This document shows, in pieces, positions 1 through 64,000 of a stretch of 64,000 nt of DNA. The translations under genes and the position numbers were made by a program. Each line of letters begins with the position of its first letter. Position 1 is the stretch's first letter. The notes beneath the pieces were generated by a model. That model had not been told where the DNA came from. It was given only the letters and a program-made list of their open reading frames with translations, and searched no databases. The stretch is from Pseudothermotoga elfii DSM 9442 = NBRC 107921 (lineage in GTDB: Bacteria; Thermotogota; Thermotogae; Thermotogales; DSM-5069): positions 496,001 through 560,000 of the forward strand of contig NC_022792.1 of assembly GCF_000504085.1 (NCBI RefSeq), read 5' to 3'.

Positions 1-2523
1 TTTGAACTGTCTGATGTTGGAAGATACAAGATAAACAAGAGATTGACTCAGGCTTACAGAAGATATCTCGCTCAAGTTAAAGGACTTCCAGAAGAAGAAG
101 TCGAATCAGTGGAATATAATCCTGAAGATCCTGTTTTAACACCTATGGATATAGTACTTGCAAGTAGATATTTGCTTGATGTAAGTAAAAATCCGGAAAT
201 AATGGACACAAAAGACCATCTTGGAAACAAAAGGGTCAGAACTGTCGGTGAATTAATAAAATTGGAGTTTGAAAGAGCCTTTGCTCGTGCTCAGAGATTA
301 ATTCAAGAACGCTTGACGCTTTATGCTTCACTCGACAAGATATCTATTCAGAGCCTGATAAATGTAAAAACGATAATAGCTGGTATCAATCAATTTTTTG
401 CAACCAGTCCGCTATCCCAGTTTATGGAACAGGTTAATCCACTTGCCGAATTAACACATAAAAGGAGATTAACTGCAGTGGGCCCAGGCGGATTGAAAAG
501 AGAGCGAGCTCGATTCGAAGTTAGGGACGTGCATCATTCTCATTATGGAAGGATGTGCCCAATAGAAACACCCGAAGGTGCAAACATAGGTCTTATAACT
601 TCATTAGCGGTGTATGCGAATATTGACAAATTTGGTTTTTTAACCACTCCATATAGAAAAGTTGTCAATGGGGTTGTTACCAGTGAAATCGTTTATCTGA
701 CAGCCGATGAAGAAGAACATTACAATATAGCTCCGTGCACAATCAAGATTGACAAAGATGGCAGAATACTTGATGAAAGAGTTCCTGTGCGATTCATGGA
801 AAGATTGCAGTTTGTTGAGAAAAATAAAGTCCAATTCATGGATGTTTCAACAAAGCAAATAGTGAGCGTTTCAACATCACTTATTCCATTCCTCGAGCAT
901 GATGATGCAAATAGAGCTTTAATGGGATCAAATATGCAGAGACAAGCAGTTCCTCTTGTGAAACCCGAAGCTCCGTTTGTTGCTACTGGTGTCGAGTATG
1001 ATGCGGCACTTTACTCTGGTTATGTTGTTCAAGCCAAATACAGCGGTAGAGTTAAGAAAGTTGATTCAAGAAAAATAGTTATTGAAAGAATGGATGAAAA
1101 TGGTAAACCTGTTTTGAAAAATGGTAAACCTGTTCTGGATGAATACAGATTAATGAAATTCATGAGAACAAATCAAGATACAACGGTAAATCAACGTCCA
1201 ATAGTAGATATTGGAGACATAGTAAAGGCAGGGGACGTGATTGCAGATGGTCCGGCAACTGATATGGGAGAACTCGCACTCGGGAAAAATGTACTGGTTG
1301 CTTTCATGCCATGGGAAGGGTACAATTTCGAAGATGCGATATTGGTAAGCGAAGAACTTTTGGAAGAGGACACCTTCACTTCAATTCACATAGAAGTTTA
1401 CGAGACTCAGGCCAGAGATACAAGACTTGGACCAGAAGAAATAACAGTTGATATTCCCAACGTGAGTAAAGAAGCGCTGAGAAACCTCGATGAAAATGGA
1501 ATAGTCAGGGTAGGTGCTTATGTTGGACCCCAGGATATTCTGGTTGGTAAGGTAACACCAAAAGGTGAAGGTGAAACTACACCCGAGGAGAAGATCATAA
1601 GATCTGTTTTTGGCGAACGAGGAAAAGATGTTAAAGATACTTCACTCAGGCTTCCTCATGGAACCGATGGCAGAGTTATAGATGTTAAAGTGTTCGATAA
1701 AGACGAAGAAACAGATCTTGGTGCAGGGGTCAACAAACTGGTTAAGGTTTATGTCGCTTGTCGAAAGACTCTCGAAGTTGGAGACAAACTTGCTGGAAGA
1801 CATGGAAACAAAGGTGTGGTATCAAAAATTCTTCCAAAAGAAGATATGCCATTTTTACCCGATGGTACGCCTGTTCAGCTGGTTTTGAGCCCACTTGGAG
1901 TGCCATCAAGAATGAATGTTGGTCAGATACTTGAAACACATCTTGGTTGGCTTGCTAAACTTACGCGAAACTGGTTTGCAACACCTGTCTTTGATGGTGC
2001 CAAGGAAAATGAGATATTGCCGTGGTTATATGAGGAAAGACGGGCAGTTGGTCTTGAAGAAGGAGATAGTGATAATGAACCTTCAGGCAAAGTTGTGCTG
2101 AGGGATGGAAGAACTGGTGAGTCATTTGCAGAGCCAATTGTCGTTGGTTATATATATATGATGAAGCTGGTTCATATTGCGAAGGACAAGATACATGCCC
2201 GTTCAACAGGACCATATTCTCTAATACATCAACAGCCTCTTGGAGGTAAGGCACAGTTTGGTGGCCAAAGATTTGGTGAAATGGAAGTTTGGGCTCTGGA
2301 GGCACATGGAGCTGCGCATACGCTCAATGAAATGCTCACCATTAAATCTGATGATATAAAAGGCAGGAACGAGGTTTACAAGGCTATCCTCAAAGGCAAG
2401 AATATACCAGAACCCGGTATACCAGAAAGTTTTCGTGTTTTGATCAAAGAGTTAAGAGGACTTGCTCTTGATATCAGGGTGTACGACGAGAATGGCAACG
2501 AAATTGATATTGACCGGGTTTGA
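1..2523 (+). CDS. rpoB: RNA polymerase subunit beta (5' end outside window)
   Basis: This is the catalytic beta subunit of RNA polymerase. The reading frame is open from base 1, where it encodes a typical [13 protein letters not shown] segment, so the ATG and N-terminal part lie upstream and the protein is partial. The rifampicin-pocket region (about nt 385-480) reads [20 protein letters not shown] and then LTAVGPGG. The conserved [11 protein letters not shown] block follows at about 550-580, and the C-terminal [21 protein letters not shown] clamp segment at about 2240-2300. The stop lies 24 bases before rpoC, which has a strong ribosome binding site, so the two genes form the usual rpoBC operon. 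A 21-base duplication sits near nt 1099. Confidence 0.98.
1099..1134 (+). repeat. Tandem 21-bp duplication inside rpoB
   Basis: The 15-mer aatggtaaacctgtt occurs at 1099-1113 and again at 1120-1134, exactly 21 bases apart. It encodes two successive NGKPVL units. The period keeps the reading frame, so this looks like an in-frame duplication in a surface loop of the beta subunit. Confidence 0.8.
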
Positions 2524-2547
2524 GAAACCTGCCGAGGAGGGGAACGT

Positions 2548-5500
2548 ATGGCGATATCAACTTTTAAGAGAAAAATTGCTTCAGTGAGAGTAAGTGTAGC
2601 TTCTCCAGAAATTATTCGTGCATGGTCAAGTGGAGAAGTGAAAAAACCGGAAACTATAAACTACAGGTCTTTTAAACCAGAGAGAGATGGTTTATTTTGT
2701 GAAAAGATTTTCGGACCAACGAAAGATTATGAATGCGCCTGCGGTAAGTACAAAGGAAAAAAGTATGAAGGCACTGTGTGTGAAAGATGTGGTGTCAGAG
2801 TTGAGTCAAAAGAAGCTCGCAGGAAGAAAATGGGCCATATTGAGCTTGCTGCGCCGGTTGTTCACGTTTGGTATCTCAAGAGCAGCCCAAGCATACTTTC
2901 AACTCTGTTGAATATACCGGCTCGCGATCTTGAAAACATAGTTTATCATGGAAGCAGAAGAATTATTGAACGCAGTTATATAATCACAGATTCAAAAAAG
3001 ACACAATTTGCCGCTGGTGATGTTCTCTATGAGACAGAATATGAGGTTTACAAAAAGGTTTTAGATTTCGACGCTGAAATTGCTGTAACTGTTAAAAATC
3101 CAAAATCACCAGTTGTTTCTGATATTGATGGTGAAGTGTCTATAAAGTCAGAACAAACCAACACAGGGCGGGAGATTATCTGGATAACCGTCAAGGATAG
3201 TAAGAAAATTCCCATTCAGCTCCAGCCTGGTATGATTCTACTCTCCAAAAATGGCCAAGAGGTCAAAGAAGGGACAATATTAGTACCTGAAAAGCAAATC
3301 GCCCCATTTTATGCACCTTTTGATGGAACAGTGGAGATAGACGAAATCGCTTCAACTTTGACTATTAAACCACTTACTACAAGTAAAGAACAACCGGTGA
3401 CTGTTACCATACCATACTGTGTAAGAGTTCTGGTAAAAAATGGTAGCAAAGTCAAGGCAGCGGATGAATTATTGAGCGGAGGAACAATACCTGCAATTAC
3501 AAGTCCTGCCTCAGGAAAAGTTGTTTTTGGAAAAGAGCTCAATGTTAGACCGCTGGAAGATGACACTTACGAAGTGCTATCAGCGGGTATGCTTTATGTC
3601 GAGCAGCTCATTCAAGAAAAGCGGTACCCGATTTTTGAAGGGTCACTTCCATATGTGAATGATGGGGACAAAGTAAAAGCAGGAGATTACTTAGCTGATA
3701 GATTTTTATTTGAAGATGAGGTTCTGTCAGCTCATGAATATAAGATTTTTGAAGACTATTACCCACAGCAATTCACCGTAGAAGCTGAAGTCGAGAATGA
3801 TAGACCAATTGTTGCGGTAACCGAAATAGACGATGAACTTTCAAAGGAAACAGGCCTTTCTGTGGGTTCTATCATAACAGAAAGCGAATATGAAGCTTAT
3901 AAAGAGCTGTATCCGGGGAAAATCGAAGCACATTATGGAGCAGCCGCTGTCAAAAAGCTTCTTGAAAAAATAGACCTTGAGAAATTGAAAGCTCAGATCG
4001 AATCGGAACTTTCACAATTGCCAAGAAGCAGCGGAAAGGCTCTCAAATTATTGAAGAGGTTGAAGATCGTAAAAAACCTCATTAAATCGGGAACAAAACC
4101 TGAATGGATGGTTCTTGAAGCAGTGCCAGTCATACCTCCTGAACTCAGGCCAATGATTCAAATAGATGGAGGTAGATTTGCCACAACAGATTTAAATGAT
4201 TTATACAGGAGGGTAATAAACAGGAACAACAGATTAAGAAGGCTTTTAGACTTGAATGCACCAGATATCATAGTAAGAAACGAGAAGAGAATGCTTCAGG
4301 AATCTGTTGATAGTCTTATTTACAATGGAAGGATAGGAAAGGCTGTTGCAGATAGAAACGGAAGAGCCCTCAAGTCTTTGACAGATCTTGTTAAGGGTAA
4401 GAAGGGTCGATTTAGAAGAAATTTACTTGGAAAACGTGTGGATTATTCAGGAAGAGCTGTTATTGTCGTTGGGCCTGATTTGAAAATACACCAGTGCGGT
4501 TTACCAAAGAAGATGGCTATGGAGTTGTTCAGGCCGTTTGTACTTGCACAGCTGCTGAAAGAAGGCGGAGAATCAAGTAAAACGGCACGTAAGATGAAAA
4601 AGGCAATTATAGAAAAGGAAATGCCTGAGGCTTGGGATATTCTTGAAGAGGTGATAAAAGGTCATCCAGTGCTGCTCAACCGCGCCCCAACATTGCATCG
4701 CATGTCTATACAGGCATTTGAACCAAAGTTGATAGAAGGTAACGCAATACAGTTGCACCCACTGGTTTGTCCACCTTTCAACGCGGATTTTGATGGGGAC
4801 CAGATGGCAGTTCATGTTCCACTTTCAGCAGCTGCACAGGCAGAGGCCAAATATCTGATGCTGTCAAGATACAATATAATATCTCCTGCGCATGGAAAAC
4901 CGATTTCTATGCCCGGAAAAGATATAATCGTTGGTGTTTACTATCTGACTGCTATTGGAAAAGATTTTGATGATGTTAAAACCGAGGAGATTCGATATCG
5001 ATTTGGCTCAACAGAAGAAGCTATTCTTGCATATTCTCTGGGTTATGTTGATCTTCATACGCCTGTTCTCGCAAAGGTGAAAGTTTCTGATCAGGAAAAA
5101 ATTGTTAAAACGACTGTAGGAAGGATTATTTTCAATGAGATAATTCTTCCCGATCTGAGAGATTATACGCGTGTTTTTGGAAAAAAAGAGATAAAGAATC
5201 TTATATACGATACTTTCAAGCGCCACGGTATAGATGCAACCGCGGATCTTCTTGATGACATGAAAGATCTTGGTTTTCATTACGCTACAGTTTCTGGATT
5301 GACCATATCTTTGAAAGATTTGATTGTTTCACCGAAAAAAGATGAGATAATCAGAGGAGCTGAGCAAAGAGTCGAACAGGTTGAAGAGGAATATAGAAGA
5401 GGCTTTCTTACTTTTGATGAAAGATATAGAGAAATAATAAAGATCTGGAATAAAGCAACAGAGGATGTACAGTTTGTTACTCAGCAGGCTCTCGGTGAAA

Positions 5501-7500
5501 ATCCGTTCAATCCGATTTTCATGATGGTCAATTCCGGTGCAAGAGGTAATATAGATCAGGTAAAACAGCTTGCAGGTATGCGGGGCTTAATGGCTGATCC
5601 TTCCGGAAAAACGATAGAAATACCTATCATATCTAATTTCCGTGAAGGCTTAACAAGTATGGAATTCTTTATATCAACACATGGTGCAAGAAAAGGAGCA
5701 GCCGATACAGCTTTAAGGACATCATCTGCAGGATATCTAACCCGCAGATTAGTCGACGTGGCACAGAGTATAGTTATAACAACAACTGATTGTGGTACGC
5801 ATGAAGGTTTAAAAGCTGTAGAACTTATCAGTGATGATCTCACTGTGCAGAAACTGAAAGATTTTCTCTTTGGAAGGGTTCTTTCAAGGGATGTTGTTGA
5901 TCCATTGACAGGAGAGGTTATCAAAAATCCGGTGACAGGAAGAGAATATGTTAGGAATGCCATGCTTTCTGATGAAGATGCCGAGTTTCTGGCTGAGTAC
6001 GTGGTTTCTGTGCCTGTCAGTGTTGAGCAGGTACTGGACTTACAAGGCCTCCAGCTTCCGCACTGTTATGCAGAAGTATGTGAGGAAATCAGAACAGTTG
6101 ACGGAGTTTATTATGAAGAGGGAACAGAACTTAACTGGGATGTTGTCAGAAATGCTAAGAATGCTGGCAAAAAGCAGCTCAAAATAAAGATGTACCCGGT
6201 AGTTGGTACTATTTCCGAACAAGTTATTAAAGATAAAAAGGGCGAAAAGGAACTGGTGGTCCTTCGAGAAGAAATAGACGAATTAACAGCAAAGATTCTG
6301 GAAGAAAATGGAGTAAGTCAGATCAAAGTTAGACCCAATATCTATGTCCGGTCAGTGCTTACATGCGAAGCAGAAAAAGGTGTTTGCGCAATGTGTTATG
6401 GCATGGATTTGTCCAATCACAAAGTTGTCAATGTTGGTGAAGCGGTTGGTATAATTGCAGCGCAGTCTATAGGTGAGCCTGGAACTCAACTGACCATGAG
6501 AACCTTTCACACGGGTGGAATAGCTACTACAGCAGATATAACTCAGGGGTTGCCGAGAGCTGAAGAGCTTTTCGAAGCAAGGAAAAAACTTAAAGAACCT
6601 GAGGGAATTTTCAGTACTGAAACAGGCTTTGTGAAAGATATTAAAGAAGTGGAAGGAAGGCAGAAAATCTACATTGAAGATTATTCGGGAGGTATACACG
6701 AATACGAAGTTCCGGAGAAAACCAAAGTGAAGGTTAGGATTGGTCAGAAGGTCTTACCTGGAACACCACTCACGACAGGGGCAATCAGACTTAGAAAATT
6801 AATGGATACACTTGGAGTTGAGGCAACGGCAATGTATTTATTGAAAGAAACGCAGAAAGTCTACGTAGAGCAGGGTGTCGAGATACACAATAAGCACTTT
6901 GAGATTATCATAAAACAAATGCTTGGCAGAGTTGAAATAGTTGATCCGGGAGATACAGATTTTCTGCCAGGCCAACTTATGACTATATCTGAAGCTGAGA
7001 AAATAAACGAGAAAATTTTGAGAGAAAATGCAAATGCCCAAAGCAATAGAAATTTTGTTCTGGGTAAAATACTTGCGAAAAAGGTAGTTGCAAAAGTTAG
7101 TGATGAAGTTGAAGAAATAGCATCTGAGGGAACAGAAGTAACTGAAGAAATTCTTGAAAAGGCCGTGGAATCTGGCGTAAAGGAAATATGCATATATGAT
7201 GAAGGCAAACAGATTACATATCAAATTGCTCCTAAGGAACCTATGAGGTACAGGCGAAGGCTTTTGAGGATAACAAAAGCATCCCTTGAGCAAAAAGGCT
7301 GGCTCAGTGCGGCTTCATTCCAACAAACACCGCAGGTTTTAACTGAAGCTGCTGTTGAGGGAAGTATAGATTTGCTTGAAGGCCTGAAAGAAAATGTTAT
7401 AGTTGGACAACTGGTGCCAGCTGGAACTGGCCTTGAAACTTTTGCAAATATCCAAATAGAAGAAACACCGAGAGCTGCTGAAGCAGAAAAAATGGCTTAA
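2548..7500 (+). CDS. rpoC: RNA polymerase subunit beta'
   Basis: This is the beta' subunit of RNA polymerase, 1650 residues. A gaggagggg ribosome binding site precedes the ATG. The N-terminal zinc ribbon uses CACGKYKG and CERCGVR (about residues 67-88). The magnesium-binding active site [12 protein letters not shown] is at about 746-757. The second zinc site [11 protein letters not shown] is at about 1273-1283, followed by the trigger-loop/bridge region with [16 protein letters not shown]. Residues about 150-480 hold a long insertion of repeated beta-rich barrel-like units ([15 protein letters not shown] and SPASGKVVF segments). Large sandwich-barrel hybrid insertions here are known from Thermotogae, Aquificae and Thermus. 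The gene ends in a strong terminator. Confidence 0.98.
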
Positions 7501-7524
7501 AGAAGGGGCTTTTGCCCCTTCTTT
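7499..7524. terminator. Bidirectional terminator after rpoC
   Basis: An 11-bp perfect stem (AAAGAAGGGGC paired with GCCCCTTCTTT) encloses a TTTT loop. It begins in the rpoC stop codon. A-runs and T-runs flank it on both sides, so it can serve both rpoC and the convergent methyltransferase gene. Confidence 0.9.
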
Positions 7525-7528
7525 GATT

Positions 7529-8596
7529 TCAAAAGATGTAACACCAGGTCCACAAACCGCTGTTTTGAAATCTGAATTTTCTTTGCAATTTTATTGAGAT
7601 CATTTTTTGTAAATCTTCTCTTGGGGTTATCAGACATAACCGGGCATCTGGAAAGATTTTTCTCAATTTTGAGAGTTTTCTGTAGAAACTTGCATTTCCT
7701 TCTCTCATTCTTAAACCAAATGGTGGATTAGTGACAATGTGTAGTTTTTCATGGAATATGGGTAATTTTTCAAAATCGCTGCAGTGAAATCTCACATATT
7801 TTTTTACACCAGCTCTTATGGCGTTTTCATTTGCCACTTGCAAAATATCCGGGTTTTTGTCGTACCCTATCGCCACTGTTCGCTTGCATTCATGCTGGTT
7901 GACAATCGATGGTTTTAAATCTTTAAACAATGGCCAGTTTTCAAATGAAAAACTTCGTTTGTTATTTTGCATTTGTAAAGCAATTCTCGCAGCTTCAATT
8001 GCTATGGTACCACTACCACAGAATGGATCGATCAGCGGAACCTCCTGATCCCACCCGCTTATCAGTATCAGGGCGGCTGCTATTGTTTCACGCAATGGGG
8101 CAGATGAGGTTTTCATTCTGTAACCTCTTTTGCTCAGGCTGTTTTTACCTGTTGTGTCAAGCATTAGACTGACAAAATTGTTTTTTATGTATATGTACAT
8201 TGGATATATAATACCATCGGGCTGATTGTCGGATTTTATTTTGCTGTAAATGGCTTTCTTCACAATTGAAGCTACGGCCCCTTTTGCGGATAGTTTTGAG
8301 TTTGTAATCTTTACTTTTTCAACCACTATTGTTCCTCTTTTATGTACCAGTTCATTCCAATTAGCGCTAAAAGTTCCTTCGAATAATTCATCGAAGGTTT
8401 CTGATGGAAAATCTGTTACATTGATCATCACCCTGTCAGCACTTTTTAAATAAAGATTCAGTTTAGGGATATCGATCAGATGGCCATCAAAATGAACATG
8501 ACCAGATGTTGTTGTTTTGATTTTGAAACCGAGTTTTTTTAATTCAATACACGGAGCTTTTTCCAATCCAGCACTGCAAAGTACAACTAACTCCAT
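7529..8596 (-). CDS. THUMP-domain 23S rRNA guanine-N2 methyltransferase-like protein
   Basis: This 355-residue protein resembles the RlmL/YpsC-type RNA methyltransferases. The N-terminal part (to about residue 155) fits a ferredoxin-like plus THUMP RNA-binding region. The C-terminal Rossmann methyltransferase carries PLIDPFCGSGTIAIEAA, a SAM-binding motif, and TNPPFGLRM, the catalytic NPP(Y/F) motif of N2-guanine or N6-adenine methylases. I start at ATG 8596 because AGAGGTG lies five bases upstream; the open frame runs further back but would overlap tldD. It converges on rpoC across the shared terminator and is probably a single-gene unit. The exact RNA target cannot be read from sequence. 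Confidence 0.85.
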   Translation of the reverse strand: MELVVLCSAGLEKAPCIELKKLGFKIKTTTSGHVHFDGHLIDIPKLNLYLKSADRVMINVTDFPSETFDELFEGTFSANWNELVHKRGTIVVEKVKITNSKLSAKGAVASIVKKAIYSKIKSDNQPDGIIYPMYIYIKNNFVSLMLDTTGKNSLSKRGYRMKTSSAPLRETIAAALILISGWDQEVPLIDPFCGSGTIAIEAARIALQMQNNKRSFSFENWPLFKDLKPSIVNQHECKRTVAIGYDKNPDILQVANENAIRAGVKKYVRFHCSDFEKLPIFHEKLHIVTNPPFGLRMREGNASFYRKLSKLRKIFPDARLCLITPREDLQKMISIKLQRKFRFQNSGLWTWCYIF

Positions 8597-8671
8597 TTTT
8601 TCACCTCTGGCCATAATTTTAGCATTATAAATCTTTGAATGATAGAATAAATATTTGAGGAGGTGCAAAAA

Positions 8672-10060
8672 TTGCTTGATGAGAAAGTTGTTCAGGACGT
8701 AATAGTTTATGGAATTAAAAAAGGTGCCGAATTTGTGGAAATATTCTCTGAAGACAGGACCAGCACGGTTATGACGATGACGGATGGAAGAATCGACACA
8801 GCCAGTAGTGACAGAGAATTCGGAATAGGGTTGAGGCTTTTCAAAAATGATCAGCAGGTGTATGCCTACACAAATGTTTTTGCCAGAGAACAACTCATTT
8901 CAATGGTGGATAGGCTTATACAGGCTTTGTCGGCAGGCAATGGAAGCGAAAAAAAGATTGATATGACAAGAAATGATGTGAAAAACAATCATTTAATATT
9001 TTATTATCCACAGGAAGTTTCAAAAACTGACAAAGCGAGAATAATGAAATTGGCGTATGAAGGTGCCAAGGGTTATTCAAGCCTTATAACGCAAGTTCTT
9101 ATCAGATATTGGGATTACGATCAAAAAGTGTTCATAGCTAACTCTGATGGTTTGATCGCTGAGGATCGCAGAGTCAGGACGAGGTTAATGGTCAATGCTG
9201 TGGCTTCAAAAGACGGGGAGCAGGAATCTGGATTTTATGGACCAGGGGCAGCTATGGGTATAGAATTTTTCAATTTATTCAATCCTCATGATATAGGTGC
9301 TGAGGCAGCGAGGGTAGCTGACAGAATGGTAAAAGCAGATCATGCGCCGGCGGGGAAAATGCCTGTTGTGATTGCAAATGAATTTGGCGGAGTAATCTTT
9401 CACGAAGCTTGTGGGCATGCGCTTGAGGCAACCTCTGTTGCAAAAGGTGCCTCGGTCTTTGCTAGAAAATTAAATCAAAAAGTTGCTGCCGAATGTGTTT
9501 CGGCTGTTGACGATGGAACAATCCCTAATGCTTGGGGTTCTGCGAATATCGATGATGAAGGCACGCCAACACAACGTAATGTGCTGATAGAAAATGGTGT
9601 TCTGAAATCGTATCTGGTTGATCGGTTCCATGCAAAGAAAATGGGAATGAAGCCAAATGGTTGTGGCAGAAGACAAAGTTATAAATTTGCACCGACTTCC
9701 AGAATGAGTAATACTTTTATATTACCGGGCAAACATCTTCCAGAAGAAATAATTGCTGCAACTGAATACGGGCTTTATGCGAAAAAAATGGGTGGCGGAT
9801 CAGTGCATCCTTCAACAGGGGAGTTTAATTTTGCTGTAGCAGAAGGTTATTTGATAGAAAAAGGGAGGATCACAAAGCCAGTACGGGGTGCAACGCTTAT
9901 CGGTAAAGGAACAGATGTTATAGCAAAAATAGATATGGTTGCCAACGATTTAGCTAGAGGCCAGGGAATGTGTGGATCGATTTCAGGAAGTATTCCAGCG
10001 GACGTTGGTCAACCCACTATACGGGTAAGCGAACTCATTGTTGGGGGGCGAAACAAATGA
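8672..10060 (+). CDS. tldD: TldD metalloprotease subunit
   Basis: This is the catalytic half of the TldD/TldE (PmbA) heterodimeric zinc protease, known in other bacteria for degrading unfolded peptides and maturing modified peptides such as microcin B17. The HEACGH zinc motif is at about residues 244-249, inside GGVIFHEACGHALEAT. The C-terminal barrel ends with the glycine-rich ARGQGMCGSISGSIP stretch. I chose TTG 8672 because GAGGAGGTG sits six bases before it; a GTG at 8663 lies inside that ribosome binding site. The stop overlaps the pmbA ATG in ATGA, so the two subunits are translationally coupled. The length of 462 residues is normal. Confidence 0.93.
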   Translation: MLDEKVVQDVIVYGIKKGAEFVEIFSEDRTSTVMTMTDGRIDTASSDREFGIGLRLFKNDQQVYAYTNVFAREQLISMVDRLIQALSAGNGSEKKIDMTRNDVKNNHLIFYYPQEVSKTDKARIMKLAYEGAKGYSSLITQVLIRYWDYDQKVFIANSDGLIAEDRRVRTRLMVNAVASKDGEQESGFYGPGAAMGIEFFNLFNPHDIGAEAARVADRMVKADHAPAGKMPVVIANEFGGVIFHEACGHALEATSVAKGASVFARKLNQKVAAECVSAVDDGTIPNAWGSANIDDEGTPTQRNVLIENGVLKSYLVDRFHAKKMGMKPNGCGRRQSYKFAPTSRMSNTFILPGKHLPEEIIAATEYGLYAKKMGGGSVHPSTGEFNFAVAEGYLIEKGRITKPVRGATLIGKGTDVIAKIDMVANDLARGQGMCGSISGSIPADVGQPTIRVSELIVGGRNK

Positions 10061-11382
10061 AAATAGATGATTTTAGAGATAAGGTGTTTCTTCTGGCAAA
10101 GAAGAAGGGATTTGATGACAGTCAATTACTTTTAACTAACAGAAAAGAGTTTGGTGTAGTCATCAGTAAGCAAAATATAGAAAACTACACAGATGCCGAA
10201 TCTTTCAAAATAGTATTTAAGGGTATTAAAAATGGCAAATCATCATTTTCAACCAGTGAAATCCTTGATGAAAAAACTGCGGAATTTCTCGTCGAAAGCG
10301 CATATGAGAATCTGGAAGTTACCGATACTCTTGAAGAAGATGTGATTTACGATGGCTCAGGAGAATATTCACCTGCCCAAAATTTTGTGGATGAATTCGA
10401 GCGGATATCAGTTAAAGAAAAAATAGATTTTGCAAAAATGATGGAACAGAAGGCGCTTTCTGTTGATAAAAGAATAACAATGGTCATAATGAGTGCGTAT
10501 GAGCATGAAAGACGTAACATAACACTCTTTAATACCAGTGGCCTACAATTGAAGGAAAGTACTGGCCTTGGAGCTGCTTTCATTTATCTGATTGCTTCGG
10601 ATGGTCAGAAGCCAAAGAGAGGGACAAAGGTTTGTTTTGCTTCAAAACCATCAGATATAGATTTTGAAGAGGTAGTTTCTCAAGCAGCCAATGAAGCTCT
10701 TTCACAGCTTGGTGCAAGTAGTGTTTCTTCTGGAAAATATCGGGCGATTCTGCGACGTGATGTCTTTGCGGAACTGTTCACGGCGTTTTTGCCGATTTTC
10801 TCTGCTGAAAATGTACAGAAAGGTCTATCCCCCCTTAAGGGAAAGCTTGGTGTACAGATTGCGAGTGAAAAATTGACACTGATAGAAGATCCTCTTTCGA
10901 ACAAAACACCTGTTCGGAGATCATTTGATAATGAAGGTGTTCCAACAATGAAAAAAGAATTTGTTAAGGATGGTACTTTAACTACATATTTTCATTCTCT
11001 CAAATCAGCGAAAAAAGATGGAGTCTTACCAACAGGTAATGTCTTTGAGAGCAAATGCGTCCCATTAAACGTTATTGTAGAACCAGGCAGTAAAAGTTTT
11101 GATGATTTGCTGAAGGAACTTGATAGTGGTCTTGTTATAACAGCGCTTGATGGATTGCATTCTGGTGTGAGAACTGTTTCAGGGGATTTTTCGGTGAGTG
11201 CACTTGGATATCAAGTTGAAGGCGGAAAGATAGTCAAGCCAGTTGAACAAATTACTATCTCCGGGAACTTCATCGACCTGCTCAGGCGTATAGAAGGGGT
11301 AGGAAATGACATTAAGCTCGTTTCTGATTCATTCTATACTCCTTCTGTACTGGTCGAGTTTTTGGATGTAGCTGGAGATTAA
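10057..11382 (+). CDS. pmbA: TldE/PmbA protease partner subunit
   Basis: This 441-residue protein is the non-metal-binding partner of TldD in the TldDE protease. It shares the family's overall fold (for example LDGLHSGVRTVSGDFSVSA near the C-terminus, a PmbA signature) but lacks the HExxxH zinc motif, as expected. The ATG at 10057 overlaps the tldD stop in ATGA, preceded by a G-rich ttggggggcg, so co-translation is likely. Another possible start at 9970 would sit deep inside tldD and adds residues that do not fit the family. Directly downstream is the promoter of the next operon. Confidence 0.92.
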   Translation: MKIDDFRDKVFLLAKKKGFDDSQLLLTNRKEFGVVISKQNIENYTDAESFKIVFKGIKNGKSSFSTSEILDEKTAEFLVESAYENLEVTDTLEEDVIYDGSGEYSPAQNFVDEFERISVKEKIDFAKMMEQKALSVDKRITMVIMSAYEHERRNITLFNTSGLQLKESTGLGAAFIYLIASDGQKPKRGTKVCFASKPSDIDFEEVVSQAANEALSQLGASSVSSGKYRAILRRDVFAELFTAFLPIFSAENVQKGLSPLKGKLGVQIASEKLTLIEDPLSNKTPVRRSFDNEGVPTMKKEFVKDGTLTTYFHSLKSAKKDGVLPTGNVFESKCVPLNVIVEPGSKSFDDLLKELDSGLVITALDGLHSGVRTVSGDFSVSALGYQVEGGKIVKPVEQITISGNFIDLLRRIEGVGNDIKLVSDSFYTPSVLVEFLDVAGD

Positions 11383-11389
11383 AAACAGG

Positions 11390-11418
11390 TTGACATGTGT
11401 GCTTTAATGTAGTATTAT
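11390..11418 (+). promoter_or_regulatory. Sigma70-type promoter of the amino acid transporter operon
   Basis: A perfect TTGACA at 11390-11395 is separated by 17 bases from TATTAT at 11413-11418. Transcription would start near 11425, giving a leader of about 200 bases that contains the small ORF and attenuator. Confidence 0.85.
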
Positions 11419-11448
11419 TTTGGAAAAATAGTGATAGGAGTTGCTCAA

Positions 11449-11553
11449 ATGTTTATAAATTTATTTGAAAAGAAAGCATCTCAAATGATAAAGCATTACA
11501 ACAGAGGCAGCCCGGTTTTCTTCCCGGGTAGCATCTGTTGTGGTGCTGCTTAA
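11449..11553 (+). CDS. Leader peptide with tandem Cys codons (34 aa)
   Basis: This short ORF has an ATG at 11449 with GGAG eight bases upstream (11437-11440). It encodes 34 residues ending FFPGSICCGAA and a TAA stop. Two adjacent TGT cysteine codons sit at 11536-11541, inside the 3' arm of the first leader hairpin. The ORF lies between a strong promoter and an intrinsic terminator in front of an amino acid ABC transporter. This is the arrangement of a transcription-attenuation leader peptide, with cysteine availability as the probable signal. The peptide itself need not have a function. It is too short for routine gene calling, and I know of no named family that it matches. Confidence 0.7.
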   Translation: MFINLFEKKASQMIKHYNRGSPVFFPGSICCGAA

Positions 11554-11604
11554 AGGGAAGATAGAGAAAAAACCGGGCTGCTGAAAAGTAGCCCGGTTTT
11601 TTTT
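11498..11604 (+). promoter_or_regulatory. Four-segment transcription attenuator in the transporter leader
   Basis: Segment A (11498-11515) pairs with B (11524-11541): eight perfect pairs, ACAACAGA with TCTGTTGT, then an interrupted GC-rich top. Segment C (11567-11579) pairs perfectly over 13 bp with D (11590-11602), forming a terminator. The 3' part of A (11507-11519, GCAGCCCGGTTTT) is also perfectly complementary over 13 bp to C (11569-11581), which would disrupt the terminator. A ribosome stalled on the TGT codons would cover B and leave A free to pair with C, giving read-through. A ribosome reaching the stop lets A:B and C:D form, giving termination. Confidence 0.75.
11567..11604 (+). terminator. 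Intrinsic terminator of the leader
   Basis: AAAAAACCGGGCT pairs with AGCCCGGTTTTTT (13 bp) around a 10-base loop, with the T-run continuing to 11604. It lies 21 bases before the binding-protein start and forms the regulated terminator of the attenuator. Confidence 0.9.
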
Positions 11605-11625
11605 ATATCACAGGAGGTGATTTTG

Positions 11626-12384
11626 GTGAGAAGGTTTTTTGTCATTTTAATTGTAACCGCTCTCTTGTTTACAGGTTTGGCTTCTTTGATCGATGATATT
11701 CAGAAAAGAGGCGTACTCAGAGTTGGTCAGGATGAAGGATATATGCCGCTCTATGGTACTGATGAAAAAGGTGAGCGAGTTGGACTTGAAGTTGAACTTA
11801 TAAACAAAATAGCAGAAATACTTGGAGTAAAGGTAGAGTACGTAATTGTCAACTGGGATGGAATCATACCGGCTTTAATTTCCGGAAAGTTCGACATTAT
11901 CTTCTCTGGTATGACTATCACGCCAGAGAGAGCTTTAAAGGTGAATTTTTCAGCGCCGTATTTAACAGTTGGTCAGGCAATTCTCTACAACAAAAGTGTT
12001 TTTAAGACACCACCAACCTATCAAGATTTGGCTGATAAGCCTGTAAAGATAGCTGTCCAGCTGGGAACAACGGGAGAATTTACTGCAAGAAGAAAATTTC
12101 CAAAGGCTGAGATTTTAACTTTCTCTACTATGGATGAAGCAGCCTTTCAGGTAGTTTCGAAACGCGCGGATATAATGGTTAATGATTCTATCTATGTCAA
12201 ATTTCTCACTCAAAAATATGAAACCCTTGGTATGACAAACGAACTCTTGAGCAGAGAAGATCTTGGAATAGCTATCAGAAAAGGAGACATGGAGGCTCTA
12301 AGATGGTTTGATACTTTTGTTCAGTGGGCGAAAACCAGTGGTCTGATAGAAGAATTGCATCAGAAGTGGCTTGGCAACGAGTGA
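11626..12384 (+). CDS. Amino acid ABC transporter substrate-binding protein
   Basis: This is the extracytoplasmic binding protein of a polar amino acid importer (solute-binding family 3), 252 residues. The first 20 or so residues form a signal peptide (MRRFFVILIVTALLFTG). The mature part starts with the family-typical IQKRGVLRVGQDEGYMP and has the FDIIFSGMTITPERALKVNF signature. A GTG at 11626 lies eight bases from the GGAGG at 11613-11617; TTG 11623 is an alternative. It is the first gene of a binding protein-permease-ATPase operon. The substrate is not readable from the family; cysteine or cystine is inferred only from the Cys codons in the leader. Confidence 0.9.
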   Translation: MRRFFVILIVTALLFTGLASLIDDIQKRGVLRVGQDEGYMPLYGTDEKGERVGLEVELINKIAEILGVKVEYVIVNWDGIIPALISGKFDIIFSGMTITPERALKVNFSAPYLTVGQAILYNKSVFKTPPTYQDLADKPVKIAVQLGTTGEFTARRKFPKAEILTFSTMDEAAFQVVSKRADIMVNDSIYVKFLTQKYETLGMTNELLSREDLGIAIRKGDMEALRWFDTFVQWAKTSGLIEELHQKWLGNE

Positions 12385-12400
12385 GGGCCCTGCCCTCACT
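12380..12400 (+). other. Intercistronic hairpin between binding protein and permease
   Basis: AGTGAGGGC pairs with GCCCTCACT (9 bp) around a three-base loop, starting in the binding-protein stop codon region and followed by only TTTT. It could stabilise or partly terminate the message, giving more binding protein than membrane subunit, as intercistronic hairpins do in other ABC importer operons. Confidence 0.65.
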
Positions 12401-12416
12401 TTTGGAGGTGGTAGCA

Positions 12417-13136
12417 GTGAAAAAAGTTTATGCCATTGCCATGACGGCAGGAGTTATGATTGCAATTTATCTTGCAATTTCCCGGGTCTATCCTTTCGAC
12501 TGGACAGTTGTTCTGAAATATCGTCGTGTGTTCATAAATGGTTTGGTAATGACTATGAGTTTAAGTGGGTTTTCACTGCTTATTTCATTTGCTGTGGGGA
12601 TAGTTTTCGCTCTTATGAGAAGGTCAAGTGGTATTTTCAGAGAATTTGCGATACTATACGTTTTTTTCTTCAGGAACACCCCCTTACTTGTTGTGATTTT
12701 GCTGACTTACTATGGTCTTGGAAGTATAATTCCATTCGATAGATTCTGGGCGGCTGTGATGGGTTTATCTGCTTTTGAAGGAGCATATATTGCGGAAATT
12801 GTAAGATCTGGTCTTGATGCAGTTGATAAAGGCGAACTTGAAGCAGCTTTTTCACTTGGTTTAACAAAATCAGAAGTTTTCTTCTATGTACATTTTCCCC
12901 AGGCAATAAGAATTTCCTTGCCAGCACTTATCGGGCAATCTATAAGTCTTGTGAAAGACAGTTCGTTAGCCTCTGTGATAGCGCTTGCCGAATTAACCAT
13001 GACGGGCAGGCAGGTTGGTACACAAACACTCGCTTCTTTTGAAAGTTACTTGACTATAGCTGTTTTTTATGTGGCGGTTACAAGCATTTTGTCTTTGATT
13101 GGGCACTGGCTTGAAAGGAGGCTTGCTATACCGTGA
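12417..13136 (+). CDS. Amino acid ABC transporter permease
   Basis: This is the membrane subunit of the polar amino acid importer, 239 residues with about five membrane segments. It has the HisM/GlnP family pattern: NGLVMTMSLSGFSLLISFAVG near the N-terminus, FFRNTPLLVVILLTYYGLG in the middle, and the ATPase-docking EAA loop GELEAAFSLGLTKSEVFFYV. I chose GTG 12417, eight bases after GGAGG at 12404-12408; upstream frame would run back into the binding-protein gene. Only one permease gene is present, so the transporter probably uses a homodimer. The stop overlaps the ATPase start in GTGA. Confidence 0.92.
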   Translation: MKKVYAIAMTAGVMIAIYLAISRVYPFDWTVVLKYRRVFINGLVMTMSLSGFSLLISFAVGIVFALMRRSSGIFREFAILYVFFFRNTPLLVVILLTYYGLGSIIPFDRFWAAVMGLSAFEGAYIAEIVRSGLDAVDKGELEAAFSLGLTKSEVFFYVHFPQAIRISLPALIGQSISLVKDSSLASVIALAELTMTGRQVGTQTLASFESYLTIAVFYVAVTSILSLIGHWLERRLAIP

Positions 13137-13864
13137 GTTTATTGAAGGTTGTTGATGTTCACAAATCTTTTGGAAATACAAAGGTGCTAAACGGTGTTTC
13201 CTTGCAAGTGGATAAGAGTGAAATAGTTGTAATAATGGGGCCTTCTGGTGCTGGTAAATCTACGCTTTTGAGAATTATGAATTATTTAGTAAAACCAGAT
13301 GAAGGATATATCCTCTTCAAGGGCGAAAAACTTTCAGATGATATGAGAGTTCTCAGGCAGATAAGATCTCAAATAGGTTTTGTTTTTCAGCATTTTAATC
13401 TATTCAGACATTTAACAGTCGTGCAGAATGTTATGCTGGGTTTATTGAGAGTTAAAAAACTTTCTAAAAGTGAAGCTTATGACGTAGCCATGAACTGCCT
13501 TGAAATGGTTGGTTTGTCTGACAAGGCGCGGAGTTATCCATCACAACTGTCAGGAGGGCAGAAGCAAAGAGTTGCTATAGCAAGAGCACTTGCAATGAAA
13601 CCGGATTTGATTCTTTTTGATGAACCAACATCAGCTTTAGATCCAACTCTTGTCAATGAAGTACATCAGGTTATGAAAAAATTAGCAGCGGATGGTCACA
13701 CGATGGTCGTGGTGACGCATGAAATAGGGTTTGCGAGGAATGTCGCAACGAGAATTGTTTATATGGAGAATGGAGTAATAATCGAAGAGGGAAATCCAGT
13801 TGACTTTTTCACTTGCCCCCACACGACAAATGTGAGAGATTTTCTTTCAAGTGTTTACACGTGA
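13133..13864 (+). CDS. Amino acid ABC transporter ATPase
   Basis: This is the ATP-hydrolysing subunit of the importer, 243 residues, close to the GlnQ/HisP family. Walker A is GPSGAGKST (about residues 35-43), the signature is LSGGQKQRVAIARALA, and Walker B is LILFDEPTSALDP, followed by the switch histidine in VVVTHEIGFA. The GTG start overlaps the permease stop, with an upstream GGAGG, so it is translationally coupled. It is the last gene of the operon. Its stop touches the stop of the convergent gene with no spacer and no evident terminator. Confidence 0.95.
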   Translation: MSLLKVVDVHKSFGNTKVLNGVSLQVDKSEIVVIMGPSGAGKSTLLRIMNYLVKPDEGYILFKGEKLSDDMRVLRQIRSQIGFVFQHFNLFRHLTVVQNVMLGLLRVKKLSKSEAYDVAMNCLEMVGLSDKARSYPSQLSGGQKQRVAIARALAMKPDLILFDEPTSALDPTLVNEVHQVMKKLAADGHTMVVVTHEIGFARNVATRIVYMENGVIIEEGNPVDFFTCPHTTNVRDFLSSVYT

Positions 13865-14521
13865 TTATGTAAGATCTTTTAGTACCTGATCCGTGCTGCC
13901 ATAAAGCAGCACTTTGCCTTTTTCCAGCACAACAACAGAATCGGCTATTTCCCTTACTTCTTTTTCGCTGTGAGTGCTCAAGATGATTGAAGTCCCCTGA
14001 TTTCTCATCCCGCTGAGTATCTCAATAAGAGCCATTTTTGCTTCTCTATCAAGACCTGTTGTCGGTTCATCCAGTATCAATAATTCTGGTTTTCCTATGA
14101 GTGCGATTGCTATCATAAGTCTTTGTTTCATACCCTTGGAGAGAGTTCTTGCTGGTTTTTTTGCAGGGGATATAGAAAATTTCTGAATTATCTCCGATGG
14201 GTCAACTCTGACTTTCCTGAGAGTTGAAAAATGCCTTATATTTTCTACCGCACTCAGCTCTTCTATCAAAAATGAGGTTTCTGGAACAAATGCCATAATC
14301 TGGCGTAATTTTCGATAATCTCTTAAGATATCCAGCCCGTTTATGCTTATTGTTCCTCCATCCGGTTTTAGAATTGTTGCAAATATTCTTAACAAGGTAG
14401 ATTTTCCTGCGGCATTCAACCCCAGAATAGCCACACTATTTGCACAAACATGAAATGAAACACTGTCAAGCGCTTTTCTCGCTGAAAAAGATTTATTCAC
14501 TCTTTCACACAATATCTCCAT
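13865..14521 (-). CDS. ABC-type ATPase without an adjacent permease
   Basis: This 218-residue nucleotide-binding protein resembles the CcmA/NatA class of ABC ATPases used in exporters or membrane-remodelling systems. Walker A is GLNAAGKSTLL, the signature is LSKGMKQRLMIAIALI and Walker B is LLILDEPTTGLD. No membrane subunit is adjacent; the next gene in the transcript is dnaN upstream. I start at ATG 14521; an alternative TTG at 14527 overlaps the dnaN stop as TTGA. No good ribosome binding site precedes either, which fits coupling to dnaN translation. Its partner, if any, must be encoded elsewhere. The function is unknown. Confidence 0.85.
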   Translation of the reverse strand: MEILCERVNKSFSARKALDSVSFHVCANSVAILGLNAAGKSTLLRIFATILKPDGGTISINGLDILRDYRKLRQIMAFVPETSFLIEELSAVENIRHFSTLRKVRVDPSEIIQKFSISPAKKPARTLSKGMKQRLMIAIALIGKPELLILDEPTTGLDREAKMALIEILSGMRNQGTSIILSTHSEKEVREIADSVVVLEKGKVLLYGSTDQVLKDLT

Positions 14522-14523
14522 GT

Positions 14524-15627
14524 TCAAACAATTCTTATCGGCATTATGATATACAAATATCCTTCAACATTTAGCGGATTGATCTGCAATGGGCTTGTGC
14601 TGTCGACAAAGTTAAGTTCGACTTCTTCTGTGTGGACATGTCTCATAGCTTCAAGCAAGAAAAGAGGGTTGAAGGCAATTGTTATATCTTCTCCTTCTTT
14701 TTTTATGGGAATTTCCTCATTTACCTCACCATAATCGGGGCTTCGACTGCTTAAGATCAATGTGTCTTCAGATATTTCAAGTCGAACTGATTCGCTTCCT
14801 CGTTTTGCAATGACCATTGTTCTTTTCAGAGCCTCAGATATTTCATCTCTTGGCAGAACAACTTTGCTCTTAAATGCCTTTGGTAGAACTTTTCTGTAGT
14901 CTGGAAAATCTATTTCTACCACTCTCATAACGGTTTCTATATCCTTGGTGTTCAGCGACAAGCGTTTTCCATCGTATCTTATAGTGATTTCTGAATCGAG
15001 GCAGCTTTCAACAATACTCTGCAGTTCTTTCATACTCTTCAGGGATATCAGAAAACTCGATTCTGATTGCGCATTTAATCTTTCTTCACTTAGTGCAAGC
15101 CTGAAGCCATCAGAAGCCACCAGCCTGAGAAAGCCATTGCCAATTTCCCAGAAGACCCCATTTAGATTTCTCATAAATTCATCCTTAGCAGCACAGAAAG
15201 TAACTCTCTCAATCATGTCGTTTATTGTTTTTGCATCCAGCATTAGAGTATTGCCTTCGGTGGTGAGTGAAATTTCTGGAAAATCTCCTGGGTCCATTGT
15301 CGGCAGGCGGAACTTGCTCCGTCCGCACTCTAAAGTCATCAGATTAGATGAGAATTCTAAGAGGACCTCTTCTTCGTTTGGCAAAGTTCTGACTATCTCA
15401 TAAACAGTCTTTGCATCTACCGCAAACTTTCCTTCCCCATCTGCTTCAGATTCCATACGTGCTTTAACGCCAGTCTCCAGATCTGTAGCATGCAGAAAAG
15501 TTCCATCATGAGATATATCAAACAGAATACAGGCCATAATGGGTTTGATAGTTTTGGAAGGAATTGTTTTTGAGACGATCGAGATCTTACTGGTGAATTC
15601 CCCAACATTTGTTTTTAACCTAACCAT
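14524..15627 (-). CDS. dnaN: DNA polymerase III beta sliding clamp
   Basis: This is the ring-shaped processivity clamp of the replicative polymerase, 367 residues, the normal length for three repeated clamp domains. Recognisable features are the N-terminal VGEFTSKISIVSKTIPSKTIKPI and the C-terminal INPLNVEGYLYIIMPIRI with the conserved MPIR peptide-binding tail. I chose ATG 15627, preceded at five to six bases by AGGAGGG; the longer open frame adds 17 poorly fitting residues. The gene is not next to dnaA here. It is the fifth gene of an operon beginning with two nuclease-like membrane proteins and kamA, and it overlaps the preceding P-loop gene by eight bases. Confidence 0.96.
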   Translation of the reverse strand: MVRLKTNVGEFTSKISIVSKTIPSKTIKPIMACILFDISHDGTFLHATDLETGVKARMESEADGEGKFAVDAKTVYEIVRTLPNEEEVLLEFSSNLMTLECGRSKFRLPTMDPGDFPEISLTTEGNTLMLDAKTINDMIERVTFCAAKDEFMRNLNGVFWEIGNGFLRLVASDGFRLALSEERLNAQSESSFLISLKSMKELQSIVESCLDSEITIRYDGKRLSLNTKDIETVMRVVEIDFPDYRKVLPKAFKSKVVLPRDEISEALKRTMVIAKRGSESVRLEISEDTLILSSRSPDYGEVNEEIPIKKEGEDITIAFNPLFLLEAMRHVHTEEVELNFVDSTSPLQINPLNVEGYLYIIMPIRIV

Positions 15628-16531
15628 CGTTATCCCTCCTGTGAGTGACATAGAGTATATCAACTGCCTTATAACCAAACGATTCCAATGTTTTACAGAT
15701 TCGGATTTCGAGATCCGGCCTGTTGAAAAAATTCAAATAAATTCCTCTCACAAAAAGCTTTCTCATAGTATATATATTATCAAATTTTGAGGCAATACCG
15801 AAAAAGCTGAATGGATTCAGTAAACAGATTCTGATATCTCTCAATCTTTCAACAATTTCTTCTGTGATCACACCGGGCACAAAAATCCATTCGTATTTTT
15901 CGATGGTTTTTAAATCGTTCAGAAGTGATGAACCAAGATCTTTTACTTTGCCATCTGATGTTAATCCGCAAACAGTGTGTTTGTTTTCAAATAGCTTTTT
16001 TATCTGAAATGGAGCTAGTGGTATCATTAAAGATGAAAGTATGCGTTCGATAAATTTTTGCAACTCGACTGTGTTACTGTGATTACTTGTCCCTATAACT
16101 ATGGCAATTTCTGCGTTATCTGCGAACCCGGCATGAACGATCCTGTCCAGTGCGCCATCAACGATGATGCTGTCAAATTCTTTCCTTTTCTGAATTGAAG
16201 AAATTACACTGGTATTTGCTCCAGCTATTACGACTTTTGATTCTACAAGGGCTCTGGCGAGGAAAACCGCCCCGGCTAATGGGTTATCTTCAAGCAATTC
16301 TAATAATTCAAAGTGAGAACCTTGAAGAAATTTTTCACAACTAACAACATATGTTCCCGCTGGTATTTGAATTGAAGGTTTTGGCACATTACTAAGTGTG
16401 TCAAGATTTTCCCCATCAAGCCCTATACTTGCGATGCAAGCATTTTTCATTTGCTTTAGCAAATGCTTAACAACTGTCGTCTTGCCCGCATTCTTGGTGT
16501 TGCCAATCACGTAGACTATTCTCTGTGCCAA
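15620..16531 (-). CDS. P-loop ATPase/GTPase-like protein of unknown role, coupled to kamA
   Basis: This 303-residue protein starts with a clear P-loop, VIGNTKNAGKTTVVKHLL (about residues 8-25), and a likely Walker B/DxxG-type IIVDGALDR near residue 125. No transmembrane segment or other named domain is evident. TTG 16531 is used because GGAGG sits eight bases upstream. It overlaps the kamA stop by 16 bases and the dnaN start by 8, so all three are probably made together. Lysine fermentation clusters of other bacteria contain nucleotide-binding accessory or reactivating proteins; that this is one is only a guess from position. A chaperone or kinase role is equally possible. Confidence 0.6.
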   Translation of the reverse strand: MAQRIVYVIGNTKNAGKTTVVKHLLKQMKNACIASIGLDGENLDTLSNVPKPSIQIPAGTYVVSCEKFLQGSHFELLELLEDNPLAGAVFLARALVESKVVIAGANTSVISSIQKRKEFDSIIVDGALDRIVHAGFADNAEIAIVIGTSNHSNTVELQKFIERILSSLMIPLAPFQIKKLFENKHTVCGLTSDGKVKDLGSSLLNDLKTIEKYEWIFVPGVITEEIVERLRDIRICLLNPFSFFGIASKFDNIYTMRKLFVRGIYLNFFNRPDLEIRICKTLESFGYKAVDILYVTHRRDNDG

Positions 16532-17775
16532 TTTTTTATCCTCCGAATTCTGTCGGCTGACTCTGGTATTAAATATCTTCTCTCGCCACTCAGCAATGAA
16601 GCGATCCCATCTGTGCTTTTTCTTTCCTCTTCTAAGTAATTGTCATTACATTCACTTTTGTAATTGCGTGGCTCGTGGTAGACAAATATTCCTCCTTCGT
16701 AATTTCTCAGAACAACTTTACCTTCACCCATTGAGATAAGATATTGAGGCTCCACGGGTATTTTTCCTCCACCACCAGGTGCATCTATAACGTAAGTTGG
16801 CACTGCAAATCCAGAGGTGTGCCCTCTGAGGTATTCGATTATTTCTATGCCTTTAGCCACAGTTGTTCTAAAATGTGAAAGGCCCCGCGATAGATCGCAC
16901 TGATATATATAGTAAGGTCTTACACGATTTTTGACCAGTTCATGGACCAGTTTTTTCATGATTTGTGGGCAATCGTTGATACCTCTGAGTAAAACGCTCT
17001 GATTACCAAGGGGAATACCCGCATCTGCGAGCATGGAAAGAGCCCTGCGTGATTGAGGTGTAATTTCTTTTGGATGATTGAAATGTGTGTTCAACCAGAT
17101 TGGATGGTACTTTTTCAGCATACTGGTCAATTCTTCTGTTATTCTCATTGGTAAAACCACAGGTACGCGGGTACCAATTCGTATGATTTCGACGTGTTCT
17201 ATTTCTCTGATACGGCTTATTATGTTTTCTAATTTCTCTGTCGATAAAGTCAGAGGATCTCCGCCTGAGAGAAGTACATCTCTTATACGTTTGTTTTGCT
17301 TTATGTAATCAATAGCGCTGTTTAGAAGTTCGTCTGATAATGGAGAATCTGTTTCGCCTGCGAATCTTCTCCTGGTGCAATGCCTGCAGTACATCGAGCA
17401 TTGATCAGTTATCAGTAGTAAAACGCGATCTGGATATCGATGTGTTAACCCCTTAACAGGAGAATCGACATCCTCGTGAAGGGGATCAATCATCTCTTCC
17501 TGTGAAATGTTAAGTTCTTTTGCAGTTGGAATTGCCTGCATTCGTATAGGGCATCTTGGGTTCTCCGGGTCCATCAGTGTAGCATAGTAGGGAGTTATTG
17601 CCATTCTCAAAAATTTCAGCGAATGTCTCACTCCTTCTCTTTCCTGGTCGGTTAGATTGACAACTTCTTGAAGAACATCAAGATTCATTATCCTGTTTCT
17701 CAATTGCCATTTCCAGTCGTTCCACTCATCTTCAGTAACATTCTTCCATAAAGAAATTTCCCTGAAATCTCTCAT
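16516..17775 (-). CDS. kamA: L-lysine 2,3-aminomutase (radical SAM, PLP)
   Basis: This enzyme interconverts L-lysine and L-beta-lysine, using SAM, a [4Fe-4S] cluster and pyridoxal phosphate. It has 419 residues, as in the clostridial enzyme. The cluster cysteines are C126, C130 and C133 (CSMYCRHC), and SGGDPLTL follows near 170. The PLP lysine is K338 in PGGGGK. Two aspartates that bind lysine in the clostridial enzyme are conserved as D294 (CDLSRG) and D331 (VIDAPG), favouring lysine over glutamate. Of the zinc cysteines, C269 and one C-terminal cysteine remain, but the usual CxCxxC tail is missing. In some anaerobes beta-lysine serves fermentation or osmolyte (N-acetyl-beta-lysine) synthesis; no acetyltransferase is seen here. 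Confidence 0.92.
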   Translation of the reverse strand: MRDFREISLWKNVTEDEWNDWKWQLRNRIMNLDVLQEVVNLTDQEREGVRHSLKFLRMAITPYYATLMDPENPRCPIRMQAIPTAKELNISQEEMIDPLHEDVDSPVKGLTHRYPDRVLLLITDQCSMYCRHCTRRRFAGETDSPLSDELLNSAIDYIKQNKRIRDVLLSGGDPLTLSTEKLENIISRIREIEHVEIIRIGTRVPVVLPMRITEELTSMLKKYHPIWLNTHFNHPKEITPQSRRALSMLADAGIPLGNQSVLLRGINDCPQIMKKLVHELVKNRVRPYYIYQCDLSRGLSHFRTTVAKGIEIIEYLRGHTSGFAVPTYVIDAPGGGGKIPVEPQYLISMGEGKVVLRNYEGGIFVYHEPRNYKSECNDNYLEEERKSTDGIASLLSGERRYLIPESADRIRRIKNWHRE

Positions 17776-17786
17776 TTACTACCACC

Positions 17787-18263
17787 TCACAGAAATGTTT
17801 TCTTGCCATTCAACATGCTTTCAATATCGTTTTTTCCAATCAATATAACTTTTTTGACAAAAGTTTTTTTCTCTATTTCTTGTGCGAATTTCTTCAATGA
17901 TTGTGGTATTTCTCCATTTGTTACTACGCCTATTCTATCTACTCCGTAGATGGCAGCGGCTACAAGTGCCTCTTCAAGAGCTTTCAATGTAATAGGATTA
18001 GAATAATATTTAATCTGAATAGCATACGAAACTTTCCTTTTTTTGATTATTAAATCTGCTCCAAAATCATGAGAACCCTTTGTTAAGGTTGATCGATATC
18101 CTGCATTTTTAAATACCTCAGCGATGAACTTTTCGAATTCCCACCCATCGCTGAAGCCAGTTTTCCACTTTTCTTTCAAAATGGTCGATTTTTTTCTTCT
18201 TTTAAAAGCATATAATAGCAAAAGGCACAAAAGCAAAATCAGTGTTATCCATATTAAAATCAA
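17787..18263 (-). CDS. Membrane-anchored Mrr-like endonuclease-fold protein
   Basis: This 158-residue protein has one N-terminal membrane segment (LIWITLILLLCLLLLYAF), then a basic RRKK stretch. Behind them lies a restriction-endonuclease-fold domain of the Mrr_cat type (about 48-145). The likely catalytic set is an upstream glutamate in FEKFIAEVF, D68 or D72 in SHDFGADLII, and the QIK triplet in AIQIKYYS. The start is TTG 18263, overlapping the preceding stop as TTGA, with GGAGG ten bases upstream. It pairs with the upstream gene, which looks like a degenerate relative, and precedes kamA by 11 bases. No methylase is nearby, so a classical restriction system is unlikely. A nuclease at the membrane is an inference. 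Confidence 0.72.
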   Translation of the reverse strand: MILIWITLILLLCLLLLYAFKRRKKSTILKEKWKTGFSDGWEFEKFIAEVFKNAGYRSTLTKGSHDFGADLIIKKRKVSYAIQIKYYSNPITLKALEEALVAAAIYGVDRIGVVTNGEIPQSLKKFAQEIEKKTFVKKVILIGKNDIESMLNGKKTFL

Positions 18264-18643
18264 AGGAATCTTTCCTCCTGAACAAATTTTATTCGGTGTA
18301 ATTTTTTTGTCTTGGACAATTTATTCAAGGCTTTTTGAGCATGCGGAGTAATTTCGGAGCAGTAAAGCTTTATTAACCTGGTATTTGATAAGAGAGCCAT
18401 TACAACAGCTTTTTTAACATCTGCAAAATTCAGCGAATTTTCACATATCAAAACTATCTTTTTTTGAAAAGATTTTCTGTAAAGACCTATCCACGTTTTA
18501 CCGGATTTAACACCTGCACAGCACTTCCAGCCAGAGTTTATAAGTGACTCACGAATGTTTTTTTCAGAAGATACAGGTTTTTTTGCTATTTTTACAAGAA
18601 GTATACTGATTATTATAAAAACAAGTATCTTAACCCAGAACAT
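18260..18643 (-). CDS. Small membrane protein, probable degenerate Mrr-like paralogue
   Basis: This 127-residue protein has an N-terminal membrane segment (VKILVFIIISILLVKIA). A domain follows whose spacing parallels the next gene: ESLINSGWKCCAGVKSG matches AEVFKNAGYRSTLTKGS, and VKKAVVMALLSNTRLIKLYCS matches LEEALVAAAIYGVDRIGVVTN. The catalytic GAD...QIK positions are replaced by IGLYRK and VLICEN, so it is probably not a nuclease. I chose ATG 18643 because GGAGTG lies five bases before it. It is the first gene of a minus-strand operon running through kamA and dnaN. I recognise no named family; the paralogy is my own reading by eye. Confidence 0.6.
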   Translation of the reverse strand: MFWVKILVFIIISILLVKIAKKPVSSEKNIRESLINSGWKCCAGVKSGKTWIGLYRKSFQKKIVLICENSLNFADVKKAVVMALLSNTRLIKLYCSEITPHAQKALNKLSKTKKLHRIKFVQEERFL

Positions 18644-18709
18644 ATTTTCACTCCACAATTAGACATTGTACAACGCCAGGTGATAAAATTATCTCTGGAG
18701 GTGCAGATT

Positions 18710-19897
18710 CTGAGAAAACCAACCTTCATACTTTTGATCGTGGCTGTGGTTATGAGCTTGAGCTTTCTCTTGTTTGCAATTTTCTTCTCCCAGAGAATTT
18801 TAACAGATTTGTTTTTCAAAAAAATAGAGGTAAATCCTTACTGTTTGCTTGTGGTTGGGACAGATGCTGTGATTGAAAGGACTGTTAGAACTGATGTAAT
18901 AATGGTTGTTATCATAGACCATGAGAAAGGAAATGTTCTTTTAACCAATATACCACGAGATCTGCTTATTGGAGATGGTAAGATAAATGCAAAATACGAA
19001 AAAACCGGCATATCTGGATTGAAAGATACGGTCTCAGATCTCCTGAATCTTGAAATACACGGGTATGCGGTTATTGATTATGATGTTTTCAAGTTTTTAG
19101 GAGATAGTCTGGGACCGATCGAGATACAGATCCAGGAACCTATGAAATACGTTGATTCTGTTCAGAATTTGAATATCGATTTTCAACCAGGAACATATCT
19201 CATGAATGGTGAGCAATTGCTTGCTTACATAAGATACAGACGTGGTTCGATGGGAGATATATCAAGAATAGAGAGACAAAAAGAAGTCCTGCTTAAATTG
19301 ATTGACAGGGCAAGAACTCTCGATTTGGCAAAAATGGTCTCGATATTTTCTCATGTATACAGGAATGTAACCACAGATGTTGGTATGGGAGAAATGGCAT
19401 ATTTGTTTTCCAGGCTGAAGAAAAAAATGAACATGAGTTTTTTGTCATTTCCGTATAAACTGGATAGTGATGGAAATGTAATTATCGATTCGCAGAAATT
19501 GGAAAGTTATAGAAATTCAATTATTACTCAGAATTTATCTGAGGATGTAAAAATACCAAAAATCCTTATAATCAATTGCTCAACAAATAAAACAAGGGGA
19601 TTTCTGGTTCGCTTGGAAGAACTGTGGAATTCCAAAGTGGGGTTTTTACCACATCAAATTGTCTGGGAAGATATAGGCGTCAATTATTCAAAAAATACTG
19701 TTTTTGTTCTTAACAAAGCTATGAAAACGGAAATTACGAAGGTTGTTGAGGCTGTTTATCCGGAAATTACTTTTGATGTTAAGATAATTTCGCTAACAAG
19801 CGGCATGGATGAATATTTAGGCATTATTAAAAAAATGTCAGATAGCAGGATTTATCCGAGTTTTCCATTCGATGCGCTTGTGGTGGTGGTCAGGTGA
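18710..19897 (+). CDS. LytR-CpsA-Psr family protein
   Basis: This membrane-anchored protein belongs to the LCP family, whose members attach anionic polymers or glycans to peptidoglycan from polyprenyl carriers. One membrane segment (about residues 5-27) is followed by an extracytoplasmic LCP domain with RTDVIMVVIID, LLTNIPRDLLI, the family arginine motif YIRYRRG and DISRIERQKEVLLKL. A C-terminal LytR_C-like part (about 275-385) follows. The start is unusual: the only strong ribosome binding site, GGAGG at 18697-18701, is eight bases before CTG 18710 and five before ATT 18707. The nearest canonical in-frame start, GTG 18680, lacks a good site. The stop overlaps the next start in GTGA. Confidence 0.85.
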   Translation: MRKPTFILLIVAVVMSLSFLLFAIFFSQRILTDLFFKKIEVNPYCLLVVGTDAVIERTVRTDVIMVVIIDHEKGNVLLTNIPRDLLIGDGKINAKYEKTGISGLKDTVSDLLNLEIHGYAVIDYDVFKFLGDSLGPIEIQIQEPMKYVDSVQNLNIDFQPGTYLMNGEQLLAYIRYRRGSMGDISRIERQKEVLLKLIDRARTLDLAKMVSIFSHVYRNVTTDVGMGEMAYLFSRLKKKMNMSFLSFPYKLDSDGNVIIDSQKLESYRNSIITQNLSEDVKIPKILIINCSTNKTRGFLVRLEELWNSKVGFLPHQIVWEDIGVNYSKNTVFVLNKAMKTEITKVVEAVYPEITFDVKIISLTSGMDEYLGIIKKMSDSRIYPSFPFDALVVVVR

Positions 19898-20571
19898 AAG
19901 AACTTCATAAATGGAATCTGTCGCCAAAAGAGGCTATTGAAGAACAGAAAAAACTTGTCGAACTTCTGGAAAGATCTTCGATAAAAAAAGTTGATTTGGT
20001 AGCAGGAGTTGATCTGTCTTTTCCAAAAGAAGATCAAGGATGTGCAGTGATAGTTGTTTTGAATTTCCCAACTCTGAAAATTGTTGATTATGTAACTGAA
20101 GTGTCAAATATTTCATTTCCATATATACCAGGCCTGCTTGCTTTTCGTGAAGGACCAGTTTTTCTGAGAGCGTGGGAAAAATTGAAAATAAGACCAGATG
20201 TAGTTATGTTTGACGGGCAAGGCATTGCTCATCCCCGTCGAATAGGTATAGCGGCTCACATGGGGTTGTTTATTAACCTGCCAACTATTGGAGTGGCAAA
20301 GTCCCATCTTTATGGAACATACAAACAGCCGGGGAAACATAAAGGAGAGTACGAGTTCATTTACGACGAAAGCGAGATAATAGGTGCTGTTATCAGAACT
20401 AAAAACAACTGTAAACCGGTTTTTGTTTCTCCCGGTCACAAATGTGATGTTCAGTCTGCTATCGAGCTTGTTTTATCGTGTTGTGTCGGTTACAGGTTGC
20501 CTGAACCTACGAGAATTGCTCATCTTATTTCTCAAAAACAACGAGTAAAAGAGAAAGGGTTTAGTTCTTAG
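19894..20571 (+). CDS. nfi: Endonuclease V
   Basis: This enzyme nicks DNA next to deaminated bases, chiefly deoxyinosine, starting alternative excision repair. It has 225 residues, the same length as I recall for the Thermotoga maritima enzyme. Metal-binding residues are visible as D40 (VAGVDLSF), E86 (PGLLAFREGP, part of the strand-separating PYIP wedge region) and D107 (MFDGQGIAHPRR). The GTG start overlaps the stop of the LCP gene, so it is the second gene of a plus-strand run that continues into the alcohol dehydrogenase 12 bases later. No oddities were seen. Confidence 0.95.
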   Translation: MKELHKWNLSPKEAIEEQKKLVELLERSSIKKVDLVAGVDLSFPKEDQGCAVIVVLNFPTLKIVDYVTEVSNISFPYIPGLLAFREGPVFLRAWEKLKIRPDVVMFDGQGIAHPRRIGIAAHMGLFINLPTIGVAKSHLYGTYKQPGKHKGEYEFIYDESEIIGAVIRTKNNCKPVFVSPGHKCDVQSAIELVLSCCVGYRLPEPTRIAHLISQKQRVKEKGFSS

Positions 20572-20583
20572 GAGGTGATCTGA

Positions 20584-21672
20584 ATGTGGCAATATTTTAT
20601 GCCCACAAAGGTAATTTTTTCAAAGAATGTACTGGAAAAAAACATTGATTTGTTCAAGAATTTTGGATCGAAAGCTCTGATAATTACCGGAAAGCATTCA
20701 TCTAAAAAGAATGGATCTTTGCAAGATTTAGAAAAATCTCTTCAATCTGCTGGTGTTTATTATGAAATCTACGATAAAATTGAAGAAAATCCAACATACT
20801 CTCTTATACGTGAAGCAGTGTATTCGCTTCGAGATCGTAATTTCGATTTCATAATAGGTCTTGGTGGTGGTAGCCCGCTTGATTCTGCAAAGGCCATAGC
20901 GGTGCTTTTAAAAAACAAAGATATGAACGTGGAAGATCTTTACAACGCATCAAAATACGAACAATCACTTCCAATATGTGCAATTCCTACTACTTCCGGT
21001 ACGGGAAGTGAGGTGACGCAGTACTCAGTATTGACGGATGATAGTGGTTATAAAAAAGGGTTTGCTCATCTTTCTATTTTTCCTGCGCTCGCCTTGATCG
21101 ATCCGATTTATACAATAAGTATGAATGCTTCTCTGACCAGATCAACTGGTCTGGATGCACTGTGCCATGCTGTAGAGGGGTTTGTCTCGAAACGAGCCAC
21201 ACCTGTTTCTGATCTGTACGCAGTGCGGGCAATGGAATTGATAAAGGAAAATTTACCAAAGGCTCTGGAAAATCCTGAAGATTTAGGCGCCAGGGAAAAT
21301 ATGGCGTGTGCATCCTGCTTGGCCGGAATGGTCATAAGCCAGACCAGCACGACTCTTGCCCATGTTTTGGGATATCCTTTGAGTACTTTCAAGGGTATAA
21401 GGCATGGTGACGCTACAGCGCTGTTTCTTGATTCAATAGTTAACCAAGCTGAAAAAGAAATTCCTGAAAAGATTGCAACAATTAAAAAGATTTTCACAGA
21501 TATTGGTGAATTTATCGCATCAGTTGGTCTGAAGGTGTCAGTTCAAATAACAGACGAAGAGCTTGAATCGTGGGTAAATAGAGCCAAACAGGCTGCTCAC
21601 AATCAATGGACAAGAGGTATTTTTGATGAAAAATTGCTGAGGCATTTGTATGAAAGGGTGAAAAAAGATTAG
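20584..21672 (+). CDS. Iron-containing alcohol dehydrogenase
   Basis: This 362-residue protein is a group III (iron-dependent) alcohol dehydrogenase, probably NAD(P)H-dependent and cytoplasmic. The nucleotide-binding GLGGGSPLDSAKAIAV is near residues 98-113 and PTTSGTGSEVT near 139-149. Metal ligands lie in DALCHAVEGF and HVLGYPLSTFKGIRHG. It closely resembles the Thermotoga maritima protein TM0920 as I remember it, including the N-terminal MWxxxMPT. An aggaggtgatctga ribosome binding site precedes the ATG. The physiological alcohol or aldehyde is unknown; fermentative redox balancing is the usual assumption. Its stop overlaps the probable ATT start of the next gene. Confidence 0.93.
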   Translation: MWQYFMPTKVIFSKNVLEKNIDLFKNFGSKALIITGKHSSKKNGSLQDLEKSLQSAGVYYEIYDKIEENPTYSLIREAVYSLRDRNFDFIIGLGGGSPLDSAKAIAVLLKNKDMNVEDLYNASKYEQSLPICAIPTTSGTGSEVTQYSVLTDDSGYKKGFAHLSIFPALALIDPIYTISMNASLTRSTGLDALCHAVEGFVSKRATPVSDLYAVRAMELIKENLPKALENPEDLGARENMACASCLAGMVISQTSTTLAHVLGYPLSTFKGIRHGDATALFLDSIVNQAEKEIPEKIATIKKIFTDIGEFIASVGLKVSVQITDEELESWVNRAKQAAHNQWTRGIFDEKLLRHLYERVKKD

Positions 21673-22834
21673 CGCTCAGGTAATATTGAATAAATTTAAA
21701 AGAAATCACCATCCATGGATATACAAAAACGAGATAATGACTATCAAGGGTGATTTCGAAGACGGTCAGATTGTGGACGTATTTTTGAAAAGCGGTCAAT
21801 TCTTTGCCCGTGGTTATATAAATACGAAATCAAAAATAACTGTTCGCATTCTAACATTCGAGCCAAAAACAATTGAACAGATTTTGCAGAGCAGAATAGA
21901 GCAGGCTATTCACAGACGCCGTTTCCTTCTAAAGTATGAACAAGCTTGCAGGCTTATTTACAGCGAATCTGATTGGCTTGCAGGTTTAATTGTTGATAAA
22001 TTCGGACCTTACCTTGTTATTCAAATAAACACACTTGGCATGGAGAAATTGAAAGAACTCTCAGTGAAAATCCTATTACAGCAGGTAGAGGTGTCAGGTA
22101 TCTACGAAAAATCGGATTCACCTGCACGATTAAAAGAAGGCCTGGAAAAACGAAGTGGCTGGATTTATGGAAATGGTCCGGAAATAATTTATTACAGATC
22201 AAATGGCCTTACTCTGGCATCTGATCTCAAAGGCCAAAAAACAGGGGCTTTCCTGGATCAGAGATTAAATGCCAGGGCTCTTTTTCCATACGCTGAAGGC
22301 AAAAAGTGCGTAGATGTTTTTTCTTACACAGGGAACTTTGCCTTGCATCTGTTGAAATATGGTGCCAAGCATGTAAAATTGATTGATTATTCTCAGAGAT
22401 CGTTGCAAATAGCTGATCAATTGATGAAATTGAATGGTTTTGAAGGACGATACGATCTGATATGTGCCAATGCGTTCGATTGGTTGAAAAGAGAAACATC
22501 GCTCACAGAGCAATACGATCTCATTGTACTTGATCCTCCGTCTTTTGCAAAAACATCCTCTGCAAAAGAGTCAGCAGAACGTGGCCATAAAGAGGTTAAT
22601 CTTCGTGCAATCAAGCTCTTGAAAAAACCTGGTCTGCTGGTGAGTTCCTCGTGTACGCAAATACTGTCTGCTTTTGATTTTGAAAGAGTTATGCAATCGG
22701 TGGCGAGTGATTGCAAGGTTAATTTAAGGATTGCTTACAGAGGTGGTCAACCTGAGGATCATCCTATTTTACTTGGAGTGCCAGAGACAGAATATCTGAA
22801 ATTTTATATATTTGAAGCCTGGAGGCGAGATTGA
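21668..22834 (+). CDS. rlmI: RlmI-like 23S rRNA cytosine-C5 methyltransferase
   Basis: This SAM-dependent RNA methyltransferase of the RlmI/COG1092 family has an N-terminal PUA domain (to about residue 80) with HHPWIYKNEI. A middle beta region follows, then a Rossmann domain with the SAM motif VDVFSYTGNFALHLL. The catalytic PPSFAK motif is in LDPPSFAKTS and the catalytic Cys in SSSCTQIL. Family members begin with a strand resembling ARVIL before HPW; here SAQVIL is encoded upstream of the first canonical start (TTG 21686). ATT 21668 follows GGGTG by seven bases and overlaps the previous stop, so I place the start there with moderate certainty. The frame is closed by a stop at 21659. Confidence 0.85.
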   Translation: MSAQVILNKFKRNHHPWIYKNEIMTIKGDFEDGQIVDVFLKSGQFFARGYINTKSKITVRILTFEPKTIEQILQSRIEQAIHRRRFLLKYEQACRLIYSESDWLAGLIVDKFGPYLVIQINTLGMEKLKELSVKILLQQVEVSGIYEKSDSPARLKEGLEKRSGWIYGNGPEIIYYRSNGLTLASDLKGQKTGAFLDQRLNARALFPYAEGKKCVDVFSYTGNFALHLLKYGAKHVKLIDYSQRSLQIADQLMKLNGFEGRYDLICANAFDWLKRETSLTEQYDLIVLDPPSFAKTSSAKESAERGHKEVNLRAIKLLKKPGLLVSSSCTQILSAFDFERVMQSVASDCKVNLRIAYRGGQPEDHPILLGVPETEYLKFYIFEAWRRD

Positions 22835-24033
22835 TGAGAATTTCGGAAAGATCAAAAAAGGCGCCGGCGAGTCCCATAAGAAAATTAGTGCCATTTGCCG
22901 AGGAAGCTGTAAAAAAAGGTAAAAAAATCTATTATTTAAACATAGGTCAACCTGATATACCAACACCTTCAATTTATTTTCAGTATGAGGAAAAACACAG
23001 ACCCCAGATTGTAGCTTATACACACTCAGCAGGTCTTCTGCCACTGAGGGAGGCTTTTACAAAATATTACGCCAGATTCGATATAGATGTTTTCCCGGAT
23101 GAAATCATCGTTACCAATGGTGGAAGTGAAGCTGTCCTGTTCGCTATGACAGTCGTGGCGGATCCGGGAGATGAAATACTTGTTCTGGAGCCGTTCTATG
23201 CCAATTACGCTGGATTTGCTGCTCAACTTGGTATCAATCTTGTTCCAGTTAGAACTCGCCCGGAGGATGGATATCAAATACCAAAGATGGGTGATTTTCT
23301 GGAGAAAATCAGTCACAGGACTAAAGCAATCATTTTTTCCAATCCCTGCAATCCTACGGGGGCTGTTTACGATGAAAAACAACTTGAAGTTATTGCTGAA
23401 GTTGCTTTGAAGAGAGATTTGTTTGTGATTTCAGACGAGGTTTATAGAGAATTCACTTTTGATGGTTTTAGGGCCATATCTATGATGAGTTTTTCTAATA
23501 TTTCTGACAAAGTCATAGTTGTTGACAGTATTTCTAAAAGATATAGTGCCTGCGGCGCGCGGATTGGTACATTTATTACCAAGAATAAAGATATATATCA
23601 AGCAGCTATGAAACTGGCTCAGGCGAGACTCTGTCCTGCTATGACATCTCAATACGGTACTATTGGTCTTCTGACGCTTGACGATTTGTATTATTCACAA
23701 ATGAGAAAAGAGTATGAAATGAGAAGAGATGTTGTTTACGAAGAACTTCAGCGCATTGATGGAGCAGTCTTCAAGAAACCTCACGGGGCTTTTTATATTT
23801 CGGTGAAACTTCCAATCGACAATTCTGAAGATTTTGTGAAATTTATGTTGACGGAGTATGAGGTTGAAGGAAAAACGACAATGGTGGCACCTCTCAGTGG
23901 ATTTTATGTAACACCATCTACGGGGATGAGTGAGATCAGAATAGCGTATGTTCTGGAACGCGAACAACTGAGGGATGCAGTTGCAATTTTGACTTCAGGT
24001 TTGAAAACTTACATAGAGAGAAGAAATAAATAA
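22834..24033 (+). CDS. Class I aminotransferase (PLP-dependent)
   Basis: This 399-residue fold-type I aminotransferase is related to aspartate/aromatic aminotransferases. YLNIGQPDIPTP near the N-terminus and the nucleotide-anchoring FSNPCNPTGAVY are typical. The PLP Schiff-base lysine lies in DSISKRYSACGARIG, and the substrate carboxylate arginine is probably in SEIRIAYVLE near the C-terminus. ATG 22834 is eight bases after GGAGG and overlaps the preceding stop as TGATG; a TTG at 22831 is the alternative. It sits between an RNA methyltransferase and murJ, so context does not indicate its substrate. Confidence 0.9.
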   Translation: MRISERSKKAPASPIRKLVPFAEEAVKKGKKIYYLNIGQPDIPTPSIYFQYEEKHRPQIVAYTHSAGLLPLREAFTKYYARFDIDVFPDEIIVTNGGSEAVLFAMTVVADPGDEILVLEPFYANYAGFAAQLGINLVPVRTRPEDGYQIPKMGDFLEKISHRTKAIIFSNPCNPTGAVYDEKQLEVIAEVALKRDLFVISDEVYREFTFDGFRAISMMSFSNISDKVIVVDSISKRYSACGARIGTFITKNKDIYQAAMKLAQARLCPAMTSQYGTIGLLTLDDLYYSQMRKEYEMRRDVVYEELQRIDGAVFKKPHGAFYISVKLPIDNSEDFVKFMLTEYEVEGKTTMVAPLSGFYVTPSTGMSEIRIAYVLEREQLRDAVAILTSGLKTYIERRNK

Positions 24034-24034
24034 A

Positions 24035-25477
24035 ATGCCGCAGATATTTCAATACGGGATTCTTTTCTCCTTGGCTACTCTAATATCCCGCGTAACCGGT
24101 TTGATTAGAGATGTACTTCTTGCGCACAAATTCGGCGCGGGAGTTGAATTTGATTCATATGTGATTGCCATTTCTTTTCCTTTTTTGCTCAGGCGCGCCT
24201 TTGCTGAAGGGGCTATGACCTCGGCTTTCGTACCGCTTTACAACGATCGTGGAAAGAGCAATGAGTTTGCTTCTGCCGTTATAACGAGCATAGGTATAGT
24301 TACCATTTCTCTGACAGTTTTTGTAGAGATTTATCCAAAGATAGTACCGATATTACTATCGAGCGGGGCATCGCAGGAAGTCCGACTACTTACATCATCA
24401 TTATCTCGCTTTAGCATGCCTTTCGTTGTTTTTATATTTCTCTGGGCGGTATTATATGCAATTCAAAATTCGCATAATAAGTTTTTCATTCCTGCTCTCT
24501 CTCCTATGCTGATGAATTTTGGGGTAATCCTCGGAACCCTGATGTCTGATCTTTTTGAACCGGCAGTACTCGGTCCGACGATTGGGTTTACTGTTGGAGG
24601 AGCATTAATGTTTGTCAGCCTGATACCCGGTGCAAGAAAATCCGGATTTAGATACAAACCAACCTTCAAAGGTACAGGAGATTTTCTGAGACTCTTTTTT
24701 CCAGCATTACTGGCTATGACAGTTTCGGAATTTAACGTTTTGATAGATATAAACGTTGCTTCTTTACTCGGCCCTGGCGGTGTTTCGGCAATGCAGTATG
24801 CGAACAGATTCTATCAATTACCTTTTGGAGTTTTTGGTGTTGCTATGGCTACTGTTGTTTTGCCGGTGATATCAAATGAGATGCAAAACTCAAAGAAGTA
24901 CACCTCTGAATCCATTAGATTATCACTCTTTTTAACAGTGCCTTCGGCGGTAGGTTTGATGGCTTTAAGTGAAAGATTAATATCGCTGGTTTACCAGCAT
25001 GGGGCTTTTACATACGAAGATACTATCAAAACAAGCGCGGTTCTGTTTTACTATTCTATAGGGTTACCTTTTTATTCTATTATGGCCGTTCTTTCGCGTG
25101 TTTGTCATGCAAAAAAAGATATGAGAACACCTTTTATTGCAACAGTCATTTCTTTTATCGTAAACAGCGTTCTGGATTTTGTTCTCGGTTTGACTATGAA
25201 TATAATTGGAATTGCTCTGGCAACTTCATTAGCGGGACTCTGTGGAATGATCTATCTTGCCTTTAGAATAAAGCCCACTATCGATTGGAAACATATAGCA
25301 AAAATTTTGGTTGCTTCGAGTGCTATGGGAATAATTATTATGATCATATCTTTGTTTGGATCGTCACACATGTTGACTTTGTTGCTCGTTTTACTTGGGA
25401 TGGTTATTTATGTGATTTTCTGTAAATTGCTCAATTTACCTGAATTGAATGAATTTTTTAGATTGATTCGCAAATGA
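24035..25477 (+). CDS. murJ: MurJ/MviN lipid II flippase
   Basis: This polytopic membrane protein (480 residues, about 14 hydrophobic segments) is of the MurJ family, which moves lipid II across the membrane for peptidoglycan synthesis. Typical segments are SRVTGLIRDVLLAHKFGAG, RRAFAEGAMTSAFVPLY and VLSRVCHAKKDMRTP. The ATG is one base after the aminotransferase stop with only a weak purine-rich site, so it probably relies on coupling. The 3' end overlaps the convergent MEMO gene by 20 bases with no terminator between them. Confidence 0.95.
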   Translation: MPQIFQYGILFSLATLISRVTGLIRDVLLAHKFGAGVEFDSYVIAISFPFLLRRAFAEGAMTSAFVPLYNDRGKSNEFASAVITSIGIVTISLTVFVEIYPKIVPILLSSGASQEVRLLTSSLSRFSMPFVVFIFLWAVLYAIQNSHNKFFIPALSPMLMNFGVILGTLMSDLFEPAVLGPTIGFTVGGALMFVSLIPGARKSGFRYKPTFKGTGDFLRLFFPALLAMTVSEFNVLIDINVASLLGPGGVSAMQYANRFYQLPFGVFGVAMATVVLPVISNEMQNSKKYTSESIRLSLFLTVPSAVGLMALSERLISLVYQHGAFTYEDTIKTSAVLFYYSIGLPFYSIMAVLSRVCHAKKDMRTPFIATVISFIVNSVLDFVLGLTMNIIGIALATSLAGLCGMIYLAFRIKPTIDWKHIAKILVASSAMGIIIMIISLFGSSHMLTLLLVLLGMVIYVIFCKLLNLPELNEFFRLIRK

Positions 25478-26297
25478 AACTGGCATAGCCAACTACCTGA
25501 CTTCTTTCTCCAGTGACATCACCACTTGTTGCATGTTTTAGCAGTCTTGGTAAACCAAAATGTTTCATGAACAGAAAACTTGTCACGACAGATAAACCAC
25601 ACATTGTTACCTTCTCTTTTGCTACTACGGAATAAAGTCCTGTGGGATCTTTTGTTAGAATTTTATCTATCACCATTTGGTCTTTCTTTACGGTTATTTC
25701 ATCACTTTCGTAGTGATTAAAATCTGTTGTGAAAACAAATAACGTCGAAGGGAAATTTTCTGCAATGTGGTCAAGCGCTATAGCTATTTTTTCACAACTT
25801 TTTATGAATATGGGAAACACTGCGATAGGTAATATTTGAAAATCGTCAAACAAATACTGCAAAAAAGGCAATTGGACTTCTATGGAGTGTTCGCTTATGT
25901 GTGATTTAAAATCAGCGTTTGCTTCATCGCAGTACTGTAGAAATATCTCGGCTGCATCTGTTGAAACATGGAGCTCTCCAAATGGAGTGACCCAGGTTCC
26001 TCTATTGTAAACACCTATGGGTCGTCCGTAACCTGTGTGATTTGGACCAACCAGAACCACAAGTTCTGGTTTTCCCAATTTACTTATTTCAGCATAAGCA
26101 TGTGCTGCAACGGGACCGCTGTAGATATAACCTGCATGAGGAACAATCACAGAACTATGTTTTTTCAAAGGCTGATCAGGTTTATCTGGAATATGCCCAG
26201 GACCAAGCGAAGATGTAAAGGCCTCTTCAATAGAAAATTTTAATCTTTCAGGAGAAGCAGGATAAAAACTTCCTGCTGCGACAGCGGTTCTCCTCAT
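25458..26297 (-). CDS. MEMO family protein (AmmeMemoRadiSam protein B type)
   Basis: This 279-residue protein belongs to the MEMO1 family, related in fold to non-heme iron dioxygenases such as LigB. Recognisable blocks are RRTAVAAGSFYPASPERL, VPHAGYIYSGPVAAHAYA, LVGPNHTGYG and TTDFNHYE, which carry the conserved histidines. The biochemical role in bacteria is not settled; homologues often occur with an AMMECR1 protein and a radical SAM protein, neither of which is adjacent here. The ATG overlaps the secretin stop as ATGA, so it is the last gene of the pilus operon and is translationally coupled to it. Confidence 0.9.
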   Translation of the reverse strand: MRRTAVAAGSFYPASPERLKFSIEEAFTSSLGPGHIPDKPDQPLKKHSSVIVPHAGYIYSGPVAAHAYAEISKLGKPELVVLVGPNHTGYGRPIGVYNRGTWVTPFGELHVSTDAAEIFLQYCDEANADFKSHISEHSIEVQLPFLQYLFDDFQILPIAVFPIFIKSCEKIAIALDHIAENFPSTLFVFTTDFNHYESDEITVKKDQMVIDKILTKDPTGLYSVVAKEKVTMCGLSVVTSFLFMKHFGLPRLLKHATSGDVTGERSQVVGYASFICESI

Positions 26298-29200
26298 TGT
26301 TCAATCACCCTCGCTGTTATGAAAATAAGTAATTCTCTCTTATCGGCCTTTTCAGTTTTGCTCCTGAATAACTGTCCAATGAAGGGTAAGTCACCAAGAA
26401 ATGGCATTTTTGCGCTTGTTTCTTCTTTTGTTTCTCTCATCAAGCCGCCGATTACCAATGTATCGCCATTTTTGAGTATCACATCAGTTTCTGTTTCTCG
26501 CGTGCTCTCGCCAGGAATGTCTATATTTGGATAATAAGTTGGCTTGCTAACTTTTGTAAAAATGTTCAATTCAATTGTGCCATCTGTACGAACATATGGA
26601 GTTATTCTCAGTTCTATACCTGTATCCAGGAAATTAACTATAACATTACCATCAGCATCAATAGTCTGGTATGGAACTCTGTCCCCAATAAGGATTCTTG
26701 CTTCTTTTCCACTACTTGTAACTATTCTTGGGCTTGCCAGCAAGTTGTCTAAATTGTTTGAGTTATTTAATTCAAAAACAGCTGTTACAGATGCGCCGGA
26801 AAGATAAGAGAAGAGTTTCTGATAGTCAAAAAGATTTATTACAGATGTGCTAAGGCTGAGCGATGTACTGCTTACAGTTATCTCTGGAGCCTGTCCGGGT
26901 AAAGAAATACTCAAAGAGTTTTGCCTGGTAATTTCATCTATAAGAGATCTGTCCACCAGTTTTGCCTCGATTTCAATTTGTTTAAGCGGTTGTGCAATCT
27001 GCAGAATTGTCTGATCAAGCTGGTCTTTCATTTTTTTACTCAAACCAGTAACCACCATCAAATCATTTAATTCGTCAATATAGACTTTCCCACCGTAAAA
27101 TTCGATCAGTGACTTTATTCTGTCGAGATTATGGGGAAGAGTATATACAAATTTTTCTTCAGTCGTCGTATCAGTAACGGACCTGGGTTTTATGAGGACC
27201 GTAACATTATCGCTTTCTAAAAAGGCATAACCATACTGGCTTTGTATCAGATCTGTGAATTGTTTCCAGTTTATTGAGGAAACGTTCATCGTTATTTTTT
27301 CTTCGGGTACAGCGATAAATACCATTGAAATATTCAATTCTCTGGCAATTTCTGATATTACTTCTCTGAGAGAAATTTCGTTGCACTTCACAGCTATACT
27401 TCCATCTTCATTTTTTGATATTTTAACCGGTTGAGTCTCAACTTTTGCAAGCTCAGATTTCTGTTGAACAATTTCCTGAAAGTTTTTATAGTTGTTTATT
27501 GCATCCTGAACATCTTCTTCGTATCCAGATATCACTACAACCCCAAGGTTTGGATAGGCACTGAGTTTCGATGTATTTCCAATCGATTGTAAAAAGCCAG
27601 TGAATTCCTCAAAAGGTACTTTTTCACTGTATTCGATTACTTTTACTGTGATCTTTTTTTCTGTTTCCGAAACCTTTGGAAGATTTGCTATAAGCTCTTG
27701 CAAAATTTTCTCTGCATTTTCTACAGACTGCTTATCGGCCCATAAAACCATAGTTTGACCTGCTGTTAAAACTTCAACTTTTGTCAATTTATTGAGGACT
27801 TCCACTAATTCCTGTACAGAAAAACCTTCAGGTATTTGTGTTATTCTGTAAACTTTACTTGGTTTTTCGCTTAATTGACCGCTCAGTTGAGATAAAAATT
27901 TCTCTGCTTGCTCGATTTTTGCTTTTTCTCCGCTGAGAATATAAAATAGGTCAGTTTTTTCCACATCAACTTCATAGAGTTTTGTGAGAAGCAGTTTTAT
28001 GTCGTCAAAATTGATTGTTTCTAGCGCGGGAACCAGCTTCGTGTCTTTCTCGATTTTTAAAGATGAGATAGTTTCAGTAATTTTCTTAATTTCAGCAGCT
28101 GCTTTGTTAAGGTCCTCTTTATTGTATGAACTTATTAGGATTCTTCGCAGCGATTTCAGGTTTGCTTCAAATTTCACATCAAGTGTACTTTCCATAAGGG
28201 TTTTCAACTCAGAATAGACATCATCATCCAGTTGTACTTCAAGACTTCTGATCGTTCTGTCTTTTACAAAGGTAGCAATGAAATTCCTTGCTTTATTGAG
28301 ATCTTCATCTGTACCAACCACCTTCAGTACATTTTGAACACTGTTGCTTTCGATTCCATAAATTTGCTTTAGAATGTCAGATACCTGGCTGGCTACTTCG
28401 TAGTCATTCAGGAAAAAGATCTCCGACTTTTTTCTACTCATGAGAAACTTGACGAAATCATCTGAAATATCCCTTGCGCTTTTTCTTATATCTTCGGGGG
28501 CAAAAACGATAATACCGTTGTCCTCAGATTTGATAAATCGAGAAGCTGGTATTCCAAAAATGTTGCTGAGTATTGAAATTAAGCTTTCTTGAAACTTTTC
28601 TGGAATAAAAATGTGCTCGTATTCAGCTTTGAAAAAACCAAAATCATTGAGAATACTTTCAGCTATTTTTAGCTGTGAATCCGATCCCTTGACTTCTATC
28701 ACGCCAAAAGGCATTTTTACTGTTTCAAGACCTATCTGGGAGAGAATTTCAGTAGCTTCCTCTGGATAAACAACTTTGAACTGTTTAATTTTAGTTTGGA
28801 CCACAGGGGTTGATTCCTCGGTTGATTTACTTATTTGCTGAAACTTTGTCTCAAGTTCTTTTATGTAGCTGAGAACGCTTTGGACAATTTTCGAATCGCC
28901 TTTGATGATGATTTTATTGAGTCCCTCAATTGAATTATATTCAAAATTGTAAATATTTCTTAGAGAATCAAGAAGTTTGAAAACATCGTCTTTTGGGACA
29001 GATATAGTGATTTCTTTTGTAATAGATGGTGGAGTTACTGACAGAATCTTTGATATTAAATCTTGCTCAAATAAGCTGCCATACACGAACAATACAGCTT
29101 TGTTTGGCAGGTAAGTCATAACGGTTGTCGGAGAAAGGATTGTTTCGAGTTTTTTAACTACTTCTTCATTCTTCACATCATAAATGCCCCAGAACTGGTT

Positions 29201-29833
29201 AAAGCGAAAAGATATTTCGTTTCTGGTGCCTATATGTAATGTCCCATCCGGCATATAACTGTATGCAATGGGTTCATCTCCAACCTTAGCTGTTATCAGA
29301 AGATTTCTCAGAGCATCTTCTGGTGAAATACCGGACAATTTTAATGCCATTTTGATTGATTTCACAGAATCAGATACGACCACATTCAAATTCATCTCTT
29401 CCGCCAGAAATTTGACAGCCGTCTCAAAATCACTTTCTGATGTTAAGACTAAGTCTATGCGTTTCTCAGAAACAGGAAATTTAACCTGTAATGTTTGTTG
29501 TGAAATATCTATTTTTGCATCAACCGGTATTAAAAGCTGGAAAATCAGCAAAGTTCCCTGGTAAGTACCGATGGCTCTCAGAGAGTCAACAGGTCCATAG
29601 GCGATGGGAAGGAAAAAAGGTGTGTTCAAAAGCTCTGTTCCCTTCAAATGCACCGAAATGACTGCATTTGATGCACTTTTTTCCACGAAGATATCTGCTT
29701 TGTTGAAAGGTTCGCTGGATTGAATCTGAAAGATTACCTCATTTTGTTGATAAACAGGCAATATACTGTTTATTTCGGCAGCAAATAGGAAAATTGATAT
29801 CAAAAGTAACAGCACTGTCCATATCTTTTTCAT
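26294..29833 (-). CDS. pilQ: Secretin (type IV pilus/type II secretion outer-membrane channel)
   Basis: This protein of 1179 residues has a signal peptide (KKIWTVLLLLISIFLFAA). It continues with a long chain of N-type secretin subdomains (about 130-900), each with alternating beta/alpha segments, then a C-terminal secretin channel domain (about 985-1178). The channel domain has LASPRIVTSSGKEARILIGD, the VPYQT motif and LPFIGQLFRSK. At 1179 residues it is much longer than typical PilQ or GspD proteins (roughly 650-750) because of repeated periplasmic modules. AGGAGG precedes the ATG. It is the last pilus gene after PilC, M, N, O and a PilP-position protein, and probably forms the channel through the toga for pilus or competence machinery. 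Confidence 0.9.
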   Translation of the reverse strand: MKKIWTVLLLLISIFLFAAEINSILPVYQQNEVIFQIQSSEPFNKADIFVEKSASNAVISVHLKGTELLNTPFFLPIAYGPVDSLRAIGTYQGTLLIFQLLIPVDAKIDISQQTLQVKFPVSEKRIDLVLTSESDFETAVKFLAEEMNLNVVVSDSVKSIKMALKLSGISPEDALRNLLITAKVGDEPIAYSYMPDGTLHIGTRNEISFRFNQFWGIYDVKNEEVVKKLETILSPTTVMTYLPNKAVLFVYGSLFEQDLISKILSVTPPSITKEITISVPKDDVFKLLDSLRNIYNFEYNSIEGLNKIIIKGDSKIVQSVLSYIKELETKFQQISKSTEESTPVVQTKIKQFKVVYPEEATEILSQIGLETVKMPFGVIEVKGSDSQLKIAESILNDFGFFKAEYEHIFIPEKFQESLISILSNIFGIPASRFIKSEDNGIIVFAPEDIRKSARDISDDFVKFLMSRKKSEIFFLNDYEVASQVSDILKQIYGIESNSVQNVLKVVGTDEDLNKARNFIATFVKDRTIRSLEVQLDDDVYSELKTLMESTLDVKFEANLKSLRRILISSYNKEDLNKAAAEIKKITETISSLKIEKDTKLVPALETINFDDIKLLLTKLYEVDVEKTDLFYILSGEKAKIEQAEKFLSQLSGQLSEKPSKVYRITQIPEGFSVQELVEVLNKLTKVEVLTAGQTMVLWADKQSVENAEKILQELIANLPKVSETEKKITVKVIEYSEKVPFEEFTGFLQSIGNTSKLSAYPNLGVVVISGYEEDVQDAINNYKNFQEIVQQKSELAKVETQPVKISKNEDGSIAVKCNEISLREVISEIARELNISMVFIAVPEEKITMNVSSINWKQFTDLIQSQYGYAFLESDNVTVLIKPRSVTDTTTEEKFVYTLPHNLDRIKSLIEFYGGKVYIDELNDLMVVTGLSKKMKDQLDQTILQIAQPLKQIEIEAKLVDRSLIDEITRQNSLSISLPGQAPEITVSSTSLSLSTSVINLFDYQKLFSYLSGASVTAVFELNNSNNLDNLLASPRIVTSSGKEARILIGDRVPYQTIDADGNVIVNFLDTGIELRITPYVRTDGTIELNIFTKVSKPTYYPNIDIPGESTRETETDVILKNGDTLVIGGLMRETKEETSAKMPFLGDLPFIGQLFRSKTEKADKRELLIFITARVIEQ

Positions 29834-29845
29834 AAAAACCCCTCC

Positions 29846-30313
29846 TCACCTTATTGCGAGTATACTCCCCGTTCTTAAATCTAAAACTGCAACAGCAAAA
29901 CTGGTTATGTGTATTGGCAAATATCTGCCATCAAGAACATCATCAAGAGAAACTTTAAGAACATTTTTGTCTCTCGCTAACAATATGAATTGCTCCTTAT
30001 CTCCTCTGGCATATCCAGCAAAGGTATAACCCTGAAGATTGCTCATTGAAGAAAGCATTTGTGTTGTGAGTTCTTCCACATTGAATTTGAGCAAATATGG
30101 TTCGAAAAAATCAATGTTGTTGAGATCCGTTTTTATGTAACCCACTATTTCTTCTAACTGCTGATCTGTCAATCTTCTTCTGAGCGGTTCTATTTGCTGC
30201 TGAGATTCCTGAGCCGTTTGACGAGGCGTTTTATCGTAGAAGAGCAGAAAATACAGAGCCACTATCCAGACAGCAGTTGCCAGAATCAACAATCCTATCA
30301 ATCGCTTACTCAT
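29846..30313 (-). CDS. PilP-position membrane-anchored protein
   Basis: This 155-residue protein has one N-terminal membrane segment (LIGLLILATAVWIVALYFLLF) and a soluble domain of unclear family. The domain ends with a beta-rich stretch (VAVLDLRTGSILAIR). It lies between the PilO-like gene, which it overlaps by eight bases, and the secretin, exactly where pilP stands in classical pilMNOPQ clusters. I see no clear PilP sequence signature and no lipobox, so the assignment rests on position and topology. It may connect the inner-membrane PilMNO complex with the secretin. Confidence 0.55.
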   Translation of the reverse strand: MSKRLIGLLILATAVWIVALYFLLFYDKTPRQTAQESQQQIEPLRRRLTDQQLEEIVGYIKTDLNNIDFFEPYLLKFNVEELTTQMLSSMSNLQGYTFAGYARGDKEQFILLARDKNVLKVSLDDVLDGRYLPIHITSFAVAVLDLRTGSILAIR

Positions 30314-30773
30314 TAAGCATCACACCCGAAAAGATCATTTTCACCTCTATATAAGGTTGTTGTTCCATATTGCTTATTGACACTGGTATCTGCAAATTGT
30401 TTGTCAGACTCACAGATGTTACATTTATATTTGCAGAATCCAGTATCTTTTCCAGTATGGCTCTGGTGGTTTCAGACGACCATACCCCGTATAAAGAATA
30501 GCTTTCATCTTTTTCGATTTTGAAACTCCCCCCTACTTGCTTGACAGTGTTCTCGATCTCCTCAAGCTTTATTCTTGGTTTTAACAGGGCTTCGAGTTTA
30601 AGGAGATACTCTCTTTTCAGAGAAACGTCTTTATCAAGTTCAGTAAGCCTCACAAGCTCACTATCTGCTTTTTTCAGCACTGCGTTGAATTTCAGATAAT
30701 CATATATATCAAAATACGCGGCACAGACCACAAATGCAAGAACGGCTATCAAAATTGCCATTTTTCTTGGCAC
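30306..30773 (-). CDS. pilO: PilO-like pilus alignment protein
   Basis: This 155-residue protein has an N-terminal membrane segment (MAILIAVLAFVVCAAYFDI), a coiled-coil region (about 30-75) and a ferredoxin-like C-terminal domain. This is the topology of PilO, which forms the inner-membrane alignment complex with PilM and PilN. I use GTG 30773; ATG 30761 is the alternative. It follows pilN by two bases and overlaps the next gene. Sequence identity to PilO is not obvious by eye, so position and topology carry the call. Confidence 0.65.
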   Translation of the reverse strand: MPRKMAILIAVLAFVVCAAYFDIYDYLKFNAVLKKADSELVRLTELDKDVSLKREYLLKLEALLKPRIKLEEIENTVKQVGGSFKIEKDESYSLYGVWSSETTRAILEKILDSANINVTSVSLTNNLQIPVSISNMEQQPYIEVKMIFSGVMLNE

Positions 30774-30775
30774 AG

Positions 30776-31366
30776 TTATCGCCTGCCTTCAACAGTTACT
30801 TTTGTCAATCTTTTGGATAAGAAATCCATAGAAGTATCGTACTCTACAGATTTGCTTACTGTGTACCCAAGCTCGATCAATTTTTGTGATATGCGATCGA
30901 CTGCTGGTGAAAAACCATTCTGGTACAATTCGTAGATCGTTAATTTCATTGAACCGTCAAATTTCAGTTCTGAGAGCATCATCCAGTTTGATGATGATTT
31001 GCTCCAGAGGTTAAATACCTCTTTTATAGGATGGGTCCCATTCGTATATCTGATCAGATGAGATTCTATCTGATTTATAGTATTTTGCAGCTTCCTTCCA
31101 AGCAAAAAGAGGGAACGGTTTTCAGACGCGATATCATCTACCTGTTTTTCAAGCGAAGAGACAGTCAAGTCTAAATTGTACTTGCTCAGAATCTGATGAT
31201 GCTGTGCTTCTAAGGAGGCGAGTGCAGATTGTTTATAAAACTCACTTGTAAATCTAACAGCAATCACAGGTAAAATCAGAGATACCAGAAGAATCAAAAA
31301 CGATGATAGTTTAAGAATCTGTTTTTTGTGTCTGTACAAGTTTATTTTTTCCAAACTCAGCACCAC
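30776..31366 (-). CDS. pilN: PilN-like pilus alignment protein
   Basis: This 196-residue protein starts with a short cytoplasmic tail containing KINLYRHKK. This resembles the INLLP-type tail of PilN that PilM binds. A membrane segment (LSSFLILLVSLILPVIAV), a coiled coil (about 50-110) and a small C-terminal domain follow. It overlaps the end of pilM by some 56 bases from the GTG at 31366, or 41 from TTG 31351, which may be the truer start since no clean ribosome site supports either. The predicted role is inner-membrane assembly of the pilus platform. Confidence 0.7.
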   Translation of the reverse strand: MVLSLEKINLYRHKKQILKLSSFLILLVSLILPVIAVRFTSEFYKQSALASLEAQHHQILSKYNLDLTVSSLEKQVDDIASENRSLFLLGRKLQNTINQIESHLIRYTNGTHPIKEVFNLWSKSSSNWMMLSELKFDGSMKLTIYELYQNGFSPAVDRISQKLIELGYTVSKSVEYDTSMDFLSKRLTKVTVEGRR

Positions 31367-32306
31367 CCCTTATAAAAATTCCCAGTGCACCAAGTCCAAC
31401 TTTATCTGGATTTACAGATAATTTTACATTTTCAATCTTGTTTTGGAACGAATCTATTGAATTGAATATTTTTACACTCTGTTCCGTAAGAATTGGCGGG
31501 TCGAAAAGCAGATAGAATTTAGATATTTCTCTTATAGAAGTACCTGGTAAGATAGTGTTTAACAAAAATATAGTTTCTCTCTCAACGGTATAAGGCAAAT
31601 CTACGAGAACCGATTCTATTATAGAGTCAGCGCTCGTGTTGTCTTTTAGAATGGCGGGATTATTCATGAAGTCCTCAGCCGTGATTCCTGTTTCCTCACG
31701 CAAAATATCAAGTATTTCCCAGCTTGAGTATGTGAATGTTCTCACACCAATTGGTGTTTGAGCCATGAATAATATTATCGCACCATAATCAGGTGCTAAC
31801 ACAATTAAAGTTGTTATTGAACTGTTTTTGATTTCTACTAATTCGAGATATTTAAAAATATCAGGCAGCATCACATCGGGTTCTGGAAAGCCAGCACTGA
31901 CAACTTTCGTTATAGCTTCATTTACATCCCGCTGTTTTGCCACTATAACAAGAGCCTTGTTTAACGGATTTCTTATCGGTTCCACAACAATTTCTTGAGC
32001 TGAAAGGTTCAATAATCTTGAAATTTCAGTTTTTGTGTAATCTCTTTCATCTTTCATCTTGAGCCCACCTGGTATGTCAATTGTGAAAAACAGAAGGTTT
32101 TCGCTTGGAAAATTTACTGCTACAATGTCTTCAACATCGGAATTAACTTTTTTTGCAAGTTGTTCGAGAATTTTCGATGTATCTTCCCCCTGCTGATAAA
32201 ATTTATCTAATAAAGTCAGAACGCCTCTTGATTTTCTCCCTCGGATAACTTCAACATATCTTTTGGTTATATCTATCGCCGTGATCATTTTATGAAAGAT
32301 TTGCAA
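31311..32306 (-). CDS. pilM: PilM-like actin-fold pilus protein
   Basis: This 331-residue cytoplasmic protein has the N-terminal phosphate-binding strand MITAIDITKRYVEVIRGR, typical of the PilM/FtsA actin-like family. Repeated beta-strand and helix patterns continue through VNFPSENLLFFTIDIPG and LIVLAPDYGAIILFM. PilM binds the PilN tail beneath the pilus assembly platform. TTG 32306 is used because AGAGG lies seven bases upstream; an internal ATG at 32288 also fits the fold start. The GFGALG-like C-terminal end appears as KVGLGALGIFIRGG. Confidence 0.8.
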   Translation of the reverse strand: MQIFHKMITAIDITKRYVEVIRGRKSRGVLTLLDKFYQQGEDTSKILEQLAKKVNSDVEDIVAVNFPSENLLFFTIDIPGGLKMKDERDYTKTEISRLLNLSAQEIVVEPIRNPLNKALVIVAKQRDVNEAITKVVSAGFPEPDVMLPDIFKYLELVEIKNSSITTLIVLAPDYGAIILFMAQTPIGVRTFTYSSWEILDILREETGITAEDFMNNPAILKDNTSADSIIESVLVDLPYTVERETIFLLNTILPGTSIREISKFYLLFDPPILTEQSVKIFNSIDSFQNKIENVKLSVNPDKVGLGALGIFIRGGAEFGKNKLVQTQKTDS

Positions 32307-32310
32307 AATC

Positions 32311-32721
32311 TCACCTCTCTTCCCTGATATTCACTTTCACTACAGCCGGTGGAAAGGTGATGGTCCAGCTGCCTAAATCAATGCTTCCTGCATTTGAAAC
32401 ACATATCGGGCTCAGTTCAATTGCGTTATTGTTTCTGGTGTTAAACTCAACTGTATTTTTGAAATCAAGGCTCAGTATTTTTGTCTCTTTTTCGTCTATT
32501 CGTATAGTCTTTATTATAAGTTTTTTGGTGCCACTGGTATTATTGATGACAACCTGCCCCGGGATTTCTCTGCGCACCCATTCCAGAGCTTTAAAGACGG
32601 CGCACTTGATATAGTAAGGTTGTATGTGTTGAGTGATTCTGTCAATTACCGACATTATTGGTAAGACTGTTGACAGGAATACAGCAACAAGTAGAAGATT
32701 AAATACCATCTTCAGCAGCAT
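32311..32721 (-). CDS. Small membrane-anchored protein in the pilus operon
   Basis: This 136-residue protein has a hydrophobic N-terminus (MVFNLLLVAVFLSTVLPIMSV) and a beta-rich soluble domain with a final LGSWTITFPPAVVKVNIRE strand. Its place between pilC and pilM and its single N-terminal hydrophobic helix suggest a minor pilin-like or platform protein. However, there is no prepilin cleavage site (no GFTLxE), so I do not call it a pilin. ATG 32721 follows GGAAGGTG and lies five bases after the pilC stop. Confidence 0.6.
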   Translation of the reverse strand: MLLKMVFNLLLVAVFLSTVLPIMSVIDRITQHIQPYYIKCAVFKALEWVRREIPGQVVINNTSGTKKLIIKTIRIDEKETKILSLDFKNTVEFNTRNNNAIELSPICVSNAGSIDLGSWTITFPPAVVKVNIREER

Positions 32722-32725
32722 CTTT

Positions 32726-33919
32726 TCACCTTCCAATAGTTTGCTGTAGTTGGAAAATAGTGTTGTACATCGTAAAAGCCATGAACGCGATAAACCCACC
32801 TACACCGGCTATTAGCATTGGTTCAACCAGTGAAACCAATTTCTTAACCCCTATTCTGACCTGTTCTTCATAAAAATCTGCAACTTTTGCAAGTACTTCT
32901 TCCAATTTTCCTGTCTCTTCGCCGGTTCCCACAAGTTCGTAAACTATCTGGGGAAAAATCGTTGCTTCGATCATTGCCTGCCGCAAACTGGCCCCTTCTT
33001 TTACTCTCTCACTAACTATTTTACTTTTTTTGACCATCTTTGGGCTATTCGAAGCTGCGGCAGACATTTCTATAGCTTTTGTCAAAAGAACGCCACTACC
33101 TGTCAGAACAGAAAGAGTCCTGCAAAACCGTTCAACCGACATCATTTTTCTCAATTTGGCTGCTGGAGGAAACAATCCCGCAAAAAAATCCTTGGCATAA
33201 TTGCCATATTTAGTCTTCATGAACAACACAAATCCCAGAATCACCGTCAATAGAACTATAATGGTGCTCAACCAATGAGTGCTGAGGTATTTGTTGACTC
33301 CCATAAGAAAACCTATTATTCCGGAAGAGGGTATACTTCCAAAAGCACCTATCAATCTTGGGAGTATGTAAAACGATATTACGAATATCACACCAATTGC
33401 AAATACTAAGACAAACATAGGATAAGCCATAGCAGATTTTACTTCATCCTGAAGTCGTTTTGAAGATTCATAAAACTCAGCGGCTTTATCAAGAGTTTTA
33501 TCCAGTACGCCACCTTCTTCACCGGCAGAGACCAGATTGATGAAGATTGAATCAAAAACCCCTTCGTTTCTGAGAGCTTCAGAAAATGACGAACCGGTTT
33601 CTAAGGACACAACAAGGTGGTTTATAATTTTTCTGAATCGCGAAGAAAAAACAACTTGATTCGAAAGTATAGAAAGGGCATCTTTTATCCTGACACCTGC
33701 TCCCACCATCGTGGCCAATTGCCTTGAAAAAACTACCAGCTCACTCAGAGATACATTAAGAAGTTCCCGACTCTTCCTTGAGGAAACCTGCTGGACATTT
33801 AGGACCACGTACTGCCTCTTTTTCAGAAGATCTATTATTTGCGATTCGTTATCTGCTTCAAGAACACCCTTAACTTTTTTTCCACTTTTCTCGACAGCAA
33901 TATATTTGTAGAAAGCCAT
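32726..33919 (-). CDS. pilC: PilC/GspF inner-membrane platform protein
   Basis: This 397-residue polytopic protein is of the type II secretion F/PilC family. It starts with the usual FYKYIAVEKSGKKVKGVLEA and has two repeated T2SSF domains (about 65-190 and 265-390). Each contains the SxRQLATMVGAGV- or SVERFCRTLSVLTGSGV-type motif and the GEETGKLEEVL loop. Three membrane helices are visible. ATG 33919 is six bases after AGGAGG. It is the first gene of the pilus operon; no PilB or PilT ATPase is encoded in this window. Confidence 0.93.
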   Translation of the reverse strand: MAFYKYIAVEKSGKKVKGVLEADNESQIIDLLKKRQYVVLNVQQVSSRKSRELLNVSLSELVVFSRQLATMVGAGVRIKDALSILSNQVVFSSRFRKIINHLVVSLETGSSFSEALRNEGVFDSIFINLVSAGEEGGVLDKTLDKAAEFYESSKRLQDEVKSAMAYPMFVLVFAIGVIFVISFYILPRLIGAFGSIPSSGIIGFLMGVNKYLSTHWLSTIIVLLTVILGFVLFMKTKYGNYAKDFFAGLFPPAAKLRKMMSVERFCRTLSVLTGSGVLLTKAIEMSAAASNSPKMVKKSKIVSERVKEGASLRQAMIEATIFPQIVYELVGTGEETGKLEEVLAKVADFYEEQVRIGVKKLVSLVEPMLIAGVGGFIAFMAFTMYNTIFQLQQTIGR

Positions 33920-33947
33920 TTGCATCCTCCTTTTTATTGAGTATACT
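33920..33947 (+). promoter_or_regulatory. Candidate promoter of the S4-domain gene
   Basis: TTGCAT at 33920-33925 is followed after 16 bases by TATACT at 33942-33947, giving a start about 10 bases before the ATG at 33966. The -35 lies in the pilC start codon region. The GTATAC core is palindromic and could also serve pilC on the other strand. Confidence 0.4.
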
Positions 33948-33965
33948 ACAAGATGGTGATGCATT

Positions 33966-34199
33966 ATGAGAATAGATAAATATTTAAAAACTACAAAACT
34001 TATAAAAAGAAGAACGATTGCTCAACAAATGCTAAAGCACGAGAAAATTTTTGTGAATGGCAGAGCTGTAAAGGCTTCATATGAAATCAAAACAAACGAT
34101 ATTGTGACAATAATTCATCCGCTCAGGAGAATTGTGGTAAGAGTGGTCTCCGATTCTGAATACGAAATAATCAACCAGTCAAACATCGAGAATCTCTAA
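33966..34199 (+). CDS. rqcP: RqcP/YabO-like S4-domain RNA-binding protein
   Basis: This 77-residue protein is almost entirely an S4 RNA-binding domain (MRIDKYLKTTKLIKRRTIAQ, then VNGRAVKASYEIKTNDIVTI). It strongly resembles YabO/RqcP of Bacillus, which binds stalled 50S subunits with RqcH in poly-alanine tailing, and Hsp15 of Escherichia coli. It is alone on the plus strand between pilC and birA, and its last 21 bases overlap the end of birA. The ribosome binding site (gatggtgatg) is weak, and the predicted 5' leader is very short. Confidence 0.85.
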   Translation: MRIDKYLKTTKLIKRRTIAQQMLKHEKIFVNGRAVKASYEIKTNDIVTIIHPLRRIVVRVVSDSEYEIINQSNIENL

Positions 34200-34892
34200 C
34201 GAGCTGATCTCAATCTTTTTTCCATCAATTTCTATGAGAAGGGATTCTTCAAGAATTTTCAAAAGCTTTCCGCTCTGTATTATATTGCTTTTTATAAAAG
34301 AAATGACCTGTCCTTCTTTCTGGATCATGTACTTTTTCCAGAGGCGTGTTGCTATTTCTGGTTTTTTCGAATATCGTCTGATCATTCCATCGATTTGTCT
34401 GAGGATCATTTTAAGAATTATTTTCGGATCATATATTTGTCCGGTTATCTGATAAAGTGAAATAGCTTTGTTTGAAAGTTCCTGTGGAATATTATTATTT
34501 ACATTTATACCTATTCCCGTTATGATGGCTTTTGGAATGTTTTCATCAAAAACAGATTCAGTAAGAATACCGGCAAGTTTTTTACCATTGATATATATAT
34601 CATTTGGCCATTTTATTCTCGCTTCAACCTTCAATGCTTGCAATGCTTTTATAACAGAGAGTGAACACACTTTTGTGAAAAATGCCGGACGAAGCGATTT
34701 TCTTGGCTTGAAAAGTATGGAAAACCATAAACCGCCCTGCGGCGACAACCAGTTTCTATTGTATCTGCCCCTTCCATTGGTTTGCATCTCCGCAACAACT
34801 GCGGTACCATGCGATAAAGTTCTCCAGTTTTCTTTCAGAAAATCATTTGTTGAAGGCAAAATCGCGGTCCAGATTATTTTTTCACCTATCAT
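34179..34892 (-). CDS. birA: Biotin-protein ligase
   Basis: This enzyme attaches biotin to acceptor lysines of carboxylases through biotinyl-AMP. The 237-residue protein is the monofunctional type: it begins directly at the catalytic domain without an N-terminal DNA-binding HTH. Motifs are LPSTNDFLKENW, the biotin and ATP loop NGRGRYNRNWLSPQGGLWFS, and the KWPNDIYINGKKLAGILTE block. A small C-terminal SH3-like domain follows. ATG 34892 overlaps the upstream stop as ATGA. It is the last gene of the long 45-34 kb operon and overlaps the rqcP end. Confidence 0.93.
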   Translation of the reverse strand: MIGEKIIWTAILPSTNDFLKENWRTLSHGTAVVAEMQTNGRGRYNRNWLSPQGGLWFSILFKPRKSLRPAFFTKVCSLSVIKALQALKVEARIKWPNDIYINGKKLAGILTESVFDENIPKAIITGIGINVNNNIPQELSNKAISLYQITGQIYDPKIILKMILRQIDGMIRRYSKKPEIATRLWKKYMIQKEGQVISFIKSNIIQSGKLLKILEESLLIEIDGKKIEISSLEILDV

Positions 34893-35521
34893 GTGTAAAG
34901 CAACACTTTCCACAACAAACTTATTAGAATGCCGCTTGCAGGACTTATCCACCATGTATGGTCTGCCTTTTTCACAAACACCAGTCGATATAAAAAGGCT
35001 ATAACAATCGATATCACAACAAAAAGTGGTTTGGAAGCAAGAAGAAATATAAAAATTGCCAGTCGTTCTGATATACCGTCAACATCTGGTAGAAATTCCT
35101 TGGCCGGATAGAAATTTCTGAAAAGATATGTAACACCGACTGATACAGCACTCATACCCAAGAGATAGAGAACGAATTCTGGTGTTAGGTAAGATTGGCT
35201 TAATGTGTCAAAGCAAAGAGTGTTTATGATTATTGCTAAAAGTATACCTGCCGCTTCTATCAGGTCAACTATTCTTTTGTTTTTTTGATACATCTTCACT
35301 CGTCCAATATCCAAAAATGCGTGCAGAGATACAAAAACAATAAGGAGTGCTATTCCTGAAGGAGATTTCAGGAGTGTATCGAATGTAAAAGCCAGAATAG
35401 CCAGAACTGACCAGAGAATATGACCGATCAGTTTCGAGCCTTTATAGGTCCTTATCTTCGCATTGTTTGTGAATGCGTGGTCAGCGACGATGTGTCCTAA
35501 CAGCACGTTTAATGGCAGCAC
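34889..35521 (-). CDS. DUF3307-like polytopic membrane protein
   Basis: This 210-residue membrane protein has about six hydrophobic segments. The N-terminal LLGHIVADHAFTNN, with HxxxDH-type residues inside the first helix, and the later HAFLDIGR resemble DUF3307 proteins, which have no established function. I place the start at GTG 35521, eight bases after GGAGG; the GTG at 35530 lies inside that ribosome site. It overlaps the glycosyltransferase by 41 bases and the birA start by four. Confidence 0.7.
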   Translation of the reverse strand: MLPLNVLLGHIVADHAFTNNAKIRTYKGSKLIGHILWSVLAILAFTFDTLLKSPSGIALLIVFVSLHAFLDIGRVKMYQKNKRIVDLIEAAGILLAIIINTLCFDTLSQSYLTPEFVLYLLGMSAVSVGVTYLFRNFYPAKEFLPDVDGISERLAIFIFLLASKPLFVVISIVIAFLYRLVFVKKADHTWWISPASGILISLLWKVLLYT

Positions 35522-36767
35522 GCCTCGCACCTCCGTTTGATGTACTTTCGAATATCTTAGCAGAGATTCCTCTCATTTTTTCAACCATCAATTCAAGCCA
35601 TATATTAGATTTGAAATCACTGAAGCAAGCACCTTCCTCAACAGCAGTTTCATAAATTTTCCCTATGAGTTTTGCCTTAGAATCTATTGACCAGTAGTGA
35701 AGGATATATTTCTTACCTTCTAAACGAAGCTTTTCCGCAAGACTTTCATCACTCAGGATTTGTTCAACTTTTTCAACGAACTCCGTTGTGCTGGCTTCTT
35801 TTGTTAGAAGGGCCCCTTTTCCTTCTTTTAAAACATCTGCTATGCCCATTTTAGCAACTGCTACGACAGGTGTTGAAGCAGCAAGAGCTTCGAGCACCAC
35901 CAATCCTTGTGTCTCGGTTTGAGAACCAAAAACGAAAAGGTCTGCCTGTCGATAGTAGTTCGCGAGTTCTGTTCTTGGCATATATCCTGTGAAAATTACT
36001 CTGTGATCGACTTTAATGTCTTTTGCCAGTTGTTGTAATGCATTTCTCTCAGGACCATCGCCAACAACTATCAGGTGCACGTCGTATTTTTTTTCCAGCA
36101 AAATTTTGAAAACTCTTAGAATAAAAGTGACATTTTTCTCTTTTGCCAACCTTCCAACAAATAAGAGTACTTTTGCTTTTGGCTGGATAGAATGTCGCTT
36201 TTTTATGTCAAAGTCGTTTGGTTTTTCAAATAATTCGACATCAATCCCTGTTGGGACGACATGTACGGGTTTAGTTACACCATATCTCAATAATTCGAGT
36301 TTGATTTTTTCAGTGGGGGCTATCACCTGGTTTGTCATATTGCAAAACCATGAAGAAAACTCTTCCACGCTTTTTGCCGACGGCGTGAGCGGTCTGGGAA
36401 TGTAATGTCTGTATTCAACAAGTAGTGTATGGTAGGTGTGGACATGTGGAAGAAAGAGTCTTCTCTGGACTATCAATGCCCGAAAACCAAGAGCAAATGG
36501 TGCATGGCTATGAATTACATCTATTTGCTTTTTTTTAACAAAATCGATTATGGGTAAAATTCTCCCACTGCTTGGTATAATGTGGTTCTTTTCCCACTTA
36601 AACTGAATTCCTCCTAGTACCAGGACAGTTTCATCTTTTGGACCAATTGGAGAAACTATGTAAACTTCATGCCCCATGCGCTCAAGCGCCCGTTTGTATA
36701 AATAAACTGAAGTTGCCACTCCATTAGTTTGTGGTAAATAAGAATCAGTGAACATCGCTATCTTCAA
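35481..36767 (-). CDS. GT4-family glycosyltransferase, probably glycolipid synthesis
   Basis: This retaining GT-B glycosyltransferase (428 residues) begins with KIAMFTDSYLPQTNGVATSV, typical of diacylglycerol glucosyltransferases and related PimB/WcaI enzymes. The C-terminal half has LLFVGRLAKEKN, GDGPERNALQ and the EX7E motif in TETQGLVVLEAL. The likely acceptor is a membrane lipid, forming glycolipids common in Thermotogae, but this is inferred. TTG 36767 is eight bases from AAGGTGG; GTG 36779 is also open. A tail of about 40 residues rich in basic residues (GGARRAAIKRAVRTHRR) could bind the membrane. Confidence 0.85.
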   Translation of the reverse strand: MKIAMFTDSYLPQTNGVATSVYLYKRALERMGHEVYIVSPIGPKDETVLVLGGIQFKWEKNHIIPSSGRILPIIDFVKKKQIDVIHSHAPFALGFRALIVQRRLFLPHVHTYHTLLVEYRHYIPRPLTPSAKSVEEFSSWFCNMTNQVIAPTEKIKLELLRYGVTKPVHVVPTGIDVELFEKPNDFDIKKRHSIQPKAKVLLFVGRLAKEKNVTFILRVFKILLEKKYDVHLIVVGDGPERNALQQLAKDIKVDHRVIFTGYMPRTELANYYRQADLFVFGSQTETQGLVVLEALAASTPVVAVAKMGIADVLKEGKGALLTKEASTTEFVEKVEQILSDESLAEKLRLEGKKYILHYWSIDSKAKLIGKIYETAVEEGACFSDFKSNIWLELMVEKMRGISAKIFESTSNGGARRAAIKRAVRTHRR

Positions 36768-39081
36768 ATTGGTCACCACCTTTAAGAAGGTAACCAGCTA
36801 TAAAGACTGTTATCAACCATGATGCAGATAAACCTATCCCCATTAATATTCCAAATTCTTGTAGTAGTTTCCCTTCTGCCAGCGAGAAACTTCCAAATGC
36901 TGCAACTGTTGTAAAAGTACAGAAAGTTATTGATTTCAATGTTCTTGAAATTAATTCTCTCGAATTGCTTTCTGAAATATGTTTGATGTGTATCATTCCA
37001 TCAACTCCAATTCCAACCAATATCGGTATGAGCAACAGTGTCATGAAAGAAGCGTGAATTTCAAGTACATACCCTATACCGAACGCAATCACAACAGCAG
37101 CCATCACACAAGCAAGAATTACAGCACTCATCTTTAATGATTTTGTATCTATCAAAAGCATTACCAGAACACCTGCTGAAACCAGAAGTGCTATCCAATA
37201 TATAGTTCCCCTCATATCGTTCATCACACTATAAAGTATTGTAGGATATCCATATGATTGGACATTGTTTTCTTTGAAAAAGTTGAAAACCCTTTTAATC
37301 CTGTTTTCTTTATATAAATCCTCCGTTGTGTCGGTATAGAGAACATATTTTGTAACACCATCTTTTTCATAAAAGAGCATGGGGACATCTTTTTTTAGTT
37401 CGTTTATTACATCCTGCAGATTTTTGGAATTTTTTGCCATTGACAACATTTCTAATATCTGGCGGTAGACACCAACTTTCTTGAAAACTGCTGTGAGAAC
37501 TGGGTTGTTCACAATCTGAAACAGATCAGAATAAACGCTCGGTAACTTATCGATGTTTTCATACGATGCATATTCTAAAATGCTCATCATAGAAAGAGGA
37601 GTGGTCATGAAACCGGAATTTTTGATCAAATTGCTGATTCTTTCGAGTTCTTCAAGATTGTCAGCTATTACGCAGATTTCGCCAAAACCAACCTTTTGAA
37701 AACTCTTTTTCACCTCTGAAAAAGCTATGGAAGATTCCGATTTTTCCGAGACCAGGCCTGAAGGGGTATACCAGTAGTTTTTCAAGTTTATTATTCCAAG
37801 TGGTAAAAACACAACAATTGCACCTATAGCAATGAACCTCAAAATTTTTCTTGTCCTACCAGCCACAAGGAAGGAAAAATCAAATCTTCGGTTTTTTCCT
37901 TTCTCCTTAAATTTTGGCTTAATAATTATCAACAGCGCCGGAAGGAAAAAGAGCATGGTTGAGAAAAAAGAAACAACGCCAACAATTGAAAAAATACTCA
38001 TTTGCATGAATGGTTTTGAAAGACCGAAGAACATAGATGAAAAAGCTCCTATAGTTGTCATCAAAGCAGCAAGAGCAGGTCTGAAAAATTCCTTTACAGA
38101 AGCGACTATAGATTTTTCTTCAATTTTTCCTAATTGAGAGTGAGAGGTTATTTTGGTGATCATGTGGATTCCATAATCTATACCAAGCCCCAATATCATT
38201 GCATTCACGAAAGAAGTGACTATATTGATTTCACCAGAAAATAACTTGACAATTCCAAGGGTTATACACATAGCAACTGCCATAGATATCATCAGGAAAA
38301 TCAATATCCATAGGCTTCCATAACCAAAGTAAATCAAAAGGCAGATTCCTATAAACGATATCGAAGTGGTTAGGAAAAAGTCTTTTTTGACCTGTTCGTT
38401 CGATTCATAGACTCCCACAGCCGTTCCAGTGAAAAGAAATCTCACTCCAGTTTCTTTTGTTACCTGGTTGGCTATTTTTTTCAGGTTCTGTATAGCATTA
38501 CTCACGTTACCAACATCTATGATGTTATCCTTCAGAACGAAATTTATAACCATGACACGATTGTCGGGTGAAAGCATTGTATATTGATCTATTCCCTGTT
38601 GAGAAATATACTCTTCCAGCAGCTGCTGAGCAGTGGAGAAAGATGTTATTACTTTTCTCCATTCAGAAAAATCAAGCATATTCTCAACACTGAGGTTCAA
38701 TGTATCAGACACGGTTTTCAATCCAGTGGAATCGATCGCAAGAAAACCATATTTGATGAACAGTTCAGGATTATCGAGTTTCATAGTTTCAATTATGTGA
38801 TCGGTATTTTCGAATCTGTCTTTCAAAATTTGTAATGCTGCCTTTGTTTTTGGAATGTTGTTATCAGTATAAGCAATAACAGTTAGCGTGTTTGAAGATA
38901 ACTTTTCAGCAAGAAAATCTATCTGCTCTGTGTAAAAGTTGTTCCCCTGAGGAGCCAGTCCAGCAAGGTCGGAATTGATAGTTAGATTCGTTATACCAAG
39001 ATAGCCAAGAAAAATAGCGGCAGCAATAAATATCAGTACAATCGGTATACGATATTTGACTATAAACTCACCAAGAAACAA
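36745..39081 (-). CDS. MMPL/RND-family exporter
   Basis: This 778-residue membrane protein is of the MMPL/HpnN-type RND superfamily, which exports lipids or hydrophobic compounds using the proton motive force. The layout is duplicated: one helix, a large extracytoplasmic loop (about 35-205), five helices (about 210-375), a seventh helix, a second loop (about 430-600) and five more helices. The conserved GLGIDYGIHM segment in the first helix block and GIGVDGMIHIKH in the second carry the usual charged residues. It is a single-chain protein. Its operon with a glycolipid-type glycosyltransferase suggests lipid transport, an inference only. Confidence 0.85.
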   Translation of the reverse strand: MFLGEFIVKYRIPIVLIFIAAAIFLGYLGITNLTINSDLAGLAPQGNNFYTEQIDFLAEKLSSNTLTVIAYTDNNIPKTKAALQILKDRFENTDHIIETMKLDNPELFIKYGFLAIDSTGLKTVSDTLNLSVENMLDFSEWRKVITSFSTAQQLLEEYISQQGIDQYTMLSPDNRVMVINFVLKDNIIDVGNVSNAIQNLKKIANQVTKETGVRFLFTGTAVGVYESNEQVKKDFFLTTSISFIGICLLIYFGYGSLWILIFLMISMAVAMCITLGIVKLFSGEINIVTSFVNAMILGLGIDYGIHMITKITSHSQLGKIEEKSIVASVKEFFRPALAALMTTIGAFSSMFFGLSKPFMQMSIFSIVGVVSFFSTMLFFLPALLIIIKPKFKEKGKNRRFDFSFLVAGRTRKILRFIAIGAIVVFLPLGIINLKNYWYTPSGLVSEKSESSIAFSEVKKSFQKVGFGEICVIADNLEELERISNLIKNSGFMTTPLSMMSILEYASYENIDKLPSVYSDLFQIVNNPVLTAVFKKVGVYRQILEMLSMAKNSKNLQDVINELKKDVPMLFYEKDGVTKYVLYTDTTEDLYKENRIKRVFNFFKENNVQSYGYPTILYSVMNDMRGTIYWIALLVSAGVLVMLLIDTKSLKMSAVILACVMAAVVIAFGIGYVLEIHASFMTLLLIPILVGIGVDGMIHIKHISESNSRELISRTLKSITFCTFTTVAAFGSFSLAEGKLLQEFGILMGIGLSASWLITVFIAGYLLKGGDQFEDSDVH

Positions 39082-39524
39082 CGTCTCACCACCAATAACA
39101 CAATTATAAATGCTGATGTACGAATTAAATGCAAATAAAGACCGTATTGATTGCGCGAAAGAAAAAGAGAGTGAACAAAACTTATTGTGAAAGCCATCAT
39201 AGCTGGAAAATTCAAAAGTTCAAGAATTCTGAAATAAATTGGTGTAAAAAAATAAGGCAAGAAAAACATGGGAAATGATAGAACTTTTTTAGGGGTTTTT
39301 TCAATAAAAGCGATTAAACCACACAGGATCATTATATAAGTGTAGATCAGAATATTAAACTCAACAAATTTAATTGCAAGATTTGTGCACAGGAAGATAT
39401 AGTGTACTTCTTTTGAAAATGAAAACCACAGCGTGCTTGTGAGCAAAAATGGGACTATCATTGATCTGTAATCTGACGATTTTGAAATTTTTTTTGGTGA
39501 ATAAAGTAATACTAAGTAATTCAT
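39060..39524 (-). CDS. Unknown integral membrane protein
   Basis: This 154-residue protein is mostly hydrophobic with four or five likely membrane helices (IYTYIMILCGLIAF and LIRTSAFIIVLLVV, for example). I recognise no family. The ATG overlaps the preceding gene's stop as ATGA, and its 3' end overlaps the MMPL start by 22 bases. It therefore belongs to the same transcript and may assist the exporter or envelope synthesis. Confidence 0.6.
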   Translation of the reverse strand: MNYLVLLYSPKKISKSSDYRSMIVPFLLTSTLWFSFSKEVHYIFLCTNLAIKFVEFNILIYTYIMILCGLIAFIEKTPKKVLSFPMFFLPYFFTPIYFRILELLNFPAMMAFTISFVHSLFLSRNQYGLYLHLIRTSAFIIVLLVVRRCFLVSL

Positions 39525-40114
39525 TCTGTCCTTGCCACCTCTATCCTGTATTTCTCAACCATTGAAAGAAGTGAGTTTATCAGATCTTTGTTGCTCTCCA
39601 GTATATTTACTTCTGGCCCTTCGCCATTCAATGCTAAGATTATGACTCTGGCGACATCTATATGCTCGGATAAAATATAACCATTATTTGTAAGAGTCAC
39701 ACAGGGCTTATAAACAAAAAGTACTCCATTGAATTCAAAAGATGCTTCCATCAATTTTTCATAGTCACCAAACTTTAAGAATTTTTTTCTTTCGAAAACT
39801 GATGGAGCTTTCTTTCTGGCTTCTTCAAATAATCCTTGATAAGCATCCAGAGATTTTACCCGGAATACTGTTCTATCTGATAAAAGATCAATATCGATCC
39901 TTTTTCCAGTCAAGAGTGCTTTTTTGTATAAAAGAATTCTCTCGGCAACTATTTTCATCTGGTTTAAAAACCAATCAAGCGGAGACACCAAGACGACGTT
40001 CGGGAACGGCTGTATCTGATATATTTGTTTCTCCTGGTTCATAGAAAGGATGATAAACAAAAAAAGTGAAATACATATCAGAAAGCACGTCACAGCCATT
40101 CCCGTTGATGTCAT
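39521..40114 (-). CDS. Unknown membrane-anchored protein
   Basis: This 197-residue protein has one N-terminal membrane segment (VTCFLICISLFLFIILSM) and a mixed alpha/beta soluble region. I recognise no domain. The ATG overlaps the ctpA stop as ATGA, and the stop overlaps the next gene the same way. It lies in an operon of envelope functions, so the soluble part is probably periplasmic. The call is limited to topology. Confidence 0.6.
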   Translation of the reverse strand: MTSTGMAVTCFLICISLFLFIILSMNQEKQIYQIQPFPNVVLVSPLDWFLNQMKIVAERILLYKKALLTGKRIDIDLLSDRTVFRVKSLDAYQGLFEEARKKAPSVFERKKFLKFGDYEKLMEASFEFNGVLFVYKPCVTLTNNGYILSEHIDVARVIILALNGEGPEVNILESNKDLINSLLSMVEKYRIEVARTE

Positions 40115-41322
40115 TCAATCAACTCCAGCAAAGTTTCCAATCCTTTAATTATGAACGGATCTTCCGTATTGACATCGATGATTTTCTTGGTGTAATCGAT
40201 CACGACAGATTCGTGTGAAACATCTGTACTTTCCTCAACAAAGACATCCGGTTCTATTCCTATCCTATGTATATCTTTTCCAGATGGGGTCATGTAATGG
40301 GCAGTTGTCAAATACAATGTTCCACCGTTATTCAGGGGAAATCCTGTTTGTACAGACCCTTTTCCAAATGTCTTAGTTCCAACCACTCTGGCTATTTGAT
40401 GATCTTTCAGTGCGCCCGTTAGTATTTCGGCTGCAGAAGCAGAGCCTCCGTTTACAAGCACGACCATCGGTATATTTGGGTAATTGTTGCCCTTTGATTC
40501 ATAGACTTCTTCGACTCCGTAAGCATTTTTTGTTTTCACTATGATACCGTTGTCTATGAAGTAACTTGCAACTTCTATCGCGCTATTGAGATATCCTCCA
40601 GGGTTGTCTCGCAGGTCGATTATTAAACCCTTGATTCCCTTGGAAAAAATATCATCCAGTGCTTCTGCCATTTCCTGTGATGTTTTCGCACCAAACCTTG
40701 TTATGAGTGTATAACCGATTCTACCTTTAGAAGTTTCTATAAAGGCGTGTTTCACAGGGATAATCTGTATTACTTCTCTTACTATCTCAAAAGATAAAAG
40801 AGATTCAACATTTTCCCTGAGTACCTTTATTCTTACGGTTGTTCCAGGCTGGCCTCGCAACTTCCTGACAGCTTCCATGTAAGTCATTTCACTTACAGGC
40901 TCATCGTCTATCGTCACTATTCTGTCTCCGGCCTTTAAGCCCGTACGCCACGCGGGCGTGCCATACATCGGCGAGATGACTTTGATAGCTTTATATTCGC
41001 TGTCATAAGTTACTTCTATGCCAAGACCACCATACTCCCCTTCGAGTTCTATTTGTTTTTCTTCAGTACTTTCGGGGTTCTCGTAATATGAGAAATCATC
41101 TCCAAGCCCTTTTACCAAGCCATCTATGGCATAATCCATCAGTTTATTCAAATCAATTTCATCTTTCTCATAGTAAGTGTTGAGAATATAGGAAAGAGTC
41201 TGATAGAACGGTTCTAATGCTGTGTTGACTTCTTTGGGAGTAACAGCAGCTGATAAAAGCCAACTAATAGCAACTACTGCAACAGCGAGTATGACTATGA
41301 AACCCAGTGAATTCTTTTTCAT
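40111..41322 (-). CDS. ctpA: Carboxy-terminal processing protease (S41)
   Basis: This exported serine protease of the CtpA/Prc family has 403 residues. An N-terminal membrane or signal segment (LGFIVILAVAVVAISWLL) is followed by a PDZ domain (about 95-175, with the GLGIEV ligand-groove strand). The S41 catalytic core contains LIIDLRDNPGG, the catalytic serine at S296 in GGSASAAEI and the general-base lysine at K321 in TFGKGSVQT. The S-K spacing of 25 matches the family. AAGGAGG precedes the ATG. It would trim or degrade periplasmic proteins from their C-termini. Confidence 0.95.
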   Translation of the reverse strand: MKKNSLGFIVILAVAVVAISWLLSAAVTPKEVNTALEPFYQTLSYILNTYYEKDEIDLNKLMDYAIDGLVKGLGDDFSYYENPESTEEKQIELEGEYGGLGIEVTYDSEYKAIKVISPMYGTPAWRTGLKAGDRIVTIDDEPVSEMTYMEAVRKLRGQPGTTVRIKVLRENVESLLSFEIVREVIQIIPVKHAFIETSKGRIGYTLITRFGAKTSQEMAEALDDIFSKGIKGLIIDLRDNPGGYLNSAIEVASYFIDNGIIVKTKNAYGVEEVYESKGNNYPNIPMVVLVNGGSASAAEILTGALKDHQIARVVGTKTFGKGSVQTGFPLNNGGTLYLTTAHYMTPSGKDIHRIGIEPDVFVEESTDVSHESVVIDYTKKIIDVNTEDPFIIKGLETLLELIE

Positions 41323-41325
41323 TTT

Positions 41326-42105
41326 TTATCCCTCCTTAAAATCATTAACTTTTCGGGCGAATACCATGAAGGCTGTATGAGCGACCATCCTGTCGAATGG
41401 TCGGAGTCGATCTGGAACTGGTTTGTACTGTCGAAGCAGGCTTTCCCATACTTCAATATCAACAAATGCATGACCATGTAACTCTTTCAGTACTAATTGA
41501 ACTTGATTCGTTGTCGGGCAGACTATTGCGATATTACCGGATCCAAGCAAAGATTTATGACAGTGCGGTATATAATTCCACGGATCTGGCACATCCAAAA
41601 AGATTGCATTAGCCTTCTCGTCAAAACCATCTTTTATGTCTTTCAATTTAAATACGACTCTTTCAGAAAGCCCCCATTTTGCAATATTGGCTTCAGCTAT
41701 TTTCTTAAAATCTTCCCTTCTTTCGTAAGCGAAAACTTTTCCATCTGGTCCGATCATTCTTGCTATGGCCGCGCACATTGCTCCACTACCAACACCTGCA
41801 TCTATAACTACATCTCCTTCCTTTATATCAAGCATCATTAATATATAGCCCATGTCTTTCGGATAAACAATTTGCGTTTTACGTTTCATTTTAAAAATTT
41901 CATCCACAAGTCTTGGGCGTAAAATCAAAAATGGTTCACCATTTTTTGTTTCTGCTCTGTCTCCATAAGCTTTTCCAATGAGGTTTTTCAACTCCACTAC
42001 ACCCTTGTGGGTCCCAAGAATGTTGTCTTGAACCTGCACTATGAATGTAGTATCATCTTCAAATAATAACAGTGCCCTGTCATCTTGTTTGATGAATTCG
42101 CTCAT
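41326..42105 (-). CDS. trmI: tRNA (adenine-58-N1)-methyltransferase
   Basis: This 259-residue enzyme forms m1A58 in the T-loop of tRNA, important for tRNA stability at high temperature. It has the TrmI N-terminal beta-barrel, then IVYPKDMGYILMMLDIKEGD. The SAM-binding VIDAGVGSGAMCAAIARMIG is at about 100-120, and FLDVPDPWNYIP carries the catalytic aspartate region. ATG 42105 follows GGGAGG and overlaps the upstream stop as ATGA; a longer open frame adds ten unlikely residues. It precedes ctpA by three bases. Confidence 0.93.
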   Translation of the reverse strand: MSEFIKQDDRALLLFEDDTTFIVQVQDNILGTHKGVVELKNLIGKAYGDRAETKNGEPFLILRPRLVDEIFKMKRKTQIVYPKDMGYILMMLDIKEGDVVIDAGVGSGAMCAAIARMIGPDGKVFAYERREDFKKIAEANIAKWGLSERVVFKLKDIKDGFDEKANAIFLDVPDPWNYIPHCHKSLLGSGNIAIVCPTTNQVQLVLKELHGHAFVDIEVWESLLRQYKPVPDRLRPFDRMVAHTAFMVFARKVNDFKEG

Positions 42106-42563
42106 AATCCTCCCTCTACAGGCCAGCTTGACCATATTTTTCTTGAAAAACCATATCTTATGTCCACATAATTTACTAATTTATCTTGTCTTTTACCATC
42201 AATTAAAATGTAGACTGAGTCCAATCCTTTGAAATTTTCAAAAATAGTTCTCAGAATCTGATGTAGAAGATACCTTTCCTGATCAAAGTTCAAATTTTTT
42301 ATAGCTGATGACTTCAAATCGATTACAAGCGATCGTTCTACAAAAAAATATGCCCTTAGCAGTTCTTTTGGAACAAAGCTGATAGTGTCTTTTACAGGTT
42401 GTGCAAGCTTTTCCATCAAAAAAGCCACAGCATTATCTCCCTCATAATCAATTGTATAACTCACAGGAGATAAATTGTCATTCAGATAAAATAGCGTGAA
42501 ATTTCTGCAAAACGCCGTTACCACAACCAGGCACATCAGGATCGAAAATTTCAGGTTTCTCAT
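42102..42563 (-). CDS. Exported GerMN-domain protein
   Basis: This 153-residue protein has a signal peptide (LKFSILMCLVVVTAFC) followed by a single GerMN-like domain. The pattern is TLFYLNDNLSPVSYTID, then AVAFLMEKLAQPVKDTISFVP, a beta strand with LVIDLKSSA, RYLLHQILRTIFENFKGLDSV and YILIDGKRQ. GerMN domains occur in GerM, LpqB and proteins beside peptidoglycan amidases; their function is not established. No sporulation is implied. It overlaps trmI by four bases and follows an unknown exported protein by one base. Confidence 0.65.
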   Translation of the reverse strand: MRNLKFSILMCLVVVTAFCRNFTLFYLNDNLSPVSYTIDYEGDNAVAFLMEKLAQPVKDTISFVPKELLRAYFFVERSLVIDLKSSAIKNLNFDQERYLLHQILRTIFENFKGLDSVYILIDGKRQDKLVNYVDIRYGFSRKIWSSWPVEGGL

Positions 42564-43487
42564 TTATTCAAGCATCTCCTCAACGAATTTTCTTACTTGT
42601 TCAATGTCCTGATTGTTTAACAATAATATCATTCCAATTTTGCCAACAGGTATATCGTAGATAGGACAGATTTCAATCTTTAAACCAAAATGGTTTGCTA
42701 TTTTTTCAGCGATCTCCTTTGTCTGGGCATAAACTGCCCAGTCAGATCCTTCGAAATCTGGTGAATAAGGTCTTATTATGATTCTTCCGTCACCTTCAGC
42801 ATAAAACAACAAAATACCGTTCTGATCGACCTTATGTTCAGAAAAAAATGGGATTAAAACCACATTTCCTGGTATTAATTCTTTCGAATAAAGTATTACT
42901 CTGATCAGCCCCTTCAGCTCTATGAGCTGATCAATCTTTCTTTGTGGTGTATCAAAAGCTGCTATCATTTGACCTGGTTTGTAAAGCAAACCTCTGTAGG
43001 ATACATAATTTACAGACGATACAGTGATTTGCCCATCATGTTCGCTGAATATCAACTCATTGCGACCTTTGTAAACTACTTCTATCATATTTTCATCGAA
43101 CTTCATATCTTCAACAATCATCTGTGGCAGGATCAATCTGTTATTTTCGATCATTGCAGGTATATCAAAGGTATCGAGAGTGTCTTTTAAAGGTATTTTA
43201 TCTGATTTTTTTGCAACTCCGTCAATAAAAAAAGTGGATGCCTGTCTGGAAAATCCTGCCGTGTGACCTTTCCATACAAAATAAGAAAAATCACCAATTT
43301 CTCCTGTGGCGGGCTCTTCTAGTCCCATCAATTTGCAGTAGTTTTCCCATATAGTCGCAAATGTATTCCAATCCACTGTAAAATTCTCAGCAGGAGATGA
43401 ATATATCATGTTAGTCCCGACATATATTTCAATTGAAAAGCAGAGAGAGAAGGCTATAAAAGCAAGGAAAAAAGATAATTTTCTCAA
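42564..43487 (-). CDS. Unknown exported protein beside GerMN gene
   Basis: This 307-residue protein has a signal peptide (LSFFLAFIAFSLCFS). A domain resembling the copper-amine-oxidase-N-type or envelope-binding modules found before amidases may lie at about 70-150 (FFIDGVAKKSDKIPLKDT, then NNRLILPQMIVEDM). The C-terminal half could be a reduced N-acetylmuramoyl-alanine amidase-like fold, but I cannot point to the zinc ligands, so no enzyme activity is claimed. TTG 43487 overlaps the kinase stop as TTGA. The pairing with GerMN is reminiscent of amidase-GerMN neighbours elsewhere. Confidence 0.5.
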   Translation of the reverse strand: MRKLSFFLAFIAFSLCFSIEIYVGTNMIYSSPAENFTVDWNTFATIWENYCKLMGLEEPATGEIGDFSYFVWKGHTAGFSRQASTFFIDGVAKKSDKIPLKDTLDTFDIPAMIENNRLILPQMIVEDMKFDENMIEVVYKGRNELIFSEHDGQITVSSVNYVSYRGLLYKPGQMIAAFDTPQRKIDQLIELKGLIRVILYSKELIPGNVVLIPFFSEHKVDQNGILLFYAEGDGRIIIRPYSPDFEGSDWAVYAQTKEIAEKIANHFGLKIEICPIYDIPVGKIGMILLLNNQDIEQVRKFVEEMLE

Positions 43488-45151
43488 TATTTAAAGGCAC
43501 TCCTTCCTATAAATTCCCTGAGAATCGACGTTCTTGGTATATCTTCTATATTCGTAATTGGTAGAAAATAATCCAGAAGCTTTGTGAGTCTCAGAGCTTC
43601 TGTGTACTCCGAGGCATTCTGAGATATCTGAACAAGCAATTGCTCGGCAAAGGTCTTGAGTACCGCTAATTCGTAAACAATAGCAGAATTGAACATTGTA
43701 TCTGCTTCTTCCTGAAATGGAAAAATGTATTTCTCTTCTCCGCGTCTGACACTTGGCCACATCATAATTGTTTCGAGTGCCGAATGGCCACGAAATTTGT
43801 AATCTCGGACTATTCTTCTGAGCAATCTTGTATCTGTTGTCGTGATTCTGTTGTGTGCGTCAAGGTTGAGTTGAGTTAAAGCACTCACATAGATTTTAAA
43901 TTTATATGATCTATCAATCAAAGAGGTTAACTTTTCATTCAATCCATGTATACCTTCAACAACTATTGGTTGGTTTTTATCAACCTTAACTTTTTTACCA
44001 GAAGGTATTCTTTTTCCGATTTTGAAATCGAATTTTGGTAATTCCACTTCTTTCCCGTCAAGCAATTGAACCAGATGTTGGTTAAAAAGATCCAGATCTA
44101 TGGCTTCAATTGATTCAAAGTCCGGATTACCATTTTCATCCTTAGGAGTTTTTTCTCTATCGACGAAGTAATCGTCAAGAGATACTGTTACTGGCTTGTA
44201 ACCAAATACTTTAAGCTGGACCAGTAAGCGTTTGGCAAAGGTTGTTTTTCCAGATGATGAAGGGCCCGCTATGAGAATCAAACGAGCCATGCTTTCAGAA
44301 AACTGTTCAGCTATTTGGGCTATTCTTTTCTCGTGAAGGGCTTCATTGAGTATCATCAAATCAACTACTTCTCTCTCACCCCTGGCTATCAGTTCATTTA
44401 AATCCGCGACAGTGTTAATACCTATTACATCAAGCCAGCGTGCGTATTCAAGAAAAACAGAGGACAATTTTGGCAATTTCTTTGGTGAGCTTATATTTTC
44501 AGGATTTGCCCTGTCTGGCAAAACGACGAGAAACCCCTCGCCATCTTTCTGAAGATCGAAGTGAGTTAAATAACCCGTACTGGGAGGCATATAACCATAG
44601 TAATAATCATAATGGTTGAGACATTTATAAAGCTTTATCGTCTTCTTTTTTCTGAATTTGAACAATCTTATTCTGTCTGCGTCACCTTGCTCTGTAAAAA
44701 TTTTGAAGGCATCTTCTTTGTAAAACTCGTGTTTTTCGAAAGTTATATCCATTTTTACCAGTTCACTCATTTTGCTCTTGATTTTGACTATTTCTTCTTC
44801 TGAAAACTCTTTTCTGTACCCGTTTTTTCTTAACTCGCAGTACAGGGCATTACCAACAGAATGTAGTACCCACAGCTGATAATCCTGATACATTTCTTTC
44901 AAAACCATGTGAAGAAGAAACAGCACACCGCGCTGGTAGATTCTCAAACCATCCAGGGTGGTAAGATCTATAAAAGAAACATTACCACCGCGATCCAGTT
45001 TTTTGTTGAGTTCCACTATAGAATTATCAATTTTTGCTGCTACAATGGCTGTCTGATGATATTTGCTGAATTTTGAGACGTAATCAATTAGCTTTGTGCC
45101 CTCAGGGACGATAAGCTCTTCATTTGTTTCTAAAAAGTAGAGTTTTATCAA
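43484..45151 (-). CDS. Uridine kinase-like protein with N-terminal TGS/threonyl-tRNA synthetase-like region
   Basis: This 555-residue protein combines an N-terminal TGS-like strand pattern (IKLYFLETNEELIVPEGTKL) and a threonyl-tRNA synthetase editing-like middle (about 60-240). A phosphoribulokinase/uridine kinase domain follows (about 285-490). Its Walker A is IAGPSSSGKTTFAKRLL, with VTVSLDDYFVDREKTP and VVEGIHGLNEKL following. Proteins of this architecture, such as the T. maritima uridine kinase-like protein, are annotated as pyrimidine nucleoside kinases, but the true substrate is uncertain. TTG 45151 follows GGTGG by four bases. It is the first gene of the long operon down to birA and is divergent from the tRNA-Gln gene. 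Confidence 0.82.
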   Translation of the reverse strand: MIKLYFLETNEELIVPEGTKLIDYVSKFSKYHQTAIVAAKIDNSIVELNKKLDRGGNVSFIDLTTLDGLRIYQRGVLFLLHMVLKEMYQDYQLWVLHSVGNALYCELRKNGYRKEFSEEEIVKIKSKMSELVKMDITFEKHEFYKEDAFKIFTEQGDADRIRLFKFRKKKTIKLYKCLNHYDYYYGYMPPSTGYLTHFDLQKDGEGFLVVLPDRANPENISSPKKLPKLSSVFLEYARWLDVIGINTVADLNELIARGEREVVDLMILNEALHEKRIAQIAEQFSESMARLILIAGPSSSGKTTFAKRLLVQLKVFGYKPVTVSLDDYFVDREKTPKDENGNPDFESIEAIDLDLFNQHLVQLLDGKEVELPKFDFKIGKRIPSGKKVKVDKNQPIVVEGIHGLNEKLTSLIDRSYKFKIYVSALTQLNLDAHNRITTTDTRLLRRIVRDYKFRGHSALETIMMWPSVRRGEEKYIFPFQEEADTMFNSAIVYELAVLKTFAEQLLVQISQNASEYTEALRLTKLLDYFLPITNIEDIPRTSILREFIGRSAFKY

Positions 45152-45171
45152 TGTACCACCTTCTTAGTCTA

Positions 45172-45200
45172 TTGACGTTGGTTTCCAGCAGTGATAAAAT
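45172..45200 (+). promoter_or_regulatory. Promoter of tRNA-Gln
   Basis: TTGACG at 45172-45177 is followed after exactly 17 bases by TAAAAT at 45195-45200, predicting a start near 45207, four bases before the mature tRNA. Confidence 0.8.
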
Positions 45201-45210
45201 TATACCACGG

Positions 45211-45286
45211 TGGGGCGTAGCCAAGCTGGTAAGGCATCGGACTTTGGATCCGACATTCGGAGGTTCGAATCCTCCCGCCCCAGCCA
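45211..45286 (+). tRNA. tRNA-Gln (anticodon TTG)
   Basis: A 76-base cloverleaf with acceptor TGGGGCG pairing CGCCCCA, an anticodon stem CGGAC/ATCCG around a loop containing TTG, a TTCGAAT T-loop, and an encoded CCA at 45284-45286. The weak U1-A72 pair is typical of glutamine tRNA. It is transcribed alone. Confidence 0.97.
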
Positions 45287-45288
45287 GA

Positions 45289-45317
45289 AAAGCGGGCATA
45301 TGCCCGCTTTCTTTTTT
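45289..45317. terminator. Terminator after tRNA-Gln, shared with the convergent operon
   Basis: AAAGCGGGCA pairs with TGCCCGCTTT (10 bp) and is followed by CTTTTTT. The upstream A-run gives a shorter T-run on the minus strand, so it can also end the lysS-chaperone operon. Confidence 0.88.
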
Positions 45318-45328
45318 CATCAAGGTTG

Positions 45329-46927
45329 TTATTCAAGTTCACTTAATGCAGCGTCGAAGTCAATGTAATTTGGATCTATTCTTCTCAACTGCTCAAGATA
45401 GAATTTTGCGCTTGTTGCATCTTCCAGAGATTTGCTCAAGTCGTAAAGATTGTAATAAGAGCTCGCCCGCATTTCAGTAGAAGCATTTGTATCCAGTGCA
45501 ATACTTGAAAAACCAGATTCGATCTCAATTAAACTTTGCAGCAAGTACTGAATATATTCGGGATACAAATATGGTTTAATCTCTGAATAGAGAAGAGATA
45601 GATAATTGTATTTCACCTGTAGATTATTCTGATCTAATTGATACATACGGCTTGCCACTTCAAGTGATGTTGGATATTGTTCATACAAGTCTTTGATTAG
45701 CATTTCTTTTTCCGCCATAATCTGCTTAAGTTTTTCGCTACTTTGATCATCACTCTGATCTAAGGATTCTTCAATTTTTTCTAACAAAACCACATAAGCA
45801 CTTTTAAGCGTATCAGGAGCTTGAGGCGAGATTGAATTGTCCTGGAAAATCTTTTCTTTTAATTCTTCCCTGAGAGATTCATATTCTGTTGGCGTGGATA
45901 CCGAGCTGACTTTTCTCCATGTACTGTACACTTCATCTGCGATGACGAGTTCTATATTTTTTTCGCTGGTGTAATTTTCGTACCATTGCTGCATTTTCTG
46001 AGATTGGAGAGAATTTTTTTCTGATTCATATGTGTCCGAAAGTGCAAAGTTTTCAAAATCAGTTAAAACAGTCGCGCTTTGAACTTCAAGTACATACCAC
46101 GAACTACCAAGCGGTATAGGACCAACGGTTGTATTTGTAGCCCCTGAAAAGATATCTTTTTCGAATTTTTCATCAAAGATTCCGCGGGTGAGATTGGGTA
46201 TATCCTGCACAGATAAGCCCATTTCACTCGCTGCCCCATCAAATCCTTTTTCAAGAAGAATGTTTATGAACTTGTTTGCACTGCTTTCATCAGTGAATGA
46301 AACTAATTTTGCATCAACTTTGTCATATTTTTTTCGTAATTGATCTATATTCTCCTCAAAATACTTTTTCATTTCTTCACTATCAACATTTGCTACTGAA
46401 GCCACAACTTTCTGCTGGGTTAAAGATTTCTCCAGAGTTGGTTTCAGTACGGCATTTAGATATACATTAACACTTCCATAACGCTGTTTTATATACTGGA
46501 CCAGTGACTGATCTTTTTCAATCTGCTGCCTGTACTCATTTAATTTTGCTTCTATCTCTTTATTTGACGCTGTTAGCTTATTCTGTTTTGCATAGTGAAG
46601 AATAACCTTGTTTTTAAGCAAATCTTCGAGCAAAGATGCCTTCTGTGATGGTTCCTGAAAGATGGGATCTAACTGACTGATCCCGTAATTGCTTAAAAGA
46701 TTTCCGTATTCTGAATCAAGTTCAGAAGGCAATACCCATGTATCTGAATCCTCAATAGGTGATCCAGCGATAGTTAAATAACCTATTGCCTGGTCTAAGG
46801 AAATCTTGCTACTTTCCTGCCTTCCCGATAGGTAACTTGCCACTGACCACCAGGCTATGCCGGCAACAAAAGATACAGCTATGATCCAGACGATAACCTT
46901 CTGCCATTTCTTAAACCATTCTCTCAT
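45329..46927 (-). CDS. SurA/PpiD-like periplasmic chaperone
   Basis: This 532-residue protein is anchored by one N-terminal helix ([20 protein letters not shown]). A SurA_N-like helical chaperone region follows (about 75-185, with [20 protein letters not shown] and [18 protein letters not shown]). A parvulin-like fold (about 200-290) ends in [17 protein letters not shown], and an alpha-helical, TPR-like C-terminal third follows. This is the arrangement of PpiD/SurA folding factors. Peptidyl-prolyl isomerase activity is not certain because the core parvulin motif is weak. The ATG overlaps the lysS stop as ATGA. It is the last gene of the operon before the shared terminator. Confidence 0.78.
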
Positions 46928-48420
46928 TCAACAGCACTCCCTTCAAGATCGTCCTCTTCGGTTTGGCTAACAAGAGGAAAAGCTATCACATCTCTTATAG
47001 ACGGTGAATTTGTTAGCAACATTATCAGCCTGTCTATGCCTATTCCCAAGCCACCTGTTGGAGGTAACCCGTATTCCAGAGCCCTTATAAAATCGAGATC
47101 CATTCTGTGGGCTTCCTCATCACCTGCGTCTCTAAGCTTTAATTGGGCTTTGAATCTCTCCAATTGATCATCTGGATCATTCAGCTCACTGAATGCATTT
47201 CCCATCTCCATTCCAAAAATAATCGGTTCGAATCTCTCAGTCAATCTTGGATCATCACGGTGCCTTTTTGCAAGTGGGGATATATCTACTGGATGATCCA
47301 TTAAAAACGTTGGCTGTATCACTTCTTCTTCTACCAGGTCCCACAATTTCTCTATCATTTTTTCTCGAGATTTGGTATCCGGCTCGACGCCCCGCTCTTT
47401 GAGCACGTAGTATAGTTTTTCATCATTATCTTCGAGTATATCCACATCCAATCTCGATTTTATAAACTCTCTCATTTTAATTCTTTTCCAGGGAGGTTTA
47501 AAATCAAGTTCCACACCCTGATAAGTTAATTTGTACGAACCATAAAGGTGAAGTACAAGTTCAGAAATGAGAGATTCTGTCAATTCCATCATGTCATTGT
47601 AATCAGCATAGGCCTGGTAAATTTCTATAGAGGTGAATTCCGGACTATGCTTGTACGATATACCTTCGTTCCGGAAATTTTTTCCTATCTCGTAGACTTT
47701 TTCAAATCCACCGACAATATACCTTTTGAGATGTAATTCGGGGGCAATTCTTAGATACATTTCGCAATCCAGGGCCTCAAGTCTTGTAATAAACGGTTTT
47801 GCAGCACCTCCGCCAGGTATAAAATTCAACACAGGTGTCTCTACTTCAACAAAATCAAGCCGATTTAAAAAATCTCTTATGAATCTTATCGCTTCATAAC
47901 GGATTCTAAACCTCTCTAAGGTAGAATCGTTAGCTATCATATCAACGTAGCGCTGCCTGTAAGCAACTTCTTTGTCTTTTAAGCCGTGCCATTTCTCTGG
48001 TAATGGTCTTCTTGATTTACTAAGAAGCTGGAAATTCTTAACATAAACGGTTAGTTCTCCTGTTCTGCTTTTAAATGGAAAACCTGTGATACCGATAATG
48101 TCACCTGGTGCAATGTATTTTTTGAAAAGGTTGTATTTTTCCTCTGAAATTTCGTTTTGTCTTATGTATGCTTGTATTCTTCCGTAGAAATCTTTGATTG
48201 TGAAAAAGCAGGATTTTCCATGTAAACGAACTGTCATAACACGTCCTGCAGTGGATATCTCCTCATCTTGCAAAACTTCGCCAGGCTGAAGTGCTTGAAA
48301 TTTTTCCTGTATAGTTTTCGTCGTGTGTGTTTTTTCAAATTTGTATGGGTATGGATTAACTCCCAGTTTTCTGAGTTCTTCTACTTCCTTAGCCCGCTGG
48401 CTTAGTATATCTTTTATCAC
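46924..48420 (-). CDS. lysS: Lysyl-tRNA synthetase (class II)
   Basis: This is the class II LysRS, 498 residues. An OB-fold anticodon-binding domain (about 55-165, [19 protein letters not shown]) precedes the catalytic core. Motif 1 is near [23 protein letters not shown], motif 2 is [26 protein letters not shown] and motif 3 is [17 protein letters not shown] 48420 follows AGGTG with a six-base gap. It stands after greA in a growth operon. Confidence 0.97.
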
Positions 48421-48429
48421 ATGATCACC

Positions 48430-48921
48430 TCATTCTTGGTTAAGTGATTTGGAGCTTATTCCAAGAATTTCATATCTTACCGAACCTGCGGGTGCTTTGA
48501 GTTTTACTACTTCACCAACTTTTCTACCCATTAGTGCTCTTCCCACAGGAGAATCGACACTTATTTTGTTGGAAAAGATATCAGCTTCCTGAGGATTGAC
48601 AAGTCTTACGGAACGTTCCTCGCCTGTGTTCAGGTTTTTAATAATCACATAGGAACCGACGGATATTTGATTCGAATCTGTATTTTCTATTATTTCAGAG
48701 TTGTTGAGAATCTGTTCTAATTCCGTTATTCTGCTTCCTATACGTCCCTGTTCATTTTTGGCTTCATCATATTCTGTATTTTCAGACAGATCTCCAAGCT
48801 CTCTTGCTTCCTTTATCCTTTCTGATATTTCATACATCAACTTTTGCTTCAAAGAATCAAGTTCTTGCTTCAATTCTTCGTATCCTTCCTTTGTCAGGTA
48901 AATCACGTTTTTCTTGTTCAT
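48430..48921 (-). CDS. greA: Transcription elongation factor GreA
   Basis: This 163-residue protein is a Gre factor that rescues backtracked RNA polymerase by stimulating transcript cleavage. The N-terminal coiled coil has YLTKEGYEELKQELDSLK and the acidic tip GDLSENTEYDEAKNEQ. The C-terminal FKBP-like domain ends with SPVGRALMGRKVGEVVKLKAP. ATG 48921 lies seven bases after GGAGG and overlaps the nrdR stop as TGATG. A TTG at 48924 is also possible. Confidence 0.97.
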   Translation of the reverse strand: MNKKNVIYLTKEGYEELKQELDSLKQKLMYEISERIKEARELGDLSENTEYDEAKNEQGRIGSRITELEQILNNSEIIENTDSNQISVGSYVIIKNLNTGEERSVRLVNPQEADIFSNKISVDSPVGRALMGRKVGEVVKLKAPAGSVRYEILGISSKSLNQE

Positions 48922-49385
48922 CAATCCACCTCCTGATCTTTTTTTAATTCCCGGACAATATCGAGAAATTGATCTATCTCTCTAAAATCTTTGTAAACAG
49001 AAGCAAATCTGACATATGCAACCTGATCTATTTGTCTCAATTTCGACATAACCAGCTCCCCTATGAGTTTTGATGGGATCTCTGTGCTACCCTGTTTTTG
49101 AAGAGCAAGTTCTACTTCTTCAACCAGCTTTTCCAGCGTTTCGTAAGAAATAGGTCTTTTCTCGCACGCTTTTAAAACTCCGTTGAGCAATTTTGAACGA
49201 TCGAACGTCTCTCTCCTTCCATCTTTCTTGACTACTATTATAGGCAAAAGTTCGTAACGCTCGTATGTTGTGAAACGAGCGCCACACTCAATACACTCTC
49301 TTCTTCTTCTAATAGCTGTGCCATCCAGAGTTGGTCTTGAATCTAGAACCCTACTATCTGGGTGACCACAAAATGGACATTTCAT
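48921..49385 (-). CDS. nrdR: Ribonucleotide reductase regulator NrdR
   Basis: This 154-residue repressor senses ATP/dATP and controls ribonucleotide reductase genes. The N-terminal zinc ribbon is [16 protein letters not shown] with [13 protein letters not shown], followed by an ATP-cone domain ([19 protein letters not shown], about 48-138). The ATG overlaps the whiA stop as ATGA. No ribonucleotide reductase gene lies in the window. Confidence 0.97.
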
Positions 49386-50302
49386 CTTGACTTTCCTTTC
49401 TCTATCTGTTCGGCGAGTGAGATTATTTTCTTCATTCTCGTAAAAACCATTGATTTGGTCATCTTTGGCTCCATCATTTCTCCGAGCTCTCGCAAACTCA
49501 TATCTTCATTTTCAAGTCTTAAATAAGCTAATAATCTCAGCTCATCGTTTAGTGAATCAAGACCTATGCTTTCCTCTATTATCTTTATAGCCCTGAGCTG
49601 CCTTGCGGTACTATTACCTATTCTATCAGCGTTTGCTGACAAAAAGTTCATACTTCTATTAACATCAGAAATCACAGAACGTCTCTGAACGATCTGTTCG
49701 ACCTTTGTAGCCGACTGAATTGCGCCAATAAGGTTCAAAAACTCTATCAAATCACTCGCTGCTCTGATTGTAAGTTTGAAATTGTTTCTTACCTGGAGAA
49801 CTTTTGATTGTATCTCAAATTTTTTTCTCAGGGTAAATGATATTTGATTGAGTAGGTTTTCATCCGAGTGATTGATTTCCAGATGGTATGAAGCAACAGG
49901 GTTTATAACTGTTCCACAGACTAAATATAAGCCTCGAAGAAAGACACCAAAAAGCTCTGGATCGATTGAGACCCATTCGGGTATATCAGTATTCAGAAAA
50001 TATATTTCATTGTTCCCAAATGAACTAACCGTCAGATCTAATTGAACGTTTTTTTGTTTCCACAACCTTTGATTTTGAACAACAAAGATTTCATAATCAC
50101 CAGATGACAGGATTTTCATAACAGTTATAAATCTCCTCGCAATCTTTATGCTCGGGAACATAATAGATAGATTCATTTGTTTTTTTGACAACCTTAAAAC
50201 TCCTTTTCCTTTGATAAAACCTATGAGCTCGGCTTCTGCCTCTTTCTTATCGTTAATTTCTGTAGAACACAGCTCATATTTCACTTCTTCAGAGAAGCTC
50301 AT
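49382..50302 (-). CDS. whiA: WhiA family DNA-binding protein
   Basis: This 306-residue protein joins a LAGLIDADG-like N-terminal part (about 1-200; the motif is degenerate, as in all WhiA) with a C-terminal helix-turn-helix ([20 protein letters not shown], about 263-282). In Streptomyces, WhiA is a sporulation regulator. In Bacillus it affects cell division and DNA segregation. It forms the conserved rapZ-yvcK-whiA cluster here, next to nrdR and zapA. Confidence 0.93.
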
Positions 50303-50305
50303 CCT

Positions 50306-51256
50306 TCAGCTTCCCCTTTCCAAAAGTTTCATGATTACTTTTGCAAGTAATTGTGGATTGTGCCTTGCTTTTGGTCTGGTATCATTGGGTTCGAATTCTA
50401 TCGTCAGCAGAGGTTCAAATATATAACGCTCATCCACATCACCATTCGACAAAACAGGTTCTGCTAATTCCCTGGCATAAGAATTCAAAAGCTTTTCAGG
50501 TGGCATCAAATTATTTGCGATGATAAAATCAACCCTACTTCTAAGATATTTCTCTAATTCTTTTACATGATCTTGCAGGCTCAGTCCCGCTGTCTCGCCT
50601 GGTTGAGTCATTATGTTTGCAACGTATATTTTAATGGCTTTTTCGTTGCTGTTAATTGTGTCAGCAACATTATCCACAAGAAGATTAGTAATCACGCTTG
50701 TATAAAGACTGCCTGGGCCGAAAACAATTGCATCCGCATCAGATAGTGCGTTAATAACCTCATCCAGGGCTTTAACCCTTTTGTTTAGTTTAATTGATAT
50801 TATTTTGCGTTTTTGCCTCACAATCTCAGTTTCTCCGATTATCTCGCTACCATCTTCATATATAGCGATCAATCTGATCAATTCTTCGCAAACAGGGAGA
50901 ACTTTTCCTTTTATAGCAAGTATTTGCGATGCAAGTTTGACAGCTATGCTAAAACTTCCAGTCATTCTGGTCAGGGCAGCTAATATTATATTCCCAACAC
51001 TGTGATTTGACAGTGTACCATTTGTCTTGAACCTGAAAGAGAAAATTCTGCTCATCAAATCCTCGTCTTTAGCTAATGCAATGATATTGTTCCTTACATC
51101 ACCTGGAGGAGGCATCTCCAGTTCTTCTCTGATTATTCCAGAACTCCCTCCTTCGTCAGTAACCGCAACTATTGCGGTTAAATCTACCCCAGTATTTTTC
51201 AATCCTCTCAGCAAAACTGAAAGACCTGTTCCCCCGCCTACGGCGACTACCTTCAT
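50306..51256 (-). CDS. yvcK: YvcK/CofD-like gluconeogenesis factor
   Basis: This 316-residue protein of the YvcK family binds UDP-sugars and is needed for normal cell shape and growth on gluconeogenic carbon in Bacillus. VVAVGGGTGLSVLLRGLKN at the N-terminus and ADAIVFGPGSLYTSVI in the centre are family signatures, and PPPGDVRNNIIALA follows the first Rossmann strand. The ATG overlaps the rapZ stop as ATGA, in the usual gene order. Confidence 0.95.
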   Translation of the reverse strand: MKVVAVGGGTGLSVLLRGLKNTGVDLTAIVAVTDEGGSSGIIREELEMPPPGDVRNNIIALAKDEDLMSRIFSFRFKTNGTLSNHSVGNIILAALTRMTGSFSIAVKLASQILAIKGKVLPVCEELIRLIAIYEDGSEIIGETEIVRQKRKIISIKLNKRVKALDEVINALSDADAIVFGPGSLYTSVITNLLVDNVADTINSNEKAIKIYVANIMTQPGETAGLSLQDHVKELEKYLRSRVDFIIANNLMPPEKLLNSYARELAEPVLSNGDVDERYIFEPLLTIEFEPNDTRPKARHNPQLLAKVIMKLLERGS

Positions 51257-52089
51257 TTATTCACATCCCTGTGTTCAACGTAGACATAAAATCTATCTTT
51301 AAGTATTTTTGAGAGTTTTTCGGCAACATAAACTGATCTGTGTCTTCCACCGGTGCAGCCTATTGAAACTGTCATGAATGGCCTGCCTTCACTTTTGTAT
51401 CTTGTGGCAGCAATATGTAAAAGCTTGTAAGTGTACTGTATAAAGTCCTCAACTATGGGATATTTGGAAAAAAAGTTTACTATTTCTTGATCTGTACCAT
51501 TTAACTGTGCCAGCTTGCGATCATAATATGGGTTTGGTAAAAAGCGTGTGTCGATTATAAAATCAGTGTCGGCTGGTAATCCGTACTTGAAGCCAAAACT
51601 TCTTATTCTGATAACAAATTGTGCTTCTTCTTTCAGCAGAGATCCTATTTTTTCTCTGAGCGTATGGATGTCAAGACCTGTCGTGTCTATAACTACAGAC
51701 ATTTCTTTCATATCTCCGAGCAATTCTTTTTCTTTTGAAATAGCTTCTTTCAAGCTCAATTGCCCTTCCAACGGGTGACGTCTTCTCGTTGTGGCAAACC
51801 TTTTAAGAAGTTCTTCATCAGAAGCTTCCAGAAATAACACGGTCACAATGTTACTGTAATTATCTACAAGTTTTTTAATAGCCTGAACGGCGTTACCCAG
51901 CTGAGCGCTCCTGATATCCACGACAAGTGCCACTTTGTCAATAGATGAACTTGAGAGCAACACCATGAAATCGTTCAGAAGAGCTGGTGGAAGGTTGTCT
52001 ATGCAAAAAAAACCAATGTCTTCAAGAACTCTCGCTACTGTACTTTTTCCCGCTCCAGACAAACCCGAGACTACCAGTATTCTCTTCAT
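51253..52089 (-). CDS. rapZ: RapZ family nucleotide-binding protein
   Basis: This 278-residue P-loop protein has an N-terminal Walker A (VVSGLSGAGKSTVARVLED) and FFCIDNLPPALL. The C-terminal domain has the HEHRDV-like VSIGCTGGRHRSVYVAEKL metabolite-binding loop. In Escherichia coli RapZ binds glucosamine-6-phosphate and a small RNA; in Gram-positive bacteria YvcJ hydrolyses nucleotides. ATG 52089 is used with GAGGATGAG upstream, although ATG 52101 is also open. The start lies 68 bases inside the end of murI. Confidence 0.94.
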   Translation of the reverse strand: MKRILVVSGLSGAGKSTVARVLEDIGFFCIDNLPPALLNDFMVLLSSSSIDKVALVVDIRSAQLGNAVQAIKKLVDNYSNIVTVLFLEASDEELLKRFATTRRRHPLEGQLSLKEAISKEKELLGDMKEMSVVIDTTGLDIHTLREKIGSLLKEEAQFVIRIRSFGFKYGLPADTDFIIDTRFLPNPYYDRKLAQLNGTDQEIVNFFSKYPIVEDFIQYTYKLLHIAATRYKSEGRPFMTVSIGCTGGRHRSVYVAEKLSKILKDRFYVYVEHRDVNK

Positions 52090-52858
52090 GATTTTTCTCA
52101 TCCTCCAAGTCAGTGAACTGCACAGTATATGGAAGTTTCAACAAAGTTTGGTATTTTGAGATCTTCGTATGAAATGAAAGCGGGTCCTGAGTCACGAAAA
52201 AGCTAATTTTTCCGATGATTTTTCCATCTTGTCGGCAGCTCAGCCAGATATTTTTAACCAAACTCTCGGCAGGATCGTAAAATCGTAATTTAGGAAAGAT
52301 CGTCTGAATTTTTTCTATAAGAAGAGGTAAATGTGTGCATCCAAGAATTACCAGATCGGCATTTTTAAATGGTTCGAAACATTCTTTAATCTCTATATCT
52401 GCTTGTCTACCATGAACTTCATTGTTTTCTATAAGTTCGACAAGTTTCTGGCATGGCCGTTGAATAATTTTGCTTATTCCTCGATTTAATAGTAATTTTT
52501 CATATATACCACTTTTGATTGTCAGTTCTGTTGCTGCAACCCCTATGCATTGCGCAGAGGAAAAATTGATGTCAAAATCAAGTATCCCGAAATAGGGAGG
52601 TATTCTGGCTGATAAACTGGATAGTTTAAGGACAGCATCTGCAGTGTTGCACGCAGCAACAATACAATCTGCACCCTGTAAAGCGAGAAAATTTATTATC
52701 CTGGTTACCCTTTCGAAGATCTGCTGATGAGTTTTAGTACCGTAGGGAGCATAAAGTGTATCTGCAACATACACATATTCATTGTGCGGCATATATTCTA
52801 CCAGCTTTTGCAACACAGTAAATCCACCTATTCCAGAATCAAAAACTCCTATCTTCAT
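52022..52858 (-). CDS. murI: Glutamate racemase
   Basis: This enzyme makes D-glutamate for peptidoglycan. It has 278 residues, somewhat longer than usual (about 255-265) because the C-terminal tail continues into rapZ. Catalytic blocks are GVFDSGIGGFTVL, the PYG loop in YAPYGTK, the first catalytic cysteine in ADCIVAACNTA and the second in LGCTHLPLL. The final 22 or so residues are polar (EENTGSLGFVWSGKKYSSES) and lie in the region shared with rapZ. The ATG overlaps the zapA stop as ATGA. Confidence 0.95.
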   Translation of the reverse strand: MKIGVFDSGIGGFTVLQKLVEYMPHNEYVYVADTLYAPYGTKTHQQIFERVTRIINFLALQGADCIVAACNTADAVLKLSSLSARIPPYFGILDFDINFSSAQCIGVAATELTIKSGIYEKLLLNRGISKIIQRPCQKLVELIENNEVHGRQADIEIKECFEPFKNADLVILGCTHLPLLIEKIQTIFPKLRFYDPAESLVKNIWLSCRQDGKIIGKISFFVTQDPLSFHTKISKYQTLLKLPYTVQFTDLEDEKNHEENTGSLGFVWSGKKYSSESS

Positions 52859-53124
52859 GATTTACCTTCCTCTTTTTCACTGAAAAATGATTTTATCTTG
52901 AATGTCAAATGGTTTATGATTTTTTCAGACCTTATCTCATTCAAAAGGGCATTTGTAAGCATCACGAGCAATATTTCATCTGTTTCTGCCTCTTCGACGA
53001 TATTTTTTATCTGAGAATATTCTGTTTGGAGACGATTCAGAACGTTCAGTAATTCCTCCTCTGTGGCATCTGTGACTAAATCATAGTTCTTATCGTCAAG
53101 TCTAATATTCACGCTTTTCTTCAT
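52855..53124 (-). CDS. zapA: ZapA-like cell division protein
   Basis: This 89-residue protein has the ZapA pattern: an N-terminal strand (KSVNIRLDDKNYDLVTDA) and a long C-terminal helix with VLNRLQTEYSQI. ZapA bundles FtsZ filaments at the division site. ATG 53124 follows GGAGAG; the longer frame from 53142 adds six residues inside the neighbour gene. It overlaps the preceding coiled-coil gene by 23 bases and couples to murI. Confidence 0.75.
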   Translation of the reverse strand: MKKSVNIRLDDKNYDLVTDATEEELLNVLNRLQTEYSQIKNIVEEAETDEILLVMLTNALLNEIRSEKIINHLTFKIKSFFSEKEEGKS

Positions 53125-53362
53125 AAACACTCTCCGTGACATTAATCATGTTCTGAAGTTTTTGAATCAGAGAATTCATGGAGTTTCTATAAGTTTCAAC
53201 AAGGGTTTCGAGTTCCCTTTTCTCTTTGTCAAGTTTTTCGATTTTGCTTAAAGCTTCGTTAATTTGTTTCCATAATTGTTCATTTTCTTCTTTTGCTTTC
53301 TTGTGCTCTTCCAGAAGTTTGTCTACAAGCTTTTCAAGTTCAGCCAGCCTGTCCAAATCCAT
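53102..53362 (-). CDS. Short coiled-coil protein upstream of zapA
   Basis: This 86-residue protein is predicted to be almost entirely one coiled coil (LDRLAELEKLVDKLLEEH through ETYRNSMNSLIQKLQNMINV), with heptad leucines. AAGGGGTGA precedes the ATG. Its position directly before zapA and its length resemble a ZapB-like partner, but coiled coils converge easily and no family match can be claimed. It is the first gene of the division and growth operon. Confidence 0.65.
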   Translation of the reverse strand: MDLDRLAELEKLVDKLLEEHKKAKEENEQLWKQINEALSKIEKLDKEKRELETLVETYRNSMNSLIQKLQNMINVTESVYEEKREY

Positions 53363-53379
53363 TCACCCCTTGAAATTAA

Positions 53380-53408
53380 AGTATATCACAACTGTTTTTG
53401 CTTTTCGA
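53380..53408 (-). promoter_or_regulatory. Candidate extended -10 promoter of the zapA-lysS operon
   Basis: On the minus strand TATACT (53385-53380) is preceded by TGA, giving an extended TGnTATACT. TCGAAA (53408-53403) lies 17 bases upstream as a -35. The start would fall only about 10 bases before the ATG at 53362, so the leader is very short. Confidence 0.5.
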
Positions 53409-53430
53409 TATACTATGATTGGAGGCGAAC

Positions 53431-54952
53431 ATGATGATAGAAATTGGTGGTTCTCGATTAACAGTTTCTGATGTTGTTAAAGTTGCCAGATATTGTGAAA
53501 AAGTAGAACTTTCTCCTGAATCTATAGTGAAGATGCAAAAAAGTCGCGAAGTGGTAGAACAGATATTGAAAGAGGAACGAGCTATCTATGGTGTGAATAC
53601 AGGTTTTGGGGCCTTTGCCAATGTTAAGATACCAAAAGATGATCTGTTGCAAATACAGAAAAATATCTTGCTTTCTCATGCATGCGGTGTAGGCGAACCA
53701 TTGAGTGAAGAAATAGTCAGGGCGATGATGCTGATAAGGGCACATTCTCTCTCTTGGTTTTTCCGGAGTCAGACCTGTGATAGTCAAAAAACTCTGCGAG
53801 TTTTTGAACAAAGGAGTAACTCCATATGTCCCATCAAAAGGATCAGTTGGTTCAAGTGGAGATCTTGCTCCACTTGCCCATATTGCTCTGCCTCTAATTG
53901 GCGAAGGATATATTCTCAAAAACGGAGTTAAAGTCCCAGCTAAGGAAGTTCTGCTCGAAAAAAATATAGATCCTCTTATTCTTTCAGAAAAAGAAGGTCT
54001 GAGTCTTGTAAATGGGACTCAAGCAATGGCAGCTATTCTTTCGATTGTGGTGAATGATGTAGCCAATTTGATTTATCTTGCTGTGCGTGTGGCTGCTTTG
54101 GTTGCAGATGTATTGATGGCTTCTCCTGATGCGTACGAGGATATCGTATGGATTTCAAGGCCACACAGAGGTCAGAAAATCGTTGCCAAATTGATGAAAG
54201 AACTGTTTGAAGGTAGTCAAATCAGGGAGTCTCACAGAAATTGTTCACAGGTTCAAGATGCTTATTCTCTCAGATGCATCCCACAGGTCTATGGAGCTGT
54301 CCTGGACTGCTTAGAATATGTAAAAAAGATTGTCGAGATCGAACTGAATTCAGCTACAGATAATCCGCTGGTTTTTGGTGAAAAAATACTGTCTCAGGGG
54401 AATTTTCATGGTGAACCTCTGGCTCTATCAGCTGATTTTCTTGCTATATCTCTGTCAGATTTCGGCAATATGGTGGAAAGACAGATAGATAGAATGGTGA
54501 ACCCGAAAGTTAATGCGAATTTGCCTCCCTTTTTGGTTATCGGGGACGAGGGAACAAATTCTGGCTACATGATATGGCAATACACAGCAGCGGCCCTTTG
54601 CAATGAAAATAAAATTTTGTCTCATTCAGCATCGGTGGATACGATTCCAACAAGTGGTTATCAGGAAGATCATGTCAGCATGGGAATGAATGCTTGTCTA
54701 AAATTGATGAGAATATATGAAAATATAATCTCGCTTGTCTCTATAGAGCTAATGTGTGCTACTAGAGCTCTGCAACTTAGAAGGCCTCTCAAGACATCAC
54801 CAAAAAACGAAGAATTGTTTGAATCAACAGTACCATTGATTGATAAAGTTTCGGGCGATAGTTTTGTTCAGGATCAATTTGAAAGGATCAGATCATTTGT
54901 TTTAGAGAAAACCAGAGTTGTTATGAATGAATGGTGGAGAAGTTATGAATGA
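53431..54952 (+). pseudogene. hutH: Histidine ammonia-lyase, frameshifted
   Basis: The two reading frames together encode a nearly complete histidine ammonia-lyase (deaminates histidine to urocanate). The first part (53431-about 53752) begins after GGAGG and contains AIYGVNTGFGAFANV and MMLIRAHSLS. The frame then shifts within the (CT)4 run at 53747-53754. The second frame continues LGFSGVRPVIVKKL, the MIO-forming region GSVGSSGDLAPLAH, NATDNP-type SATDNPLVF and the usual C-terminal helices to 54952. Restoring one CT unit would rejoin the frames. The MIO triad reads Ser-Ser-Gly rather than Ala-Ser-Gly. No hutU, hutI or hutG genes are adjacent. It could be a pseudogene, a slipping gene or a sequencing error. 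Confidence 0.88.
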
Positions 54953-56189
54953 AAATATCTGGTTTGATGACATTGAACAGTTTCTCGTCTGCCCAAGGAG
55001 GTATTGCATAGAAAAAACATCCAGAAATTATGAACGTATACCAGACGAACAGAAAACAAGAGAATTGATGAAACTAAAATTTTCTATCGAAAAACCTGTA
55101 ATCTCCGCCGATCTTTTCGGGAATACCCTCATCTCATCACCCGACGCGATAGTTCCCCATGGAGAGATGTGGAAGATTTTAATGAAAAAAACTGCCAAAA
55201 GATTTAAGAAGAAGTATTTGCTGGAAGCAGCTTTTCACGGATATGTTTTTTCAAGCAACGGATATATAATTTCTCAGGTTATTGTTGAATCGCCTTATTT
55301 TAGAGCAAGTATAGACTGGAAAGAAGGCATCCCTCATCTTTTTAGTGTTATAGAAAACATTGTTTATTCACAGATGGACGATCCTCCCGTGCCAAAACCT
55401 GTTTCTCAGTGCAAAACCTGCAGACACGTTCTTGAATGTACAAAAATACTTGTTAAAGAAGGGAGTTTGTTAGCGATACACGGTTTGAACAGCAAATTGA
55501 AGATGAAATTGATTGAACAAGGTGTGACAGATCTTCCGGATATTTTATCGAAAGATATAGATTATATCTCTATAGATACTGTTGAAAAACTCAGGAAAAA
55601 GGTGACCGCCTTACTTGAAGATAAGGTTCTGGTCATATCCCAGTATGACAGGTTGGAAGAAGGTGTTTTTCTTGATATAGAGTCACACCCACTGAAAGAT
55701 TTTGATTACTTATTTGGTGTGCTTGTTGACGATAAATATATTCCCTATCTCTGTGAGTCAATAGAAGATGAATACAGAGTTTTTGGAGAACTCCTCGATT
55801 TTCTTGATAGAACAAGTGGTCCCATATATCATTATTGTCCATATGAACCTTCTCGATTTTCCTCTCTTGTGAACAGATGGAGTGATTTGGGGACTGTATA
55901 TAGAAAGATAAAGACAAGATTTGTCGATGTCTATCAAATTTTAGTGAAACATATTGCTCTTCCTCTTTTCACATACTCACTGAAAAGTGTAGCACGCTTT
56001 TTGGGTTATCAATGGCGCACAAATCTCGATGGTCTAAGAGCTTCGAGATATTATCAATTATGGCTTTCTACACGTGATCAGGAATATCTCGATATTCTCC
56101 TTGAATATAACGAAGATGACACGCGTGCTACAAAGCTCGTGGTGGAAAAACTAAATTACTTTCGAAATCAAAAAGTAATTTACAGATAA
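54945..56189 (+). CDS. TM0106-family nuclease: Cas4/RecB-like plus DnaQ-like domain
   Basis: This 414-residue protein resembles the TM0106 family. The N-terminal half is a PD-(D/E)xK nuclease of the RecB/Cas4 kind, with iron-sulphur-type cysteines in FLVCPRRYC (C16, C21) and CKTCRHVLEC. The C-terminal half (about 235-410) is RNase H-fold, DnaQ/YprB-like, with VFLDIESHP, FVDVYQILV and the late LEYNEDDTRATKLVV providing acidic residues. The ATG at 54945 overlaps the hutH stop region. No CRISPR array or cas genes are in the window, so a Cas4 role is not implied; a DNA repair or processing role is more likely. Confidence 0.85.
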   Translation: MNENIWFDDIEQFLVCPRRYCIEKTSRNYERIPDEQKTRELMKLKFSIEKPVISADLFGNTLISSPDAIVPHGEMWKILMKKTAKRFKKKYLLEAAFHGYVFSSNGYIISQVIVESPYFRASIDWKEGIPHLFSVIENIVYSQMDDPPVPKPVSQCKTCRHVLECTKILVKEGSLLAIHGLNSKLKMKLIEQGVTDLPDILSKDIDYISIDTVEKLRKKVTALLEDKVLVISQYDRLEEGVFLDIESHPLKDFDYLFGVLVDDKYIPYLCESIEDEYRVFGELLDFLDRTSGPIYHYCPYEPSRFSSLVNRWSDLGTVYRKIKTRFVDVYQILVKHIALPLFTYSLKSVARFLGYQWRTNLDGLRASRYYQLWLSTRDQEYLDILLEYNEDDTRATKLVVEKLNYFRNQKVIYR

Positions 56190-56203
56190 TCAAAAAGTAA
56201 TTT
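56166..56203 (+). repeat. Two direct 16-bp repeats upstream of the radical SAM gene
   Basis: AATCAAAAAGTAATTT occurs perfectly at 56166-56181 and 56188-56203, a 22-base period close to two helical turns. The first copy covers the last codons of the nuclease gene, the second its stop codon and the spacer. Confidence 0.7.
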
Positions 56204-56220
56204 TCTTGCTCCATAATTTG

Positions 56221-56234
56221 ACTGACCAGTCAGT
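56221..56234. promoter_or_regulatory. Palindromic operator, probably for the TetR regulator
   Basis: ACTGACCAGTCAGT is a 6+6 inverted repeat with a two-base centre. It lies just downstream of a CATAAT -10-like hexamer (56212-56217) and just upstream of the GGAGG of the radical SAM gene. Its TGAC...GTCA form is typical of TetR-family operators. The likely ligand-binding repressor is encoded downstream at 57737. Confidence 0.65.
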
Positions 56235-56251
56235 AAAAAGGAGGTAAAACT

Positions 56252-57700
56252 ATGGCGGTTGTGGGAGGAGTTAAAGGATTGATTTATAGACAGGCTGGCA
56301 AGCTTGTTTCAATGGTCTTAAAAAACACCGATGAAGAAGGATTGTACAAGTTATTTTCAACACTCAGCGCATTTACCAAGGAACCATCTAAGAGTGGTCT
56401 GAAAAAACTTGCAATCATGGCTAAGGAAAAACATCCGATGATTACCAGCTGGGTTAACGTATTCAGAAGATCAAGTCCAAAATGTGTTGAGAAGATCATA
56501 AACAATTTGATCATCAATGAATTCGCAATAGGAGAACCAGTCAGACAGCAGAAAATGCATGACCACAGAGTTGTTTTGCCGAAACTTGGTGTTATAAGCC
56601 CCACTTATGCTTGCAATTTGAACTGTGTGGGGTGTTATGCGGGTCTTTACGGCAGAAAATACGAACTGACAAAAGAAGAGGTTAGCAAAGTTATACAGCA
56701 AGCCAATGAACTTGGAATCTATTTTTGGGTTATCACCGGCGGAGAACCTTTTTACTGGCCATATTTAATGGATATCCTGGAGGAATTCAACGATAATTAC
56801 TTCCTGATCTACACCAATGGCACTCTTATCACGGAGGAGATCGCAGAGAAACTTTCGAAGCTTGGGAATGCTACACCGGCAATATCTGTGGAAGGTTTTG
56901 AGCTCGATACAGATTGGAGAAGAGGTAGAGGCGTCTTTAAGAGCATTATGGAAACCTGGGATAGGTTGAGAAGACATGGGGTACCTTTTGGAGCATCTAT
57001 AACTGCAACAAGAATGAATCACGATACCCTTATGAAGGATGAATTCTGGAAATTTTTGGAAGAGCAGCAGGTTGTTTATGCATGGGTCTTCCAATATATG
57101 CCTGTTGGAATTAATGCATCGATGGATCTTGTTCCAACACCACAACAGAGATACGAGAGGTTCTTTAAAACTGATGAAGTCAGGCTTGGTGGAAAATTTG
57201 CATTTGTTGCTGATTTCTGGAACCATGGATTTTTGACACATGGATGTCTTGCAGCAGGTTCAAAATACTTCCATGTAAATGCAAAAGGTTATGTCGAACC
57301 GTGCGTTTTCCAGCAATATGCAGTAGATAGCATCAGAGAAAAGTCGGTGCTCGAAATTTTGAAATCCCCATTCTTTGAATCTTATAAGCGTATGGTTCCT
57401 TATTCAAACAACCTCTTCAGACCATGCCCAATCATAGATAACCCGAAAGTTTACAGAGCTATGGTAAAACATTTCAATGCAATACCCCAGCATGAAGGAT
57501 CAGAAAGAGTAGTAGAAGAGTTAGCAGAAGAAATTGACAAATTAGCTGATGAATGGAAAGTTTACGCCGATAAATTATGGTATGAACAAGGCTATATAGA
57601 CAGATATCCCGTTAATCGAGGAATATACAACTACGAGACACGCATGAAACGCTATGCAAATAAAGAAGAAGCCCTTGCTGTTGATAAAAAAATGAAGTGA
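56252..57700 (+). CDS. Radical SAM protein of unknown substrate
   Basis: This 482-residue radical SAM enzyme has the cluster motif CNLNCVGCYAG (about residues 121-131), then the GGEPFYWP motif for SAM binding. A C-terminal region carries extra cysteines (THGCLAAGSKYF, EPCVFQQY and RPCPIIDN) as in SPASM/Twitch-type auxiliary cluster domains. The N-terminal 110 residues are an unusual helical extension. No precursor peptide is seen nearby. AAAAGGAGG precedes the ATG, and a TetR operator sits in the promoter. The substrate cannot be deduced. Radical SAM proteins of this shape next to a TetR gene may be membrane- or lipid-related, but that is a guess. Confidence 0.85.
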   Translation: MAVVGGVKGLIYRQAGKLVSMVLKNTDEEGLYKLFSTLSAFTKEPSKSGLKKLAIMAKEKHPMITSWVNVFRRSSPKCVEKIINNLIINEFAIGEPVRQQKMHDHRVVLPKLGVISPTYACNLNCVGCYAGLYGRKYELTKEEVSKVIQQANELGIYFWVITGGEPFYWPYLMDILEEFNDNYFLIYTNGTLITEEIAEKLSKLGNATPAISVEGFELDTDWRRGRGVFKSIMETWDRLRRHGVPFGASITATRMNHDTLMKDEFWKFLEEQQVVYAWVFQYMPVGINASMDLVPTPQQRYERFFKTDEVRLGGKFAFVADFWNHGFLTHGCLAAGSKYFHVNAKGYVEPCVFQQYAVDSIREKSVLEILKSPFFESYKRMVPYSNNLFRPCPIIDNPKVYRAMVKHFNAIPQHEGSERVVEELAEEIDKLADEWKVYADKLWYEQGYIDRYPVNRGIYNYETRMKRYANKEEALAVDKKMK

Positions 57701-57720
57701 GGAGTTGCTCCTCACTTCAT
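57692..57720 (+). other. Intercistronic hairpin without a T-run
   Basis: ATGAAGTGAGGAG pairs with CTCCTCACTTCAT (13 bp) around a TTG loop. It includes the radical SAM stop codon and stands 17 bases before the tetR ATG. There is no following T-run, so it is not an ordinary terminator; it may protect or split the message. Confidence 0.7.
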
Positions 57721-57736
57721 GGCAGGGAGTGAAAAA

Positions 57737-58300
57737 ATGTCCGATGCTCGTGAAAAGATTCTTCAAGCTGCCAGGGCCGCATTTTCAGAAAGGGGTTTTG
57801 ATGGCGTTAGTGTCGAGGAAATAGCGCATCGTGCCGGAGTAAAAAAAGCGCTCATATACTATTATTTTTCCAGCAAGGAGACTCTTTTTGAAGAAGTATG
57901 GAATAATGCGCTTGAAGAACTTGAAAAACACATTTTTAAGGAAATAGAAGGAGAAAATTATTATATTAAGAAAATAAAGCGCTTTCTCAAAGCCTATGTG
58001 GATTTTGTGACGAGCAGAAAAATTCTCTCAAGAGTCATAGAAAGAGAAAAACCTGCTGTACTTAATGCTGCGAACAGTGGAGAAACATGGTCGAGGTTAA
58101 GAGACAGATATAATGTTTTTGTGGAAAGAGTTGCAAAGTTGATCGAAGAGGGAAAAGAGAACGAATTGATACATCCGGATATAGACCCCAAAGCAGCGGC
58201 AAAGTTGATTGCAGAAGCAATGAGTGATTCAACATCCGACCCTCCGATAGCAGAGTCGTTACAACTGCTGATTTTGCGTGGATTGATAAAAGAAAGTTGA
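57737..58300 (+). CDS. TetR-family transcriptional regulator
   Basis: This 187-residue regulator has an N-terminal TetR helix-turn-helix (AREKILQAARAAFSERGFDG, then VEEIAHRAGVKKALIYYYF and the SSKETLF segment, residues about 3-50) and a helical ligand-binding domain. ATG 57737 follows GGAG by seven bases; ATG 57719 is open but lies in the hairpin. It follows the radical SAM gene and probably represses both through the palindrome at 56221. The inducer is unknown. The stop codon overlaps the -35 box of the tRNA-Ala promoter. Confidence 0.93.
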   Translation: MSDAREKILQAARAAFSERGFDGVSVEEIAHRAGVKKALIYYYFSSKETLFEEVWNNALEELEKHIFKEIEGENYYIKKIKRFLKAYVDFVTSRKILSRVIEREKPAVLNAANSGETWSRLRDRYNVFVERVAKLIEEGKENELIHPDIDPKAAAKLIAEAMSDSTSDPPIAESLQLLILRGLIKES

Positions 58301-58325
58301 AATTTGGCAGTGAAGGTTTTATAAT
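58297..58325 (+). promoter_or_regulatory. Promoter of tRNA-Ala
   Basis: TTGAAA at 58297-58302 and a perfect TATAAT at 58320-58325 are 17 bases apart. The -35 hexamer includes the tetR stop codon. The start near 58332 is about four bases before the tRNA. Confidence 0.88.
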
Positions 58326-58335
58326 CTATTCTGCT

Positions 58336-58411
58336 GGGGCCGTAGCTCAGTCGGGAGAGCGCTACCTTCGCAAGGTAGAAGCCGTGGGTTCAAGTCCCAT
58401 CGGCTCCACCA
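58336..58411 (+). tRNA. tRNA-Ala (anticodon CGC)
   Basis: The cloverleaf has acceptor GGGGCCG pairing CGGCTCC, including the G3-U70 wobble that marks alanine tRNAs. The anticodon stem is CTACC/GGTAG with loop TTCGCAA, the T-loop is TTCAAGT, and CCA is encoded at 58409-58411. It reads GCG codons and is transcribed alone. Confidence 0.97.
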
Positions 58412-58438
58412 ACGGGGCGAACAAATGCCCCGTTTTTT
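58411..58438 (+). terminator. Terminator after tRNA-Ala
   Basis: AACGGGGC pairs with GCCCCGTT (8 bp) around an eight-base loop, followed by a T-run to 58438. It begins with the last base of the tRNA and separates it from dnaB. Confidence 0.9.
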
Positions 58439-58468
58439 GTGTTAGATTTTAATTGGAGGTTGGTGATT

Positions 58469-59821
58469 ATGAATTTAGTTCCCCCACACAATCTTGAAGC
58501 AGAAGAAGCCTTGTTGGGAAGCATTTTGATTGATCCCAGTGTTGTTAACGATGTGATGGAAATATTGAAAAGTGAAGATTTTTACTCAAAGAAGCATCAA
58601 GTCGTTTTCGCAGTCATGGAAAGATTGTACGAAAGAGGAGATCCAATAGATATATTATCTGTGTGCGAGGAGCTGAAGAAAAACGGCCAGATGAAATTTG
58701 TCGGAAGTGATCTGGATATCGCAAAACTTGCGGAATCCGTTCCAACATCAGCTCATGCCATGCATTATGCCAGGATAATCAGGGACAAATCAATTCTCAG
58801 AAGCTTAATAGAAGCTGGCAGGAGTATTGTTGAATCTTCTTACGAGGAAAGGGAAGTGGATGAAATTCTTGACGAAGCAGAAAGGGTGGTTTTCGAAATA
58901 GCTGAATCTCGTGCAACAAAGACCTACAACCATATTGGAGCGATTATGCATCAAGTTTTTGAGAATCTCGAAGAGCTACGAACAAGGAGTTCGAATGTTC
59001 TGGAACCTGGAGCAGTGGTAAGTGGACTTCCAACAGGGTTGAAGTCTCTTGATAGGCAGACTACAGGTTTCCACAAATCGGACCTTGTAATTGTTGCGGC
59101 GCGACCATCAGTCGGAAAGACGGCCTTCGCGTTGACTATTGCACGAAATATGGCTGTGAAATTCAATTTATCAATAGGTGTATTCAGTTTGGAAATGTCG
59201 AAAGAACAACTTGCTCAGAGATTGCTTTGCACCGAATCCAGTGTGGATTTACACAAACTCAGGACGGGTTTTCTTACCAACGACGAATGGGAAAGACTCA
59301 CGATAGGAGCATCGAGATTATACAAAGCCAATTTGATAGTTGATGATGAACCATCGCTGGACCCAAGAACACTCCGTGCAAAAGCCAGAAGAATGAAAAG
59401 AGAATACAATGTTGATGCAATTTTTGTTGATTATCTGCAATTAATGCATGTACGAGGAGGTTCGTCTGAAAGCAGACAGCAGGAAATATCTGAGATTTCG
59501 CGATCCTTAAAGTTGCTTGCAAGGGAGCTGAATGTGGTTGTAATCGCACTTTCGCAGCTCTCTCGTGCCGTTGAATCCCGAGAAGACAAAAGGCCTCGTT
59601 TGAGTGATTTACGTGAATCTGGCGCAATAGAGCAAGACGCAGATACGGTGCTCTTTATATATAGAGATGAATATTACAAGAAGAGCGATCGAATACATGA
59701 GCCTCATGAGGCAGAAATAATCATCGGTAAACAGCGAAATGGCCCGATAGGCACCGTGGTTCTCATGTTCGAACCGAAAACAGCCTCGTTTTACGAGATG
59801 GAGAGGATGCCGGATGAATGA
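58469..59821 (+). CDS. dnaB: Replicative DNA helicase DnaB
   Basis: This is the hexameric 5'-3' helicase at the replication fork, 450 residues. The N-terminal domain begins PPHNLEAEEALLGSILIDPS. The RecA-like C-terminal motor has Walker A ARPSVGKTAFALTIARNMA, Walker B AIFVDYLQLMHVRGG and LSQLSRAVESREDKRPRLSDLRESGAIEQDAD. ATG 58469 is preceded by GGAGG at nine bases; a longer frame starts before it but lacks support. There is no intein. The stop overlaps the ispF start. Confidence 0.97.
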   Translation: MNLVPPHNLEAEEALLGSILIDPSVVNDVMEILKSEDFYSKKHQVVFAVMERLYERGDPIDILSVCEELKKNGQMKFVGSDLDIAKLAESVPTSAHAMHYARIIRDKSILRSLIEAGRSIVESSYEEREVDEILDEAERVVFEIAESRATKTYNHIGAIMHQVFENLEELRTRSSNVLEPGAVVSGLPTGLKSLDRQTTGFHKSDLVIVAARPSVGKTAFALTIARNMAVKFNLSIGVFSLEMSKEQLAQRLLCTESSVDLHKLRTGFLTNDEWERLTIGASRLYKANLIVDDEPSLDPRTLRAKARRMKREYNVDAIFVDYLQLMHVRGGSSESRQQEISEISRSLKLLARELNVVVIALSQLSRAVESREDKRPRLSDLRESGAIEQDADTVLFIYRDEYYKKSDRIHEPHEAEIIIGKQRNGPIGTVVLMFEPKTASFYEMERMPDE

Positions 59822-60305
59822 CCTTCGTGTTGGCATAGGTACGGACAGACATCCTTTTGTTGAAGGAAGAAAATTGATTCTTGCAGGTGTGGAGATAAAC
59901 TCATCTGTGGGCCTTTTAGGTCACTCAGATGGTGATGCTCTATGCCATTCATTGATAGATTCTTTGCTTGGAGCAGTATGCTTGGGGGATATTGGCCAGT
60001 ATTTTCCAGAAACTGATGAGTGGAAAGACGCTTCGAGTATTTTCTTGCTTGAAAAAATTATTGACATGATAAGGGATCAGGGCTGGGAAGTTGTGAATAT
60101 AGATACGATTGTTACCTGTGGTAGAATCAGACTTTCTGATTACAGAGACGATATGATTAAAAATTTGTCGAAGATTATGAATATACCTGAACAGAGAATC
60201 AGTGTAAAATTCAAAAGTGCTAACGGGCTTGGTTTTGAATCTCAAGATGGGGTTTCCGTGTTGACTATATGTTTGTTAAGGGGCCCTTCCAGTAGGAATT
60301 CTTGA
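59814..60305 (+). CDS. ispF: 2-C-methyl-D-erythritol 2,4-cyclodiphosphate synthase
   Basis: This MEP-pathway isoprenoid enzyme has 163 residues. The metal and active-site residues lie in GIGTDRHPF (Asp and His, about residues 10 and 12) and LGHSDGDALCHSLIDSLLGA (the metal-binding His). The GQYFP stretch and NGLGFE near the C-terminus are also conserved. The segment that normally reads as ERPKLxPY is CGRIRLSDY here, a divergent version. The ATG is eight bases before the dnaB stop, with GGAG upstream. Its 3' end overlaps the convergent GH3-like gene by 30 bases. Confidence 0.93.
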   Translation: MNDLRVGIGTDRHPFVEGRKLILAGVEINSSVGLLGHSDGDALCHSLIDSLLGAVCLGDIGQYFPETDEWKDASSIFLLEKIIDMIRDQGWEVVNIDTIVTCGRIRLSDYRDDMIKNLSKIMNIPEQRISVKFKSANGLGFESQDGVSVLTICLLRGPSSRNS

Positions 60306-61055
60306 GCCGCGAATCACCTCTTTTGCTTGTTCAAGAAGCCATTCTTCATTTGAAAAGACCAGAACACCTGTTTTTGAGAAAGGCTGGTTCACATTGATAA
60401 TTTCTTCTGATCTGCTTAAAAGAACAATAGCACCCTCAAGGACTTTTTTTCTTATTTGCTCAATTTCTGAAAGATTTACCTTGGTATCTATTCTTAGATT
60501 CGGCAATTTTCCTTTTACAGAGCCATCAACCAAGACGAAAACTGTTTCATAACCCAGATCTATCAGTTTTTGAATCTTATTTTCACTTTCCACAAGGGAT
60601 GGATAAATTGCTTTTCGATTCACTAAGGCCCTTACAACTTCTGCATCTATATTTCCTGTAGCATTCACCACTGGAATAACGCCGCTGTTTACAAAGCCTT
60701 CAGCAAGGTATGTGATAACCTGTGCGGTAATATATGGAGAACGGGAAATTCTATCAACTGGATTGGGATCGAGCTCATCAAGTGTGTCAAGTGTACCGAA
60801 AGCAACATAATTAAAACCGTATGAACGTGCAACCATCCCGGCAAAATACCCCACATCTCTGGCTATATCAAGATTCTGATTGCACCCCATACTTAAAAGT
60901 GAGATGTCTTTCAAAAGAACCTGAAGAGGTACATTTAGTAAACAATCAGCGTGAACATATTTGAGCTGTGTGCAAATATCAATTCCAAATGCCTCGCTCA
61001 AACATATCAATGATAAAAGTACCAGGACCACCTTTTGTGTTATCCTCAGTAACAA
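60276..61055 (-). CDS. Exported GH3/NagZ-like protein, reduced
   Basis: This 259-residue protein resembles part of the family 3 glycoside hydrolase (beta-N-acetylhexosaminidase) barrel: MGCNQNLDIARDVGYFAGMVARSYGFNYVAFGTLDTLDELDPNPVDR and GVIPVVNATGN echo the family's blocks after the P-D-N-P turn. The N-terminal barrel strands and the KHFPGHG motif are missing or altered, so catalysis is doubtful. TTG 61055 follows AAGGAGG by nine bases and yields a good signal peptide (LLRITQKVVLVLLSLICLSEAFG). This start lies 77 bases inside the HAD gene. It might bind rather than cut envelope sugars. The assignment is by eye. Confidence 0.55.
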   Translation of the reverse strand: MLLRITQKVVLVLLSLICLSEAFGIDICTQLKYVHADCLLNVPLQVLLKDISLLSMGCNQNLDIARDVGYFAGMVARSYGFNYVAFGTLDTLDELDPNPVDRISRSPYITAQVITYLAEGFVNSGVIPVVNATGNIDAEVVRALVNRKAIYPSLVESENKIQKLIDLGYETVFVLVDGSVKGKLPNLRIDTKVNLSEIEQIRKKVLEGAIVLLSRSEEIINVNQPFSKTGVLVFSNEEWLLEQAKEVIRGSRIPTGRAP

Positions 61056-61782
61056 AATCAGCAACCTCCTTAAGTGATCTGGTTGCATTGTTGACAGCCA
61101 CTTTTACTTTAACAGACATCAACAAGGGTATATCGTTGTCATTGTCTCCAAATGCGGCAGCTTCGTATAAGTTCCAGTTTTTTTCTCTTGCCAGTATCTG
61201 AAGAGCTCTTCCTTTGTTAATCTCAAATGGAACAAAATCAAGATAATTTTCAAACGATTTGAAGATTGAAAGATTGGGAAAACTTTCTCTCAATTTTGGT
61301 ATAACAGGCTCCAATCTTTCCGGGCTGTCGATTGCCAGTATTTTCGTGGGGGCATTTTTTCTCACTGCTTCTGCCAGATCTGGTACTACTGTTAGCTCAA
61401 TTTGTGAATGATCACTGTAAGCTTTCGCAAAGTCATTTTCTTCCTCGACTACGAGTTTATCATTTATATATGCCTGCCTGTGGATTTTCAATATTCTAAG
61501 CACTTTAACAACTTCCTCGGCCGTTTCTGGGTTGATCCTTATATCAAGGATCTTACCTTTGTTTTCGATCCAAACAACAGATCCATTGTAAGCTATTAAA
61601 GAAAATTCCCTGTCAAAATAACGGCGCAATAATTTTGTGATAGACGGGAGCATTCGGCCACTGGCAAAAACAATTTCTTTTCCTCTTTCCAGAAGTAATC
61701 TGATGGCTTCAAGATTTTTCGGATGGATATCATGTGAGTCCATCAAAATCGTTCCATCCAGATCAAATATGAAGATTTTCAG
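60979..61782 (-). CDS. HAD-superfamily phosphatase (Cof type), CTG start
   Basis: This 267-residue Cof-type HAD phosphatase probably acts on small phosphorylated metabolites. Motif I is FDLDGT (nucleophile aspartate), motif II lies in FASGRMLPSI, and the C-terminal GDNDNDIPLL supplies the metal-binding aspartates; a C2-type cap lies between. Motif I is encoded upstream of the first canonical start (TTG 61746). The only start able to include it is CTG 61782, which overlaps the preceding stop as CTGA with AGAGGTG seven bases upstream. It is the second gene of a minus-strand unit after the PLD gene. Confidence 0.87.
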   Translation of the reverse strand: MKIFIFDLDGTILMDSHDIHPKNLEAIRLLLERGKEIVFASGRMLPSITKLLRRYFDREFSLIAYNGSVVWIENKGKILDIRINPETAEEVVKVLRILKIHRQAYINDKLVVEEENDFAKAYSDHSQIELTVVPDLAEAVRKNAPTKILAIDSPERLEPVIPKLRESFPNLSIFKSFENYLDFVPFEINKGRALQILAREKNWNLYEAAAFGDNDNDIPLLMSVKVKVAVNNATRSLKEVADFVTEDNTKGGPGTFIIDMFERGIWN

Positions 61783-62663
61783 AACGGTTCACCTCTCTCC
61801 CAAATAGTCTCAAAGTACTCCATATATTTTTTCAGAACATTCCTGTTCTTCAAAACTATCAGCATCTCGGCGTTTCTTGAATACCCGCTTTTTGTTGCGT
61901 TCGCAGAGCCTGTTAGAACAGTTTTGCCGTCGATTATAAATAATTTGCTATGCAATGTCATATCTCTTATAACTCTCGTTTGTATGGCTGTGAATGGCAG
62001 TTTGCATAAATTTGAGTTATTAAGGAACCATTCATCGACTAATAATCTTACACGAATTTTTTTGCTTGAGAGTATCTTCAACGTTGCCCACACTGACGGA
62101 TGAGTCAGGGCATACATGGCCACATCGACGCTTTTCTTGGCTTTTGAAAGTTCACACAAAACTGTTTCCTCAATATTGGTTGTTGTTGCATAAAGATCAT
62201 CAGATCTCAATCGTATTTTCCCAAAAAATCCGTTCCAGAGATCATCAAAAAAATTCTGAAATTTTGCCCCCATATTTGGATCGTTGATTATCAGAATATC
62301 ATTAAAAGATCTCTGTATACTATGAGAAGTAAAATTCGCTGATCCTATTATTGAAATCTTCTGATCAACCAGAATCACCTTCAGATGAAATAACGAACTC
62401 TCAGCATCGATTTTCAATGGTATGTTACTCGCATATAATGGTGTTTCTGAAATAACTTTGACATCCACTCCTCTTTTTACTGCTCCTTCAAGTGATTTTA
62501 TTATAGACGGCTCATCAATTGAAAATGTGCATATCGAAATACTGTATTCGGCTCTTTCAAGAATACTCACTATGTCGATAGCAGACATAGGTGTAAAAAT
62601 AACCTCTATAGCTACAATCAAACGTGCTATTATTAATAAACAAAGGGTAAGATGCCTGATCAT
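61779..62663 (-). CDS. Exported phospholipase D-family protein
   Basis: This 294-residue protein has two HKD motifs, HLKVILVDQKISIIGSANFT and HSKLFIIDGKTVLTGSANAT, the active sites of the PLD superfamily. The N-terminus (IRHLTLCLLIIARLIVAI) looks like a signal peptide or anchor. Small PLD proteins of this size include nucleases such as Nuc and cardiolipin-like synthases, so the substrate is uncertain. ATG 62663 has no ribosome binding site; a TATAAT on the minus strand (62678-62673) lies only nine bases before it, so a leaderless start is conceivable. It is divergent from the MBL gene. Confidence 0.83.
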   Translation of the reverse strand: MIRHLTLCLLIIARLIVAIEVIFTPMSAIDIVSILERAEYSISICTFSIDEPSIIKSLEGAVKRGVDVKVISETPLYASNIPLKIDAESSLFHLKVILVDQKISIIGSANFTSHSIQRSFNDILIINDPNMGAKFQNFFDDLWNGFFGKIRLRSDDLYATTTNIEETVLCELSKAKKSVDVAMYALTHPSVWATLKILSSKKIRVRLLVDEWFLNNSNLCKLPFTAIQTRVIRDMTLHSKLFIIDGKTVLTGSANATKSGYSRNAEMLIVLKNRNVLKKYMEYFETIWERGEPF

Positions 62664-62693
62664 ACTAATCAGATTATACAGGAGGTAGATATC

Positions 62694-63308
62694 ATGATTC
62701 ATGAAATAAACGAAATTGTATCTCTTGTTTCAACAGGCCCTATAGGAACAAACACATATATCTTGAAAAATTCTCCAGTGATTGTTATAGATCCAGGTTT
62801 TGGGATAGGGCATCATTTAAAAGAAGAGTGTGTGGTTTTGTTAACCCACAGCCATTATGACCACATATGTGGCTTGAATGAAATAAAAGTTACGAAAGTT
62901 TATGTTTCTGAGGAAGATCTTCAAGGTCTTGGTGATCCATCAGTCAATAAATCACGCTTTTTTGGAAACTCTTTCGTTTACGATGGATCTTTTGATATAT
63001 TTCAGGATACTCTGACAATAGGTAAATGGCATTTTGATGTTATAAGAACTCCCGGGCATACGAAGGGTTCCGTAGTCCTTTCAACAGATGGGATGTTTTT
63101 CACTGGTGATACAATTTTTATGGATAGTATAGGCAGAACAGATTTCCCGGAATCTGATGAAAAAAAGATGGTAGAGAGTATAAAAATGCTTTTGAATATT
63201 TTTAAAAAAGTTGATCCGGATTTATTGGTTTTGCCTGGACATATGGAATGGGGTAAAGTTAAAGAACTCCTGAAAAGAAACTATTTTCTAAGGGAGGCGC
63301 TGATTTGA
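62694..63308 (+). CDS. Metallo-beta-lactamase-fold hydrolase (glyoxalase II-like)
   Basis: This 204-residue protein has the zinc motif LLTHSHYDHICGL (HxHxDH, about residues 55-67) and later ligands in RTPGHTKGSVVL, FFTGDTIF and VLPGHMEWG. This is the pattern of hydroxyacylglutathione hydrolases and related MBL-fold thioesterases. ATG 62694 follows GGAGG by eight bases; longer open frame upstream overlaps the divergent PLD gene. It is coupled to the lipoprotein by a TTGA overlap. Confidence 0.88.
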   Translation: MIHEINEIVSLVSTGPIGTNTYILKNSPVIVIDPGFGIGHHLKEECVVLLTHSHYDHICGLNEIKVTKVYVSEEDLQGLGDPSVNKSRFFGNSFVYDGSFDIFQDTLTIGKWHFDVIRTPGHTKGSVVLSTDGMFFTGDTIFMDSIGRTDFPESDEKKMVESIKMLLNIFKKVDPDLLVLPGHMEWGKVKELLKRNYFLREALI

Positions 63309-63784
63309 AAAAGACTTTGATTGTGCTGCTTGTTTTGTTCTTTTTCTCAAGCTGTATGATCAGGCCAATTTACGTTCCACCAAGAGTTTATTCGATAAGT
63401 TCTGCTGTGAAATCTTTGCAAGATTCGTATTTGCTTGTTTTTGTTGAGGAAGTGGATGGATATGGCCCCGTTGAGGCAAAGGGCGTGGTTGCAAGCTATG
63501 TTCACGATGGAAAGAATTACCTTTTCTACGGATTCAAATTTTATGACGACTCACCAAAAGTGTACTGGAAGAAAATCGTTAAGGAAATTGGAATATGGAG
63601 TTCACGTACCTACTTTGATCTGTTAAACAGTGGGTTATACAGCTCAAAGAAAGACGGAAAGTATATAGTAGTCTGGTGGAAAGATGTGTGGATGTTTATC
63701 GTGGAGTCATCCTCAAATGCGGAAGATTTTGCAAATTATGCCATGAACTGGTTCGCAAAATTAGGAGGTAGCGAGGGATGGTAA
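63305..63784 (+). CDS. Putative lipoprotein of unknown function
   Basis: This 159-residue protein has a lipoprotein signal (KKTLIVLLVLFFFSSC with the lipid-accepting cysteine at 17). A beta-rich domain with many aromatic residues follows (YLFYGFKFYDDSPKVYW, then VVWWKDVWMFIVESS). TTG 63305 follows GGGAGG and overlaps the MBL stop as TTGA. No known family is evident. It overlaps the start of the downstream phosphodiesterase by seven bases, so the three genes form one unit. Confidence 0.7.
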   Translation: MKKTLIVLLVLFFFSSCMIRPIYVPPRVYSISSAVKSLQDSYLLVFVEEVDGYGPVEAKGVVASYVHDGKNYLFYGFKFYDDSPKVYWKKIVKEIGIWSSRTYFDLLNSGLYSSKKDGKYIVVWWKDVWMFIVESSSNAEDFANYAMNWFAKLGGSEGW

Positions 63785-64000
63785 TATTGGCGCACAGGGG
63801 TTATTCGGCAAAGTTTTTTGAGAATACACTGACAGCATTTAAAAAAGCTTTTGAATTTGGGGCAGATGGAGTGGAGCTTGATCTGAGGTCGACCAGAGAC
63901 AATCAGATTGTGGTTGTTCACGATGATAATCTCGAGAGATTCTGTGGAATAAACGTAAAAATTTCCGATCTTAACCTTAGAGAACTCAGAGAGTATAATC
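63778..64000 (+). CDS. Glycerophosphodiester phosphodiesterase (3' end outside window)
   Basis: The first 74 codons show a GDPD-family enzyme that hydrolyses glycerophosphodiesters to glycerol-3-phosphate and an alcohol. ILAHRGYS, ENTLTAFKKAFEFGADGVELDLRSTRD and VVVHDD give the catalytic HR...E.D and the second-site histidine. GGAGG lies nine bases before the ATG, which overlaps the lipoprotein stop. The reading frame remains open at the window edge. Confidence 0.93.
   Translation, partial: MVILAHRGYSAKFFENTLTAFKKAFEFGADGVELDLRSTRDNQIVVVHDDNLERFCGINVKISDLNLRELREYN

Follow-up and report, generated by a model that had tools for sequence, protein, structure and literature searches.

Upstream of a three-gene amino-acid ABC importer in Pseudothermotoga elfii DSM 9442, a short leader ORF is followed by an intrinsic terminator, which raises the question of whether the importer is controlled by leader-peptide attenuation and which amino acid would then be sensed. 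The window analysed here is the whole stretch of 64,000 nucleotides (NC_022792.1, positions 496,001 to 560,000), and all coordinates are those of the window. The original prediction had described a trp-type attenuator in which two adjacent TGT codons served as a cysteine signal, which would identify the transporter as a cysteine/cystine system. The present analysis indicates that attenuation here is very probably ribosome-mediated and histidine-dependent, acting on the transcription of an importer for histidine (probably for basic amino acids) in a histidine auxotroph.

Leader-peptide attenuation has so far been described in Proteobacteria and Actinobacteria and predicted in Firmicutes (PMC2965389). 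In a survey of RNA regulation including 11 Thermotogales genomes, amino-acid attenuators were regarded as probably of gamma-proteobacterial origin with few transfers (PMC3766115). No report of a His leader in Thermotogota was found in the open-access literature searched, which is not proof of absence. A His-dependent attenuator in this phylum is ordinary in kind, new in place and apparently unreported.

Anatomy of the leader in the window

The promoter, the 34-codon leader ORF with its own ribosome site, the tandem TGT codons and the intrinsic terminator were all present as originally claimed (Table 1). The promoter is the best-scoring site between 10 and 16 kb of the window, AGGAG lies eight bases 5' of the start of the leader ORF, and the importer genes follow the terminator, which ends in a run of eight T (11597-11604). 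In the ORF list, the leader frame starts at an upstream GTG (11431) instead of the ATG.

The 13-bp complementarity between segments A and C was exact and was reached in 0/500 dinucleotide shuffles of the upstream segment. The pairing of A with B was also found, with strands longer than those first drawn. The A:B hairpin folds at -30.9 kcal/mol (stretch from the His codon to before C) and the terminator C:D at -23.1 kcal/mol. At the 5' base of the A:B stem sits a His codon that had been missed before.

Table 1. Features of the leader and of the importer genes downstream (window coordinates)
Feature	Position	Strand	Remark
Sigma-70-like promoter, TTGACA-17-TATTAT	11390-11418	+	near-consensus
Shine-Dalgarno AGGAG of leader ORF	11436-11440	+	by inspection
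Leader ORF, MFINLFEKKASQMIKHYNRGSPVFFPGSICCGAA and stop, 34 codons	11449-11553	+	ATG 11449 to TAA
Regulatory His codon CAT, codon 16	11494-11496	+	conservation; stall-scan optimum
A:B (anti-antiterminator) hairpin, 5' strand	11494-11515	+	
Segment A, GCAGCCCGGTTTT, antiterminator 5' strand	11507-11519	+	pairs with C (13 nt)
Segment B, 3' strand of A:B	11524-11545	+	contains TGT TGT 11536-11541
Segment C, 5' arm of the terminator; pairs with A	11569-11581	+	
Segment D with T-run, 3' arm of the terminator plus U tract	11588-11604	+	
Substrate-binding protein, family SBP_bac_3	11626-12384	+	
Amino-acid ABC permease, HEQRo type	12417-13136	+	
Amino-acid ABC ATPase	13133-13864	+	

Leaders of orthologous transporters

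Orthologs of the binding protein occur in 40/103 genomes of the class, and their upstream regions yielded 32 leaders from five lineages (the window's genus, Kosmotoga-like, Mesotoga-like, Marinitoga and Mesoaciditoga relatives), so few lineages that the leader counts overstate independence. A leader ORF with an open frame of similar length, the A:B hairpin and the terminator were present in 32/32 leaders, and a TTGACA-like promoter was similarly placed in most of them.

Complementarity of A to C over 6 to 14 nt was observed in 31/32 leaders and is retained with differing sequences (GCCCGGTTTT, GCCCGGTGG and GGTGTGGCCTC). For G089 another stretch was chosen by the script, and by inspection GGTGTGGCCTC faces GAGGCCGCACC with one G-U pair. 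In the Kosmotoga-like and Mesotoga-like leaders, A:C comprises only 6 to 7 perfect nt, and a match this short, considered by itself, could arise by chance in any one leader (shuffle p 0.02-0.2). In a Mesoaciditoga MAG (G062, L068), part of the C arm (terminator 5' arm) is absent and A:C is broken, reflecting either a natural loss or an assembly error.

Among the window and three congeners, the same columns pair in 89% of A:B cells and 100% of C:D cells, and six A:B pairs are changed on both sides among the four species. For A:B and C:D together, the paired cells, double changes and covariation score were as high in no shuffle of 500 and lay far above those of slid versions. The four-segment anatomy originally proposed is kept in the 32 leaders, and A:B covaries within the genus.

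No His leader was detected in the stretch upstream of three orthologs, L055 (G068), L026 (G048) and L074 (G090); in L055 and L074 the transporter gene lies closely behind another gene, and at L026 the contig ends. In two Marinitoga-like genomes (L062 in G088 and L064 in G087), a tandem second binding-protein gene carries its own HHH leader, with no clear promoter of its own. Among 80 loci of homologous binding proteins outside Thermotogota, no convincing His leader was found.

Histidine and cysteine codons

One to three His codons stand just before A in 32/32 leaders. All 66 His among the 928 leader residues lie in a nine-codon core ending at A, where 4.5 would be expected from the composition of the window's proteins, and His is the sole residue found in every member of all five lineages (32/32 cores). 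In the 30 leaders with A placed without doubt, 4-13 nt separate the last His codon from A. The core motifs were LHHH[KR], KHH.K, RHHSR, HHHLR and KKHVK, and IKHY in the window, where a single His codon (CAT TAC) occupies the place at which the congeners carry CAT CAT or CAC CAT. Both codons are used in the leaders (CAT 45, CAC 21), a pattern that conservation of the peptide instead of the RNA sequence would produce, since the codon varies and His stays. Lys was found in 25/32 cores and Arg in 23/32.

In actinobacteria, attenuators with Cys-codon leaders carry tandem Cys codons before the gene, and according to the original prediction a ribosome stalled at the TGT TGT in B would free A for C. 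These codons are really present in the window, but unlike the actinobacterial ones they are unconserved and lie in the B strand. Tandem TGT at this position was found in none of the three congeners and in no other lineage among the 32 leaders, so conserved Cys codons at the stall site are absent, a loss in relatives that had been named in advance as refuting the prediction. The TGT TGT of the window follows from the complementarity of the B strand to ACAACA on the A side, and the congeners hold the same helix with GTA CTT CGT, GGT ACT TCG or GGT GCT TCG in B. Elsewhere, the dipeptide CC occurs at codons 6-7 of the leader in G002 and 5' of CCCGG in the Kosmotoga-like leaders, and such differing places indicate that it is not one conserved feature.

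Ribosome stall models

Stalling was modelled by static folding with a masked ribosome footprint, on a transcript ending before D. In the window at 37 °C, the preference for A:C over single-stranded C was -12.1 kcal/mol in the free RNA, -23.4 kcal/mol with the ribosome on His16, -19.2 kcal/mol on Cys30 and -11.8 kcal/mol at the stop codon. At the same temperature, a stall on the first His codon gave shifts of about 5-12 kcal/mol in the leaders of the window's genus, the Kosmotoga-like and most of the Mesoaciditoga-like leaders, and in the Mesotoga-like and most Marinitoga leaders the shift was small or nil.

When the modelled ribosome was placed on each codon of 28 leaders in turn at 65 °C, a His codon lay at most 1 kcal/mol from the antitermination optimum in 23/28 leaders (His16 in the window), and the optimum was the codon adjoining His in the other five. 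The optimum was broad in some Mesotoga-like leaders, and a second favourable zone was present in the window at codons 30-32. Although the modelled Cys30 stall thus also favours A:C, His16 is the better modelled stall site in the window (-14.7 compared with -11.7 and -12.1 at 65 °C), and the transporter family has no Cys link. Together with the codons missing in all congeners and lineages, this makes a stall at cysteine codons very unlikely.

Full-length equilibrium folding was set aside as proof of the switch as it discriminates poorly: in the window at 65 °C the terminator stood at 0.97 in the free state and at 0.74 with the ribosome stalled on the His codon, and it dominates in both states in most leaders. 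Since the terminator wins at equilibrium, the switch must be kinetic, and we infer that, as attenuators usually do, it depends on the order in which the RNA segments are made.

The view that an ABC importer of Thermotogota is under leader-peptide attenuation is supported jointly by the conserved anatomy, the covariation and the stall models, and on this point the original prediction of trp-type attenuation has held up. For the histidine-dependent switch, we infer ribosome stalling, coupling, read-through and the substrate as follows. In the absence of a stalled ribosome, or after its release at the stop codon, A would pair with B and the terminator C:D would form, leaving the importer genes untranscribed. 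When charged tRNA-His is scarce, the ribosome would halt on the His codon and hold open the A:B stem that starts there, so that A would be free for the emerging C; with A:C formed, RNA polymerase would read through into the importer.

Histidine synthesis genes and the substrate of the importer

HisG and HisD were each found in the same 34/103 genomes, none of which has the transporter ortholog (0 of 103 genomes shared; hypergeometric 4e-10, phylogeny ignored). HisG is absent from all leader-bearing genomes, and the window's genome and genus are without both HisG and HisD; in sister genera of its family, both enzymes occur and the transporter ortholog does not. Families f1, f2 and f9 each hold both states, indicating that the exclusion is not a single split. 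From this exclusion, the importer most likely supplies histidine in auxotrophs, as judged from HisG and HisD.

In six f2 genomes, a lysine riboswitch (RF00168, 98.7-106.1 bits) lies directly upstream of the ortholog in place of the His leader (L018, L019, L020, L021, L023 and L024). Five of these six genomes are without LysA over the cut-off, and LysA is retained in most His-leader genomes. In several Mesotoga-like genomes (G072, G074-G078), the LysA matches span one or two in-frame stops, which may reflect broken genes or matches running past the gene end. In the binding-protein tree, the six riboswitch orthologs are nested among the His-leader orthologs, a position suggesting that the lysine riboswitch of f2 probably took the place of an older His leader.

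The solved structures nearest to the binding protein are AncCDT-1 and 3k4u, and AncCDT-1 is an arginine binder (PMC7683729). The assignment of the importer to cysteine/cystine is not supported, as its orthologs carry a lysine riboswitch in another family and occur only in genomes without HisG/HisD, and the closest solved relative, AncCDT-1, binds arginine. Judged from the genes and the leaders, the data fit a putative importer of basic amino acids, with His and Lys alternating as its main substrate.

An attenuator sensing several basic amino acids, through His and nearby Lys/Arg codons, would match a broad importer of this kind. Lys or Arg occurs near the His codons in all lineages, and these basic residues, with the lysine riboswitch of f2, leave room for Lys/Arg as a co-signal or co-substrate; the arginine-binding relative points the same way. 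However, neither Lys nor Arg is constant in all five lineages, as His is, runs of HHH exist, and LysA persists in most genomes with the His leader, so that such joint sensing appears unlikely compared with histidine as the signal.

For the phylum as a whole, it is tentatively proposed that an old, phylum-wide His attenuator (1:2/1:3/3:4) acts on an importer that replaces His synthesis, and that one lineage swapped it for a lysine riboswitch, which would mark a change in the sensed substrate.

Known RNA families and related attenuators

No Rfam family reached its cut-off in the window leader or in the scanned His-leader loci. The Rfam His_leader (RF00514) gave no match above cut-off in the window or the scanned loci, and the lysine riboswitch was below cut-off in the window and absent from all His-leader loci scanned. 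The trpB motif (RF04312) scored 48.3 bits at window 11498-11608, under its 59-bit cut-off, and was rejected, as the match was not systematic across the 103 genomes and ten other leader loci. In Firmicutes/Fusobacteria, this motif precedes genes for amino-acid ABC transporters and is listed as a 'riboswitch candidate' (PMC11109978). Read in one frame, its consensus gives CAC AGA UAC GAC UUU UAG (H R Y D F stop), and RF04312 may accordingly be a leader-peptide attenuator as well.

The strong conservation of the A:B hairpin structure and the weak likeness to the trpB motif would also suit a metabolite- or protein-binding RNA, or an arrest peptide, with the identity of the codons being secondary. 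Against these readings stand the Rfam results, the His codons found at the stall optimum in otherwise dissimilar leaders, and the peptide beyond the His core, which is not conserved between lineages. They are very unlikely, and histidine-dependent attenuation is retained.

The leader resembles that of the enterobacterial his operon (RF00514), with a His-codon peptide and a mutually exclusive terminator and antiterminator (logic in PMC9413887). It differs in preceding an importer in auxotrophs instead of biosynthesis genes, in having 1-3 His codons instead of a long run, and in that A pairs with B or C (1:2, 1:3, 3:4); in the textbook trp leader, by contrast, segment 2 pairs with 1 or 3. His leader-peptide attenuators have also been predicted in Firmicutes, for hisS*/hisZ (PMC2965389) and for the his operon and hisXYZ (PMC9413887). 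Like the leader described here, these predicted leaders lie outside Proteobacteria and combine His codons with a terminator and antiterminator, and some control a His ABC transporter, but they belong to another phylum and carry three to five consecutive His codons.

Implications for Thermotogota

With a histidine-dependent attenuator at this locus, the known range of leader-peptide attenuation would come to include a deep-branching phylum of thermophiles, at temperatures for which there has been little study of RNA hairpins or of the coupling between transcription and translation. A substrate prediction is also gained for a so far unassigned amino-acid importer, and the leader suggests how Thermotogota without histidine synthesis may sense shortage. 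The orthologs would provide an example from nature in which the sensor of a single transporter gene has changed between a leader peptide and a riboswitch.
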